Of a DNA stretch of 46,928 bases, positions 1 through 46,928 are shown in pieces. The notes beneath the pieces are model-generated. The model saw only the letters and a list, made by a program, of their open reading frames with translations, was not told the origin of the DNA and did not search any database. The DNA is from an uncultured Elusimicrobiales bacterium (GTDB lineage Bacteria > Elusimicrobiota > Elusimicrobia > Elusimicrobiales > Elusimicrobiaceae), in the NCBI GenBank assembly GCA_944324115.1, contig CALUVB010000013.1, forward strand, positions 1 to 46,928, in the 5' to 3' direction. Position 1 is the first letter of the stretch. The number at the start of each line of letters is the position of its first letter. The position numbers and the translations under genes were made by a program.

Positions 1-80
1 AATATCAACACAACCACCAACAGTTAAATAAGCAAAAAACCGCCAAAAATACTTTGTGCGGAATTTAAAAAAAAATAATC
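1..80 (-). pseudogene. Decayed type IV pilin N-terminus (relic, cut by window edge)
   Basis: Read on the minus strand, this stretch encodes FGGFLLI-stop-LLVVVLI, clearly the prepilin signature GGFTLIELLVVVLI of the intact pilins elsewhere in the window. The Thr is changed to Leu. The invariant Glu5 codon GAA has become the stop TAA (plus-strand positions 24-26). The leader preceding it has no ATG in frame and is very AT-rich. Upstream lies a 35-nt T tract (minus strand) in the place where intact pilin genes have T12. The rest of the gene lies outside the window, so I cannot say whether the C-terminal part survives. A pseudogene is the most likely reading. Confidence 0.75.
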
Positions 81-93
81 ACTTTTTAAAAAA

Positions 94-134
<41 letters not shown>

Positions 135-221
135 AATGCAAGCCCTTTGTATTTTATCAGCCAACTCTTTAATCATAACAGCTTTCAAGACATCTTGCCC
201 ATACGCTCAACAAAAAAAGGC

Positions 222-262
222 TTTACAATGTGCTTTAAAATTTATAGAACAAAATATAGAAC
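222..262 (+). promoter_or_regulatory. Putative lexA promoter with ATAGAAC direct repeat (candidate operator)
   Basis: TTTACA (222-227) could be a -35 box. The sequence ATAGAAC occurs twice (244-250 and 256-262), giving GAAC-N8-GAAC just upstream of lexA and overlapping the likely -10. Some LexA proteins bind direct repeats of the GTTC-N7-GTTC kind, so this is a candidate self-regulation site. The spacing differs by one base from that known type, so the call is tentative. Confidence 0.35.
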
Positions 263-283
263 TTTTAATAAAGAGCAAAAAAT

Positions 284-886
284 ATGAAACAACTTCACCC
301 CAAACAAATCGAACTTTTGGAAATTTTAAAAAATAATATTTCCGACCCGCTAACGCTGGAAGAACTGGCCCAACGCTTAGGCGTATCCGGGAAAAGCGTG
401 GCATTTCATCATATCAAACAATTAGAGAAAAAAGGATATTTAAAACGCAATCCTGAAAATCCGCGGGACTATATTATTTTAAAAGATCCGGAGCGAAACG
501 TAATTTATCTGCCCATGTACGGCTGCGCCAAATGCGGTCCCGAAGGCACACTGCTCAGCGGCGTACCTACCCGCGTGGTACCGGTGGATCCGGCCATGAT
601 TTATTTTCCGGCGTGCAAAGGATTTATGCTGGAAGCGAAAGGGGACTCCATGGAAAACATTATTGCCCCGCGCGACTGGCTGATTGTGGAACAAAATGCC
701 TGCCCCAAGAACCGGGATATCGTGGTGTGTGTAAATCAAGGGGAAGTAATGGTAAAACGTTTTAGCCAAGATGGGGAAAATATTATTTTGGAATCGCAGA
801 ATAAAAAATATTCCCCCATTATAGCAGACAGGCACAGCTTTCATATAGAAGGCATTGTGCGCAGCATTATTAAGCGCAACTTCTAA
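284..886 (+). CDS. lexA: LexA-type SOS repressor (S24 family), Cys-Gly cleavage site
   Basis: 200 aa, the usual LexA length. Residues 1-65 form a winged helix-turn-helix resembling the LexA DNA-binding domain. Residues 75-200 are the S24 autoprotease/dimerisation domain. The catalytic Ser is S122 (GDSM) and the Lys is K158 (EVMVKRF). The autocleavage bond falls at C84-G85, the same position as Ala84-Gly85 of E. coli LexA. A Cys-Gly bond is what UmuD uses, so self-cleavage should still be possible. By family knowledge it represses DNA-damage genes until RecA filaments trigger cleavage. ATG at 284 starts the conserved helix; the ribosome site is weak. A strong terminator follows. It is transcribed away from the pilin relic on its left. 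A UmuD-like or phage-type repressor is less likely because the full DNA-binding domain is present. Confidence 0.88.
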   Translation: MKQLHPKQIELLEILKNNISDPLTLEELAQRLGVSGKSVAFHHIKQLEKKGYLKRNPENPRDYIILKDPERNVIYLPMYGCAKCGPEGTLLSGVPTRVVPVDPAMIYFPACKGFMLEAKGDSMENIIAPRDWLIVEQNACPKNRDIVVCVNQGEVMVKRFSQDGENIILESQNKKYSPIIADRHSFHIEGIVRSIIKRNF

Positions 887-1214
887 TCCTGCTCTTCTAG
901 GATAAAAAGGACAACCTCAAAAGGGGCATTCGGCCCCTTTTTTTTATTCTCATAACAGCAACTTTGTACCGTTACAACGCAAGGGCTATATACGACAAAG
1001 GCCGGCCCATAAGGCCAGCCTTTTTAATATTGTTATATTTCTCACTATACACAATCGGAAATGTTTTTGCCCGGCGGAAGAAACTTTTTTATACAAATCA
1101 GCGGAAGAAAATTAAAACGCTCACACCTCTCCCGAACAATACATTTACAAACTGTATGCCTCAAGCAGGCCCGCTCTCCCCATTTCCGGCTGCAAAGACC
1201 GGGCAAAACACAGC
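887..1214. other. Gene-free stretch between lexA and mntR-like gene
   Basis: Holds the lexA terminator and a second GC-rich hairpin at 998-1023 (AAGGC-GGCC arms with one mismatch, followed by TTTTT) that could terminate read-through on the plus strand. The remaining sequence shows no open frame with a ribosome site and no recognisable RNA. Confidence 0.6.
919..946 (+). terminator. Intrinsic terminator after lexA
   Basis: Hairpin AAAGGGGC-ATTC-GGCCCCTTT followed by a run of T; starts about 30 nt after the lexA stop. Confidence 0.9.
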
Positions 1215-1616
1215 CTATTTTTTCCGTTGATGGGGGCGGCCAGTATACTGGTGCAGGAAATCGTGTAATTTTTCCAAGGTTTCCCGGCTAATGGTATGCT
1301 CCATTTTACAGGCGTCTATATTGGCCGTTTTGACATTTACCCCCAGCACGTCGGTCAAAAAAGCGCTTAAAATACCATGCCGGCGGCGTACATCTTCTGC
1401 GGTGCGGCGGCCTTTGGCGGTAAGCGTCACGCCACAATACGGTTCATGTTTGAGATAGCCCCCTTGTGCCAACACGCGCAAAGCTCCGGTTACACTGGGG
1501 GTTTTGACGCCCAGCAAATCACGTATATCTGTCACACGGGCACGGCCGTTTTCATCTGCGGCTAGAGAAATAGCCTCCAAATAATCTTCCATATTGGCGC
1601 TTAATGCTTTGCCCAT
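1215..1616 (-). CDS. mntR: DtxR/MntR-family metal-dependent transcriptional regulator
   Basis: 133 aa. The N-terminal winged helix (about 1-70) starts with MEDYLEAI, the first metal-ligand segment of the family, and continues with SVTGALRVLAQGGYLKHEPY, the recognition helix and wing. The second domain (about 75-130) has HGILSAFLTDVLGV and CKMEH, matching the helix that supplies further metal ligands (Glu-His). There is no SH3-like third domain, as in MntR rather than DtxR/IdeR. By family it senses Mn(II) or Fe(II) and represses metal uptake. The start has a GGGGGC ribosome site 5 nt before ATG. It is divergent from gdhA; a small dyad GTTATATCATAAC (1648-1660) in the shared intergenic region could be an operator. 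Which metal it senses cannot be decided from sequence. Confidence 0.75.
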   Translation of the reverse strand: MGKALSANMEDYLEAISLAADENGRARVTDIRDLLGVKTPSVTGALRVLAQGGYLKHEPYCGVTLTAKGRRTAEDVRRRHGILSAFLTDVLGVNVKTANIDACKMEHTISRETLEKLHDFLHQYTGRPHQRKK

Positions 1617-1726
1617 ATTGCCCCCAATTAAGGTAAACTAACTTTCTGTTATATCATAACATATTCCGGCGCATTTGCAGTTCGGCAATGGCAATTTTTT
1701 CGTTGTTTCCGTCGGGAAAGAAAGTC

Positions 1727-1754
1727 TTGCTTTCGCTTCATTTGTTGCTATAAT
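1727..1754 (+). promoter_or_regulatory. gdhA promoter
   Basis: TTGCTT (1727-1732), 16-nt spacer, perfect TATAAT (1749-1754). Transcription would begin about 25 nt before the gdhA start, leaving room for its AAAAGGAG ribosome site, so gdhA is a conventional leadered mRNA. Confidence 0.75.
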
Positions 1755-1785
1755 AAAAGTAGGGAACCGCCCAAAAGGAGAACTT

Positions 1786-3135
1786 ATGGACATTCAACAA
1801 TACACCGCAGACTTTCTAGGCCGTCTGGCTAAACGTGACCCGGCACAAAAAGTATTCCAGCAGGCCGTACATGAAGTAGTAGGCAGTCTTGCTCCGGTAT
1901 TAGAGCAAAATCCCATTTACATCAAAGAGTGTATTTTAGACCGTATTCTTGAGCCCGAACGCATGATTATCTTCCGCGTGCCGTGGAGAGACGACAAAGG
2001 AAATATCCATGTAAACCGCGGCTTCCGCATTCAATATAACAGCGCTTTAGGTCCCTATAAAGGCGGCATTCGTTTTCACGAAACCGTCAATCAAGATTCT
2101 TTAAAATTCCTGGCTTTTGAACAAACGTTTAAAAATTCATTAACCACGCTGCCGCTTGGCGGCGGGAAAGGCGGATCCGACTTTGACACCCGCGGCAAAA
2201 GCGACAATGAAGTCATGCGCTTCTGTCATTCTTTTATCAATGAGCTTTATCACCACATCGGTTATCATACCGATGTGCCGGCCGGAGATTTGGGCTGCGG
2301 CGCGCGGGAAATCGGCTATATGTTCGGCCAATACAAAAAACTGACCAACGATTTTACCGGCGCCTTCACAGGCAAACGGCCCAATTGGGGCGGCAGCTTG
2401 CTGCGCCCGGAAGCCACAGGATACGGCGTGGCATATTTTGCCCAAAATATGTTAGCTACCCGCGGCGACAGCCTAAAAAACAAAACAGCCATTGTGTCCG
2501 GCACAGGCAATGTGGGTATTTATACCATTGAAAAGCTGACTCAACTGGGCGCCAAAGTGGTAGGCTTTATGGACTATGACGGCAGCATTTACGATGAAAA
2601 TGGCGTAGATGAAGAAAAATTGGCCTATCTTAAAGATTTGGTGTTTGTGCGGCGCGGCAGCTTGAAAGAATATGACAAGAAATTCAAAGGGGCTCATTTC
2701 CGTCCCGGCAAAAAGACATGGGATATCCCCTGCCAAATTGCTTGTCCGACCGCTTGCGAAAACGAGCTGCATACCGAAGACGCAAAAACATTGGTCAAAA
2801 ATGGCTGCATCTGTCTGACCGAAGGTTCCAACATGCCTTGCACACCGGGCGCCATTGACATATTCCATAACGCCAAAATCCTCTACTCTCCCGGTAAAGC
2901 TTCCAATGCCGGCGGGGTGGCGGTATCGGGTCTGGAAATGACACAGAACAGTATGCGTATTTATTGGACAAGAGAAGAAGTGGACCAATATCTCCAGCGC
3001 ATTATGCACAGCATACATGACAGCTGTTTGGCCGCCGCAGAACAATACGGCATGAAAGGCGATTATATGGCAGGGGCCAATATTGCAGGATTTATAAAAG
3101 TGGCCGATGCGATGATTGACCAAGGCTTAGTGTAA
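1786..3135 (+). CDS. gdhA: Glutamate dehydrogenase (NADP-type, hexameric)
   Basis: 449 aa, the length of bacterial hexameric NADP-type GDH. It interconverts 2-oxoglutarate plus ammonia and glutamate in the cytoplasm. The substrate domain shows PYKGGIRFH (90-98) and LPLGGGKGGSDFD, with catalytic Lys128. PAGDLGCGAREIG follows. The Rossmann domain has VSGTGNVGIYTIEKL. The C-terminal part has the typical NAGGVAVSGLEM. The start is ATG 1786 because AAAAGGAG lies 6 nt upstream and the family begins here; the frame is open further upstream but runs through the promoter. It is monocistronic, followed by a GC-rich hairpin. In a fermenter it would assimilate ammonia or run amino-acid transamination. 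Coenzyme preference is inferred from overall similarity. Confidence 0.95.
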   Translation: MDIQQYTADFLGRLAKRDPAQKVFQQAVHEVVGSLAPVLEQNPIYIKECILDRILEPERMIIFRVPWRDDKGNIHVNRGFRIQYNSALGPYKGGIRFHETVNQDSLKFLAFEQTFKNSLTTLPLGGGKGGSDFDTRGKSDNEVMRFCHSFINELYHHIGYHTDVPAGDLGCGAREIGYMFGQYKKLTNDFTGAFTGKRPNWGGSLLRPEATGYGVAYFAQNMLATRGDSLKNKTAIVSGTGNVGIYTIEKLTQLGAKVVGFMDYDGSIYDENGVDEEKLAYLKDLVFVRRGSLKEYDKKFKGAHFRPGKKTWDIPCQIACPTACENELHTEDAKTLVKNGCICLTEGSNMPCTPGAIDIFHNAKILYSPGKASNAGGVAVSGLEMTQNSMRIYWTREEVDQYLQRIMHSIHDSCLAAAEQYGMKGDYMAGANIAGFIKVADAMIDQGLV

Positions 3136-3153
3136 GTTCAAAACGTTCCATTT

Positions 3154-3181
3154 ACACCCCCCGGCTTTTGCCGGGGGGTGT
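3154..3181. terminator. Hairpin after gdhA
   Basis: Perfect stem ACACCCCCCGGC-TTTT-GCCGGGGGGTGT about 18 nt after the gdhA stop. It lacks a T run on either strand, so termination may be inefficient or factor-assisted; it also lies downstream of the convergent symporter. Confidence 0.6.
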
Positions 3182-3241
3182 CGTGTAAAGCCGCACAAAC
3201 GCCTTCTCCATACTCCTCAACAATCCATTAGCGCCGCCGCT

Positions 3242-4417
3242 TCATGCCTTTTTCCGGCTGCCATAGATACGGTTGATAATAACAGAGATAGCTCCGTCTC
3301 CGGTTACATTACAGGCCGTACCGAAACTATCCATAGCAATATATAAGGCAATCATTAGCCCCAACATTTCTTCGTTAAAACCCAACATTTTTTGCAACAC
3401 CCCCAGCGAGGCCATAATCGCCCCGCCCGGTACGCCTGGCCCGGCTACAATGGACACGCCCAGCATACAAATAAACCCCGCAAACTGCCAAAAATGCAGT
3501 TCTCCCCCCGTCAACAAAATAATCGCCATAGCGCAAGCGGTAATCTTAATGGTACTGCCGGACATATGAATATTCGCACACAGCGGCACCGTAAATCCGG
3601 CAATATCCTCCCGCACGCCCAACGCCTGTACTTGTTTATAGGTTACAGGAATAGTCGCCGCGGAAGAAGAAGTGCCTAATGCGGTAAAATAAGCCGGGAG
3701 CATCGTCTTAAGCATTGTAAAAGGGTTCTGCCCGCCAACGGCGCCGGAAAGCGCAAACTGAATAAATAAAACCACCAACGTAATAATAAAAATCAATACA
3801 ATAATTTTGGCAAACACGGACAATACGGCAGCCGCTTGCCCGCTGACGGTCATATTTAAAAAGATACCGAAAATATACAAAGGCAAAAGAGGAATAATAA
3901 CATGAGCAATTACTTTGTGAATTACTTCCCGGAAATCATACATTACCTGTTTTAAATGTGTTCCCTTGCCGAACGCCAAGCCCAGGCCCAACATAAAAGC
4001 CAATACCAAAGAGGTCGTCACGTCCATCAGCGGCGGAATGGGCAAAGTAAAATAAGGGGCCAACTCCTGCGGGGCGCTAAAAGCCACCAATGAAGCAGAA
4101 GGGTCCAACACCCAAGGGTAAGACAAGGCCGCCACCCCAAAAGTAAAAAATCCGGCAAACAACGTAAACCCATAGGCCAGCAATACGGTAAATACCAACA
4201 GACGCCCGGAGTCTTTGCCCAATTCGGCAATACCCGGCGCAATCAACCCCAAAATAAGCAGCGGCACCACAAAACCCAAGAATTGACCAAATAATCCGTT
4301 AAAGGTAAGGAAAAGACGCACCGCCCAATCCGGGAAAAACAAGCCGCACACAATACCTAACACAATGGCTGCGGCCACTAATGGCAATAATCCAAAACGA
4401 AATAAATTTTTCAACAT
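3242..4417 (-). CDS. Dicarboxylate/amino acid:cation symporter (DAACS family)
   Basis: 391 aa, polytopic, inner membrane. The family signature is clear: the serine-rich re-entrant loop ALGTSSSAATIPVT, the second hairpin region with ANIHMSGSTIKITA, and the terminal NVTGDGAI motif of helix 8, where substrate and cation are bound. Family members (GltP/GltT, DctA, SstT) import glutamate, aspartate, C4-dicarboxylates or serine/threonine with H+ or Na+. The neighbouring convergent gdhA makes glutamate or another amino acid attractive, but this is inference. Start ATG 4417 is chosen because AACGGAGG precedes it at good distance; a longer frame exists upstream. No gene follows it in the same direction. 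Confidence 0.88.
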   Translation of the reverse strand: MLKNLFRFGLLPLVAAAIVLGIVCGLFFPDWAVRLFLTFNGLFGQFLGFVVPLLILGLIAPGIAELGKDSGRLLVFTVLLAYGFTLFAGFFTFGVAALSYPWVLDPSASLVAFSAPQELAPYFTLPIPPLMDVTTSLVLAFMLGLGLAFGKGTHLKQVMYDFREVIHKVIAHVIIPLLPLYIFGIFLNMTVSGQAAAVLSVFAKIIVLIFIITLVVLFIQFALSGAVGGQNPFTMLKTMLPAYFTALGTSSSAATIPVTYKQVQALGVREDIAGFTVPLCANIHMSGSTIKITACAMAIILLTGGELHFWQFAGFICMLGVSIVAGPGVPGGAIMASLGVLQKMLGFNEEMLGLMIALYIAMDSFGTACNVTGDGAISVIINRIYGSRKKA

Positions 4418-4824
4418 TTTTCCTCCGTTGTTCACAGGTTTATTATAGCAATCCCATTTCAAACTGTGGCGTTTTTTCTGATTATCGGAAATGACAGCCG
4501 CCCTACACGCGCGCCGCCAGACGCCGCAACACGCCCACCAAAAGTGTATAGTGACGTCTTCTTTTGCTTCTCGCCCATGTCTGCCAGCAAGAAAGATTTG
4601 ACTATAGTCTCCCCCAGTTATTTATCTTGTGTACTCCGCTCATTTTGAGCGTCTTGCTCCAGCTGCGGCACAAACAACTCCCTTAGTTTGCCCGTATCAT
4701 GCTGCCAGCCCTCCCACCTTCCGCGCGACCTTCCAATCGGCTTATAATTTCTCCATCTGCTCCCGCCGCTATCGCCGCTTTTTGCACAGCCGGAAAGCAA
4801 TATAAAATTTGCTAAAATAATTTT
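4418..4824. other. Gene-poor intergenic region
   Basis: Contains the symporter ribosome site and, at its right end, the rnhA -10 box. On the minus strand an open frame (about 4807 to 4618) reads ILLSGCAKSG, which resembles a lipobox, but it has no ATG/GTG/TTG start or ribosome site at the right place and would overlap the rnhA promoter, so I do not call it a gene. No RNA or repeat recognised. Confidence 0.55.
4813..4818 (+). promoter_or_regulatory. -10 box of rnhA, six bases from ATG (leaderless type)
   Basis: TAAAAT, then exactly six bases, then the rnhA ATG at 4825. Transcription normally starts about 7 nt after the -10, i.e. on the A of ATG. No ribosome site is present. A good -35 is not visible. 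Confidence 0.5.
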
Positions 4825-5478
4825 ATGCGTGTAATTATTAATATAGACGGCGGCAGCCGCGGAAACCCCGGGCCGGGAGCGGCAGCTTTCGTCATTAAAG
4901 ACCAAAACGGAAAAATTCTGTCCCAGGAAGGGTATTTTATGCCTCACTGCACCAATAATCAGGCCGAATATACGGCGCTGAAGCTGGCTTTGGTAAAAGC
5001 GGCGGAATTGGGAGCTAAAGATTTGGAGATTATTTCCGATTCTTTACTGTTGGTCAAACAGTATCTGGGAGAATACAAAATAAAAAATACGGATTTGGCT
5101 GACCGTATGCAGGAAATACGCGCTTTGGCACGGCCTTTTAAAATTGTCATTCGCCATGTTTTGCGCCATTTGAATAAAGAACCAGACGCTTTGGCCAATA
5201 AGGCCATGGATTTGAAACAATCAGTAGGATTTAACCCTATTAAAAAGCTGCCCAGCTCCCAGCCAGTTCATTTAGCGGCGGAAGATACAACCGTCAACGG
5301 CGTACCGGTGCAGCCGGTATGCCATATGACAAGCCCAACTGAGACGGAGCCTGCAGCAACGGGAAAAACCGCCCGCCAAAACAACACGGCGGAAACGGCA
5401 CACAAAACGCCTTCTAGAACAACACGGAAAAAGAATTCTTTTTCCAAGGCGCAATTGTCGCTTTTTGAAGATTTGTAA
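4825..5478 (+). CDS. rnhA: Ribonuclease HI with C-terminal beta-clamp-binding-like motif
   Basis: 217 aa. Residues 1-130 are a complete RNase HI domain that cuts the RNA strand of RNA-DNA hybrids. The metal-binding acids are D8 (IDGGSRGNPG), E48 (NNQAEY), D72 (SDS) and D121 (EPDALANKAM). It lacks the basic-protrusion type insert of E. coli RNase HI. Residues 131-205 are a low-complexity, Thr/Pro/Ala/Lys-rich linker, probably disordered. The last eight residues are QLSLFEDL, whose QLSLF matches the bacterial sliding-clamp (DnaN) binding consensus QL(S/D)LF. This suggests tethering to the replisome to remove Okazaki primers or R-loops; that role is inferred. The start is fixed by the N-terminal beta strand. 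rnpB begins 31 nt after the stop, and the two could be co-transcribed. Confidence 0.9.
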   Translation: MRVIINIDGGSRGNPGPGAAAFVIKDQNGKILSQEGYFMPHCTNNQAEYTALKLALVKAAELGAKDLEIISDSLLLVKQYLGEYKIKNTDLADRMQEIRALARPFKIVIRHVLRHLNKEPDALANKAMDLKQSVGFNPIKKLPSSQPVHLAAEDTTVNGVPVQPVCHMTSPTETEPAATGKTARQNNTAETAHKTPSRTTRKKNSFSKAQLSLFEDL

Positions 5479-5508
5479 TACCGGTGCAGCTTACAAACCG
5501 GTTATCCA

Positions 5509-5844
5509 TTTGACGGTCCAGAGAGCCGCCTTTAGCTTAACCGCTTTAGGAGGAACTTCCGGACTCCGCAGGGAAATGCGCCTTGCGAAAGCAAGGGACA
5601 CGCGGGATAAAATCCGCGCGTACGGAAAGTGCCACAGAAAACAAACCGCCTTCGGGCAAGGGTGAAAAGGTGCGGTAAGAGCGCACCGCGCACAAGGTAA
5701 CGCGTGCGGCAAGGCAAACCCCGCATGGAGCAAGGCCAAATATGTCCATACGTGTCCCGCGTCAGAGGCAGAGTAGGCCGCTTAGAGTAATGGCTCTCCC
5801 GGCTGTACAAACAGCTGACAGAATCTGGGGTATGGGCCGTCAAA
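5509..5844 (+). ncRNA. rnpB: RNase P RNA (bacterial type A-like)
   Basis: About 336 nt. The 5' helix P1 (TTTGACGG at 5509-5516) pairs with CCGTCAAA at 5837-5844, defining both ends. The universally conserved core is present in order: GGAGGAACTTCCGGACTCC near the 5' side (usual form GAGGAAAGTCCGGGCTCC), GTGCCACAGAAAACAAACCGCC, AAGGGTGAAAAGGTGCGGTAAGAGCGCACC, AGGTAACG, GGCAAACCCC, GGAGCAAGGCCAAATA, then GTAGGCCGCTTAGAG near the 3' side. It matures the 5' ends of tRNAs together with RnpA. A bidirectional terminator starts 5 nt after the 3' end. The conserved GAAAGTCC segment reads GAACTTCC here, a local departure from consensus. No clear dedicated promoter was found, so transcription from the rnhA promoter is possible. 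Confidence 0.95.
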
Positions 5845-5848
5845 CACT

Positions 5849-5880
5849 TAAAAAGCCGCTCTCTTACGAGCGGCTTTTTA
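5849..5880. terminator. Bidirectional terminator between rnpB and pilin pseudogene
   Basis: AAAAAGCCGCTC-TCTTAC-GAGCGGCTTTTT: T runs on both strands. It ends rnpB on the plus strand and the pilin pseudogene on the minus strand. Because of a frameshift, the pseudogene's open frame now runs through this hairpin. Confidence 0.92.
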
Positions 5881-6403
5881 TAACACAAAATCGCTGCCGT
5901 TATATGTTCCAAATGCTTGGCAAAAATTTTTCCCTCGTCATTATAATAGCGGCACACAATATTGCCGTCATTTAAATAAGAAATGGCATATGTTGTATTT
6001 ATCGGCAAACGTTGACAGGTAGCCAACGTACCCAACCAGCAACCACTTGTATCCGCTCTGCAAGCTGGCCGGCAGAAAAAGTTTTTCGTCTGAAAGCCTC
6101 TTGTTCCCTGATAAGTGAGCGGCGTAGCGGGAAAGGATACGGCTAAAACTCCGAAGTCATCGGCATATTCGTCGGTGGACATATAATATCTTTTTTCCGC
6201 GTCACCAATCGTGCCGACCAATACCACAGCTTCCGCCGCGCGGCTTTTCTCTACCGCTCTTTCATATTGAGGTAAAGCAGTGACGGCCAAGGTGCCAATA
6301 ATCAGCACCACCAACAGTTCAATCAGCCTAAAACCGCCAAAAGCGCATTTTACGCGAGCTTTACACTGGAGAAAATTATCTTTTGTTGATAAATCTTGCT
6401 CAT
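5878..6403 (-). pseudogene. Frameshifted type IV pilin-like gene
   Basis: The pilin N-terminus is recognisable as FGGFRLIELLVV-LIIGTLAVTALPQYERAVEKSRAAEA: one Val codon is missing and Thr2 is Arg. The expected ATG (6401-6403) starts MSKIYQQKIIF as in sister pilins but meets a stop (TAA) before the pilin frame, so there is an indel in the leader. Near the C-terminus another indel removes the stop: in the adjacent frame the sequence reads GTYNGSDFVL followed by TAA at 5878-5880, directly before the terminator, whereas the current frame runs on through the terminator and into antisense rnpB. Its promoter spacer is also shortened (T6, 11-nt spacer). All this points to a dead copy. An extended functional product translated from a non-ATG start cannot be excluded but is unlikely. 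Confidence 0.8.
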
Positions 6404-6409
6404 ATGCAA

Positions 6410-6432
6410 AATTTACCCAAAAAAGAGGGCAA
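6410..6432 (-). promoter_or_regulatory. Decayed pilin promoter (T6 spacer tract)
   Basis: Minus strand: TTGCCC (6427-6432), spacer TC-T6-GGG of only 11 nt, TAAATT (6410-6415), six bases, ATG. The intact sister promoters have a 16-nt spacer with T12 and GA. Such a short spacer should not support sigma-70 transcription. Confidence 0.6.
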
Positions 6433-6495
6433 GCCTTCTCTATTCTTGCCAGTCCAAACAACAAAAACAATTCCTTCAACGGATTTTCCGTAAAT

Positions 6496-6533
6496 AAAAA
6501 ACGGACAATCCGTAACGGGATTGTCCGTTTTTC
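6496..6533. terminator. Terminator of the waaA-GT9 unit
   Basis: Perfect stem AAAAACGGACAATCC-GTAACG-GGATTGTCCGTTTTT with T runs on both strands, 13 nt downstream of the GT9 gene stop on the minus strand. Confidence 0.92.
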
Positions 6534-6545
6534 ATACTGGTCAAT

Positions 6546-8081
6546 CTATTTGATTACGCCGTTTTCCTGCAACATTTCTTTGACATTTGCGAACACATCA
6601 TCTACCGTAATCAAACGCATACATTTAAAATGGCCTTTAGGACATTTGCGTCCTCCATGCAAGGCACAGGGGCGGCAATCCAATCCTTTTACTTCCAACA
6701 CCCGGTGTCCGTGCCCATACGGGAAAAAGCCCAGCTCCCGCGTTGTCGGGCCGAAGATGGCCAGCGTCGGCACATTAAATGCCGTTGCAATATGCATTGG
6801 GCCGGAATCGTTAGTAATAAACAATTTAAAATGAGGCATCAGCGCCATCAAATCCGCCAAGCTGGTCTTTCCACACAGATTGGCACAATGTCCTTGAGAG
6901 ATTTGGCACAGTTTTTCTCCCAAATCAGCATCTTTTTTGCCGCCGCCCACAATGACCGTCTGCAAATGCAGTTCCGTTTCAATGCGGCTGATTAATTCGG
7001 CAAAATTTTCAAACGGCCAACATTTTGTCGGCCAGGCGGAACCCGGGTGAATGCCCACCAGGGTTTTCCCCTCCAGGTTAAAGTCTTTCATCAAGCGCGC
7101 CACATTTTCTTCCGCGGAAGGAGAGTAACGCATATTCAGCTTTTCCGCCTTAAAATGCTCCTTCACTATGCCATGCAACAGCGATAAATTGCGCTCCGCA
7201 TCGTGTATCATCCAGTTAAAAGGAATCGTTTTAGTATAAAAGAAACGGCCTTCGCTGGAAGTAAAACCAATGCGGATAGGCACACGGCTCAGCCAAGCAA
7301 TCAGCGCACTGCGGAAACTGCGGTGCGGTACTAACAAAATATCAATGCCAGCCTCCTTAATGGCTTTAGCCGTTTTCCACACACCCGCTATTTTATTCCA
7401 CCCTTTTTTGTCATTGAGAATAATTTGGTCCACTTCCTTCATCGGGCGGAAAATATCCTCCGTTTGGGGGCGGGTAATAACCACGATTTTCGTATCCGGG
7501 AACAGCTTAGCCGTTTTTTGTATCAGCGGCGTAGTTAAGACGCTGTCTCCAATAAACGAGGTCTGGAAAATGCCGATTTTATTAATTTTCTTTCCATCTA
7601 AATTGGCGTGTTTATAAGCCCAATCGCCCAGTTCCGGATTTTTAAATTTCACCGGCACGTTCCACTCTTTCAGCGTTTCCAAATAACGTTGCAACGTGTG
7701 CTTTTCCAACACAGGTGAATTTTTCTTAAATTTCACATATAAGCGGCGCGCCACCGGGTTTTTGCTGTAGCGCAGTTTGTTGGGAATATGGCTCAAAAGG
7801 CCAATTAAGATGCTTTTCAAATTAGAATGCAAATCCAAATAATGCGTAAAATGCCCCGCGCGTACTTGGCGCACATTGGCCCAAAGCCCTTTTTTGGCTA
7901 CCATAATTTCGTCAATATCCGGATGCCCGGCCAACACCTGCGCAAACTGCGGTTTTACCAATAAAGTAATATGACTGTGGGGCCATTTGGCTTTTAGGTT
8001 CTTATACACGGGAGAAGATAATACGATATCTCCCAGCGAAGAGAGGCGTACAACTAAAATCTTAGGCTGATTTTCGTTCAT
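6546..8081 (-). CDS. GT9-family LPS heptosyltransferase-like protein with an extra N-terminal half-domain
   Basis: 511 aa, against about 345 for ADP-heptose:LPS heptosyltransferases. Residues 168-511 form a complete GT9 enzyme: IGIFQTSFIGDSVLTTPLI with the conserved Asp near 179, then VGIHPGSAWPTKCWP, NDSGPMHIATAFNVPTLAIFGPTT, and the Cys-rich CRPCALHGGRKCPKGHFKC. Residues 6-165 repeat only the N-terminal Rossmann half: ILVVRLSSLGDIVLSSPVYKNL. The protein is therefore half plus whole, a fused or duplicated acceptor-binding domain. Family members add heptose to Kdo in the inner LPS core on the cytoplasmic side. It overlaps the upstream waaA by 20 nt, so the two are probably translationally coupled, supporting an LPS-core role. 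Exact acceptor specificity cannot be read from sequence. Confidence 0.82.
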   Translation of the reverse strand: MNENQPKILVVRLSSLGDIVLSSPVYKNLKAKWPHSHITLLVKPQFAQVLAGHPDIDEIMVAKKGLWANVRQVRAGHFTHYLDLHSNLKSILIGLLSHIPNKLRYSKNPVARRLYVKFKKNSPVLEKHTLQRYLETLKEWNVPVKFKNPELGDWAYKHANLDGKKINKIGIFQTSFIGDSVLTTPLIQKTAKLFPDTKIVVITRPQTEDIFRPMKEVDQIILNDKKGWNKIAGVWKTAKAIKEAGIDILLVPHRSFRSALIAWLSRVPIRIGFTSSEGRFFYTKTIPFNWMIHDAERNLSLLHGIVKEHFKAEKLNMRYSPSAEENVARLMKDFNLEGKTLVGIHPGSAWPTKCWPFENFAELISRIETELHLQTVIVGGGKKDADLGEKLCQISQGHCANLCGKTSLADLMALMPHFKLFITNDSGPMHIATAFNVPTLAIFGPTTRELGFFPYGHGHRVLEVKGLDCRPCALHGGRKCPKGHFKCMRLITVDDVFANVKEMLQENGVIK

Positions 8082-9342
8082 AATTAGTCACCGCTTCCAT
8101 AATTTTTTGGGTAGCCCCTTTAAAGCTGAGGGCTGTATGGCGCGCTTTCGCGGCCATATTATCCAACACAGCCGGCTCCTTCAACAACCGAGACACCGTC
8201 TGCTGCAAATTTTCTTCATTTACCAATACGCCGCCGCCAGACGCGAGCAGCGCATGGGCCGTATCCGGCGTATTATGAAAACTTTTACCGAACAACACCG
8301 TCTTGCCCAATATAGCCGGCTCCAGCAAATTATGCGCCCCGCGCGGCGCAATACTCCCCCCTACAAAAGCCAAGCTGCCGCATGCATACAGTGCCTGCAA
8401 AAACCCCATGGTATCTGCACAAAGCAAGGTGCAATTTTTAGGAAATTTTTTATCACTTAAAAAAGCATAAGCCAAAGATTGCTTTTTCAACGCCGTCTCA
8501 ATTTCTTTTTTCCGCTCCAAATGGCGGGGCGCAAAAATAACTTTAATTCCTTGTTCCGCCCAAGCGGGAGCCGCCCGCAAAATCAAGTCTTCTTCCAACG
8601 GGTGCGTGCTGCCGCACACCAAAACAGGCGCTTTCTCCCAGCCCAGCTTTTTTACTAAAGTTTTGGCTTCTTTTAATTTAGCAGGCCGATCATTTAATGT
8701 ATCATATTTTACATTCCCGCAAATGGAAATACGCGGCGCAGGCAACCCCAGGCTCTCATAGCGCCGGGCGGCGTCTGCATCTTGCATACAAGCCAAAACA
8801 ATACGGCTGAAAAGCATTTGAAACAGGGAATGCACATGTTGATAAGCCCGTGTGCTTTTACGCGAAATACGGGCATTAAGCAGCATGACGGGCACTTCTT
8901 CTCTTTGGGCGGCGGCTATCATATTGGGCCAAATTTCCCGCTCCACGATAAACAGCCGATGCGGGTGTGCCGCACGTATAAAACGCCGCGCAAAAGGATA
9001 AAAATCCAACGGCGCCAAAAGAGCTTTTTTGATGAGAGGGTTTTTTTCGGCTTCTGCTTTTCCGGCAGCGGTACTGGTGGTAACCAGCAACTCTTTGTGA
9101 TAAAATTTTTTCAATTCTTTCAACAAACCGGATACAGATTTCACTTCTCCCACGCTGGCACAGTGCACCCAAAGGGCTCCTTGGGGAATAGCGGCGGATT
9201 CTTCCAAGGCAAAACGCTCTTTAAGCTCTTGCTTCAAGCTTTTAAGCACCCGCCGGCGCGGGGAAAAGACAAATCCCAGCAATACGCCCAAAGCGGCAAA
9301 TGGAAAAGCCAAATTGGTTAGAAAAAGCAAAAAATTGCCCAT
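8062..9342 (-). CDS. waaA: 3-deoxy-D-manno-octulosonic acid transferase (Kdo transferase)
   Basis: About 426 aa. It transfers Kdo from CMP-Kdo to the lipid A precursor on the inner face of the inner membrane. An N-terminal membrane anchor (GNFLLFLTNLAFPFAALGVLLGF) is followed by the N-domain with WVHCASVGEVKSVSGLL, holding the family catalytic Glu. The GT-B C-domain has GSTHPLEEDLIL, APRHLERKKE, and FVGGSIAPRGAHNLLEPAILGKTVLFG. I choose ATG 9342 because a consensus -10 (TATAAT) lies 7 nt before it. A second ATG at 9351 overlaps that -10, and a TTG start at 9378 would lie inside the -35, so both are less likely. The downstream GT9 gene overlaps its end. This pairing is typical of LPS-core loci. 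Confidence 0.92.
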   Translation of the reverse strand: MGNFLLFLTNLAFPFAALGVLLGFVFSPRRRVLKSLKQELKERFALEESAAIPQGALWVHCASVGEVKSVSGLLKELKKFYHKELLVTTSTAAGKAEAEKNPLIKKALLAPLDFYPFARRFIRAAHPHRLFIVEREIWPNMIAAAQREEVPVMLLNARISRKSTRAYQHVHSLFQMLFSRIVLACMQDADAARRYESLGLPAPRISICGNVKYDTLNDRPAKLKEAKTLVKKLGWEKAPVLVCGSTHPLEEDLILRAAPAWAEQGIKVIFAPRHLERKKEIETALKKQSLAYAFLSDKKFPKNCTLLCADTMGFLQALYACGSLAFVGGSIAPRGAHNLLEPAILGKTVLFGKSFHNTPDTAHALLASGGGVLVNEENLQQTVSRLLKEPAVLDNMAAKARHTALSFKGATQKIMEAVTNYERKSA

Positions 9343-9349
9343 ATATTTC

Positions 9350-9378
9350 ATTATAGTAATTTTCGGCAGAGGCACCAA
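9350..9378 (-). promoter_or_regulatory. waaA promoter, leaderless type
   Basis: Minus strand: TTGGTG (9373-9378), 17-nt spacer, TATAAT (9350-9355), then 7 nt to ATG 9342. No ribosome site is visible, so the transcript probably begins at or within a base or two of the start codon. Confidence 0.55.
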
Positions 9379-9498
9379 ACGCGTCTTTTAATCTAAAAAT
9401 CCGTCTTTTTGGACAGCCGCCGGAAATGGCCGGCGGCTTGTTTATTTTCCCCGGCGGGTATAATCCGCCATATAGCAAACCCGTCTTGTTCCCAAGCA

Positions 9499-10236
9499 TT
9501 AAATTTCCCGCGCCAGGGTATACGCCATAACTTCTTTGGCTCCGGCGGCTCTTAATGCGGCGGCACATCCTTCCAAGGTGGCGCCTGTTGTAGCCACATC
9601 ATCAATCAGCACAAGCGTTTTCCCTTTAATCAACTGCGGCTCTGTGACGGCAAATGCCCCAAGCATATTTTGTAGGCGGCCTTCCCGCCCGAATGTAGTT
9701 TGGCTGGGCGTATTACGCACGCGGACTAAACAAGACGTATTGACCGGCAAATGAAGCTGCTTTCCTAAACTGCGGGCCAATAATTCCGACTGATTATAGC
9801 CTCTGGCTTTGAGCTTGCGCGAATGAAGCGGAACAGGAACCAATAATTGGCCCCGGGCCAACTCCGGATAAGCAGTCCAATATTGAGCCATACACTGCGC
9901 CAAACAAGAAGCCAAATAGCTCTGGTCTGCATATTTAAAAGCATGCACCACGGCCCGCACTTGCGGCCCAAATACAACGGCCGACCGGAGCAGCGCGCAT
10001 TTGCGGCTGCGTTTCTTTTCCCGTCGGCAACGGGCACAATGAGCTCCGCCATCTGGCAGTGGTTTACCGCAGCTGACACAGTAGCGCAAGCCAATATGCT
10101 GCACCGCCGCTTGACAATCTTGGCACAGCGGACCGGCCGCTCCCAGCGGCAAATCCCGGCGGCAGGCATAGCAGGTGCGCGGCAGCAGGACATAAAGCGC
10201 CACTTCCAACACTTGTTTAAAACTGGATAGTAACAT
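9499..10236 (-). CDS. comF: ComF family phosphoribosyltransferase-like protein
   Basis: 245 aa. The N-terminal part has four CxxC pairs (Cys22/25, 38/41, 53/56, 67/70), i.e. two zinc ribbons. The C-terminal part is a type I phosphoribosyltransferase fold with KARGYNQSELLA and the PRPP-loop LVLIDDVATTGAT (around 209-220). ComF/GntX proteins are linked to DNA uptake in competent bacteria, probably at the inner membrane or with ComFA; the exact biochemical role is unsettled. ATG 10236 is chosen because it precedes the first zinc ribbon and overlaps the end of the SprA-like gene by 20 nt, suggesting coupling to it. With many pilin-like genes nearby, natural transformation is a possible context (inference). 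Confidence 0.88.
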   Translation of the reverse strand: MLLSSFKQVLEVALYVLLPRTCYACRRDLPLGAAGPLCQDCQAAVQHIGLRYCVSCGKPLPDGGAHCARCRREKKRSRKCALLRSAVVFGPQVRAVVHAFKYADQSYLASCLAQCMAQYWTAYPELARGQLLVPVPLHSRKLKARGYNQSELLARSLGKQLHLPVNTSCLVRVRNTPSQTTFGREGRLQNMLGAFAVTEPQLIKGKTLVLIDDVATTGATLEGCAAALRAAGAKEVMAYTLAREI

Positions 10237-13200
10237 TGGCCGCCAAGTTATAGGCCAAATAATCTTCTGTTTCCACATAAGCATGTTTAAGCCATTGGAC
10301 CGTACCAGCCAGATTCAGACGCAAGTTCTGCGATATTTCATAATCCACCGACGAGGTCAAATCCAGCAAGTCATAATTGTTTTTCACCTCCACGGGCGAT
10401 TGACGGGTGGTATAAGCAATCGTCGTGTTCCAAATCACACGGTTTGTAGCATTATATATGCGGTTGATAAAAGGCAGTTTTATGCCGCGGGGCAAATTGA
10501 AGTCCAAACGCAAATTGAGACTGGGAGTTATTTCGGTGCTGCTTTCGCTGATTTGGCCGCGCACCAAGCGTTTTTCATAATCGCTGTAAACGATTTTAGG
10601 GGTAATACGCCAATTGCCCAGATAAAAAGACGTCTGGGCTGAAAGGTCCTCCCCGTCTATCGCCTCTAAGCTTTGTCCTGCCACCAAATCATTCTTGCGG
10701 GAAGTCTGCTGGTCATATACCAAGACCGTATCAAAGGTATTAAAAAGCAAGAAACGGATATCGCCGCCATATTTGCGCTGGGTTTGGTCGCTGCTATCCA
10801 CAGTGATGTTTTCCACTTCACTATAACGAAGCTTGATATTGGTAGAGCTAATCCAACGCCCCCCATAAAAGAATTTCTCCACATCGGAAATGGAAAACAC
10901 CAAATCCGGCAGTGTCATGCTTTTCGTTTCATATTCGGTGCCGGTCTGGTTGTTCTGCTGAACACTTTGAGTAAAGTTATTAAGCAACGAAATAGTTTTC
11001 AGCGGGGAAAGCGGACCGCCTAGATTATATTCCGCCAGCGGACTCCAACGTTGGGAAGAAGTAATTGTATCACGCAAAATCAAACTTTGGCGGCTGGCAT
11101 GTTTGCCGGTGCCGGAAAGGGAAGAACGGATCCACAGCTCGGTTCTTCCGTCAAAATCTTCATCTACATCATTCCACGAATCCGCATCTTGTAAGCGATA
11201 ACTGGAAGAAATGACAAAGTTTTTGAAAAGTTTACTTTTGGGAAGAATTTCATTCCCGTTTAACGTAAGGGATATGCCGCCATCGGCATTTCGGTTCAAG
11301 CTTTTCAGCTGTCCAACGTCATACGTTTCTTCATCGCTTTTCCCCTTGTTAAAAACCTTCTCCGTCAGATTATTTGTTTCTGTGGTGGAAATGCTGTAAC
11401 TTACTGACGGAGCCAGCCATTTGGTTATACGCCAAGTGCTGTTAAAACCCGCATTTTGGCTCATACCTTTGGGATAACGGCGGTTATAGGTAGGATCGGC
11501 GGCTTTAAACTGGGTCCGTTCTTCTTTGCTCTGACTCAAACTGTAGCTGGGCGTAAAATTAAAGTTTTTAGTCGGCTCATAATTCATCTTAAAATTCATA
11601 CGCTGGGTTTCTTCTTGCGTATTGTAATTATTCTCAGAAGCCAAGTGCATTTCTTTGGCATAATCAATGGTAGTATCGGTATAAGAATAGCCGGCATTCA
11701 CGCTTTTGACGGCGCCTTGTGTAGTATGAGTAACAGTGACCGCATAGGTTTGTTCTTTGTCTTTGCGCTGCAGCAAATCATAATCCACCTGCTCTAATGT
11801 ATATTGCAAGCCGACCTGGGGCAAATTGTCTTTAATAAAATCGCCGCGCACATTGGCTTGTTGCCGCTCCACCGTACCCTTATCCAAAGAACTGATTGTA
11901 TTGTAATCTTCCGTATCCGTCACATTGGGGGTTATGGTGGTGCTGCGGTTTAATGTAGCCTGCACCGGGAAATGCTGGAATTTATCCACGTTCAAGAAAT
12001 ATTCTTCTTCCGTAATTTCCTGCTCTTTTGCCACTGTCAGCGGGGTTTGGAATGTGCCGTCTGTATGTTTATATTTGGCCCCCATACTGCCCCAGCCATT
12101 CAAACGCACCACCCCATCTACTTTATAGGCGGTGCCTTCTGTAGTTACCGATTCCGCCAAATGGATTACATTAAGCCACACCTCACCGCTGCTGCCCGTA
12201 CCGGTATAGGCGGCGCTATTGCCCGGGTCGGTGTTATCAGGATCAGTTTCCCGCTCCACGCCAGCCATAATCATACTGACTTTTTTGAAATTAAGCACCC
12301 CGCCGCTGGTACGTTTATTGAGTACGCGCACGCCGTATTCTTCTTTGGAAGCATTTTCCAACGTGTCTGCAATACCGTCTCCATCACTGTCTATCATGCG
12401 CAAGGAAATCAAGCGCCACTGTGCGGTGCCGAAATCCAACGGGACAATCACTTTATCGTAATTTTCATCAGTGCCTACCTTCATAAAAAATTCTGACCCG
12501 GCATTGGAAGGTTTGCTGTAAAGCAAAAACCGGAATTCTTTATGCTGGGTAAAATCCATAGAATTAAAATTGCGGTTGGCATACAGACTGTCATTGTATA
12601 CTTGGGTAGTATCAAAAGTCAGGTTTAAAGATTGGTCCATAATATTGGCCGTATCATTTTGTTCTTTATATTTAGCCACAGAACCGTACAAATAGCGGAA
12701 CACCTCATAGCCGTCTCCATTGTTTTCCGCAAATATAGGCACATAATTGGTATTGTCCACATTATTAATGCCTGATACGGCCAGCTGCTCCGGATTAACG
12801 CTTTCCAATGTGTTCCACGCCGTGCCGGACAAAGACACATTGGCTATTTTTACCGTGCCTTTATAACGGCCTTGGGCTTTCATTTCGTCTGTCAGTTTCA
12901 AGGTAATACGCAAGTGGCGCACTGCAGTCCAATTGGGTTTATCCGCCTCGGTAATATTCAGCGGACTGGTAAACGTCTGCCAACCGTCATAGGAAAGGCT
13001 GCTGTCGGTAAGACCGTTTATCTCCAAACCATAATACCCAAAGTGCCCGCCTACATTGCTTTCTTCTTCATCGTATTTGCCGTTGCCGTTTAAATCCTGC
13101 GTATCAATGCGGCCGTTAGGCTGTCGCTCCGGATTATACAGGTTATTTACAAATGGATTAAACCGCTCCAGCGTGCCATCTGGGTTGGCAAACCACCAAC

Positions 13201-15679
13201 CCTGGTCTTCATTGGGAGAAAGCGTGGAAAGACAGTTCACGTCTTCGGTTTTGGGGGCGGCGGTGTTAGGACTGCAAGAAGTGTACATGCCATAATCATT
13301 AGGTATCAATCCATCGGGCACTGTGGCCGGGTTAACAGAGTCGGAACGTTCACTGATATTACCAAACGTAATATCTATCTGCGGAGCTGCGGTGTTCTGT
13401 CCCTCGCCCAGCATAGTCAATTCAAAAGAAGTTTTGTCAGACAAATCCACCCCGCTGGTACTGAGCGGATAAACTAAAGAAATTTCATCATGATCTTCCA
13501 AAGAACCGCCGTCTGGGGCACGCTTGGTCATAATATGGCTAAAGTCATAATTAATCACCAATACTTGCTGTTTTTCATTATATGTACCTACTGCATGCGG
13601 ATTTATTTCCAACACGGGCAGCTCTTGCGTATCCCATGCCACGGAATTGATAAAGGCCGGTTTGTCGTTGGGGTTGGCGGCAATAGTCCAGTCATAAAAT
13701 ACGTTGCTGCCGGAAGTTTGAATGTTTGTTTCATTCATACTGTCCACCATCGCATAACCGTAGGCGTTTTCGTTTTTGATACTTTGGGCCACTTCCGCTC
13801 CCAAATCTACCGATAAATCCTGCGTAATCTTTAAATCCTTTGCATTCACATCGGCCCCATAGACCAACAAATCCTGGGCGTAATTGCCCACTTGCGGCAC
13901 GGTGTCGGGCTGGTCCCAGCCTTCTTTCAAGATTGTAGTGCCCAGTTTAATTTTGTCAAAAAGTTTATAATCCAAACGCCCCCCGATTAAGGAGTTGTTG
14001 GAATTGGAACCGCCGGTCGTATCATATGTAATATCTATGACGGAATCCTCCGTAACCCGGTCTCCGTCATAAATGGTCAGATAACCTGATGTATAGTCAA
14101 TATAATAATCATTGTTGCGTTGCAGCTGCTGGCCGTTTAATTTGACCGATTCGGATTCTATCACAATGCCCGCTTCCACAAAATACGTCTTTACCGTAGA
14201 AGTGTATTCCACCTGGAACGTGCGGTTTTTAGAAGAAGTCGGCGTAGGGTTATATAACCCTTGGTCATCATTCATACGACTCTGCAGCTTAAAAATGCCT
14301 TTGTCAAAATCCATATCTATAGTGGTGGGGTAAACTTGCGGCGGCGTGGCGCTGGCGCCGACGTCTTGTCCGTTTGCGTCTAACAAATTCAGCATGAAAT
14401 TGCCTTTACCATTGTCGCGCGTAATTTGTTGGGCGCCAATGTTATAGAATGTTTTCATTTCCATACGGCAGCCTAATTGCCCGCTGGGGCTGGCATCCGA
14501 TGGGCACACCGAACCGCTGATTCCTTTTTCATTTTCCGTTTTAATCAAATAAGGCCGCGTCTGGTCCGCGCTGAGCCATTGGCCTGCGGTGTTCTGGTAA
14601 TTGACGGCAATTACACTGGCGGCGGTACGGGCAGTAGTAAATTGAATAATACCCAAACTGTAATCCACCGTATAATCCACCCCGCGCTGTAACAGCTTAA
14701 ATGTGCCGGCGTATGTGGCGGAATCATCACCATAGTCGCGCGCTTGAAGGGAAACGGGCACATAGTCCCCGGAAGTACTGTTGCTGTCCATATACACTTC
14801 TTCCGTACCCGGTGCAATATTTCCCATGGTATTTTCCCATGTCAGATTGGCTCCGGCCGGGGTATTAGAACCAAAAGTCAAATCATAATATGTGCGGCGG
14901 ACATAATCCGTATCTTTAATGGTAACGATTTCAAATACGCTGCTGCCGACAAATTGCTTCTGCTTGCTGGTACCTTTGGTCTGGCTGCCAATAATATTGA
15001 TATCCAAGTCTTTATGCTGCAAATGCACCTTAGCACCGAAAAGCTGCTTCTCATAAGCGATAAATTCCGTCTGCGGCAAAGAAAGATTAATATCCCCAAA
15101 TTCCGCCGCCTGCACAAATTCCCCCGTTTTCCCGCGGTATGCCACGGAAAGCGTCTTTTCTTCATCTCGGTTATCGTCGTAATCAATATCCACAAAAATA
15201 CGGTCCAATATCTTCCCCTGCATTTTTAATTGCATTTCTTGTTGCAGGGAAAAACTCTGCGCATTACGCTCCTCAATATCATTATTGGCATCTTGCATAT
15301 ACCGCTTGGCGTCTAATTTAAACCCAATTACATAGCGGCCCGTCAAAGCGACATTCGTGCCATACAACGGCAAAGAAAGAGTAGGATTTAATAAAGTCAA
15401 GTCCGGAATAGGCTCCGGCTCTTTATCCAAAGAATAATCCCCTTCCACCGCCGTCACTGCTTGACGCCAAAATTCGTTGGTATATTTAAGCAGCTGGGCG
15501 TCATCGGGGGCGTCTTGGATAATCAGTTCTTCTTCAGCTTGCGCCTTCCGTTCTTCTTCAAACAAGTCATACTTGTCTCTGTCCACCAGGCGGTAGGGCA
15601 ATGTTTCGGCCTGCAAATACGGGCCGAAAAGCAGCTGGGGGACGAGAAAAAGGCACAAAACCAACCGTGCGGTTTTCAT
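10217..15679 (-). CDS. Giant outer-membrane beta-barrel protein, SprA/Sov-like
   Basis: 1820 aa with a signal peptide (MKTARLVLCLFLVPQLLFGPYLQA). The architecture resembles SprA, the type IX secretion translocon barrel. SQTKGTSKQKQFVGSS followed by IKDTDYVRRTYY lies in the N-terminal third. The recurring module G-DYTVDYSLGIIQF (near residue 331) and NDYYIDYTSGYLTIYDGD (near 521) is typical of SprA. DLNGNGKYDEEE and DSDGDGIADT are Ca-binding-like loops. The C-terminal third is rich in alternating amphipathic strands and ends in ...TIQF, a BAM-recognised terminal Phe. No PorV, PorU or GldKLMN gene is in the window, so a working T9SS is not shown. ATG 15679 starts the signal peptide; GAGG lies 14 nt upstream. 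Calling the exact family needs a profile search; a large OM barrel is near certain. Confidence 0.65.
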   Translation of the reverse strand: MKTARLVLCLFLVPQLLFGPYLQAETLPYRLVDRDKYDLFEEERKAQAEEELIIQDAPDDAQLLKYTNEFWRQAVTAVEGDYSLDKEPEPIPDLTLLNPTLSLPLYGTNVALTGRYVIGFKLDAKRYMQDANNDIEERNAQSFSLQQEMQLKMQGKILDRIFVDIDYDDNRDEEKTLSVAYRGKTGEFVQAAEFGDINLSLPQTEFIAYEKQLFGAKVHLQHKDLDINIIGSQTKGTSKQKQFVGSSVFEIVTIKDTDYVRRTYYDLTFGSNTPAGANLTWENTMGNIAPGTEEVYMDSNSTSGDYVPVSLQARDYGDDSATYAGTFKLLQRGVDYTVDYSLGIIQFTTARTAASVIAVNYQNTAGQWLSADQTRPYLIKTENEKGISGSVCPSDASPSGQLGCRMEMKTFYNIGAQQITRDNGKGNFMLNLLDANGQDVGASATPPQVYPTTIDMDFDKGIFKLQSRMNDDQGLYNPTPTSSKNRTFQVEYTSTVKTYFVEAGIVIESESVKLNGQQLQRNNDYYIDYTSGYLTIYDGDRVTEDSVIDITYDTTGGSNSNNSLIGGRLDYKLFDKIKLGTTILKEGWDQPDTVPQVGNYAQDLLVYGADVNAKDLKITQDLSVDLGAEVAQSIKNENAYGYAMVDSMNETNIQTSGSNVFYDWTIAANPNDKPAFINSVAWDTQELPVLEINPHAVGTYNEKQQVLVINYDFSHIMTKRAPDGGSLEDHDEISLVYPLSTSGVDLSDKTSFELTMLGEGQNTAAPQIDITFGNISERSDSVNPATVPDGLIPNDYGMYTSCSPNTAAPKTEDVNCLSTLSPNEDQGWWFANPDGTLERFNPFVNNLYNPERQPNGRIDTQDLNGNGKYDEEESNVGGHFGYYGLEINGLTDSSLSYDGWQTFTSPLNITEADKPNWTAVRHLRITLKLTDEMKAQGRYKGTVKIANVSLSGTAWNTLESVNPEQLAVSGINNVDNTNYVPIFAENNGDGYEVFRYLYGSVAKYKEQNDTANIMDQSLNLTFDTTQVYNDSLYANRNFNSMDFTQHKEFRFLLYSKPSNAGSEFFMKVGTDENYDKVIVPLDFGTAQWRLISLRMIDSDGDGIADTLENASKEEYGVRVLNKRTSGGVLNFKKVSMIMAGVERETDPDNTDPGNSAAYTGTGSSGEVWLNVIHLAESVTTEGTAYKVDGVVRLNGWGSMGAKYKHTDGTFQTPLTVAKEQEITEEEYFLNVDKFQHFPVQATLNRSTTITPNVTDTEDYNTISSLDKGTVERQQANVRGDFIKDNLPQVGLQYTLEQVDYDLLQRKDKEQTYAVTVTHTTQGAVKSVNAGYSYTDTTIDYAKEMHLASENNYNTQEETQRMNFKMNYEPTKNFNFTPSYSLSQSKEERTQFKAADPTYNRRYPKGMSQNAGFNSTWRITKWLAPSVSYSISTTETNNLTEKVFNKGKSDEETYDVGQLKSLNRNADGGISLTLNGNEILPKSKLFKNFVISSSYRLQDADSWNDVDEDFDGRTELWIRSSLSGTGKHASRQSLILRDTITSSQRWSPLAEYNLGGPLSPLKTISLLNNFTQSVQQNNQTGTEYETKSMTLPDLVFSISDVEKFFYGGRWISSTNIKLRYSEVENITVDSSDQTQRKYGGDIRFLLFNTFDTVLVYDQQTSRKNDLVAGQSLEAIDGEDLSAQTSFYLGNWRITPKIVYSDYEKRLVRGQISESSTEITPSLNLRLDFNLPRGIKLPFINRIYNATNRVIWNTTIAYTTRQSPVEVKNNYDLLDLTSSVDYEISQNLRLNLAGTVQWLKHAYVETEDYLAYNLAANVTIQF

Positions 15680-15705
15680 AAGATGATAAAAAACCTCATT
15701 CTCCC

Positions 15706-15733
15706 ATTGTATAATATTTATCCCGTCTGACAA
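15706..15733 (-). promoter_or_regulatory. Promoter of the SprA-like gene
   Basis: Minus strand: TTGTCA (15728-15733), 16-nt spacer, TACAAT (15706-15711), about 20 nt of leader with GAGG before ATG 15679. Confidence 0.6.
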
Positions 15734-15857
15734 GGTAAATTAAAATTCTGTTTCCTTTGTTTCCGTATTTTCTCATACCAGCCGCAGCTCAGGCAGCTCC
15801 CCGCCCCACCCACACCCTCTTTCAAACGCATTCCATAACGGCGGCCCCGTTTAGGCA

Positions 15858-15894
15858 AGTTCCCTTACAGTTCAAAACCAGCCACACGAACGCG
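15858..15894 (+). repeat. 37-bp direct repeat, copy 1
   Basis: Begins AGTTCCCTTACAGTTC and ends ACACGAACGCG. An identical copy lies 66 bp downstream. Both are in the divergent region between the SprA-like gene and lptF. Confidence 0.95.
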
Positions 15895-15923
15895 GCAGGC
15901 GCTTGACGGTATTTTCACCATCG

Positions 15924-15960
15924 AGTTCCCTTACAGTTCAAAACCAGCCACACGAACGCG
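15924..15960 (+). repeat. 37-bp direct repeat, copy 2
   Basis: Identical to copy 1 over all 37 bases. It ends 28 bp before the lptF start, directly upstream of a possible -10 (TAGAAT, 15973-15978). It may be a tandem-duplicated regulatory element or a small dispersed repeat. Confidence 0.95.
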
Positions 15961-15987
15961 CGCGATATTTGTTAGAATAAAATAACT

Positions 15988-17088
15988 ATGAAATTGACGC
16001 GGCCTTCTATTTTCACATGGTATATAGCCAAAAGCCTGCTGACGTTTTTTGTGGGGGTGGTAGGCATTTTGATGTTTGTCATTTTCATGACTCAGTTTAT
16101 TCGTATCGTAGATATGGCCATGACCTATGGCACCAGCTGGGGGTGGATTGCTTCTTCTCTTATCAACGTCTTGCCCAATGTGTTCACCATGGCCGCGCCG
16201 ATGGCCTTTCAAATTGCCGTACTGCTAACCCTCACCAACATGAGCGAACAAGGCGAACTGATTGCTTTACGGGCGGCGGGGTTTTCTTTCAAAGAAATTG
16301 TCCGCCCTTTATTTTTCTGCGCGCTGGGGCTGACTGTCATTTTGTTTGCTTTTTCCAACTGGGTCACCCCCCGCAGCTACAAACGCCTTATTGACCGACG
16401 GGAAGAAGCCCGTGAAAAAATTACCAAAGTTACGCTGGAGCCGAAAACGTTTCTGGATTTAGGCGAATGGGATTTATACTTGGAAGAATTGGAAAAAGAC
16501 GATGTGGCGCGCCTTATTCACTTGATACGGAAACAAGATAAAGACGCACTCAGCACGAAAGTCAACGCCAGCTCCGGCAAGATTATTCTTACCGACAAAG
16601 CCATTGGCTTGCAGCTTAAAGACGGCCAAATGCAGCGTATAGACGCCAAAGACCCCACTTCTATCGTGGCGGCAAATTTTGACACCTACACCATGAATAT
16701 CGCTCTGACGCGTCAGCAATACCGTGCGCCGCGTATTGGAGAAATGTCCACTTCCAAAATTTTCCGCCAGCTGCGGCAAGGCGGTCTCTCCCCGGAGCAA
16801 AAAGCGGAATACCGGGCCGAAGTGGGCATGCGTAATGTATTGGTATTTGCGCCGTTTGTATTACTGTTTATCAGCTGTCCGATAGGCTTTTCCTTGGGTA
16901 AACGCAGCAACAAAGGCTGGAGCATGCTTTTTAGCGTGCTGATTATCTTCGCGTTTTATCTGCTGATGACATTTGGCGTCAGTATAGGGAAGAAATACAC
17001 GATTTTGGCCTACCCGGCCCCCTGGCTGCCTATTATTACCGGCGCGGCGGCGGCATGGTATTTGTGGAAAAAGAGGTTGAACATTTAA
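15988..17088 (+). CDS. lptF: LPS export ABC transporter permease, LptF/LptG family (first copy)
   Basis: 366 aa. Three N-terminal and three C-terminal membrane helices flank a periplasmic beta-jellyroll region (about 100-270), the YjgP/YjgQ layout. FTMAAPMAFQIAVLLTLTNMSEQGELIALRAAGFSF is the conserved coupling region that contacts LptB. With its partner and the ATPase LptB it extracts LPS from the inner membrane and hands it to the LptC/LptA bridge. The start is fixed by the first helix; a TAGAAT -10 lies 9 nt upstream, so the leader would be nearly absent. Its stop TAA shares one base with the next ATG. Which of the two copies is LptF and which LptG is assigned by order only. lptB/lptC/lptA are not in the window. 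Confidence 0.85.
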   Translation: MKLTRPSIFTWYIAKSLLTFFVGVVGILMFVIFMTQFIRIVDMAMTYGTSWGWIASSLINVLPNVFTMAAPMAFQIAVLLTLTNMSEQGELIALRAAGFSFKEIVRPLFFCALGLTVILFAFSNWVTPRSYKRLIDRREEAREKITKVTLEPKTFLDLGEWDLYLEELEKDDVARLIHLIRKQDKDALSTKVNASSGKIILTDKAIGLQLKDGQMQRIDAKDPTSIVAANFDTYTMNIALTRQQYRAPRIGEMSTSKIFRQLRQGGLSPEQKAEYRAEVGMRNVLVFAPFVLLFISCPIGFSLGKRSNKGWSMLFSVLIIFAFYLLMTFGVSIGKKYTILAYPAPWLPIITGAAAAWYLWKKRLNI

Positions 17089-18173
17089 TGAGTATTCTAT
17101 CACGCTATATTGCCAAAAAATTTTGGGGCCCTTTTTTCTTTTCCATGGGTGTATTTACTGCACTTGTCGTGCTGGGGGACATGTTTGAAAAGCTCAAAAT
17201 GCTCAGCAACGGCTATGCCACCATGGGAGCCGTGCTTTCCTATTCCCTGCTTATGGTGCCCACCTGGCTGACGACTATTATGCCGGTGGCCTGCTTGATG
17301 GGAGCCATATCCGTTATTTCCGAAATGGTGTCCAACGGGGAATGGACCGCCTGCGTGGCCAGCGGTTTTTCTCCCAAACAATTATTTAAGCCGATTATGT
17401 GGTGTATACTGGCAGTGGCTTTAGGCACTTTATTGATACAGGAATTTATTGTCCCCACACTCACCATGAAAGCAGAAGTATTGTACCGCATACGCATCAA
17501 GGCGGAATTTAATTTTAACCTCAATGCAGAATCAGACGTTGCCATGAAAATTGCGGACAATCAAATGCTCTTTGCCAAGCGGGTGGACTTGGGGCAAGGC
17601 GTAATGGAAGACGTATCGCTGGATATTTATGATGATTTATGGAATATTGCCTCCCAGTTTGTCGCCAAACGCTTAGTGTGGAACGAGGACAGCCATGCCT
17701 GGATTTTTGAACAGGGCACCCGCCGCACTTTTATTGATGAACTGGACACCGAAGACGAGCAATTTGACACGGCCACAAGCCCCTTGGAGCTGCGCCCGCA
17801 AGACATGTCCGTCAACCGCACCGAAAATAAAATGCTGAGCCTGCGCGGGCTCACCAAACGTATCCAATTTTTTAAGCGCACCGGCCTGACCACTTATGCG
17901 GCAGAAACCGAACGTCAAGCCAAACTGGCCTCTCCTTTCGTAACGTTGATTATGTGTCTTTTAGGTATGCCTTTTGCCATTAGTGTGAGGCGGAAAAGCA
18001 AAATTTTAAACATTATCGCCTCCATCGTTATCGCTTTTACTTTTTGGTGGCTGATCAGCATGGTTACTTCTATTGGAGAAAACGGCTACATTAACCCCTT
18101 TCTGGCCGGTTGGGGACCGGTATTTCTTTTCGGAGCGGTTGTATTTTTTGAATTTAAGTGGCTCAAGCTTTAG
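17088..18173 (+). CDS. lptG: LPS export ABC transporter permease, LptF/LptG family (second copy)
   Basis: 361 aa, same six-helix plus periplasmic jellyroll layout as the preceding gene, with SVISEMVSNGEWTACVASGFSPKQ in the LptB-contact position. ATG 17088 overlaps the upstream stop (TAATG), with AGAGG about 12 nt before it; a longer in-frame extension inside lptF is not needed. The two permeases would form the LptFG heterodimer. The C-terminal helices include FAISVRRKSKILN, resembling the conserved loop between helices 4 and 5. A strong terminator follows. The pair sits divergent to the SprA-like gene and within a region rich in LPS and outer-membrane genes. Confidence 0.85.
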   Translation: MSILSRYIAKKFWGPFFFSMGVFTALVVLGDMFEKLKMLSNGYATMGAVLSYSLLMVPTWLTTIMPVACLMGAISVISEMVSNGEWTACVASGFSPKQLFKPIMWCILAVALGTLLIQEFIVPTLTMKAEVLYRIRIKAEFNFNLNAESDVAMKIADNQMLFAKRVDLGQGVMEDVSLDIYDDLWNIASQFVAKRLVWNEDSHAWIFEQGTRRTFIDELDTEDEQFDTATSPLELRPQDMSVNRTENKMLSLRGLTKRIQFFKRTGLTTYAAETERQAKLASPFVTLIMCLLGMPFAISVRRKSKILNIIASIVIAFTFWWLISMVTSIGENGYINPFLAGWGPVFLFGAVVFFEFKWLKL

Positions 18174-18226
18174 GCCGATACGCCCCAAGCCGGCTATCCA
18201 TTCATTTTTTACTATTCTGTTATTGC

Positions 18227-18259
18227 AATACCCCCGGCTAAACCGGGGGTATTTGTTTT
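18227..18259 (+). terminator. Terminator of lptF-lptG
   Basis: AATACCCCCGG-CTAAA-CCGGGGGTATT then TGTTTTT; 53 nt after the lptG stop. Confidence 0.9.
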
Positions 18260-18286
18260 TGCGCCCAAACAGAAAATAACAGCCCG

Positions 18287-19039
18287 CTATTTGCCTATTA
18301 AAGCCGTTTGGGAAGCATGATATAGGGCATAGAGATGCTGGAATACGGCTTTCTCCCCAAAATGGGGCTCCCACTTCAAGCGGAACAATTCATCGCTGAC
18401 GACAAACGCCGCAGCCCCTCTCACTTTTTTCTGCGCGCAGATGGCAAAGAAAGCAGACGCTTCCATTTCCACTGTTAAAATGTTCTTTTTTTGGTAATAA
18501 GCTACTTCTTGTGCCGTCTCACGGAAAATGGCGTCTGTGGTCCAGGTGGGACCGGTATGAAAATCCAACTCGGCTTTCTCCAGCACGCTGGAAAGCTTGC
18601 GGGTTAAAACAGGAGCCGGTTTTAAAAATTCAGCCGGCACATAATGGGCGGAAATTCCTTCATCAGCCAAAGCGCCGTCACACACTACAATATCGGAGGC
18701 CAACACTTCCGGCTGCAAAGACCCGGCCAACCCCACCAAGATCAATTCTTTTACACCCAGCGCTATCAGCACTTCCAACGCCATCGCCATGGCCGGCGCC
18801 CCCACACCAAAGCCCGTTACATAACAAAAGCCTTTTTTTTCTTCCACATAGATATCCGCTTCACAGTTATAATGCGTAAAATGCCCTTGGCTTAAAGCGT
18901 ATTTTGTTAAAGAAGAAAGAGGACAAACAATTGCTTTTGAAGGCAGCTTAATATCGCAGCGCAAATGTTTCAAATATTTTTTAGCGCCGGAGAGCTCTTT
19001 TAAACCGGCTTTGCGTTTTTTGGGAAAAAGAAGAGTCAT
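18287..19039 (-). CDS. Nucleoside phosphorylase (NP-I / PNP-UDP family)
   Basis: 250 aa. The alpha/beta core has TGFGVGAPAMAMALEVLIALGVKELILVGLAGSLQ, the phosphate-binding region of uridine/purine nucleoside phosphorylases, and LTVEMEASAFFAICAQKKVRGAAAFVVSDEL, holding the conserved Glu-Met-Glu that contacts the ribose. It would phosphorolyse a nucleoside to base and ribose-1-phosphate in salvage, or act on a modified substrate. The base-specific residues are not clear enough for me to choose uridine, purine or methylthioadenosine. Start ATG 19039 has AGGA about 10 nt upstream. It is convergent with lptG and stands alone between terminator and pilin gene. Confidence 0.8.
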   Translation of the reverse strand: MTLLFPKKRKAGLKELSGAKKYLKHLRCDIKLPSKAIVCPLSSLTKYALSQGHFTHYNCEADIYVEEKKGFCYVTGFGVGAPAMAMALEVLIALGVKELILVGLAGSLQPEVLASDIVVCDGALADEGISAHYVPAEFLKPAPVLTRKLSSVLEKAELDFHTGPTWTTDAIFRETAQEVAYYQKKNILTVEMEASAFFAICAQKKVRGAAAFVVSDELFRLKWEPHFGEKAVFQHLYALYHASQTALIGK

Positions 19040-19132
19040 GGTATTCAGTCCTAAGTTAAGATATATATACTATACCAAAAACTGATTCTCTCCCACGACT
19101 CTTTCTTTTAAAAACACACTTGCTGCGGCAGA

Positions 19133-19687
19133 CTATTTCAGCTCCCAACACTTACAACCCCCATTTGCGCAGCCGCCATCGGAAGGCTCTCCTACAGCGC
19201 CCAACATCTCGCACATAGCGGTACCCTTCCAATTTGAAGCGGCATACGAACAACAGCGGGTCATTCCATTAAACATAAAAAGCAAAGACACCCCTCCCGG
19301 CAAACTGCTTACCGTAACACGGTCTGCGCCGATGTTTTCTGCATTTCCTGAAGCCAAGGCGTAAGAGAACTTCTTCACTACTAAAGTGCGGGGGTCTGAC
19401 AGACGGCTTTCCGCCGGCAAATCAGCTCCTAATTTTTCATAAGAATCGGCATATTCTCCATTGGCCATATGATATAGTTTCTCCGCATTACGAAAATGAT
19501 TGCCTAGAATAAATGCTTGAGACAGACGGCTCCGGGTCACTGCTTTCTCATACTGAGGCAAAGCTACCGCGGCCAATATGCCAATAATCAGCACCACCAC
19601 CAACAGTTCTATCAGCGTAAAGCCGCCATATTTGACTTTAGAGAGATTTTTAACCAATTTTTTGTTTTTTGATATATTTTTTATCAT
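19133..19687 (-). CDS. Type IV pilin-like protein (prepilin, GFTLIELLVV)
   Basis: 184 aa. A short positively charged leader (MIKNISKNKKLVKNLSKVKYGG) precedes the prepilin peptidase site and the mature N-terminus FTLIELLVVVLIIGILAAVALPQYEKAV, with Glu5 intact. The mature globular part is variable and Cys-rich towards the end (CCSY, CEMLG, CANGGCKCW), suggesting disulfides. It would be inserted in the inner membrane and assembled into a pilus or pseudopilus. ATG 19687 is 6 nt after the -10 of a T12 promoter cassette and has no ribosome site. Its N-terminal coding DNA is almost identical to the other pilin genes here while the C-terminal part is unrelated, the pattern of a diversifying family. 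No pilus assembly gene is nearby. Confidence 0.88.
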   Translation of the reverse strand: MIKNISKNKKLVKNLSKVKYGGFTLIELLVVVLIIGILAAVALPQYEKAVTRSRLSQAFILGNHFRNAEKLYHMANGEYADSYEKLGADLPAESRLSDPRTLVVKKFSYALASGNAENIGADRVTVSSLPGGVSLLFMFNGMTRCCSYAASNWKGTAMCEMLGAVGEPSDGGCANGGCKCWELK

Positions 19688-19693
19688 AGGCAA

Positions 19694-19721
19694 AATATAT
19701 CAAAAAAAAAAAACAAAGCAA
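19694..19721 (-). promoter_or_regulatory. Pilin promoter with T12 spacer tract (locus 19.7 kb)
   Basis: Minus strand: TTGCTT (19716-19721), then TG, T12 (19702-19713), GA, giving a 16-nt spacer, TATATT (19694-19699), six bases, ATG 19687. An inverted repeat TTTTTTGATATATTTT / AAAATATATCAAAAAA spans -10 and first codons. Confidence 0.65.
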
Positions 19722-19952
19722 CCCCTTCCAGCAAACACGTACCACTTTATATCCATCTGTTCCGCCAGTTGCAACCAGATAGTTACCTTTCGCTTGCTCC
19801 GCCCAAATAGCCGCTCCACCGCCGCTATGTTTTTATCCCACCGCCGGACAAACCGAACAGCCACGCTGCAGCGGCCTAGTTTGCACAAAAAACTTTACAA
19901 GCCGCCCCCGAGGTGTTATCATATAAAAAGAACTTTATAAAGCGGGTGTGTC

Positions 19953-20867
19953 ATGCTGACTAAATACAATATCCAGGAACGTAAACTGTGCCAAACCGAT
20001 GAGGCAAAAGCCCAAGTCTACGTATTCACCAACCCAACGGTGGAAGAACAACGGCTGTTGGTCTCTGATTTTCAAATAGATGAACACACCTTGGCCTCCG
20101 CTCTAGACCCAGACGAATTGCCCCGCTTGGAATTTGAGCCGGAGCATATCGTCATGATTTACAAACGCCCCAAAAATTATTCCGGCAAAGACCAGCTGGA
20201 GTTTAAAGTTGCTTCCGTAGGTACCTTTTTATTTGAAGACAAACTGGTGGTCGTATTGGCTGAAGACATTCCTCTGTTTGTGGGAAAACGTTTTCAGACG
20301 GTATCTTCCATTAAAAATGTATTTTTAAAATTGGTGTACAACGCCATTTCCCACTATATAGAACACTTGCGCATTATTCATTTAATTTCTGAAGAAATTG
20401 AAGACAAAATGAATGAATCCATGGATAACACATACCTGCTGAATTTATTCAGCTTAGAAAAAAGCTTGGTATATTATGCGGAAGCGATTGCCGCCAACGG
20501 CTTTGTCTTTGAAAAAATGCGCAACTTATCCGCCCGTATTGGTTTTGATGACAATGATGACGAAATGCTAGACGATATTATTGTGGAAAACCTGCAATGC
20601 AAAACCCAGGCAGATATTTACTCCAACATTTTGGCGCAGATGTTAGGAGCGCGGGCCAGTATCGTCAGCAACAATTTAAACCTGCTTATTAAAAAGCTTA
20701 ACATCATCACCATTTCGCTCATGGTGCCTACTTTGATTGCCAGTATGTACGGCATGAACGTAGCCTTGCCCATGGAACATCACCCTGATGCTTTTTGGGT
20801 ATTATTGGGATTAGGGCTGATATCGGTGTGGCTGGTTATGCTCTACTGGCGGCATAAAAATTGGTAA
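19953..20867 (+). CDS. corA: CorA family divalent metal ion transporter
   Basis: 304 aa. The N-terminal two thirds is the cytoplasmic alpha/beta domain with long helix (LRIIHLISEEIEDKMNESMDNTYLLNLFSLEKSLVYY). Two C-terminal membrane helices follow, and the first ends with the diagnostic MYGMNV pore motif (Gly-Met-Asn). The charged tail YWRHKNW is typical. CorA proteins form pentameric channels for Mg2+ (also Co2+ or Ni2+). Start ATG 19953 fits the family start; the ribosome site is weak. It is divergent from the 19.7 kb pilin gene and stands alone. Metal preference cannot be told apart from sequence, though the GMN motif favours Mg2+. Confidence 0.92.
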   Translation: MLTKYNIQERKLCQTDEAKAQVYVFTNPTVEEQRLLVSDFQIDEHTLASALDPDELPRLEFEPEHIVMIYKRPKNYSGKDQLEFKVASVGTFLFEDKLVVVLAEDIPLFVGKRFQTVSSIKNVFLKLVYNAISHYIEHLRIIHLISEEIEDKMNESMDNTYLLNLFSLEKSLVYYAEAIAANGFVFEKMRNLSARIGFDDNDDEMLDDIIVENLQCKTQADIYSNILAQMLGARASIVSNNLNLLIKKLNIITISLMVPTLIASMYGMNVALPMEHHPDAFWVLLGLGLISVWLVMLYWRHKNW

Positions 20868-21067
20868 TTACCCTTCTTTAACCACGCTGAAGCACAAAGC
20901 CGCTGTGCTGTATATAGTTTCCGTTGCCGTCTTTCTCGTCACATACTGCTGCAAAACCATATTCTCCAAACAACCTGTATATACAAAAATTCTCCTAGCG
21001 CAAGCCCGGGATATTGCCGCAGATATATAATGAAGTTCCAGCCCAGCCGGGGATTTCTATGTATATT

Positions 21068-21096
21068 AAAACCGGCCCTTACAAGCGGACCGGTTT
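21068..21096 (-). terminator. Terminator of the Ser/Thr kinase gene
   Basis: Minus strand: AAACCGGTCCGC-TTGTAA-GGGCCGGTTT followed by TTAATAT; begins at the kinase stop codon. Confidence 0.75.
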
Positions 21097-22577
21097 CAAT
21101 AATGTGTTTTCTCTAAATTTTCTTCGGGCAGAGGCTCTATTGCGTTTAAGCGGGACCAAAATTCATCTATACTCTGTATACGTTCCCGCGGGTCCTCTCT
21201 CAAGGCGTCTTCTAACAACTTATCCACTTCTTTGGGAATGCCAGGAGCCAAGCGCGAAGGAGGATAAACCCGTTTGGTGGCTATATCAAATCCTTTCACG
21301 CTCCAAGGCACCTGCCCCACCAAAGCTTCATACAAACACAAAGCCAAGGAATAGACGTCGGACTGTTTGCGCATAAATCCTTTCTGTTGTTCCGGCGCCA
21401 TATAAGCCGGCGTACCGGCCACGGTACGAGCGCCCGTGTCTCCATCTATGGATTTCTTTGCCACGCCAAAATCCATCACTTTAGCCGTACCGTCTTCTTT
21501 AATCATAATATTACCGGGCTTTAAATCACAGTGAATAATATCTTGTGAATGGGCGTAATGCAAGCCCCGGCACACAAATTCAAAAATCTTTTTCGCTTCC
21601 GAAAAGGGAATACGCCCATCAATATCCAAGCGGGTCTCCAAGGTTTGTCCGTCTACATATTCAAATACCAAATACAAGCTGCTTTCTGATTCTATAACTG
21701 TATAAATTTCCACAATACACGGGTGGCGGAGCAACGCCACCATGCGGGCTTCCGCCAAAAACTGCTCCCGCACATATGCGCTGCGCACCAATTCCGGGCG
21801 CACCCGCTTAATGGCCACTTTGCGCTTGAGCACTTTATCATATGCTTCATAGACTTTTCCCATGCCGCCTTCGCCTATTTGGCGCAAGAAATCATACTGT
21901 TCTTTTACTTCCACTTCTTTGCGGTTGAAAGCCGTTTTAGGCCCGCGGCGGAATACATCTTCATAACGCAAATAGATAAACACCACCAAGGCCACCAAAA
22001 TGGCTATAAAATACATAACCAACCATTTGGGAGCAGAGGCCGGCTTCTGGGCAGCAGGCAGCGCGGAGGAGACTTTTGTTTTCTCCTCTAATTCACGTTT
22101 CACTTTTAATGCCAACTGGGATTTGGGGTTCAACCGCAACGCTTTATCCACATCTATTTGGCAGCGGTCATAATCCCCCAGCTGCAAATAAGCCTGCGCC
22201 CGCAAAATATAAGCCCGCGGATCTTGCGGGGCCACGGCTATAGCTTCCCCGGCGGAGTAAATCACATCGCTGTATTGATGCAGGCCGTCATAGGCGATTG
22301 CTAAGAGTAAATAGAAACGCTGGTCCAAGAAATTTTTAGAAGCCAACTCATTGATGCGGTGTATGGTACCGGCAAAATCCTTATTTTTTAAACGCTCATT
22401 TAGAGCCGCTATTTCATTATCCCGCGTCTTTTGGTCAAAAATAACTGTTTGTTGGGTATTCGTTTTCTCCGAAAAGGTACCTCCCACAATCAAGGGCGCA
22501 CCAGAACGCGCAGGCGCAGCAAAAATACCCGCGCCCGCCAGCAAGAAAGAGAGGCCTAACACCACTTTTTTAAACAT
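21096..22577 (-). CDS. Membrane Ser/Thr protein kinase with extracytoplasmic TPR domain
   Basis: 493 aa. An N-terminal signal peptide (about 1-22) is followed by a TPR-like helical domain (55-165; e.g. AYILRAQAYLQLGDYDRCQ), one membrane helix (185-203) and a Hanks-type kinase domain (228-485). The order is reversed from the usual PknB layout: the sensor is N-terminal and outside, the kinase C-terminal and inside. Kinase motifs are the G-loop GEGGMGKVY, K257 (VAIK), HCDLKPGN (349-356), MDFGVAK and GTPAYMAPE. Cys350 replaces Arg of the HRD motif, so it is a non-RD kinase. ATG 22577 is preferred over the ATG two codons upstream because it lies exactly six bases after a TAAAAT -10. No phosphatase gene is adjacent. 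Substrates are unknown. Confidence 0.88.
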   Translation of the reverse strand: MFKKVVLGLSFLLAGAGIFAAPARSGAPLIVGGTFSEKTNTQQTVIFDQKTRDNEIAALNERLKNKDFAGTIHRINELASKNFLDQRFYLLLAIAYDGLHQYSDVIYSAGEAIAVAPQDPRAYILRAQAYLQLGDYDRCQIDVDKALRLNPKSQLALKVKRELEEKTKVSSALPAAQKPASAPKWLVMYFIAILVALVVFIYLRYEDVFRRGPKTAFNRKEVEVKEQYDFLRQIGEGGMGKVYEAYDKVLKRKVAIKRVRPELVRSAYVREQFLAEARMVALLRHPCIVEIYTVIESESSLYLVFEYVDGQTLETRLDIDGRIPFSEAKKIFEFVCRGLHYAHSQDIIHCDLKPGNIMIKEDGTAKVMDFGVAKKSIDGDTGARTVAGTPAYMAPEQQKGFMRKQSDVYSLALCLYEALVGQVPWSVKGFDIATKRVYPPSRLAPGIPKEVDKLLEDALREDPRERIQSIDEFWSRLNAIEPLPEENLEKTHY

Positions 22578-22583
22578 ATTCAT

Positions 22584-22589
22584 ATTTTA
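22584..22589 (-). promoter_or_regulatory. -10 box of the Ser/Thr kinase gene, six bases from ATG
   Basis: Minus strand TAAAAT (22584-22589), six bases ATGAAT, then ATG 22577. A TTGACT lies further upstream at 22613-22618 but with a 23-nt gap, so the -35 is uncertain. Confidence 0.4.
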
Positions 22590-22785
22590 GCACAATCTAC
22601 ACCGAATTTGTTAGTCAAGCCCACCCAAACCGTACAAAGCGCTTCCTCTCCGTGTTGCCCTATTGCTCATTTAGTGCACGGGCCCGAAAACATATATCCT
22701 TTCCTGCATTGGAGACGGCAGCCTCCTCAGCACCCGGTACGCAGGCCGCCTTCAACCGCCGCCCCCCCTTTCTTTGCCTCTCCCA

Positions 22786-22815
22786 GCGACAAACCCCCTC
22801 TGCAATTACTATAAT
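22786..22815 (+). promoter_or_regulatory. murI promoter, leaderless type
   Basis: GCGACA (22786-22791) as weak -35, 18-nt spacer, consensus TATAAT (22810-22815), exactly six bases, ATG 22822. No ribosome site between them. Confidence 0.55.
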
Positions 22816-22821
22816 AAAAAT

Positions 22822-23619
22822 ATGAATACAAGTCCTATCGGGGTTTTTGATTCTGGGTTGGGCGGATTAACCATTTTAAAAACACTCTCTCAGGCGTTGC
22901 CCAAAGAGAAGCTGATTTATTTTGGAGATACTGTCAACGTACCATACGGTTCCAAATCCAAAGCGGCTGTAACGCGTTTTTCGTTGGATATCGCCCGCTT
23001 TATGCAGCGGCAGGGTGTAAAACTCATCGTAGTGGCGTGCAATACCGCTTCCGCGCTTGCTTTAGCCGAACTGCAAAAGCAAATTTCCGTGCCGGTAATT
23101 GGCGTCATTTTACCCGGCGCCATGAAAGCCGCCCAATGCACCCGCAATGGCCGTGTGGCTATTATAGCCACAGAAGCTACCGTGCAGAGCAAAGCTTATC
23201 CGCGCGCACTCAAACGTTTGGACAAACGCATTCACACCTATCAACGCGCCTGCCCCGTATTTGTGCCGCTCATTGAAGAAGGCTGGATACACAAGCGCGC
23301 CGGAGAACAAATTATTGCCGATTATTTAGACGGCGTCATTAAAAGCGGGGCCGACACTGTCATTTTGGGCTGCACGCATTACCCGGTAATCAAAAAAAAG
23401 ATTGCCGCCAAGCTGGGGAAGACGGTCAAACTGGTAGATTCAGCCGAAGTGCTGGCCCAAGAAGTCAAAATCCGCCTCACTCAGACCCACCAGCTTAACC
23501 CTTCCGGCCGCGGAAGCATGAAAATTTATGCCAGTGATGCGCCCGCCCGTTTTAAACGGTTAGCCAAACATATTTTAGGCCGCGAATTGAACCGCGTATA
23601 TCTGAAAAAGTTAAACTAA
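22822..23619 (+). CDS. murI: Glutamate racemase
   Basis: 265 aa. It converts L- to D-glutamate for the second residue of the peptidoglycan stem peptide. The N-terminal IGVFDSGLGGLTILK carries the substrate-binding Asp-Ser. The two catalytic cysteines are C73 (ACNTASA) and C184 (GCTHYP). DTVNVPYGSKS is also conserved. ATG 22822 starts the family motif and lies exactly six bases after a perfect TATAAT, so upstream in-frame codons are not used. The stop overlaps the pgeF start by one base (TAATG), giving a two-gene peptidoglycan unit. Confidence 0.95.
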   Translation: MNTSPIGVFDSGLGGLTILKTLSQALPKEKLIYFGDTVNVPYGSKSKAAVTRFSLDIARFMQRQGVKLIVVACNTASALALAELQKQISVPVIGVILPGAMKAAQCTRNGRVAIIATEATVQSKAYPRALKRLDKRIHTYQRACPVFVPLIEEGWIHKRAGEQIIADYLDGVIKSGADTVILGCTHYPVIKKKIAAKLGKTVKLVDSAEVLAQEVKIRLTQTHQLNPSGRGSMKIYASDAPARFKRLAKHILGRELNRVYLKKLN

Positions 23620-24311
23620 TGAAAATTTATTCTGACCCGCGTCTTCTTGCTTTGGGAATAATACACGGCACCGCCGCGCGCGACAGCGGCAATATGCGCC
23701 AGCCGGAAAACGTACGGACTTTATTTGACGCCTTGTCCATACCGCCGGACAAGATACTGCGTTTTAAACAAACGCATTCCTGCCGGCTTGTGGAAGTTTC
23801 CTCCTTGCAGCAAATGCAACAAATCCGGCAGGCCCCGCTGCAAGAAGCTGACGGCTGGGTAATTACCAAAGCTTCAGGTTATGGCGCTGCTATCTTAACG
23901 GCGGATTGTGTACCGCTGATTATCTGGAACGAACAGGCCGATGTGGTGGCACTGGCTCATTGCGGCTGGCGCGGCGTAGCGGCCGGACTGCCCCGCCAAA
24001 CAGCCCTAAGCGTAAGCCGCCTCAACGGCGGGGGCCGACTATATGCCTGGGCCGGGCCGCATATACAAAGCTGCTGTTTTGAAGTACAACAAGATGTTGC
24101 GGCCCAGTTTCCGGGTTGTGTATTGAAAAAGAAGGGCAAGTTGTATGTGGATTTGAATAAAGAAATTACCCGCCAGCTTACTTCTGCCGGCTTACATGAA
24201 ACGGATATCGCCCTGCCTTATTATTGTACCTGCGGAGACCGGGACCACTTCTTCTCTTACCGCCGCGATCATACGGCTGAAGCGTTGCTGACTTTTATCT
24301 ATAGACCTTAA
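23619..24311 (+). CDS. pgeF: Peptidoglycan editing factor PgeF (YfiH/multicopper-like family)
   Basis: 230 aa. Family motifs with the metal-binding His/Cys are present: KQTHSCRLV, LTADCVPLI and AHCGWRGVAAGL. The C-terminal part has YYCTCGDRDHFFSYRRD. The family was once annotated as laccase/polyphenol oxidase. E. coli YfiH/PgeF is known to remove UDP-MurNAc linked to L-Ser in place of L-Ala, keeping peptidoglycan composition correct. The coupling to murI (one-base overlap) fits that role. Its stop overlaps the end of the convergent antiporter gene by 4 bp, so there is no room for a separate terminator. Confidence 0.9.
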   Translation: MKIYSDPRLLALGIIHGTAARDSGNMRQPENVRTLFDALSIPPDKILRFKQTHSCRLVEVSSLQQMQQIRQAPLQEADGWVITKASGYGAAILTADCVPLIIWNEQADVVALAHCGWRGVAAGLPRQTALSVSRLNGGGRLYAWAGPHIQSCCFEVQQDVAAQFPGCVLKKKGKLYVDLNKEITRQLTSAGLHETDIALPYYCTCGDRDHFFSYRRDHTAEALLTFIYRP

Positions 24312-25627
24312 TGCGGAGCCGACGTATCCGCAGAAGCGCAAGGCGTCTGTTCTGCAGAAGCCGTCTCTGCAACCGCCGCCTGCGGCGCCGGAACAGGCTC
24401 TTGCTGCGCATGACGGGAAAAGAAATTGCTCCCTATCCAGCGCAAGCCTCCTTTTTCTATGCGGAAAGACATCAGACTTGATAAGATGACGCTAAAGAAA
24501 ATGACTGAATAAATTACATCGGGGATTACCTTGCCGTTTCCGTCAAGCTGCTGCGCAATCATCGCCGCCAATACGGCGCTGACCAGTCCGTTGGGGCACA
24601 TAGCCAACATGACGGCGCAATCGCTGCGGCGGAGCGCCTTGCTTGTACACCAATTCACGCACGGCGTACGCACCAATAGTTTAACCAAGGCAAAAAATAA
24701 ACCCAGTAATACCAAATGGGTTTTGCCAATATGCATACAAATCCCCATATACACAAAAAATAATGTTTTAAAAATAAACTCCACTTCCTCAAAAAATCCT
24801 TTTTCTCCTTGATTAAAGGCCAGCGTTTCAAATTTTAAATTTTTCAGCCACAGCCGCTTTATGAGCCGGATATTCCCCGCCACCACGCCAAAAACCAATG
24901 TAGCGATTGCTCCGTCTCCTCCAATATATTCACTTACACTGTATACCAAGAGCACAAAAGCAAATGTCAGCGATACGGCATTTTCCAACCCGCGCACACG
25001 GTTTAAAATACGCATCCAAAACAAACCCGCCACTACGCTAAAGGCTATCCCCAGCCCGAAAGAACGCAGTACCTCCAAACCTACGCCTTGAGCGGACAAA
25101 CGCCCCCCTTGCACCGCCACGCCCATCAGCGCCAAGGCCAACACAATAGAATAAACGCCCGTCACATTGGCTTCCAGAAAAAGAATAGCTTTTGTCTTGT
25201 CGGAAATATTCAATTTGTCCAGCAGAGGCGTAATAACCGCCGTAGAATTGTCCGCCACGATAGAGCCGATAATCAGCGCATAAATCTGAGGTATTCCCAA
25301 TATTAGGCGGGTCAGCCACGCGATAACCAGCGTAATCAGCCCAAAAGCCACCGTAGTAAGCAACAAACCCGAGCCCATCGCCCCGCGCAAAGAAAGGATT
25401 TTAAATTCTATTCCGCTTTGAAATAACACCACAATCAAAGCCAATGTAGTAAATATTTGTCCAGCCTGCCCGAACATTTCCGGCCGGATCAAACCGCTGA
25501 TCGGCCCCATAATCATGCCCAATATCATGAGCGGCAATACATCAGGCAAGCGTGTTTTTTCAAACAGAGAAGCAAACACCTGCCCCAAAAATAATACGAC
25601 CCCAATAAATAAAATGGCTCCTGTCAT
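24308..25627 (-). CDS. Cation:proton antiporter (CPA family, Na+/H+ exchanger-like)
   Basis: 439 aa with about 12 membrane helices. The fold is recognisable from the N-terminal LPLMILGMIMGPISGL and ALIVVLFQSGIEF. Helix 5 has SIVADNSTAVITPLL, the position of the ion-binding Asp in CPA1 (usually ADP or ND). FLEANVTGVYSIVLALAL and IGGDGAIATLVFGVVAGN are further conserved helices. The soluble C-terminal tail is short and Ala/Pro/Glu-rich. It would exchange Na+ or K+ for H+ across the inner membrane. ATG 25627 lies exactly six bases after TATAAT and no ribosome site exists. Ion choice (Na+ against K+) is not decided by the sequence. Confidence 0.82.
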   Translation of the reverse strand: MTGAILFIGVVLFLGQVFASLFEKTRLPDVLPLMILGMIMGPISGLIRPEMFGQAGQIFTTLALIVVLFQSGIEFKILSLRGAMGSGLLLTTVAFGLITLVIAWLTRLILGIPQIYALIIGSIVADNSTAVITPLLDKLNISDKTKAILFLEANVTGVYSIVLALALMGVAVQGGRLSAQGVGLEVLRSFGLGIAFSVVAGLFWMRILNRVRGLENAVSLTFAFVLLVYSVSEYIGGDGAIATLVFGVVAGNIRLIKRLWLKNLKFETLAFNQGEKGFFEEVEFIFKTLFFVYMGICMHIGKTHLVLLGLFFALVKLLVRTPCVNWCTSKALRRSDCAVMLAMCPNGLVSAVLAAMIAQQLDGNGKVIPDVIYSVIFFSVILSSLMSFRIEKGGLRWIGSNFFSRHAQQEPVPAPQAAVAETASAEQTPCASADTSAPH

Positions 25628-25633
25628 ACTCTT

Positions 25634-25639
25634 ATTATA
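25634..25639 (-). promoter_or_regulatory. -10 box of the antiporter gene, six bases from ATG
   Basis: Minus strand TATAAT (25634-25639), AAGAGT, ATG 25627. The -35 region is poor (TTCGGC at 25657-25662). Confidence 0.5.
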
Positions 25640-25786
25640 TAAAATACCTATCCCTTGCCGAAGGAGTCCGCCGCAGGCCGTTTCTCATGCCACGCGCCAA
25701 TTCCGCGCCAAAACAAGGGATTTATCCGGCAAGCCTGTAGGCCACTGGCAAAATTTCTTAAACCGGCTTGGATTTACATATCCCTC

Positions 25787-25815
25787 TTGCGCAGATGGCT
25801 TATATTTCGTTTAAT
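25787..25815 (+). promoter_or_regulatory. Promoter of the REC-GGDEF gene, leaderless type
   Basis: TTGCGC (25787-25792), exactly 17-nt spacer, TTTAAT (25810-25815), six bases, ATG 25822. This supports ATG 25822 rather than upstream in-frame starts. Confidence 0.6.
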
Positions 25816-25821
25816 GGAAAA

Positions 25822-26751
25822 ATGAGCGAACATAAAGCCAAAATTTTATTAGCTGATGATAACCCTTCTATCCGCATGTTAGTTTCTGAAATTTTGGAAG
25901 ATGCGGGTTTTTTAGTCGTCACTGCGGAAGACGGCCAAGATGCATTGGACAAAATTTACAAAGAGAATCCGGATTTATTGATTTTGGACTATGAGATGCC
26001 CCGCAAAACCGGCTTTGAAGTGGTGCAAGATGTGCGCAGCCATACCGGGTATCTGCATACCCCCATCATTATCTTCACCGCCGTGACCGACAAAGGGACC
26101 AAGTTGGAAGGATTAGGGCTGGATATTGACGATTATTTAACCAAACCAGCCGACGCTGATGAAGTGGTGGCCCGTGTAAAACTGTTATTAAAACGAAATA
26201 AACAAAAAATGGATTCCAACCCGCTCACCCGACTGCCAGGCAACCCTTCTATCCAAGCCCGCATTGAGCAAGAGATTGCCTCCAAACGGAAATTTGCCGT
26301 TTTATACTGCGACTTAAATAATTTTAAAGCTTTTAATGATAAATACGGATTCGGCGCCGGAGATAAAGTGCTGCTCTGCACTTCTCAGCTGATAGTCAAT
26401 GCCGCCCAACAAGACGCTTCTTCTTTCGTCGGTCATGTAGGCGGAGACGACTTTATTGTCGTATGCGCCCAAGATAAAGCCGAACCGATTGCCCAGCAGA
26501 TTGTAGCGGGTATGACGCGTATGGCGCCCTCTTTTTATAACGATACAGACCGCGCACAGGGATTTATGGTCTCTGTTAACCGAAAAGGGGAACAGGAAAA
26601 ATTCAACTTCCTCTCCATCGGGATAGGCATTGTACACAATACGCTAAGAGAACTTACTTCTTTTGCGCAGGTCAGCAGTATCGGCAGTGAGCTGAAATGT
26701 TTGGCTAAGCAGCATGAGGGCAGTTATTATGCCATAGACAGAAGAAGCTGA
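25822..26751 (+). CDS. Response regulator with diguanylate-cyclase-like domain (REC-GGDDF)
   Basis: 309 aa. Residues 1-125 are a receiver domain: acidic pair D12/D13, phospho-acceptor D56 (LILDYEMP), T87 and K108 (TKPAD). Residues 135-305 are a GGDEF domain with the metal/GTP segment YCDLNNFKAFNDKYGFGAGD and the signature VGGDDF (207-211). Asp replaces the usual Glu of GG(D/E)EF, and no RxxD product-inhibition site lies before it. It may make cyclic di-GMP, or it may be an inactive GTP- or c-di-GMP-binding output. No histidine kinase is adjacent. Cyclic di-GMP often governs type IV pili, which fits the pilin-rich surroundings (inference). Confidence 0.85.
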   Translation: MSEHKAKILLADDNPSIRMLVSEILEDAGFLVVTAEDGQDALDKIYKENPDLLILDYEMPRKTGFEVVQDVRSHTGYLHTPIIIFTAVTDKGTKLEGLGLDIDDYLTKPADADEVVARVKLLLKRNKQKMDSNPLTRLPGNPSIQARIEQEIASKRKFAVLYCDLNNFKAFNDKYGFGAGDKVLLCTSQLIVNAAQQDASSFVGHVGGDDFIVVCAQDKAEPIAQQIVAGMTRMAPSFYNDTDRAQGFMVSVNRKGEQEKFNFLSIGIGIVHNTLRELTSFAQVSSIGSELKCLAKQHEGSYYAIDRRS

Positions 26752-26785
26752 CGCTTGCTCTTTCGGCCACCTATTTGGCGGGGCT

Positions 26786-27298
26786 TTAAAATTCATAAAT
26801 TTTGCACAGGTTGTCACTGCAATTTTGTTTAAAAACTCCGCCGGCAGAGATACAGGCTTTTTCGGCCGATTTGTTTCCATCGTATGCATAGCACCAATGC
26901 TTGTTCTTATAACTAGGGTGGTTCTGATAATCTAAGAAGAAAGCAATTCCTACATTATATCCCCCTCTATTTCCACAATACACAGAGCTGCTTTGAGTCA
27001 AATTCACTGAGCAATGAGCGGACTGGGGTATAGAAATATCCAAATCCGCTATATCAGAAGCATAAATGCCTTCAGACATCCAATAACGTTCTTGCGCCTC
27101 TTTTAATGTACGGGTCCAAATCAACAATTCCGTCATTCGGCTGCGTGTAACCACTGCTTGATACTGCGGCAAAGCCACCGCCGCCAAGATGCCGATGATT
27201 AGCACCACCACCAACAGTTCTATTAGGGTAAATCCACCGAAGCGGCGCCGCTTCGGTATTTGAGAGCAAAAATGATTAATAAAAAACTGATAATACAT
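26786..27298 (-). CDS. Type IV pilin-like protein
   Basis: 170 aa. The leader (MYYQFFINHFCSQIPKRRRFGG) ends at the prepilin peptidase site, followed by FTLIELLVVVLIIGILAAVALPQYQAVVTRSR. The head domain has cysteine pairs (CSVN, YCGNRG, WCYAYDG, ACISAGG, CSDNLC). It shares the near-identical N-terminal coding sequence and T12 promoter with the other pilin genes, but its head is unrelated. ATG 27298 is six bases after TAAATT, with no ribosome site. The gene stands alone, tail to tail with the REC-GGDEF gene. It is probably an alternative major or minor pilin. Confidence 0.88.
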   Translation of the reverse strand: MYYQFFINHFCSQIPKRRRFGGFTLIELLVVVLIIGILAAVALPQYQAVVTRSRMTELLIWTRTLKEAQERYWMSEGIYASDIADLDISIPQSAHCSVNLTQSSSVYCGNRGGYNVGIAFFLDYQNHPSYKNKHWCYAYDGNKSAEKACISAGGVFKQNCSDNLCKIYEF

Positions 27299-27304
27299 AT
27301 GCAA

Positions 27305-27332
27305 AATTTATCAAAAAAAAAAAATAAGTCAA
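27305..27332 (-). promoter_or_regulatory. Pilin promoter with T12 spacer tract (locus 27.3 kb)
   Basis: Minus strand: TTGACT (27327-27332), TA, T12 (27313-27324), GA, a 16-nt spacer, TAAATT (27305-27310), TTGCAT, ATG 27298. GAAGGGC precedes the -35, as at the 38 kb locus. Confidence 0.7.
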
Positions 27333-27345
27333 CGCCCTTCTTTTT

Positions 27346-27605
27346 TCCTGCTTTAGAGTCATCGTTCTTTTCTTCGCGCTGTTTCTCTTGTCACTTATTC
27401 TGCTGAGGGCATCGTCTGCCTGCGCCATTTTACCTCTTTCTCCGGCACATAGATCTGCGCGCTGAACAGCTGAAAATTCATGCGCGGATACCAAATCCCC
27501 CACCGGACCATATTAAAAAGGGCACCCGCCCGAAGATCTTTCTTCAGCTCAAAAAAACTATTCCCTCTGTATCCGTCATGACCCGCCCCATCTGAAAACG
27601 GGCAT
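27346..27605. other. Gene-free stretch upstream of the pilin promoter
   Basis: No coding frame with a start site, RNA or repeat recognised. A minus-strand open frame here overlaps the pilin promoter and has no ribosome site. Confidence 0.5.
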
Positions 27606-27632
27606 AAAAAAAACGCCCGGACAAGCCGGGCG
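27606..27632 (-). terminator. Terminator of the phosphoglucomutase gene
   Basis: Minus strand: CGCCCGG-CTTGT-CCGGGCG followed by eight T; 31 nt after the stop. Confidence 0.93.
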
Positions 27633-27662
27633 CTGACAAATTATATTTCTGTGCAAATGCGC

Positions 27663-29210
27663 TTATACACCGAAATATTTTCTTCCTTCCTCTATAATTT
27701 GGTGCAAATGCTCCTCACTGATAAACGTCTCCGCATAGAACTTTAAGATATTTTCCGTACCCGAAGGCCGCACCAGGAACCAGGAACTCTGCAGATATAC
27801 TTTGATGCCGTCAGTATCACGGATATCAAGCACCTTCTCTCCCGCTACAGTAAGTAAATCTTTCAAATCCTCTTTCTTAAAAGATTTCACTTTATTTTTA
27901 GCGGCTTCATCAGTGGGGACATCTACCCGGGTATAATAAGGCTTGCCGTATTTTTGCGTCAAGCCGTCATAAAGTTTGGCGATATCCCCTTTTGCAGAAG
28001 CAATTTCCAGCAACAGACAGACCGCCAAAATACCATCTTTTTCCGGGGTCCAGCCGCTCATGCTCATGCCGGCGCTTTCTTCTCCTGCCAATATATAGCG
28101 CCCTTGCACAATGCCTTCCACGAAATATTTAAAACCGACATTCACCTCATCTAATCCATATCCGGCTGCGGAAGCGATACGGTCCAACAAAGCAGTAGTC
28201 CCCAAGGTGCGCCCGACCGCCATACCTTCTTTGGGTTGGCGGGTTTGTATCAGATAATCTGCCACCACACACAAAGCATGATTGGGCGCGATTAAACCGC
28301 CTTCTTTAGTTGCACAGCCAAAGCGGTCTGCATCTGGGTCGCTGGCGCCAGCAAAGTCATACCGCCCGCTCTGCACCAGCTCAATCAGCGGTTTCATGGG
28401 ATATACGGAAGAAGGGTCCATGCGGATTTTGCCGTCATGGTCTATGGGGATAAAATAGAAAGAAGGATCTTGTTCCTCGCTTACAATTTCTAAGTTATCC
28501 AGTCCATATTTCTCTTTTATGGCGCGGTAAAAAGCCAAGCTGCTTCCTCCCAGCGGATGGACAGCTGCTTTTAACCCCGCCTTCTTAATCACTTCAAAAT
28601 TAACCATACGTCCCAATGCCGTAATATAAGGAGTAATCAAATCCGCCGTATTCACCAACCCTTGTCGGCGGGCTTGGTCCAGCGGCATTCGTTTAATTAA
28701 AGCGGGATTTTTCAAATATTCATTAGCGTATTTTTCAATACGTGACGTCAATTCCGACCCGGCCGGCCCTCCATGGGAAGGATTATATTTCAATCCCATA
28801 TCCTGCGGCGGATTATGGCTGGCGGTGCCATTTAAAGAGGCGCTGGCACGGCCGCTGATAATCTCAAAAGAAAATACGGGGGTCGGCAATGGCATATCCG
28901 GCAAAATAACGGATAATCCGTTGCCCGCCAACACCTCAGCACACAGTTGCGCCACCGTACTGGACATCAAACGCGTGTCTCCTCCGCACAATATCGGGCC
29001 TTTGACTCCGTCTTCTATATGAATCCGCGCTACAGCCTGCGCAATAGCCAACGCATGCACCGAAGCAAAGCCCCGCCCCAACTGGCCGCGATGGCCTGAT
29101 GTGCCGAATTTTACTGCCGCCACCGGCCCCTGCGGCTCCCAAAACAATTTACGCAATTTTTCCACATCAATACGTTCTTTGGTCAATGTACCAGCTAGCG
29201 GACTTACCAT
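27663..29210 (-). CDS. pgm: Phosphoglucomutase (alpha-D-phosphohexomutase)
   Basis: 515 aa, similar in length and order to E. coli Pgm. It interconverts glucose-1-phosphate and glucose-6-phosphate. Motifs: FGTSGHRG (35-42), the phosphoserine loop TASHNPP (S131), the Mg-binding DPDADRFG, GEESAGMSMSGW for sugar recognition, and the C-terminal phosphate-binding RPSGTENILKFYAE. ATG 29210 is chosen for the strong GGGAGGAAGG directly upstream; in-frame codons further upstream run into the divergent gene's promoter. It links glycogen/UDP-glucose sugars with glycolysis. It is divergent from the outer-membrane protein gene and stands alone. Confidence 0.94.
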   Translation of the reverse strand: MVSPLAGTLTKERIDVEKLRKLFWEPQGPVAAVKFGTSGHRGQLGRGFASVHALAIAQAVARIHIEDGVKGPILCGGDTRLMSSTVAQLCAEVLAGNGLSVILPDMPLPTPVFSFEIISGRASASLNGTASHNPPQDMGLKYNPSHGGPAGSELTSRIEKYANEYLKNPALIKRMPLDQARRQGLVNTADLITPYITALGRMVNFEVIKKAGLKAAVHPLGGSSLAFYRAIKEKYGLDNLEIVSEEQDPSFYFIPIDHDGKIRMDPSSVYPMKPLIELVQSGRYDFAGASDPDADRFGCATKEGGLIAPNHALCVVADYLIQTRQPKEGMAVGRTLGTTALLDRIASAAGYGLDEVNVGFKYFVEGIVQGRYILAGEESAGMSMSGWTPEKDGILAVCLLLEIASAKGDIAKLYDGLTQKYGKPYYTRVDVPTDEAAKNKVKSFKKEDLKDLLTVAGEKVLDIRDTDGIKVYLQSSWFLVRPSGTENILKFYAETFISEEHLHQIIEEGRKYFGV

Positions 29211-29310
29211 ACCTTCCTCCCATAAAAAAATTTGCACTGCATTCTTGCGCAGTACCTTCTCTTTTTCTATGATATGATATGTAAGAAACTTTATCAATAA
29301 GGAATTATTT

Positions 29311-30003
29311 ATGAAAAAACTTCTTTTCTCTCTCTTTGTCGTTTTGGTTCTTTCCCTGCCGGTTCGGGCCGACATGGGTACAGACTTTCAGCAGCATTTT
29401 AATTTAGGCGCTTTGGCCGACTATAACAGAGATATTTCCACCATGATAGGACTGGCGGATTTTCATACGGGCAGCGGCGTTGTCTTTCCGGGGTTTGACG
29501 TGGGCGTTTCCGTTTCGGCGGTGCAGACCTCCTCGGCTGATTTTTCTTCTAAAGATTATTTTTATGCGCCGTTTATCACCGCTGAAACACAATTGCCTGT
29601 TTTCGGCTTAGGTTTGGCGCTGCGCGGCACCAGTTATGACGGATTTAAATCCTTGGGCGGCGGTTTAAAGTGGCATGGATCTTTAGCTTTAATCAATCTT
29701 TCCGCTTCTGCTTTTTACGACCGTTACGGCACGGACTATTATGACGGGAATCACTATTCCGTCTCGGCTTCCGCTTCCGTCAATATATTAATGCTTACGC
29801 CATATGTGGGCATCGGCTACGACTACAGCACCCTGAAAGTGAAAGACATGGGCGCCGCTTCCGGAGAAAAAACCGATGACGGCACCGTACGCTATACGGC
29901 AGGCGTTAATTTTCACCCGCTGCCGCTGTTTTATGTATATGGGGCTTATACTTACACCAAATACAGCCACGGGTTCCAAGGCGGCATCGGTTTAAACTTT
30001 TAA
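29311..30003 (+). CDS. Small outer-membrane beta-barrel protein, function unknown
   Basis: 230 aa with a clean signal peptide (MKKLLFSLFVVLVLSLPVRA, cleavage after RADM or nearby). The mature part is a series of alternating amphipathic strands rich in Gly, Tyr, Ser and Phe (e.g. VDVGVSVSAV-like, YAPFITAETQLP, SVSASASVNILMLTPYVGIGYDY) and ends GGIGLNF, an aromatic C-terminal signal for BAM. I do not recognise a specific family; an 8- to 10-stranded barrel is likely. Start has AAGGAA 8 nt upstream. murB begins 8 nt after the stop, so they are probably one transcript. Confidence 0.7.
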   Translation: MKKLLFSLFVVLVLSLPVRADMGTDFQQHFNLGALADYNRDISTMIGLADFHTGSGVVFPGFDVGVSVSAVQTSSADFSSKDYFYAPFITAETQLPVFGLGLALRGTSYDGFKSLGGGLKWHGSLALINLSASAFYDRYGTDYYDGNHYSVSASASVNILMLTPYVGIGYDYSTLKVKDMGAASGEKTDDGTVRYTAGVNFHPLPLFYVYGAYTYTKYSHGFQGGIGLNF

Positions 30004-30011
30004 GGTAATAT

Positions 30012-30914
30012 ATGGACTATAAAAAAGAACTCTCCACTTATTTTCAAGAGAACTGTCTGCTCAATGAGCCCATGCACCGCCACACCACATACCGCGCCGG
30101 CGGACCGGCGGAGGTCTACGTTTATCCCAAAAGCACAGAAGACTGGTGTTTTGTGCTCAAACTGGCCCAAACGGAAAATATTCCTCTGCGTATTATAGGC
30201 TTCGGATCTAACATTTTAGTGGGAAGCAAAGGCATAAAAGGCATCACCTGTTCCACCAAACGCATGAACCAGACCGCCGTGAAAGGCAACCGCGTTACAG
30301 CCGAAGCGGGTGCCGCTTTGGACAAAGTGTGCGAAACAGCAGTCCGAGCTGGCCTGGCCGGCATGGAAAAACTTTCCGGCATTCCGGGCAGTGTCGGCGG
30401 AGCCGTCTATATGAATGCCGGCGCATTCGGTCAGGAAACATTTGATTGTTTAGAATATGTGGAAGCAATAGATTTTGAAGGCCGGCCTGCCGTATTGTTA
30501 AAAAAAGATTTGCCCCACGCTTACCGCCATGTAGAAGGCATAGGAAACTATATCGTATTAAGCGCGGGCTTTTCCTTGGAAAAGAAAGAATTCGCCCCGT
30601 TAATGGAAGCGCGCAACGGCGTATTGCACAAACGTATTGAAAAACAACCGCTGGATTTTCCTTCCGCCGGCAGCGTATTCAAACGCCCGGTGGGGGACTA
30701 CGCTTCACGCTTGATTGACGAAGCCGGGCTGCGCGGGCTGAGCATTGGCGGGGCCAAAGTGTCTGAAAAGCATGCCGGCTTTATCGTCAATTTCAACCAT
30801 GCCACCCCGGAAGACATTAAACACTTAATGGAAGAAATAAAACGCCAAGTCCGCCAAAAAAGCGGCATAGAATTGGAGTTGGAACAAATTCTATGGGGTG
30901 AGTTTGAAGTTTAA
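30012..30914 (+). CDS. murB: UDP-N-acetylenolpyruvoylglucosamine reductase
   Basis: 300 aa. This FAD enzyme reduces UDP-GlcNAc-enolpyruvate to UDP-MurNAc in the cytoplasm. N-terminal HTTYRAGGPAEV and GFGSNILVG bind FAD. SGIPGSVGGAVYMNAGAFGQE is the signature loop. PSAGSVFKRP carries the proton-donor Ser, and GAKVSEKHAGFIVN the catalytic Glu. It has the length and missing insert of type II MurB (Gram-positive/thermophile style). It follows the OM protein gene by 8 nt with AAGG before ATG. No other mur ligase is adjacent; murI-pgeF lies 6 kb away. Confidence 0.95.
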   Translation: MDYKKELSTYFQENCLLNEPMHRHTTYRAGGPAEVYVYPKSTEDWCFVLKLAQTENIPLRIIGFGSNILVGSKGIKGITCSTKRMNQTAVKGNRVTAEAGAALDKVCETAVRAGLAGMEKLSGIPGSVGGAVYMNAGAFGQETFDCLEYVEAIDFEGRPAVLLKKDLPHAYRHVEGIGNYIVLSAGFSLEKKEFAPLMEARNGVLHKRIEKQPLDFPSAGSVFKRPVGDYASRLIDEAGLRGLSIGGAKVSEKHAGFIVNFNHATPEDIKHLMEEIKRQVRQKSGIELELEQILWGEFEV

Positions 30915-30934
30915 AGACAAATCCCTGAAAAAAA

Positions 30935-30963
30935 TTGACGCGGCGCGCGCAATAAGCTAAAAT
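30935..30963 (+). promoter_or_regulatory. tRNA-Asp promoter
   Basis: TTGACG (30935-30940), exactly 17-nt GC-rich spacer, TAAAAT (30958-30963); the tRNA begins 26 nt further on. Confidence 0.8.
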
Positions 30964-30989
30964 ATATGTACGAAAGAATTTAAGTCGTT

Positions 30990-31068
30990 GGAGTCGTGGT
31001 GTAGCCTGGTCTAACACGCTGCCCTGTCAAGGCAGAGACCGCGGGTTCGAATCCCGTCGACTCCGCCA
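30990..31068 (+). tRNA. tRNA-Asp (anticodon GTC), CCA encoded
   Basis: Acceptor stem GGAGTCG pairs with CGACTCC. Anticodon stem-loop CTGCCCTGTCAAGGCAG gives anticodon GTC. T arm GCGGGTTCGAATCCCGT is canonical. Discriminator G73 is the expected Asp identity base and CCA is encoded (31066-31068). It has its own promoter and terminator. Confidence 0.97.
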
Positions 31069-31078
31069 TTTATCAATT

Positions 31079-31102
31079 ACCCGCCGCCAGGCGGGTTTTT
31101 TA
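31079..31102 (+). terminator. Terminator of tRNA-Asp
   Basis: ACCCGCC-GCCA-GGCGGGT followed by TTTTTTA. Confidence 0.92.
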
Positions 31103-31205
31103 TTTCTATTTTTAGGCTGCTGTTTTTAAGCAAATACGCCGCCGCGCGGTGCTTCGGGCCAATTTAAAGTAAAAATCATGTTTTGTCAAACCCCATCACA
31201 GATAA

Positions 31206-31229
31206 CAAAAACCCCGCATAAAGCGGGGT
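31206..31229 (-). terminator. Terminator of the dCMP deaminase gene
   Basis: Minus strand: ACCCCGC-TTTAT-GCGGGGT then TTTTGTT; 25 nt after the stop. Confidence 0.85.
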
Positions 31230-31254
31230 CATAAAAAACAACTTACACATTGAC

Positions 31255-31743
31255 TTAATAGCCGCGCTGCCCTTGTAAAGATTCGTCATTATCAATCCAG
31301 TCTTGCACATTAATTTCGCGGTATGTGTCTTGCGTATCCCGCACGATAACGTTTTTAATACCGGCATTGATAATCATTCGCTTGCACATAGAACAGCTGT
31401 TGGACTTCTGGATATATTCCCCACTGTCCATTTCTCTGCCAGAAAGATACAGAGTGGCGCCTAACATTTTATCACGCGAAGCACTAATGATTGCATTGGC
31501 CTCAGCATGAACGCTGCGGCACAACTCATAACGTTCGCCGCGCGGAATATTGAGCTGCTGGCGGATACAATATCCCAAATCCGTACAATTTTTACGCCCG
31601 CGCGGAGCTCCCACATAGCCGGTGGAGATCACTTCATCATTTTTTACAATCACCGCCCCATAACGCCGGCGCAAACAAGTGCCCCGTTGAGACACCACAT
31701 CTGCCAAATCCAAATAATAATTCGTTTTATCACGTCTTGCCAT
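31255..31743 (-). CDS. dCMP deaminase family protein (ComEB-like)
   Basis: 162 aa. Zinc-dependent deaminase of the dCMP deaminase family, which makes dUMP for thymidylate synthesis. The catalytic zinc site is complete: H79 and E81 (SVHAEANAI) and C117/C120 (CSMC). RRRYGAVIVKNDEVISTGYVGAPRG and KNCTDLGYC supply a second Cys/His cluster typical of this family. ATG 31743 is preferred because GGGAGG lies 5 nt upstream and the family starts at ARRDKTNYYLDLA; a longer open frame upstream lacks support. ComEB of competence operons belongs here, but nothing nearby demands that role. It is convergent with tRNA-Asp. Confidence 0.92.
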   Translation of the reverse strand: MARRDKTNYYLDLADVVSQRGTCLRRRYGAVIVKNDEVISTGYVGAPRGRKNCTDLGYCIRQQLNIPRGERYELCRSVHAEANAIISASRDKMLGATLYLSGREMDSGEYIQKSNSCSMCKRMIINAGIKNVIVRDTQDTYREINVQDWIDNDESLQGQRGY

Positions 31744-31909
31744 AATGCCTCCCGGCGTTTTGCCGCTTCCGGCACATACGGGAAGCACAAAACGGAAATA
31801 TTTTAAATATTATAAACAAAAGCGTTTCCTATACACAACGCCGCTTTGCAAACTAACCAAAAAGCCAACGTCAATCCGCTTGAGCAAAAAGCTATAATTT
31901 ATCGGGAAG

Positions 31910-33202
31910 ATGAAAAAATTATTTTGTTTACTACTTTTGGTCCTCTCCTGCCCGCTGCATGCCCAACCTCAAACAGTAGGAGATATACACATTACCACTA
32001 CCCGCATTGATCCTGCCGTCGTGGCGCGTAAATTTCCGCTCAAAACAGGAGACACTTTTATCCCTCGGCTCTATGAAGAAGCCCAAAACAAACTGCACGA
32101 CATGCGCCTATTTAAGAAATTGGATTTCAGCACACAGCCTCATGATGGGAAAGTGGACATCTCCATTAATGCGCAAGACGGTTATTATTTTTTTCCACTT
32201 ACTTTCTTTTCTTCCGGAGACAAAGATGTCTTTTTTCTCTCTTTATTTGAAGGCAACTTTTTAAAAAAAGGAGAAACTGCTTTTGCCACCGCCGGTATTA
32301 GCGACGACGGCTATTCTTTCTCCGGAGGGATCAGTTTGGAAGACAACTTTTTCTTAGTCTCCTTTACCAAATTGGATACGCAACTGCGTTTCTATGACGA
32401 CTTTTGGTCCAGTACTTACGGCGTACTCAATGTGGCAAAAGACAAAGATGAATATGGAGATCCACTCTATCAATGGGATATGCGGGATTATAAACTGCGC
32501 CTGCTTTACGCCCGCACCTTGGGAGATTTCAACTTATTTCTCTCTCCGGAATTCAAAAACGTTTCATACAATACCCAGGCAGACGCTGGCAATCATAATC
32601 AATGGACAGCCGGTCTGTCTTACCGCCGAAATATACGCACCTCAGCCGGCATGGGGGCCTTATTTGGGTTTGGGCTGTCCGACAAAAAGAAAATGCTGGC
32701 GGATTTGCCGGCCGCACAATACGCCTATGCGGCAGATCTTTCTTTTACCTGGGGAGGAAAATGGAGCGGCGCCGACTATGATATTACAAAACTCTCCGCC
32801 ACGGCTTTATGGCAGGCGGAAACCAGAAGCCGCCATACTTTTTTCTTGCAGCTGAAAGGACAAAACGCCTATGGCTCTCCTTTTTCCGACCAAATCCTCT
32901 CTACAGATTTGCTGGGCGGGCAAGGCCGCTACCGCCGCTTAATACGCGGCAGCCGCGGAGCGGGAGTGACGGTTTCTTTTCTTTATTATTTACTACGGGA
33001 TAATATGGGGCTTTTGTCCTTGCAGCCTTTTTATGAATTAGCTTATGTATATGCCGGCGGCGCTTACCGAAACCATAGCGGGGCTGGCGCCACGCTGGCT
33101 TATAAATTCTGGCGTTTTCCGTTTCCGCTGGGGATCAATTATACACAAAATTTAAGCGACAACAGCCATACCGTCTCTTTTGTAGCCGGCGGCTCTTTTT
33201 AA
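31910..33202 (+). CDS. Omp85-family (BamA/TamA-like) outer-membrane protein with a single POTRA domain
   Basis: 430 aa with a signal peptide (MKKLFCLLLLVLSCPLHA). Residues about 22-92 form one POTRA-like beta-alpha-alpha-beta unit (VGDIHITTTRIDPAVV...LYEEAQNKLHDMRLFKKLDF...VDISINAQDG). The rest is a beta-barrel ending in VSFVAGGSF. The loop LLGGQGRYRRLIRGSRGAG resembles the L6 (V/I)RG(Y/F) motif of Omp85 proteins. One POTRA instead of five argues against it being BamA itself. It could be an assembly accessory, a two-partner-secretion-like exporter or a lipid-related barrel. TATAAT and a GGGAAG ribosome site precede ATG 31910. It stands alone. Confidence 0.75.
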   Translation: MKKLFCLLLLVLSCPLHAQPQTVGDIHITTTRIDPAVVARKFPLKTGDTFIPRLYEEAQNKLHDMRLFKKLDFSTQPHDGKVDISINAQDGYYFFPLTFFSSGDKDVFFLSLFEGNFLKKGETAFATAGISDDGYSFSGGISLEDNFFLVSFTKLDTQLRFYDDFWSSTYGVLNVAKDKDEYGDPLYQWDMRDYKLRLLYARTLGDFNLFLSPEFKNVSYNTQADAGNHNQWTAGLSYRRNIRTSAGMGALFGFGLSDKKKMLADLPAAQYAYAADLSFTWGGKWSGADYDITKLSATALWQAETRSRHTFFLQLKGQNAYGSPFSDQILSTDLLGGQGRYRRLIRGSRGAGVTVSFLYYLLRDNMGLLSLQPFYELAYVYAGGAYRNHSGAGATLAYKFWRFPFPLGINYTQNLSDNSHTVSFVAGGSF

Positions 33203-33303
33203 AAAAGAGGCTGGAATTGTCTAATTCCATTGCACACATTATCCCTGCGCTTAACGGCGGGCTAAACTTGGTTACGGCTGGACAGTCTTCGGCTTCTGTT
33301 CAG

Positions 33304-33519
33304 TTACAGGCAAGCCTCGTAGGCGGCTTTTCGGTACCGAAAAACGGGGCAGCCTTCCGTTCCTTCTTTACGCAGTATATTCTCACATAACCTTACATAA
33401 AGATACTGTGCGGCGGCTTCCCCGGCTTCAGCCCGTTTCTTTACACTTTCTACACGACCGGCATTCTGCCGTTTCACCGTAAGCCATTTACAGATAACAA
33501 GCAGAGCAATCCACTCTTT
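33304..33519 (-). pseudogene. C-terminal part of the Sel1 gene in a shifted frame
   Basis: In the +1 frame, sequence after the break reads WIALLVICKWLTVKRQ...KKRAEAGEAAAQYLYVRLCENILRKEG...FRYRKAAYEACL, a further Sel1-like repeat. Removing one base in the GAAAGAG segment (plus strand near 33514-33520) would join it to the main frame. Either the gene is broken in this strain or a sequencing error is present. Confidence 0.6.
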
Positions 33520-34303
33520 CTTGGGCGGGCTTATAGCCTTGTGTGGCAGCCTGTTGCCACCATTTAATGGCTTCTGTCCTGTTGGCAGATACGCCTTCCC
33601 CGTTCCAATAAGCTTGCGCCACTTGATACTGTCCTTCCGCCAGTCCACCTTGTGCGGCACATAAATTCCATTCAAACGCGCGGCGGAAATCCTGGGGCAC
33701 GCCATAGCCGTAATAATATAAATAGCCCAAATTCAAGCAAGCCCGCGCATCGTTTTCATCAGCCAACTTTTCCCAATAAAAGGCCGCCTTTTTATAATCC
33801 TGCATGATGGAGTCCGTATCTCCTGAGGCATATACCTGCGCCAAAAATTGCCAAGCCTGCCGGCTGCCTTTTTCGGCGGCACGTTCCATATAAATGAGAG
33901 CCTTGTGCGGATTGGCTTTCATACCTGTTCCGCCATATAGAAAAACCGCCAGTTTGTACAATCCGCCGGGACTGTTCTTGCGGGCGGCTTTTTTATAATA
34001 GGAGGCCGCTTTGCGGATATTTCTCTCCACGCCGCACGCACCATTTTCATAACACAAGCCCAATCCGTAAAACCCTTCCGCCTCTTTGTGTTTGGCGGCT
34101 TTTTGCAGCCAAGGCAAGGCCTGCTCTTGCTCAGAGGCCAACAAATAATATTTACCTAAATCCGCTTCGGCAGCAGGCTTCCCCTCGCGGGCTGCTTTTT
34201 CCAATTCTTCCAAACTGTTCCAAGCCAATCCCAGTCCGCGCGCCTGCACACACAGCGCGCCCAATATGCTCGCCGCTACCAACATGAGTCTGCAAATATT
34301 CAT
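33488..34303 (-). CDS. Exported Sel1-repeat protein (C-terminus lost by frameshift)
   Basis: 271 aa in the open frame. A signal peptide (MNICRLMLVAASILGALCVQARG) is followed by about six Sel1/TPR-like repeats of 36 residues (e.g. AEADLGKYYLLASEQEQALPWLQKA, ACLNLGYLYYYGYGVPQDFRRAFEW, GQYQVAQAYWNGEGVSANRTEAIKWW). Such repeats form a helical solenoid for protein binding, here in the periplasm. The frame stops at VDCSACYL, while a further repeat continues in the next frame (see neighbouring entry). ATG 34303 has GGGAGA upstream; an earlier ATG overlaps a TATAAT promoter box and is less likely. No recognised partner is adjacent. Confidence 0.82.
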   Translation of the reverse strand: MNICRLMLVAASILGALCVQARGLGLAWNSLEELEKAAREGKPAAEADLGKYYLLASEQEQALPWLQKAAKHKEAEGFYGLGLCYENGACGVERNIRKAASYYKKAARKNSPGGLYKLAVFLYGGTGMKANPHKALIYMERAAEKGSRQAWQFLAQVYASGDTDSIMQDYKKAAFYWEKLADENDARACLNLGYLYYYGYGVPQDFRRAFEWNLCAAQGGLAEGQYQVAQAYWNGEGVSANRTEAIKWWQQAATQGYKPAQERVDCSACYL

Positions 34304-34359
34304 ATCATTCTCCCGTATTTGTTCCATTATATAAAATCCCTCTAATCCTTTTTCTGCTC

Positions 34360-34387
34360 TTGCCGGCGAATGACGGAGTTATACAAT
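34360..34387 (+). promoter_or_regulatory. Promoter of the ferritin-like gene
   Basis: TTGCCG (34360-34365), 16-nt spacer, TACAAT (34382-34387), then a 43-nt leader with AAAAGGGGG before ATG 34437. No obvious Fur or PerR box. Confidence 0.6.
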
Positions 34388-34436
34388 AAAAGGACACGGC
34401 TCACCGGCCGTACACAAACTGAAAAGGGGGTTACCT

Positions 34437-34934
34437 ATGGGAATGATGGGCAGAGAAATTGTACAGAAAGCTGGGCTAGACCCAAATAAAATTATTGAAA
34501 TGCTCAATAAAGCCTACTGCGATGAATGGCTGGCTTATTACCAATACTGGATAGGAGCCAAACTGGCTGAAGGCATACCTGATATTAAACCGGAACTGGA
34601 AGAACATGCCAACGAAGAATTGGCACACGCAGGCAAACTGGCCGAGCGAATTATTGAACTGGGAGGCACACCGGAAATTGACCCCCAGAAATGGGCAGCA
34701 TGCTCCTCTTGCGGTTATCTGCCCCCGGCGGACCCAACCGTGGACACGCTGTTGGAACAAAATCTCAAAGGGGAACGCTGTGCTATCTCCGTATATAGCC
34801 ACATCTTGGACTATGTGCGCGGCAAAGATATGCTTACTGGACATATTGTACGCCACATTCTGGAAGAAGAAGTGGAACATGAACAGGACTTGGAAGATTT
34901 GCAGAATGATATAGCCGCCTTCCGCAAAAAATAG
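34437..34934 (+). CDS. Ferritin-like diiron protein (Dps-like/DPSL or bacterioferritin-related)
   Basis: 165 aa, all-helical. Putative diiron ligands are E30 (YCDEWLAYYQYW), E61 and H64 (EELAHA), E113 (KGERCAISVYS), and E145 and H148 (EEEVEHEQDL), the four-helix-bundle pattern of ferritins. A C89-S-S-C92 pair sits in the loop between helix pairs, a feature of Dps-like (DPSL) proteins of anaerobes. The family uses H2O2 or O2 to oxidise and store Fe(II), protecting anaerobes from oxidative damage. Its own promoter, strong ribosome site and terminator make it a single-gene unit. A rubrerythrin is unlikely because no rubredoxin domain is present. Confidence 0.85.
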   Translation: MGMMGREIVQKAGLDPNKIIEMLNKAYCDEWLAYYQYWIGAKLAEGIPDIKPELEEHANEELAHAGKLAERIIELGGTPEIDPQKWAACSSCGYLPPADPTVDTLLEQNLKGERCAISVYSHILDYVRGKDMLTGHIVRHILEEEVEHEQDLEDLQNDIAAFRKK

Positions 34935-34954
34935 TTCCGGTCCTCTCTTATATT

Positions 34955-34979
34955 CCCCCGCCGTTAGGCGGGGATTTTT
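34955..34979 (+). terminator. Terminator of the ferritin-like gene
   Basis: CCCCGCC-GTTA-GGCGGGG then ATTTTTA; about 20 nt after the stop. Confidence 0.9.
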
Positions 34980-35064
34980 ATGCGGTGACAGAATTTGCCC
35001 GCCCCAAAAGCGCTTGTTTATACTATAATGAAAATGACGTTTTGTTTATTTAAGGAGGACTGAC

Positions 35065-37434
35065 ATGTGGTATGGTATTTCCGAATTGCGCCCCTTTGAA
35101 CAATATGCCCTTTTTGGGGTAATGTTTATTGCGGTGCTAGGTTTATTATATGCCTTGTTTCTTCGCAACCAAGTACTTAGAGAAGACACCGGCACGCCGG
35201 CCATGCTAAAAGTATGGACTGCTATTAAAGAAGGCGCCAACGCCTACTTAAAAAGACAGCTCAAGACCATTCTGCCTTTGATTGGTCTGTTGACAATTTG
35301 TCTTTTTCTCTCAGTATATATTGTCCCCGTTTCGCATGATGCGTCGGAACGGTTTGCCGGGTTGGCTCCGGATACGATTAAACTGATTGCCGCCTTCGGC
35401 CGAGCGGGCGCTTTCGTGCTGGGCGCTGTTTTTTCTCTGTTGGTAGGGCAGCTGGGCATGCGCATTGCCGTAGACGCCAATGTACGCGTAGCCGCCGCTT
35501 CTAAACGCAGCTTCGGCGACGCTCTGAAAATTGCCTACCGCGCCGGCACAGTCACGGGTATGCTTACAGATGGGTTAGGGTTATTTGGCGGTACGATTAT
35601 TTTTATTATTTTCGGTATTGCCGCACCTGACGCCTTGCTGGGGTTTGGCTTCGGCGGAACGCTGTTGGCGCTGTTTATGCGCGTGGGCGGCGGCATTTAT
35701 ACAAAAGCGGCCGACGTTGGAGCCGACTTAGTGGGTAAAGTGGAAGCCGGCATCCCGGAAGACGACCCGCGTAACCCGGCCGTAGTGGCAGATTTGGTGG
35801 GAGACAACGTGGGCGACTGCGCCGGTATGGCAGCTGATATCTTTGAATCCTACGAAGTAACCATTGTATCGGGCCTAATTTTAGGCATTTCGCTTTGGCG
35901 CATTACCGGACACCATGAATGGATTGTGTACCCGCTGTTAGTACGCGGTATTGGTGTGCTGTGTTCCATTATTGGCACCTACGCGGTAAAAGATTCCAAC
36001 CGCACCGCAGGAAACGCCATGAAAGCCATCTTCAAAGGATACAGCATTTCAGCAATAATTTCCATTGTCATCTTTGGGGCGCTGGCCTATTTCTATATGA
36101 ACCAAGTGCCCGGTGGCTGGTGGCGGCCTTTTGCTGTAACCACGATTGGCATTCTGCTGGCAATCAGCATTGACCGTCTGACGGAATACTTTACCGGTAC
36201 AGACAAAAAACCGGTACAGGAAGTAAAGAAAGCCACGACCACCGGCTCCGCCACAACCATTTTATCCGGCTTAGCCGTAGGCATGGAATCAGCCGTATGG
36301 ACCACCATAGTACTGGCGGCCTCTATATTCTGTTCCGTTTTAATCTTCGGTACGATTGACGGATTAACCGCCGCGCAATCCTTCACGTTCGTGCTTTACG
36401 GCGTAGCGATGACCGGTATCGGCATGCTGACGTTGACCGGAAACAACGTGGCTATGGACTCCTTCGGCCCGATTGCAGACAATGCCAACGGCATTGGTGA
36501 AATGGCTTGGCACGGACAAGAAGACACCGATACCAAAAAAGCCCGTCAAATTATGGCGGACTTAGACGGCGTAGGAAATACTACCAAAGCTATAACCAAA
36601 GGCGTTGCCATAGGCTCTGCCGTCATTGCGGCGGTGGCATTATTTGCTTCCTATATGGTAGATGTGAGCAATGTGCAGGCTTTGCTTAATGAAACCTGGC
36701 AAAAAGCCGGCGAAAACAAAGCGTTGGAGCTTTTGTCTCAGATAGGCATTGTCGTATCCAACCCGACGGTGTTTGTGGGTATGCTTATTGGCGCAGCCTT
36801 GCCGTGGCTGTTTTCTTCTTTTGCCATCAATGCCGTCAACCGTGCAGCGGGACTGATTGTGTTGGAAGTACGCCGTCAGTTTAAACTGGGTGTATTGGAA
36901 GGCAAAGCCAAGCCCGATTATACGCGTGCGGTGGGTATTTCTACTATTGCGGCTCAAAAAGAACTCATTGTGCTGGCCACGCTGGGCATTGTGTCACCCA
37001 TTGTGGTGGGGCTGGCCATGGGCGTGGAAGCCTTGGGCGGATTTCTGGCGGGCATTATCGTGTCGGGACAATTGCTGGCGGTGTTTATGGCTAACTCCGG
37101 CGGCGCCTGGGATAACGCCAAAAAAGTGGTGGAAGATGAACCTTCCGACATTGCCGCCAACACTGGCAAAGGCTCCGAACGCCACAAAGCCAGCGTGGTG
37201 GGCGACACGGTGGGAGACCCCTTAAAGGATACCGCCGGTCCGGCAGTGAACCCGCTGATTAAAGTGGTCAACATGGTGGCGGTTATCGTAGCCCCTATCA
37301 TTGTCAACTACCGCAACGACTATACGCCGCTGGGCAAAGTGGGCTGGGTGTGTGTGATTGTCTTGTTGGCTATTTTGGCTTGGGCAATTCTTAAAAGCAA
37401 AGCCCCGGCGCAAGATTTCACCGCACAAAAATAA
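35065..37434 (+). CDS. hppA: Membrane-bound ion-pumping pyrophosphatase
   Basis: 789 aa, about 16 membrane helices. It couples PPi hydrolysis to export of H+ and/or Na+. The PPi site is intact: DVGADLVGKVEAGIPEDDPRNPAVVADLVGDNVGDCAGMAADIFESY, then DSFGPIADNANGIGEM, and in the C-terminal third DNAKKVVED and GDTVGDPLKDTAGPAVNPLIK. The K+-dependence motif reads GNTTKAITKG, with Lys508 and Thr511, the combination of K+-independent enzymes (K+-dependent ones have Ala there). K+-independent members are mostly H+ pumps, though some Na+-regulated ones exist. TATAAT and AAGGAGG precede ATG 35065. With PPi-linked glycolysis it would conserve the energy of biosynthetic PPi. A bidirectional terminator follows. 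Confidence 0.95.
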   Translation: MWYGISELRPFEQYALFGVMFIAVLGLLYALFLRNQVLREDTGTPAMLKVWTAIKEGANAYLKRQLKTILPLIGLLTICLFLSVYIVPVSHDASERFAGLAPDTIKLIAAFGRAGAFVLGAVFSLLVGQLGMRIAVDANVRVAAASKRSFGDALKIAYRAGTVTGMLTDGLGLFGGTIIFIIFGIAAPDALLGFGFGGTLLALFMRVGGGIYTKAADVGADLVGKVEAGIPEDDPRNPAVVADLVGDNVGDCAGMAADIFESYEVTIVSGLILGISLWRITGHHEWIVYPLLVRGIGVLCSIIGTYAVKDSNRTAGNAMKAIFKGYSISAIISIVIFGALAYFYMNQVPGGWWRPFAVTTIGILLAISIDRLTEYFTGTDKKPVQEVKKATTTGSATTILSGLAVGMESAVWTTIVLAASIFCSVLIFGTIDGLTAAQSFTFVLYGVAMTGIGMLTLTGNNVAMDSFGPIADNANGIGEMAWHGQEDTDTKKARQIMADLDGVGNTTKAITKGVAIGSAVIAAVALFASYMVDVSNVQALLNETWQKAGENKALELLSQIGIVVSNPTVFVGMLIGAALPWLFSSFAINAVNRAAGLIVLEVRRQFKLGVLEGKAKPDYTRAVGISTIAAQKELIVLATLGIVSPIVVGLAMGVEALGGFLAGIIVSGQLLAVFMANSGGAWDNAKKVVEDEPSDIAANTGKGSERHKASVVGDTVGDPLKDTAGPAVNPLIKVVNMVAVIVAPIIVNYRNDYTPLGKVGWVCVIVLLAILAWAILKSKAPAQDFTAQK

Positions 37435-37446
37435 TTTGCAAAAAAG

Positions 37447-37474
37447 AACCCCCCGCTCAACAGAGCGGGGGGTT
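37447..37474. terminator. Bidirectional terminator between hppA and pilin gene
   Basis: AACCCCCCGCTC-AACA-GAGCGGGGGGTT. Its inner 20 bases CCCCGCTCAACAGAGCGGGG recur exactly at 38170-38189, on the other side of the pilin gene. Confidence 0.88.
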
Positions 37475-37487
37475 AAAATTTTAGACC

Positions 37488-38060
37488 TTATTGGAAGAAC
37501 CAGCGATCCCCTTCTTTTACTGCACCCGCTTTTTTACATAATTCTTCTTCTGTATAAGAAGAATTGCTGGAGCACCAAAACTTATTATAAGCCCACCCGC
37601 CATCATAGTTAGAACCGCCTGTACACACCCAATATCCTGCACCAATCCGCTGCCCGCATATTAATGAATCCGTTCCAGGAGCACATCCTCCATCTTCCGC
37701 ACAAATTCTCTCATCTAAAAAATAAACGAAATGCTGCGTAGTCAGAGAGGAGTTTTCTTTTCCGCCTCCCCATGTGCCGTACTCCCCGGGAATCGTAATA
37801 TCCAAATCCGACAACACCTCTGTAGTTTCTCCATTTGCTAGACCATAGGCTATCTCTGCATTTAACAAGGCTCTTGTAATCACCTTGGCCTCCGCCACAC
37901 GGCTTTTCTCTACGGCTTTTGTATACTGCGGCAACGCCACCGCCGCCAAAATACCGATAATCAGCACCACCACCAACAGTTCTATCAACGTAAAACCGCT
38001 TATTGTGCGTCTTGCGGGTTTTGCTACATCAAGAATGATTTTTTGATAAATTTTGTTCAT
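37488..38060 (-). CDS. Type IV pilin-like protein
   Basis: 190 aa. Leader MNKIYQKIILDVAKPARRTISG, then FTLIELLVVVLIIGILAAVALPQYTKAVEKSRVAEAK. The head domain is acidic, Gly/Ser/Tyr-rich and has several cysteines (ICAEDGGCAPG, LICGQ, WVCTGG, FWCSS, LCKKAG). ATG 38060 lies six bases after TAAATT of a T12 promoter. The first codons mirror the promoter in a 17-bp perfect inverted repeat (38039-38055 and 38064-38080). The gene is flanked by two hairpins that share 20 identical bases, as if it were a discrete cassette. Assembly proteins (PilB, PilC, PilD) are not in the window. Confidence 0.88.
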   Translation of the reverse strand: MNKIYQKIILDVAKPARRTISGFTLIELLVVVLIIGILAAVALPQYTKAVEKSRVAEAKVITRALLNAEIAYGLANGETTEVLSDLDITIPGEYGTWGGGKENSSLTTQHFVYFLDERICAEDGGCAPGTDSLICGQRIGAGYWVCTGGSNYDGGWAYNKFWCSSNSSYTEEELCKKAGAVKEGDRWFFQ

Positions 38061-38066
38061 ACGCAA

Positions 38067-38094
38067 AATTTATCAAAAAAAAAAAACGAGTCAA
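38067..38094 (-). promoter_or_regulatory. Pilin promoter with T12 spacer tract (locus 38.1 kb)
   Basis: Minus strand: TTGACT (38089-38094), CG, T12 (38075-38086), GA, a 16-nt spacer, TAAATT (38067-38072), TTGCGT, ATG 38060. GGCTGATAAAAT and AAGGGC upstream are shared with the relic promoter at the left window edge. Confidence 0.7.
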
Positions 38095-38169
38095 GCCCTT
38101 CTAATTTTATCAGCCCGAAATCGTTTTACGCCCAAAAATCAAATATCCTATTTTAAAACCAGACAAAAA

Positions 38170-38189
38170 CCCCGCTCAACAGAGCGGGG
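38170..38189 (-). terminator. Terminator of the DUF4156-like lipoprotein gene
   Basis: Minus strand hairpin CCCCGCTCTGTTGAGCGGGG followed by TTTTTG. Identical hairpin core to the one after hppA. Confidence 0.85.
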
Positions 38190-38283
38190 CATCTATGTCA
38201 GTCAATCTATTAACCGGCCACCTTACATATAACTGCAAGCAGCAATCTTTCTTTCCCGGCAGCTGCTCAAGCGGGCAGCAAAA

Positions 38284-38643
38284 TTAATTTTGCGGACATT
38301 TATAAATCAATCCGCCATATTGTATGCCATTAACATAAAAATCCTGTGCATACACCTCAGCGGCATTTTCCATTACAGGCTGAGCTGAACGGATATAGAC
38401 CACATTGCCCCCTAACGCCGCCGCATTGGAACGAATATTATCCAGCATATCCCCTTTCCAATCAAGGCTGACGTCTTCCTGCGCACCCAAAACTCCCGAT
38501 AAAAATTGGCACCCCTGCGGTTTTTGGGTAACAATTTTAACCGCCGCTGCCGAAGCAGATACCCCCTCCGGCTGACCCCTCTTAACAACACACCCTGACA
38601 AACACATAGCTCCAAACACAAACAGACAAACAGTTCTTTTCAT
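38284..38643 (-). CDS. Small lipoprotein, DUF4156-like
   Basis: 119 aa. The signal peptide ends in a lipobox LSGC (Cys18), so it is a lipoprotein. The body has CQFLSGVLGAQ... and NIRSNAAALGGNVVYI, the pattern of the DUF4156 family (a short Cys-containing N-terminal segment, then Asn-Ala-Gly-Gly-Asn). Its function is unknown; members are small periplasm-facing lipoproteins. Start ATG 38643 has GGAGGG directly upstream. Divergent from the unknown membrane protein on its right, sharing a 70-nt intergenic region. Confidence 0.8.
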   Translation of the reverse strand: MKRTVCLFVFGAMCLSGCVVKRGQPEGVSASAAAVKIVTQKPQGCQFLSGVLGAQEDVSLDWKGDMLDNIRSNAAALGGNVVYIRSAQPVMENAAEVYAQDFYVNGIQYGGLIYKCPQN

Positions 38644-38714
38644 ATACCCTCCACAATGAGAAATTATAGCAAATCCATTTTCTTATTTTGGTAAGATACC
38701 TACAGAGGCACATC

Positions 38715-39539
38715 ATGCATTGGATTCTTGTAATCTTAGCCAGCATACTGGGGGGAGCCGCTTTTTATACCACCCGCCGCGCCGCACGTGTACGCCGTTG
38801 GGCCAAACGGCGGAGCGGGCAGTATATTGCCCAAAAATATTCTCTCCTCACACCACAAAGCACCCAAAAAGCGGAACTATTATGCACCGAACAGGGCGTC
38901 TTCCGCCATGTAATAACTTGGCGCCATGCTGACTCTTTTATCCGTCTCTCTGACGCTTTTTTACCGCACCCTTTTTCCCAACGGACTGCTCTGCCCGCTT
39001 TTACTTTGTTTACAGCCGAACGCATGAACGGGCAATGGCCTTGCCTTAAAATTGTACCTTTTGACTCCCCTTTTAGGCAGAGCCGCCTGCCGCATTGGCA
39101 GGGAGTGAATATTGCCGGTTACACTGTTTTTGCAAATTCGGCTGAAGCGGCAAAACTGTTCACTGCCTCCTTACGCCACTTGTTGGCGGAGCGCAAAACT
39201 ATTTACATTGAGCTGACGCCGCAAGCCTTTATTTATCATGAGAGCCTCCTTGTTCCGCCAGCTCAATTGGAAGATTTCCAACGCAGAGCCCAACGCCTCT
39301 TGCAGGAATGGGAACAGCTGTTCGCCGCCAAGTCTATTCCGGCGGCGCCGGCGGCGCCCACGTTGCAACCGGACCACGAGTTAGAACAGCGCCTGCAAGC
39401 CTTATTGCCTCCGGTCAAAACCACCCCTTTGACCGCTGCACACCAAGGCATATCCGGCTGGAAAATAGTTATCTTATTGTTATTGGTTTTATTGTTGCCC
39501 GCGTTGGTTTGGTTATTACGCAATTATTTGCCTCATTAA
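38715..39539 (+). CDS. Hypothetical protein with a membrane helix at each end
   Basis: 274 aa. An N-terminal helix (about 2-20, WILVILASILGGAAFYT) is followed by a basic patch RRAARVRRWAKRR, so the central region should be cytoplasmic. The middle (40-185) is a soluble domain rich in Phe/His/Arg without a motif I recognise. Residues 205-245 are Ala/Pro/Glu-rich with a coiled-coil flavour. The C-terminal helix (about 250-270, WKIVILLLLVLLLPALVWLL) ends near the terminus. ATG 38715 is chosen because GAGG precedes it at a suitable distance. No family assigned. The position between a lipoprotein and a peptidase gives no functional hint. Confidence 0.65.
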   Translation: MHWILVILASILGGAAFYTTRRAARVRRWAKRRSGQYIAQKYSLLTPQSTQKAELLCTEQGVFRHVITWRHADSFIRLSDAFLPHPFSQRTALPAFTLFTAERMNGQWPCLKIVPFDSPFRQSRLPHWQGVNIAGYTVFANSAEAAKLFTASLRHLLAERKTIYIELTPQAFIYHESLLVPPAQLEDFQRRAQRLLQEWEQLFAAKSIPAAPAAPTLQPDHELEQRLQALLPPVKTTPLTAAHQGISGWKIVILLLLVLLLPALVWLLRNYLPH

Positions 39540-39800
39540 TTTCGCTTTTTCCAACGGATAAAGTGGAGTACACAAGTCTCAGCAGCCTAAAGGCTTCGCT
39601 TGGTCCGGCAGCCGGCCAACACTGCCCTTAGCTGCAGCCCCTTTTGCACCTCTAAAACGTCTGTTTGAAAGAGAAGTCCACATCTTAATAGAGCAAGGCA
39701 TAACTGCTTCTAAACCAAGAACGCGCGTATACCTCAAATATCCATTCCCAGCCAGGAAACCCATAAAATCTGTCTCAGCCTTGCTAAAATCTTCCCCTCA
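39540..39800. other. Gene-free stretch
   Basis: No supported coding frame, RNA or repeat seen between the hypothetical membrane protein and the M3 peptidase terminator. Confidence 0.5.
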
Positions 39801-39830
39801 AAAAACCCCGCCTTTCCGGCGGGGCTTTCT
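39801..39830. terminator. Terminator of the M3 peptidase gene
   Basis: AACCCCGCC-TTTCC-GGCGGGGC; six A on the left give a T run for the minus-strand transcript, and CTTTCTT lies on the right. Confidence 0.88.
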
Positions 39831-39832
39831 TA

Positions 39833-41881
39833 TTATTCGGTTACACCTAAGTTTTTTAGAAACGCTTTATTATTATACGGCCTGCCCAGAAACGCCTCCA
39901 CCATTTCATTCTCATCTTGCGCTGTACCGGGCGTGTAAATATATTTACGCAATTTAGCCCCCAGCTCTTCATTAAATAAACCCTGCTGTTCAAACTGGGA
40001 AAATATGTCTTCCGCAATGACTAAAGACCAAGCATACACATAATAACCCACATCATATGGATCTGTTAGACTCATAATATGGCCGAAACTGGCCTGCGGA
40101 TATGTGCCTTTGGTCAAGGGCGTGCCGGTAATTTCGTGCATTAAGCGACCATAAAGCTTTGTCGTATTGACCCGTTTTTGGGCTGTATGGGCCTGCAAGT
40201 CAAATTGTCCCAGGAAGTTCTGCCGCGCAAAAGCCAACGCCTCACCGCTGCGGCGGGAACGCACCAAAGCCTCTATCCATTCTTCCGGCAAAGGCTCCTC
40301 CGTCTGATAATGGGAAGAAATTCGCCGCAGAACCTGTGGCTGCCAGGCCCAATTTTCAAGCAGTTGGGAATGCGTCTCAATATAATCCCACGCCACATTG
40401 TCTCCGGTTAAACTGGCATAGCGAGACGTAGCTAAAGACATTTGCAGGACATGGCCAAATTCATGGAACAAAGTTTGCACGTCGCTGTGGGTAAGCAATG
40501 CCGGCAATCCTCCGCCCGCCGGCGTAAAATTCGCCGCGATAACGACCGACGGGATTTGATAGCTTCCGTCTGGCAGCTGGAAACGGTCTATAAAACTCCA
40601 GGTGGCGGCATGCGTATATTTCCCGTCACGCGGATAGGCGTCTAAATAAAAATAAGAAATCGTTTCTCCGGTTTTGGTATCCTTGATGCGATACGTTTGC
40701 ACGTCTTCATGCCATACCGGCAAATCCGCCGGCTCAAAGCTCAAGCCAAAAAGAGGGCCAAACGTATCAAACATGCCGCTGATTACTTTGTCCGCCGGAA
40801 AATATTCTTTTATCTTTTCTTCGTCTACGGCATAAGTTTTTTTCTTATACTGATTAGCCCAATAGGGCAACTCCCATGCGCTGAGCTCCGAACTTTGCAG
40901 GCCCGTCATTTGTTGTTTAAGCGCCAAATATTGTTGCGTTTCCTGTTGAGCTAAAGGACGGATTTGTTTTTCCAACTCCTTCAAAAAACTTTCCAATGTT
41001 TCATAATTTTTCGCCATACGCGCAGGCAACACATAATCCGGGTATTTGTCATATCCCAGCAGCCGCGCTTGGCGGGCACGCAGCTGCAGCGTATCTTCTA
41101 ACAGTTTGACGTTTTCTTTGCCGCCGCGTTTGGCAAATTTCGTCTGTAAGGCTCGGCGGGCGGATTCATCTTGGGCGTTTGCCATGAACGGATTATAATC
41201 TGGATATTTAAGCGTTACGATATATTTGCCTTCTTGGGTGCGTTCCAACCGGTTGATATAGGTTTCTTCCATACCCGCCAGCTGCTCCCGCGTCAACTCC
41301 AGACTGTCTTGATAATTATTTAAATTCACATTAAAACGCGTAATTTTGTCTAAACGCTGAGAATTAAGTTTCATGAATTTTTTGAGTTCTTTGTCGGAAA
41401 GCCCCATTCCGTTGCGTTCAAACTTCATCAGCCATTTGTCCAGCATGCGTTGCTGTTCGGCATCTAAAGCAGGGTGTGTGTCAGCATAGGCTTTAAGCGC
41501 TTGATACACGTCGCGGCGGGTAAAGAAATCTGCTTTCACTTTACTGCCGCGGGTCTCCAGCTGCGCAGCAGCTGCACGCACTGCGGCATCGGCATGAAAA
41601 TAAGCCAACAAAGACAAGGCTTTCGGCACAAACCAGTAGGCGCTGTAAGCATTCTCTAAAGCCAGCGCCGTATTATCAAATGTACGTTGTTCGGCCGGTA
41701 CGGCTACCAAAGCATTCAGATTTTGTTCCAAATCGGCATGAGCCTGCTGTTCCAAGGCACTCAATTCTGACGGGCTATAATCAAAACGGAGCAAGCCATT
41801 CTCAAACATCTTGTCATATGCCCCGCCAAATAAAGCCGGGGAAAAAGCGACGCTGGTCAAAACAGTCATTAATTTTTTCAT
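39833..41881 (-). CDS. Exported M3-family zinc oligopeptidase (Dcp/thimet-like)
   Basis: 682 aa, the usual M3A length. A signal peptide (MKKLMTVLTSVAFSPALFGGA) sends it to the periplasm, unlike cytosolic OpdA and PepF. The zinc motif HEFGH is at H473-H477, and the third ligand Glu lies in WDYIETHSQ, which replaces the usual DFVELPSQ. The substrate-binding region near the C-terminus has GHIMSLTDPYDVGYYVYAWSLVIAEDIF. It would trim oligopeptides imported into the periplasm, fitting amino-acid fermentation together with gdhA (inference). ATG 41881 has CGGAGGG upstream. It stands alone. Confidence 0.9.
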   Translation of the reverse strand: MKKLMTVLTSVAFSPALFGGAYDKMFENGLLRFDYSPSELSALEQQAHADLEQNLNALVAVPAEQRTFDNTALALENAYSAYWFVPKALSLLAYFHADAAVRAAAAQLETRGSKVKADFFTRRDVYQALKAYADTHPALDAEQQRMLDKWLMKFERNGMGLSDKELKKFMKLNSQRLDKITRFNVNLNNYQDSLELTREQLAGMEETYINRLERTQEGKYIVTLKYPDYNPFMANAQDESARRALQTKFAKRGGKENVKLLEDTLQLRARQARLLGYDKYPDYVLPARMAKNYETLESFLKELEKQIRPLAQQETQQYLALKQQMTGLQSSELSAWELPYWANQYKKKTYAVDEEKIKEYFPADKVISGMFDTFGPLFGLSFEPADLPVWHEDVQTYRIKDTKTGETISYFYLDAYPRDGKYTHAATWSFIDRFQLPDGSYQIPSVVIAANFTPAGGGLPALLTHSDVQTLFHEFGHVLQMSLATSRYASLTGDNVAWDYIETHSQLLENWAWQPQVLRRISSHYQTEEPLPEEWIEALVRSRRSGEALAFARQNFLGQFDLQAHTAQKRVNTTKLYGRLMHEITGTPLTKGTYPQASFGHIMSLTDPYDVGYYVYAWSLVIAEDIFSQFEQQGLFNEELGAKLRKYIYTPGTAQDENEMVEAFLGRPYNNKAFLKNLGVTE

Positions 41882-41937
41882 GATACCCTCCGTTTTAAAT
41901 TATAACAAAGCTCCCCCTTCTCTTTCTTTGCATACAA

Positions 41938-41963
41938 AAGCCCGGCATTTAAATGCCGGGCTT
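41938..41963. terminator. Terminator of the minor pilin-like gene
   Basis: A perfect 26-bp palindrome, AAGCCCGGCATTT/AAATGCCGGGCTT, followed by TT on the minus strand. It lies 160 nt beyond the minor pilin-like gene stop. Confidence 0.75.
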
Positions 41964-42124
41964 GTTGTGTCAACAAATCTGATTAGCCTTATATCCGGTT
42001 GATTACCATTATCGGCAGCTGGAAATCTGCAGAAAAATCTTTCTTCTTCATTTATTCCATGACACTGTTTCCATCAATTCGTGCGCCGTCTGGCTGCAGA
42101 GAGAAAATATTGCTTGTCCTGCTC

Positions 42125-42589
42125 TTACGGATTGGCTGTATCATCGGCAGCACATTCATCTGTCGCCGGAATCATCACATCACCACAAAGAGCGTAATTT
42201 TTATTCAACGCCTCGCAACCGGATCCTTCGCAACAAATTACTCCTGTCTTATAGGAAGGGATTTTAAGTACATAATTACCCGAATTAGTATTGCGACTGG
42301 CTGCAGCGCCAGTGGCAGATAATGTGTATATGTAGTTTGCTGTTTTTGCCTGGCTATCGCTGATTCGAGCATATGAAGCCGTGGGGATACGGCTAAAACT
42401 GACAGTATATTTCTGACCCAATGCACAACGTTTTTCTTGCTCCGAACGGATAGAGGTCAGCATGTTTTCTGCCTCCGTTGTACGGCGCGTTTCCAATACA
42501 CGAGAAAACTTGGGCACCGCCACAGAAGCCAACACGCCCAGCACAATAACTACCACTAAAAGTTCCGTCAAGGTAAAACCTTTCTTCAT
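42125..42589 (-). CDS. Minor pilin / pseudopilin-like protein (distinct subclass)
   Basis: 154 aa. A very short leader (MKKG) precedes FTLTELLVVVIVLGVLASVAVPKFSRVLETRRTTEAENML. Glu5 is present, but IE is replaced by TE and ALPQY by AVPKF, so it differs from the other pilins. The head has cysteine pairs (KRCALG, ICCEGSGCEALN, YALCGD). Unlike the other pilins, it has a conventional TTGGAGGACAG ribosome site and no T12 promoter or inverted repeat. It is therefore expressed differently and may be a constant minor pilin or pseudopilin. It is divergent from the ispH fusion gene. Confidence 0.85.
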   Translation of the reverse strand: MKKGFTLTELLVVVIVLGVLASVAVPKFSRVLETRRTTEAENMLTSIRSEQEKRCALGQKYTVSFSRIPTASYARISDSQAKTANYIYTLSATGAAASRNTNSGNYVLKIPSYKTGVICCEGSGCEALNKNYALCGDVMIPATDECAADDTANP

Positions 42590-42746
42590 CTGTCCTCCAA
42601 TATAACCTAATGGCTTATCTACATTACAAACTCTTTGTATATTGTACCACAAGAACACCTTTCCCGTATCCTTATCATCATTATAAACGATATTGTATGT
42701 TTGCCAAGGCCCCTTGCCGGACAAGCAATCCATATTCCCAATTTTC

Positions 42747-42752
42747 TATAAT
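42747..42752 (+). promoter_or_regulatory. -10 box of the ispH fusion gene, six bases from ATG
   Basis: TATAAT (42747-42752), GTAATT, ATG 42759. No ribosome site. The -35 is not clear. This fixes the start at MDKEQGVIV and not at upstream in-frame codons. Confidence 0.55.
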
Positions 42753-42758
42753 GTAATT

Positions 42759-44447
42759 ATGGATAAAGAACAAGGCGTTATCGTCGCCAAATCTGCCGGC
42801 TTCTGCCCCGGGGTAAAAGGAGCTATAGATAAAGTACTGGAACTGGAAGCTTCCGGAAAGAAGCCCGTCTACACCCTTGGCCCTTTGATTCACAACCGCC
42901 AAGTAACCGACATGTTGGAGGCCAAGCAAATTACTTCCGTGGAGCGGCCAGACCAGGCAACCGATAAAAACGGCGTATTGGTAATCCGGGCCCATGGCAT
43001 TACACCGGCCTTCCGACAGGAAGTCATGCAAAGCGGTATGGAAGTGGTAGACGCCACCTGTCCGCTGGTCAAACATGCCCACGACGTCATTTCCCAATAT
43101 GCCCAACAAGGATATCATACGGTAATTGTGGGAGACAGCGGGCATGCCGAAGTAATTGGACTGCTGGGTTGCACACAAGGCAAAGGCGTAGTGGTGTCTG
43201 GTCCGCAGGAAGCGGAGAAATTACCCTCTTTTGATAAAGTAAACGTAGTGGCGCAAACCACCCAAAAAGAAAGCGTTTTCTTGGAAACGGCTGAAGTAAT
43301 CAAACGCAAATCTGCCGTCTGCCAAATATCCAACACCATTTGCCACCCGACTAAATTGCGCCAAAGCGAAACGATACAAATGGCAAAAAATGCAGATTTA
43401 GTCATTGTGGTGGGCGGCAAGCACAGCGCCAATACCGCCCGGCTGGCGTTATTGTGCCGCGAGTTGGCCCCCGCCGTGCTGCATATTGAAACGGAAAGCG
43501 AACTGACTCCGCAGCAAGTATTGGCCCCCAAACGTATTTTTATTACCGCCGGAGCGTCTACCCCCAATTGGGTCATCGACCAAGTGGCAGATTGGGTACG
43601 TCAAACCCGCAAACACCGGGGTTTTGCTTTCATAGGCATGCTGCAGCGGCTGTGGGCAAAAGGCGTTTCGTATTCTTTTTATACCGCTTTTGCCGCCATG
43701 GCTTTGACTTATGTATGTTTGAAACTGGAAGGGTTGCACAGTCAGTGGAAACCGCTCGCGTTTTCGTGGTTATTTGTATTTAGCTTAACTACAGTGAACC
43801 GCGCCTTTGAAGACAAAGCCCGCCCCGCCGGGCGGCTTTCCGCACTGCCGGGCTTCATTGCGGCCGGGCTGGGGCTTTTGGTGGCTTGGCTGATGGGGCC
43901 GGAAGTGTTTGGGTTGTCTGCGGCTTTTATAGCGGCCGGATTGTTCTATCCATTCAGACATCTTTTAAAATTAAAAATTTTGGCTTTGCCCGGCACAAAA
44001 GATTTTTTTACAGCGCTGGGCTGGGGGTTTTCCTGCGCTTTTTTGCCGGCTTTTGCCAATGGCATGGTATTGCGCAAGGCGGTCTATTTGGCTATTTTTT
44101 ACGCCGTACTGCTGGTATTTATGCGCTCGGTAACGTTAGGCTTCACCTCCGCCAATAAAGATTTAATGATTGGCAAAGAAAGTTTTTATAAAGCTTTTGG
44201 CATTGGCAAAACCAAATTAGCGGTAGCTGTCCTGTTGATCATGCTGACCGCCGTGCTGGTTACTTTGCTGATGATTACATGGAAGCCTGCCTTAGTGGCT
44301 ATGCTGCTGCTGGGTAATCTCTACACCCTATTTATAGTAATATACTATTATAGCCACCCTGCCTCACGCGGGGTGAAGGAAGAAACGCTGATTGACGGAC
44401 AATTTTTTGTATTGTGGCTGCTGGCGTGGTTTTCCCGTTTTATTTGA
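42759..44447 (+). CDS. ispH: IspH (HMB-PP reductase) fused to a C-terminal UbiA-like membrane domain
   Basis: 562 aa. Residues 1-285 are a full 4Fe-4S IspH, last enzyme of the MEP isoprenoid pathway. Cluster ligands are C16 (AGFCPGV), C101 (DATCPLV) and C195 (NTIC). Substrate-site residues include H45, H79, H129/E131 (HAEVIG), QTT (166-168) and GASTP. Residues 290-562 add eight or nine membrane helices. VNRAFEDKARPAGR (346-359), YPFRHLLKLKILALPGTKDF and RSVTLGFTSANKDLMIG recall the two Asp-rich loops of UbiA prenyltransferases, but the Asp pattern is degenerate. An isoprenoid-making enzyme would thus be tethered to a possible isoprenoid-using or -binding membrane module. IspH family confidence is high, UbiA relation moderate. 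pfk follows after 14 nt and rlmB after that, suggesting one operon. Confidence 0.85.
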   Translation: MDKEQGVIVAKSAGFCPGVKGAIDKVLELEASGKKPVYTLGPLIHNRQVTDMLEAKQITSVERPDQATDKNGVLVIRAHGITPAFRQEVMQSGMEVVDATCPLVKHAHDVISQYAQQGYHTVIVGDSGHAEVIGLLGCTQGKGVVVSGPQEAEKLPSFDKVNVVAQTTQKESVFLETAEVIKRKSAVCQISNTICHPTKLRQSETIQMAKNADLVIVVGGKHSANTARLALLCRELAPAVLHIETESELTPQQVLAPKRIFITAGASTPNWVIDQVADWVRQTRKHRGFAFIGMLQRLWAKGVSYSFYTAFAAMALTYVCLKLEGLHSQWKPLAFSWLFVFSLTTVNRAFEDKARPAGRLSALPGFIAAGLGLLVAWLMGPEVFGLSAAFIAAGLFYPFRHLLKLKILALPGTKDFFTALGWGFSCAFLPAFANGMVLRKAVYLAIFYAVLLVFMRSVTLGFTSANKDLMIGKESFYKAFGIGKTKLAVAVLLIMLTAVLVTLLMITWKPALVAMLLLGNLYTLFIVIYYYSHPASRGVKEETLIDGQFFVLWLLAWFSRFI

Positions 44448-44461
44448 TTTTTGGAGGAAAT

Positions 44462-45562
44462 ATGGGGATTAAAAAAATCGGTATTTTAACTGCAGGCGGA
44501 GACTGCCCCGGCTTAAATGCCGTGGTGCGCGCAGTAAGCAAAAATGCACTGCGCCATGGAGTAAAAGTATTGGGTTTTAAAAACGGCTTTGACGGATTGG
44601 TCCGCAACGAATTTATTGAAATTGATGAACATATCGTATCAGGTATCCTCACCTTAGGCGGTACTATTTTAGGCACCAGCAATTTGGCCAATCCGTTCCG
44701 CTACACGCTGCCCCCGTTTGGCACGCCGGAAAACCCGCGGGATTTGTCATCGGTTGTATTGCATAATTTCAAAGAAAACAATTTAGACGCGTTGATTGCT
44801 ATCGGCGGAGACGGTACCCTGCATATGGCCCAGCAATTTATAGAACTGGGCATGCCTGTGGTAGGTGTACCCAAAACAATAGACAATGATCTTTCCTGCA
44901 CGGATTTAACCTTTGGATTTGACTCGGCAATGGCAGTAGCCACCGATGCGGTGGACCGCATTCATACCACCGCCCAAAGCCATCACCGCGTGATGATTAT
45001 TGAAACTATGGGCCGATATGCGGGCTGGATTGCGCTGCGTTCTGCCATAGCCGGCGGCGGAGACATCGTGCTGATACCGGAAATTCCTTACAATGAGCAA
45101 ATCATCATAGACGCTATTTTGGACCGCCGCTCCAAAGGCAAGAACTTCAGCATTATCGTGGCGGCTGAAGGCGCAAAAAATGAGGCCGGAGAACAAGCCG
45201 TTACCCGCACGGTGGCTGCTTCCACTGATCCGGTACGCTTAGGAGGCATAGGCTTTAAAATCAGCAATATGGTAGAAACGGCCTGCCATGTAGAAAGCCG
45301 CGTGGTCGTACTGGGGCACTTGCAGAGAGGCGGCACGCCTACACCGTTTGATCGTTGGCTTTCCACCCGTTTTGGCGCACGAGCGATGGATTTGGTAATG
45401 GAAGGCAAGTTTGGCTACATGGTAGCCTTGAAGGGGCTTTCTATTGGAGAATGTAAGATTTCCGATGCGATCTCTAAACTCAAATTGGTAGATCCGAATG
45501 GAGAAGAAGTCAAAACCGCGTTGGAAGTAGGCATGAGCTTTGGTTCGGCCCAAATCGGTTAA
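44462..45562 (+). CDS. 6-phosphofructokinase (ATP- or PPi-type; mixed signature)
   Basis: 366 aa. Phosphorylates fructose-6-phosphate in glycolysis. ILTAGGDCPGLNA (8-20), GGDGT (115-119), PKTIDND (137-143), TTAQSHHRVMIIETMGRYAGWIA and HLQRGGTPTPFDRWLS are the phosphofructokinase motifs. In ATP-dependent PFK, Gly stands both in GGDG and before TIDND; in PPi-dependent PFK, Asp and Lys do. Here Gly118 is paired with Lys138, the mixed form seen in some ATP enzymes of Actinobacteria. The donor is therefore undecided. A membrane PPase gene 7 kb away makes PPi economy relevant. ATG 44462 has GGAGG just upstream; the in-frame extension into ispH is not used. Confidence 0.92.
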   Translation: MGIKKIGILTAGGDCPGLNAVVRAVSKNALRHGVKVLGFKNGFDGLVRNEFIEIDEHIVSGILTLGGTILGTSNLANPFRYTLPPFGTPENPRDLSSVVLHNFKENNLDALIAIGGDGTLHMAQQFIELGMPVVGVPKTIDNDLSCTDLTFGFDSAMAVATDAVDRIHTTAQSHHRVMIIETMGRYAGWIALRSAIAGGGDIVLIPEIPYNEQIIIDAILDRRSKGKNFSIIVAAEGAKNEAGEQAVTRTVAASTDPVRLGGIGFKISNMVETACHVESRVVVLGHLQRGGTPTPFDRWLSTRFGARAMDLVMEGKFGYMVALKGLSIGECKISDAISKLKLVDPNGEEVKTALEVGMSFGSAQIG

Positions 45563-45583
45563 GCGTTAGCACCCGGAGAAAAT

Positions 45584-46333
45584 ATGAGCGAAAACTTAGA
45601 CACTCTTTTTGGTATTCATGCCGTCATGGAAGCATTAAAAAGCAAAAAACGCAACGTCGTACAGCTCTATGTGGCAGATAATAAAGCCGGACATCGCACC
45701 GTAGAAGAAATTATACGTTTGGCCAAACGCAATAATGTCAAAATAGACCGCATGGATTTAAAAATGATGGACCGCTTGACCAAAGGCGCCAATCACCAAG
45801 GCGTATTGGCCAAAGCCCAGCCGGTGCGTCTGATGAAGCTTTCCTCTGCGCTGTACGAATCCGACGGGAACAAAAAAGATCTTTGGCTGGCAATAGACGA
45901 AATGACTGACCCGCAAAATTTGGGCGCTATTATCCGCAGTGCGGCGTGCTTGGGCTTTTCCACCATCATCTTACCCCAACGGCGTACGGTGGGGCTTACG
46001 CCGGCAGTATATAAAGTGGCCTGCGGTGCAGTGGAACGGGTAAATATTGTGGAAGTGAGCAACCTTTCTAATGCGTTGTTGGACTTAAAAGAAGAAGGGT
46101 TTTGGATATATGGAGCGGATATGGAAGGACAGCCTATCACTCAGACGGACTATGCTTCCCCTGCAGTGCTGGTCATTGGCTCGGAAGGCACCGGCATACG
46201 CGAAAAAACGGCCGAAAACTGCGACCAAATTATCTCCATTCCGCAGCGGGGCGGCGTAGAAAGTTTGAATGCTTCCGCCGCGGCAAGCATTATCATGTAT
46301 GATATGTTTGCCAAAATACAGCTGAAAAAATAA
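45584..46333 (+). CDS. rlmB: TrmH/SPOUT-family RNA 2'-O-methyltransferase (RlmB-like)
   Basis: 249 aa. An N-terminal substrate-binding domain (LFGIHAVMEALKSKKRNV) is followed by the knotted SPOUT domain: DPQNLGAIIRSAACLGF (motif 1), LVIGSEGTGIRE (motif 2) and ISIPQRGGVESLNASAAASIIMYD (motif 3), which binds S-adenosylmethionine. The layout matches RlmB, which methylates G2251 of 23S rRNA. tRNA-modifying TrmH relatives are a possible alternative. It follows pfk by 21 nt with CGGAGAA before ATG, completing the ispH-pfk-rlmB unit, which ends at a strong bidirectional terminator. Confidence 0.92.
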   Translation: MSENLDTLFGIHAVMEALKSKKRNVVQLYVADNKAGHRTVEEIIRLAKRNNVKIDRMDLKMMDRLTKGANHQGVLAKAQPVRLMKLSSALYESDGNKKDLWLAIDEMTDPQNLGAIIRSAACLGFSTIILPQRRTVGLTPAVYKVACGAVERVNIVEVSNLSNALLDLKEEGFWIYGADMEGQPITQTDYASPAVLVIGSEGTGIREKTAENCDQIISIPQRGGVESLNASAAASIIMYDMFAKIQLKK

Positions 46334-46346
46334 TATCTTTCCAAAC

Positions 46347-46379
46347 AAAAAACCGCCTCTGTTTATGAGGCGGTTTTTT
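46347..46379. terminator. Bidirectional terminator between rlmB and pilin gene
   Basis: AAAAAACCGCCTC-TGTTTAT-GAGGCGGTTTTTT. Confidence 0.93.
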
Positions 46380-46387
46380 AAGGTCTG

Positions 46388-46928
46388 TTAATCCAAATAC
46401 CACCAATAGTATGCGCTATTTGTAGGGGAAACTATTTTATTATCATGCCCGGCTAGGAATTTGCATAACTCCTTGCCTTTAGTGTATCCTTGATTGGTTG
46501 AACAGTATAACTTTTTTCCGGGAACGCCAATCTCTTGCGAGTAAGGATAAAAAATAATTCCCCAATCTTGGGTTAAATTGTCCGCCTGTAAACGCTCGCG
46601 CGAAATATACAAAGTATATCTGAAATATTTTGTTGAAAACCAAACACTGGAGCTTGCTGAGATATTGTTTGGAACAACCGATAACTGGTCAAAACTCGTT
46701 GGAAAGGTACCATTGGCCATCATATATTCTTCCACCGCAGCCGATAAACTGCGCATCGTAACCACAGCTTCCGCGGCACGGCTTTTTGTTACCGCTTTTG
46801 TATACTGCGGCAAGGCAATAGCCGCCAAAATGCCAATTATCAGCACCACCACCAACAGCTCTATCAGCGTAAAGCCGCCAAAATCGGCTTTTCGGAAACT
46901 TTTAATACGAAAAATATTTTTTTGATAT
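46388..46928 (-). CDS. Type IV pilin-like protein (5' end beyond window)
   Basis: At least 179 aa in the open frame. The leader end YQKNIFRIKSFRKADFGG is visible and open to the window edge. It is followed by FTLIELLVVVLIIGILAAIALPQYTKAVTKSRAAEAVV. The C-terminal head has CSTNQGYTKGKELCKFLAG. The start codon, and therefore the promoter, lie beyond position 46928. The first visible minus-strand bases (ATATCAAAAAAA) match the right arm of the inverted repeat at the other pilin starts, so a T-tract promoter with TTTTTTGATAT should lie just outside. Confidence 0.88.
   Translation of the reverse strand, partial: YQKNIFRIKSFRKADFGGFTLIELLVVVLIIGILAAIALPQYTKAVTKSRAAEAVVTMRSLSAAVEEYMMANGTFPTSFDQLSVVPNNISASSSVWFSTKYFRYTLYISRERLQADNLTQDWGIIFYPYSQEIGVPGKKLYCSTNQGYTKGKELCKFLAGHDNKIVSPTNSAYYWWYLD

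Follow-up and report, generated by a model that had tools for sequence, protein, structure and literature searches.

Results

An IspH gene continued by a membrane domain

The window (the whole stretch of DNA analysed here, 46,928 nucleotides of contig CALUVB010000013.1 in assembly GCA_944324115.1) comes from an uncultured gut bacterium of the order Elusimicrobiales. The fusion gene lies on the forward strand at positions 42759-44447, where an open reading frame runs from an ATG at 42759 to a TGA at 44445-44447 and encodes 562 residues with no internal stop. Residues 1-285 (42759-43613, +) form an IspH (HMBPP reductase) domain, and residues 286-562 (43614-44444, +) a C-terminal membrane domain of predicted UbiA fold. 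IspH catalyses the final step of the MEP pathway, by which bacteria make isoprenoids.

Residues 7-280 match the LYTB/IspH family PF02401 with 281.5 bits (cut-off 24.5), residues 7-281 match TIGR00216 with 265.2 bits (cut-off 187.85), and the predicted fold matches 3f7t with a Z score of 31.7 over 280 residues. The domain keeps Cys16, Cys101 and Cys195, which we take to be the Fe-S cysteines after E. coli IspH, together with His45, His79, His129, Glu131, Thr167, Ser223, Asn225 and Ser267, presumably the substrate site by the same comparison. All of these residues are invariant in a 77-sequence alignment of the fusions. The initial annotation had described a complete IspH followed, without a stop, by a UbiA-type domain, and this description is borne out by the single 562-residue frame, by IspH profile scores above their cut-offs and by the UbiA fold described below.

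Downstream lies a 6-phosphofructokinase-type gene (44462-45562, +; product named by eye from its sequence) with a GGAGG ribosome site. The fusion ATG itself (window 42745-42761) has no Shine-Dalgarno sequence and a TATAAT lies a few bases upstream, an arrangement in which the transcript could be leaderless. Six minus-strand genes, each standing alone, encode proteins whose N-terminus resembles that of type IV prepilins; they are scattered through the window (5532-6479, 19133-19693, 26786-27304, 37488-38066, 42125-42733 and 46388-46855), and one of them lies directly upstream of the fusion and divergent from it.

The C-terminal half has a predicted UbiA fold

Residues 365-532 match UbiA PF01040 with an E-value of 4.3e-5 and 23.4 bits, below the cut-off of 34.2, and the isolated C-terminal domain also misses this gathering score, at 25.5 bits. 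The two Elusimicrobiota domains listed singly score 23-26 bits, whereas five relatives from other phyla all pass, at 38-66 bits. Though below its cut-off, PF01040 is still the best-matching family. An unrelated transporter family, which the initial annotation had raised as the alternative, was not the best match: the top Pfam and NCBIfam matches are UbiA/prenyltransferase families, with a single weak match to an ABC exporter. Searching the PDB by sequence with the Elusimicrobiota domain gave no useful match, and the canonical relatives gave a weak match to chlorophyll synthase and nothing else. We found no relatives in viral_contigs, and a profile search of the window's genome returned no further UbiA-family match.

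Structure prediction with AlphaFold2, using 77 sequences, gave a model of the full protein (m37277f56fd43) with a mean pLDDT of 85.9 and a pTM of 0.60, at which the placing of IspH relative to the UbiA-type domain is not reliable; a model of the domain alone (m0267b4a52956) reached a pLDDT of 81.1 and a pTM of 0.81. The C-terminal domain is predicted to begin with an amphipathic helix (residues 290-304), followed by nine membrane helices spanning residues 307-561, in line with the eight or nine noted earlier. The UbiA homologue 4od5 matches the full model with Z 18.9 and the domain alone with Z 19.2, in each case over 245 residues at 3.1-3.2 A. Soluble prenyl synthases score clearly lower (Z about 14), while the best 15 Foldseek matches are all UbiA-family structures and 8djk, the UBIAD1-HMG-CoA reductase structure, matches with Z 16.1. 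The structure prediction thus answers the question of fold that the initial annotation had posed, and together with the profile match it supports the UbiA-type identity of the C-terminal half. Lysine and arginine counts of the loops fit a cytoplasmic position for both IspH and the mouth of the domain, and the proposal that the C-terminal half places IspH at the membrane is likely on the basis of the predicted nine-helix domain and these charges.

IspH-UbiA fusions in other phyla

Fusions of this type have been known since 2015, and the window protein is a member: its UbiA-type domain lies C-terminal to IspH and is homologous to the Desulfobacterota ones in an alignment and a joint tree. Rao et al. 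(2015, Chem Sci, PMC4746011) described 47 IspH-UbiA 'Rosetta stone' fusions with two DXXXD sites, mainly from the sulfate-reducing Desulfobacterales, could not express an active full-length protein, and put forward localisation, sensing or local supply of IPP/DMAPP as possible roles. The main text of that paper makes no mention of Elusimicrobiota.

Besides Elusimicrobia, our scan of named genome contigs matched MAGs labelled Nitrospirae, Deltaproteobacteria, Smithellaceae, Deferribacteres, Nitrospinota, B38 and Sumerlaeota, and all 17 of the non-Elusimicrobia loci that were translated are IspH fusions. By profile, the domain occurs in 92 of 247 genomes (about 37%) from the phylum of a Deltaproteobacteria-labelled MAG (G308, taken as Desulfobacterota), in 9 of 60 from that of a Nitrospinota-labelled genome (G305) and in 2 of 148 from that of a Nitrospirae-labelled genome (G298); the taxon labels are those of the records, and a genome without a label is presumed to belong to the phylum of the centre genome. 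One Desulfobacterota-type genome encodes, besides a fused copy, a relative of that UbiA domain which stands alone (L251, G345:C6). To extend the search to other phyla, one row of alignments A4 and A5 was made from L074 by writing the canonical motif into it; this row was a search probe and nothing more, and our conclusions come from real sequences.

In the domain tree, the fused UbiA domains of Elusimicrobiota group as a single clade (support 100), set among those from other phyla. A Nitrospirae-labelled clade is their sister (support 84), a relationship that we treat as a lead only, because this is a quick tree with several long branches. The IspH tree, from which six loci were left out, groups the fused IspHs of other phyla together (93/96), two unfused ones included, and places the IspHs of the Elusimicrobia class, both fused and secondarily unfused, in one clade (100/100). 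The remaining stand-alone IspHs, from Elusimicrobiota, Desulfobacterota and Nitrospirota, sit in other clades. This topology suits an old fusion lineage of IspH, and is also compatible with more than a single origin.

Loss of the aspartate motifs in Elusimicrobiota

The two degenerate loops quoted in the initial annotation map to UbiA motif I (NRAFED, residues 347-352) and motif II (KDLMIGKESF, residues 467-476). In our alignments and motif table, the remnant of the motif I loop spans residues 347-362 (43797-43844, +; NRAFEDKARPAGRLSA) and the remodelled motif II loop residues 456-483 (44124-44207, +), starting RSVTLGFTSANKDLMIGKESFYKAFG. Motif I, NDXXDXXXD, is replaced by NRAFEDKAR, in which Asn347 alone is kept and Glu351 takes the position of the motif Asp; motif II, DXXXD, is replaced by SANKD, in which Asp468 alone is kept. 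The motif I loop is also shorter in the window's family than in other phyla.

For comparison between lineages, we used our own sequence alignment to score five positions: the motif I Asn, the motif I Asp (+4), and three motif II acids, D1, D2 and D3, of which D2 and D3 make up DXXXD. The window protein has N347, E351, G461, S464 and D468, and the typical Elusimicrobiota state is likewise N/E/G/S/D. Among 83 Elusimicrobiota sequences the motif I Asn is kept in 81; the Asp position holds Glu in 67 and Asp in only 2, with Glu, Ser, Gln or Gly in 81 altogether. At motif II, D1 is Gly or Ser in all 83, D2 is never Asp and D3 is always Asp, so that D..D...D has become G/S..x...D throughout, with two of the three acids gone. 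A new pattern, D...G.E..YK..G, is common to the Elusimicrobiota motif II loop. The loss of the canonical Asp pattern claimed in the initial annotation is therefore real at both motifs, and is shared class-wide rather than peculiar to this protein.

Relatives in other phyla show graded states. All 10 Nitrospinota fusions have N, D, D, D, D and all 4 sequences of the Nitrospirae-labelled clade have N, E, D, S, D, which is intermediate. Desulfobacterota fusions nearly always keep D3 and have Asp or Glu at D1, with D2 and the motif I Asp lost in some subclades. On the domain tree, loss of an acidic D1 is one change and marks Elusimicrobiota; D3 changed twice and the other positions several times. 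Among individual Desulfobacterota-type fusions, L187, L192, L194 and L196 have lost the motif I Asp and mostly kept motif II. In the B38-type fusions L191 and L200, the second and third motif II Asp are replaced (by V/I and N), which by alignment is a separate route of motif loss.

These substitutions bear on whether the domain is still an active prenyltransferase, with a metal site rebuilt from Asn347, Glu351, Asp468 and perhaps Glu474 and Asp415, that passes an IspH-derived prenyl group to some acceptor. Such an enzyme would be in keeping with the acidic and basic residues conserved around the mouth of the active site, with Tyr397, which aligns with Tyr139 of Archaeoglobus UbiA (AfUbiA), and with the intermediate state of the Nitrospirae-labelled sister clade. 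A single missing Asp is compatible with catalysis, as chlorophyll synthase itself has Ser aligned at D2. We nevertheless consider an active enzyme somewhat unlikely, given the replacement of the first motif II acid in every Elusimicrobiota sequence and of the motif I Asp in nearly all, the shortened motif I loop of the window's family, and a genome with no quinone-type UbiA. In AfUbiA, N68 and D72 of motif I and D198 and D202 of motif II hold Mg; of mutations at N68, D72, D198, D202, R22 and K146, four of the six abolish GPP binding, with N68 and D72 needed for it and D198A and D202A binding 45- and 21-fold more weakly (PMC4106721).

Distribution and clean losses of the domain

A fusion restricted to one assembly, which would have counted against the initial annotation, was not what we observed. 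Within the window's family, IspH occurs in 77 of 80 genomes and the C-terminal domain in 43 of the 80. The fusion is also present in L034 (G001:C1, genus g2), whose genome is one contig of 1643562 bases. Across the phylum sample the domain is present in 82 of 295 genomes, essentially always joined to IspH, and all 82 carriers belong to four families of the window's own class. Frames in the family's carriers run through both parts over about 520-710 codons in all but G057, a fragmented assembly in which IspH is split between contigs; the phylum carriers also have long frames, with G231 cut by contig ends.

Save for a few fragments at contig ends, IspH frames of non-carriers are about 280-345 codons long. 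A phosphofructokinase-type gene follows directly after their IspH stop, the same neighbour as that 3' of the window's fusion, and no remnant of the domain was detected by profile in the unfused loci read. This reading of clean loss comes from 30 of 32 loci in which the IspH frame was read, with one locus near a contig end (L281) lacking the phosphofructokinase-type neighbour. In a tree of IspH and its neighbour (66 rows), unfused clades are nested among fused ones, and the state must have switched between the two four or more times. Such a count by itself carries no direction; we read the changes as losses because the genera and families that branch outside (L034-L036, L044, f2, f7 and f8) are fused. 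An unfused IspH of family f7 (L314) also falls inside a fused clade. By this phylogenetic reading one family has seen four or more clean losses of the domain, each of which left IspH on its own, and the function of the domain would then not be essential.

Such dispensability would suit a pure membrane anchor that places IspH near membrane-bound users of IPP/DMAPP, a localisation role in keeping with that suggested by Rao et al. (PMC4746011). We regard a pure anchor as quite unlikely, since it would have no need of the specific polar residues that are near-invariant at the cytoplasmic mouth across the class (see below).

Trans-prenyl synthase family members occur about once per genome whether the domain is present or not, and this family was rejected as a partner lost along with the domain. 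A canonical IspH-UbiA within Elusimicrobiota was likewise rejected for the roughly half of 30 loci at which the UbiA frame could be read: none of these frames is an IspH fusion, and they are either heme-O-synthase-like, in some cases with a CtaA-like part attached, or stand-alone UbiA of another kind. Two Elusimicrobiaceae genomes clearly match the UbiA family, G033 with E 1.4e-20 and G291 with E 9.9e-17, and the IspH of G033 is unfused.

Conservation and selection

The UbiA-like domain is under strong purifying selection. Its median dN/dS within the genus is 0.124, compared with 0.078 for IspH, values for which synonymous sites are partly near saturation. Conservation reaches at least 93% at 20 positions in the set of 83 Elusimicrobiota sequences (effective number about 37), and the majority of these positions fall in cytoplasmic loops or adjacent helix ends; neither the linker nor the periplasmic loops are conserved in this set. 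The conserved positions include N347, Y397, K414, D415, G421, W422, R456, S457 and D468, and further G472, E474, Y477, K478, G481, E542, D546 and F549. Cytoplasmic loop 4-5 (residues 397-416; 43947-44006, +) holds the near-invariant Tyr397, Lys414 and Asp415 (LPGTKD), and cytoplasmic loop 8-9 with the start of helix 9 (residues 542-549, ETLIDGQF; 44382-44405, +) holds the near-invariant Glu542, Asp546 and Phe549. Tyr397 is kept in 97% of the class and corresponds to the highly conserved active-site Tyr of UbiA, its equivalence to AfUbiA Tyr139 following by sequence reasoning only.

Motif loss, a weak PF01040 score and repeated deletion are what a decaying relic of an IspH-UbiA fusion, with no present function, would leave behind. 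The low dN/dS within the genus and the long-term conservation of the domain in intact frames speak against such decay, which we judge very improbable.

Discussion

The explanation that best accounts for these data, and which we hold with middling confidence, is that IspH is tethered at the membrane by a domain of UbiA fold which has ceased to be a canonical Mg-dependent prenyltransferase and instead docks or senses an isoprenoid (diphosphate) ligand. A functional IspH would be held at the inner face of the cytoplasmic membrane; the domain, having lost most of its metal-binding Asp residues, would have given up canonical Mg-dependent prenyl transfer, and its conserved polar mouth on the cytoplasmic side, probably a pocket for an isoprenoid ligand, would bind that ligand there. 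It may thus act as a docking or sensing module, much as UBIAD1 senses GGPP beside HMG-CoA reductase. We infer the tethering, the loss of transferase activity and the ligand binding from several lines of evidence. The UbiA fold appears in two models, and the domains form one well-supported clade among fused domains. Loss of transferase activity is favoured because the first two motif II acids are replaced in all Elusimicrobiota sequences and motif residues of AfUbiA matter for GPP binding, and a retained function because of the low dN/dS and the conserved cytoplasmic mouth. The lack of another UbiA-family match in the window's genome and the UBIAD1-HMG-CoA reductase precedent point the same way. 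Class-wide loss of metal-binding residues in a domain that is still conserved suggests a role in binding, sensing or anchoring. Lost motifs, a strongly constrained mouth and a dispensable domain together favour a non-canonical role in membrane docking and ligand binding, and possibly in sensing. Against this explanation, a metal site could be assembled from Glu351, Asp468, Glu474 or Asp415; the Ser of chlorophyll synthase at D2, the repeated loss of the domain and the uncertain placing of the two domains in the model count against it as well.

The initial annotation had envisaged a prenyl-using or prenyl-sensing module and asked whether loss of the Asp pattern signals a new activity. We retain the isoprenoid-binding part of this proposal. 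The new activity was not borne out: a non-catalytic role in binding or anchoring fits at least as well for a domain that is dispensable and has apparently been lost at least four times.

The Elusimicrobiota proteins share their domain order, similar length and a homologous C-terminal domain with the fusions of Rao et al., but have one motif II Asp and usually Glu in motif I where those were reported with two DXXXD sites. With UbiA prenyltransferases (Aeropyrum 4od5, Archaeoglobus 4tq3 and chlorophyll synthase) they share the nine-helix fold, the motif I Asn, the Tyr and the last motif II Asp; unlike them, the Elusimicrobiota domain has neither NDXXDXXXD nor DXXXD, scores below the Pfam cut-off and is fused to IspH. 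IspH-RPS1 fusions of Clostridia and Fusobacteria (Rao et al., 2015) also extend IspH at its C-terminus, but with soluble ribosomal protein S1 repeats. UBIAD1 associates with HMG-CoA reductase and dissociates from it at high GGPP (PMC9579336). That pair, in which a protein of UbiA fold is coupled physically to a reductase of isoprenoid synthesis, offers an analogy, but UBIAD1 belongs to the eukaryotic mevalonate pathway and is a protein in its own right with catalytic activity, and sensing in the fusion is argued by analogy only. In a stronger and more speculative version, which we think unlikely, the domain would be a UbiA-fold pseudoenzyme serving as a built-in isoprenoid-diphosphate sensor that adjusts IspH, an MEP counterpart of HMG-CoA reductase/UBIAD1 whose metal site was lost stepwise with an intermediate still extant.

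Three things appear to be new with respect to the open-licence papers searched: the Elusimicrobiota form poor in Asp, the stepwise series of its relatives and the repeated clean loss of this form. If prenyl transfer has been given up while selection is kept, the domain would qualify as a UbiA pseudoenzyme; we found no open-licence paper containing both 'UbiA' and 'pseudoenzyme', which is weak evidence. The MEP pathway is studied as a drug target, and the proposed mechanism, if true, would add a possible feedback point to it. The graded natural variants (Nitrospinota, Nitrospirae-labelled and Elusimicrobiota) and the natural domain deletions make the function of IspH-UbiA fusions, a question since 2015, directly testable.

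Finally, the fusion neighbourhoods share no acceptor-pathway gene that we could find. Some Desulfobacterota loci have prenyl-synthase-like and dxs-like genes upstream of the fusion; at L192, L194 and L196 the fusion gene follows prenyl-synthase-like, dxs-like and TlyA-like genes, all of these products being named by eye.
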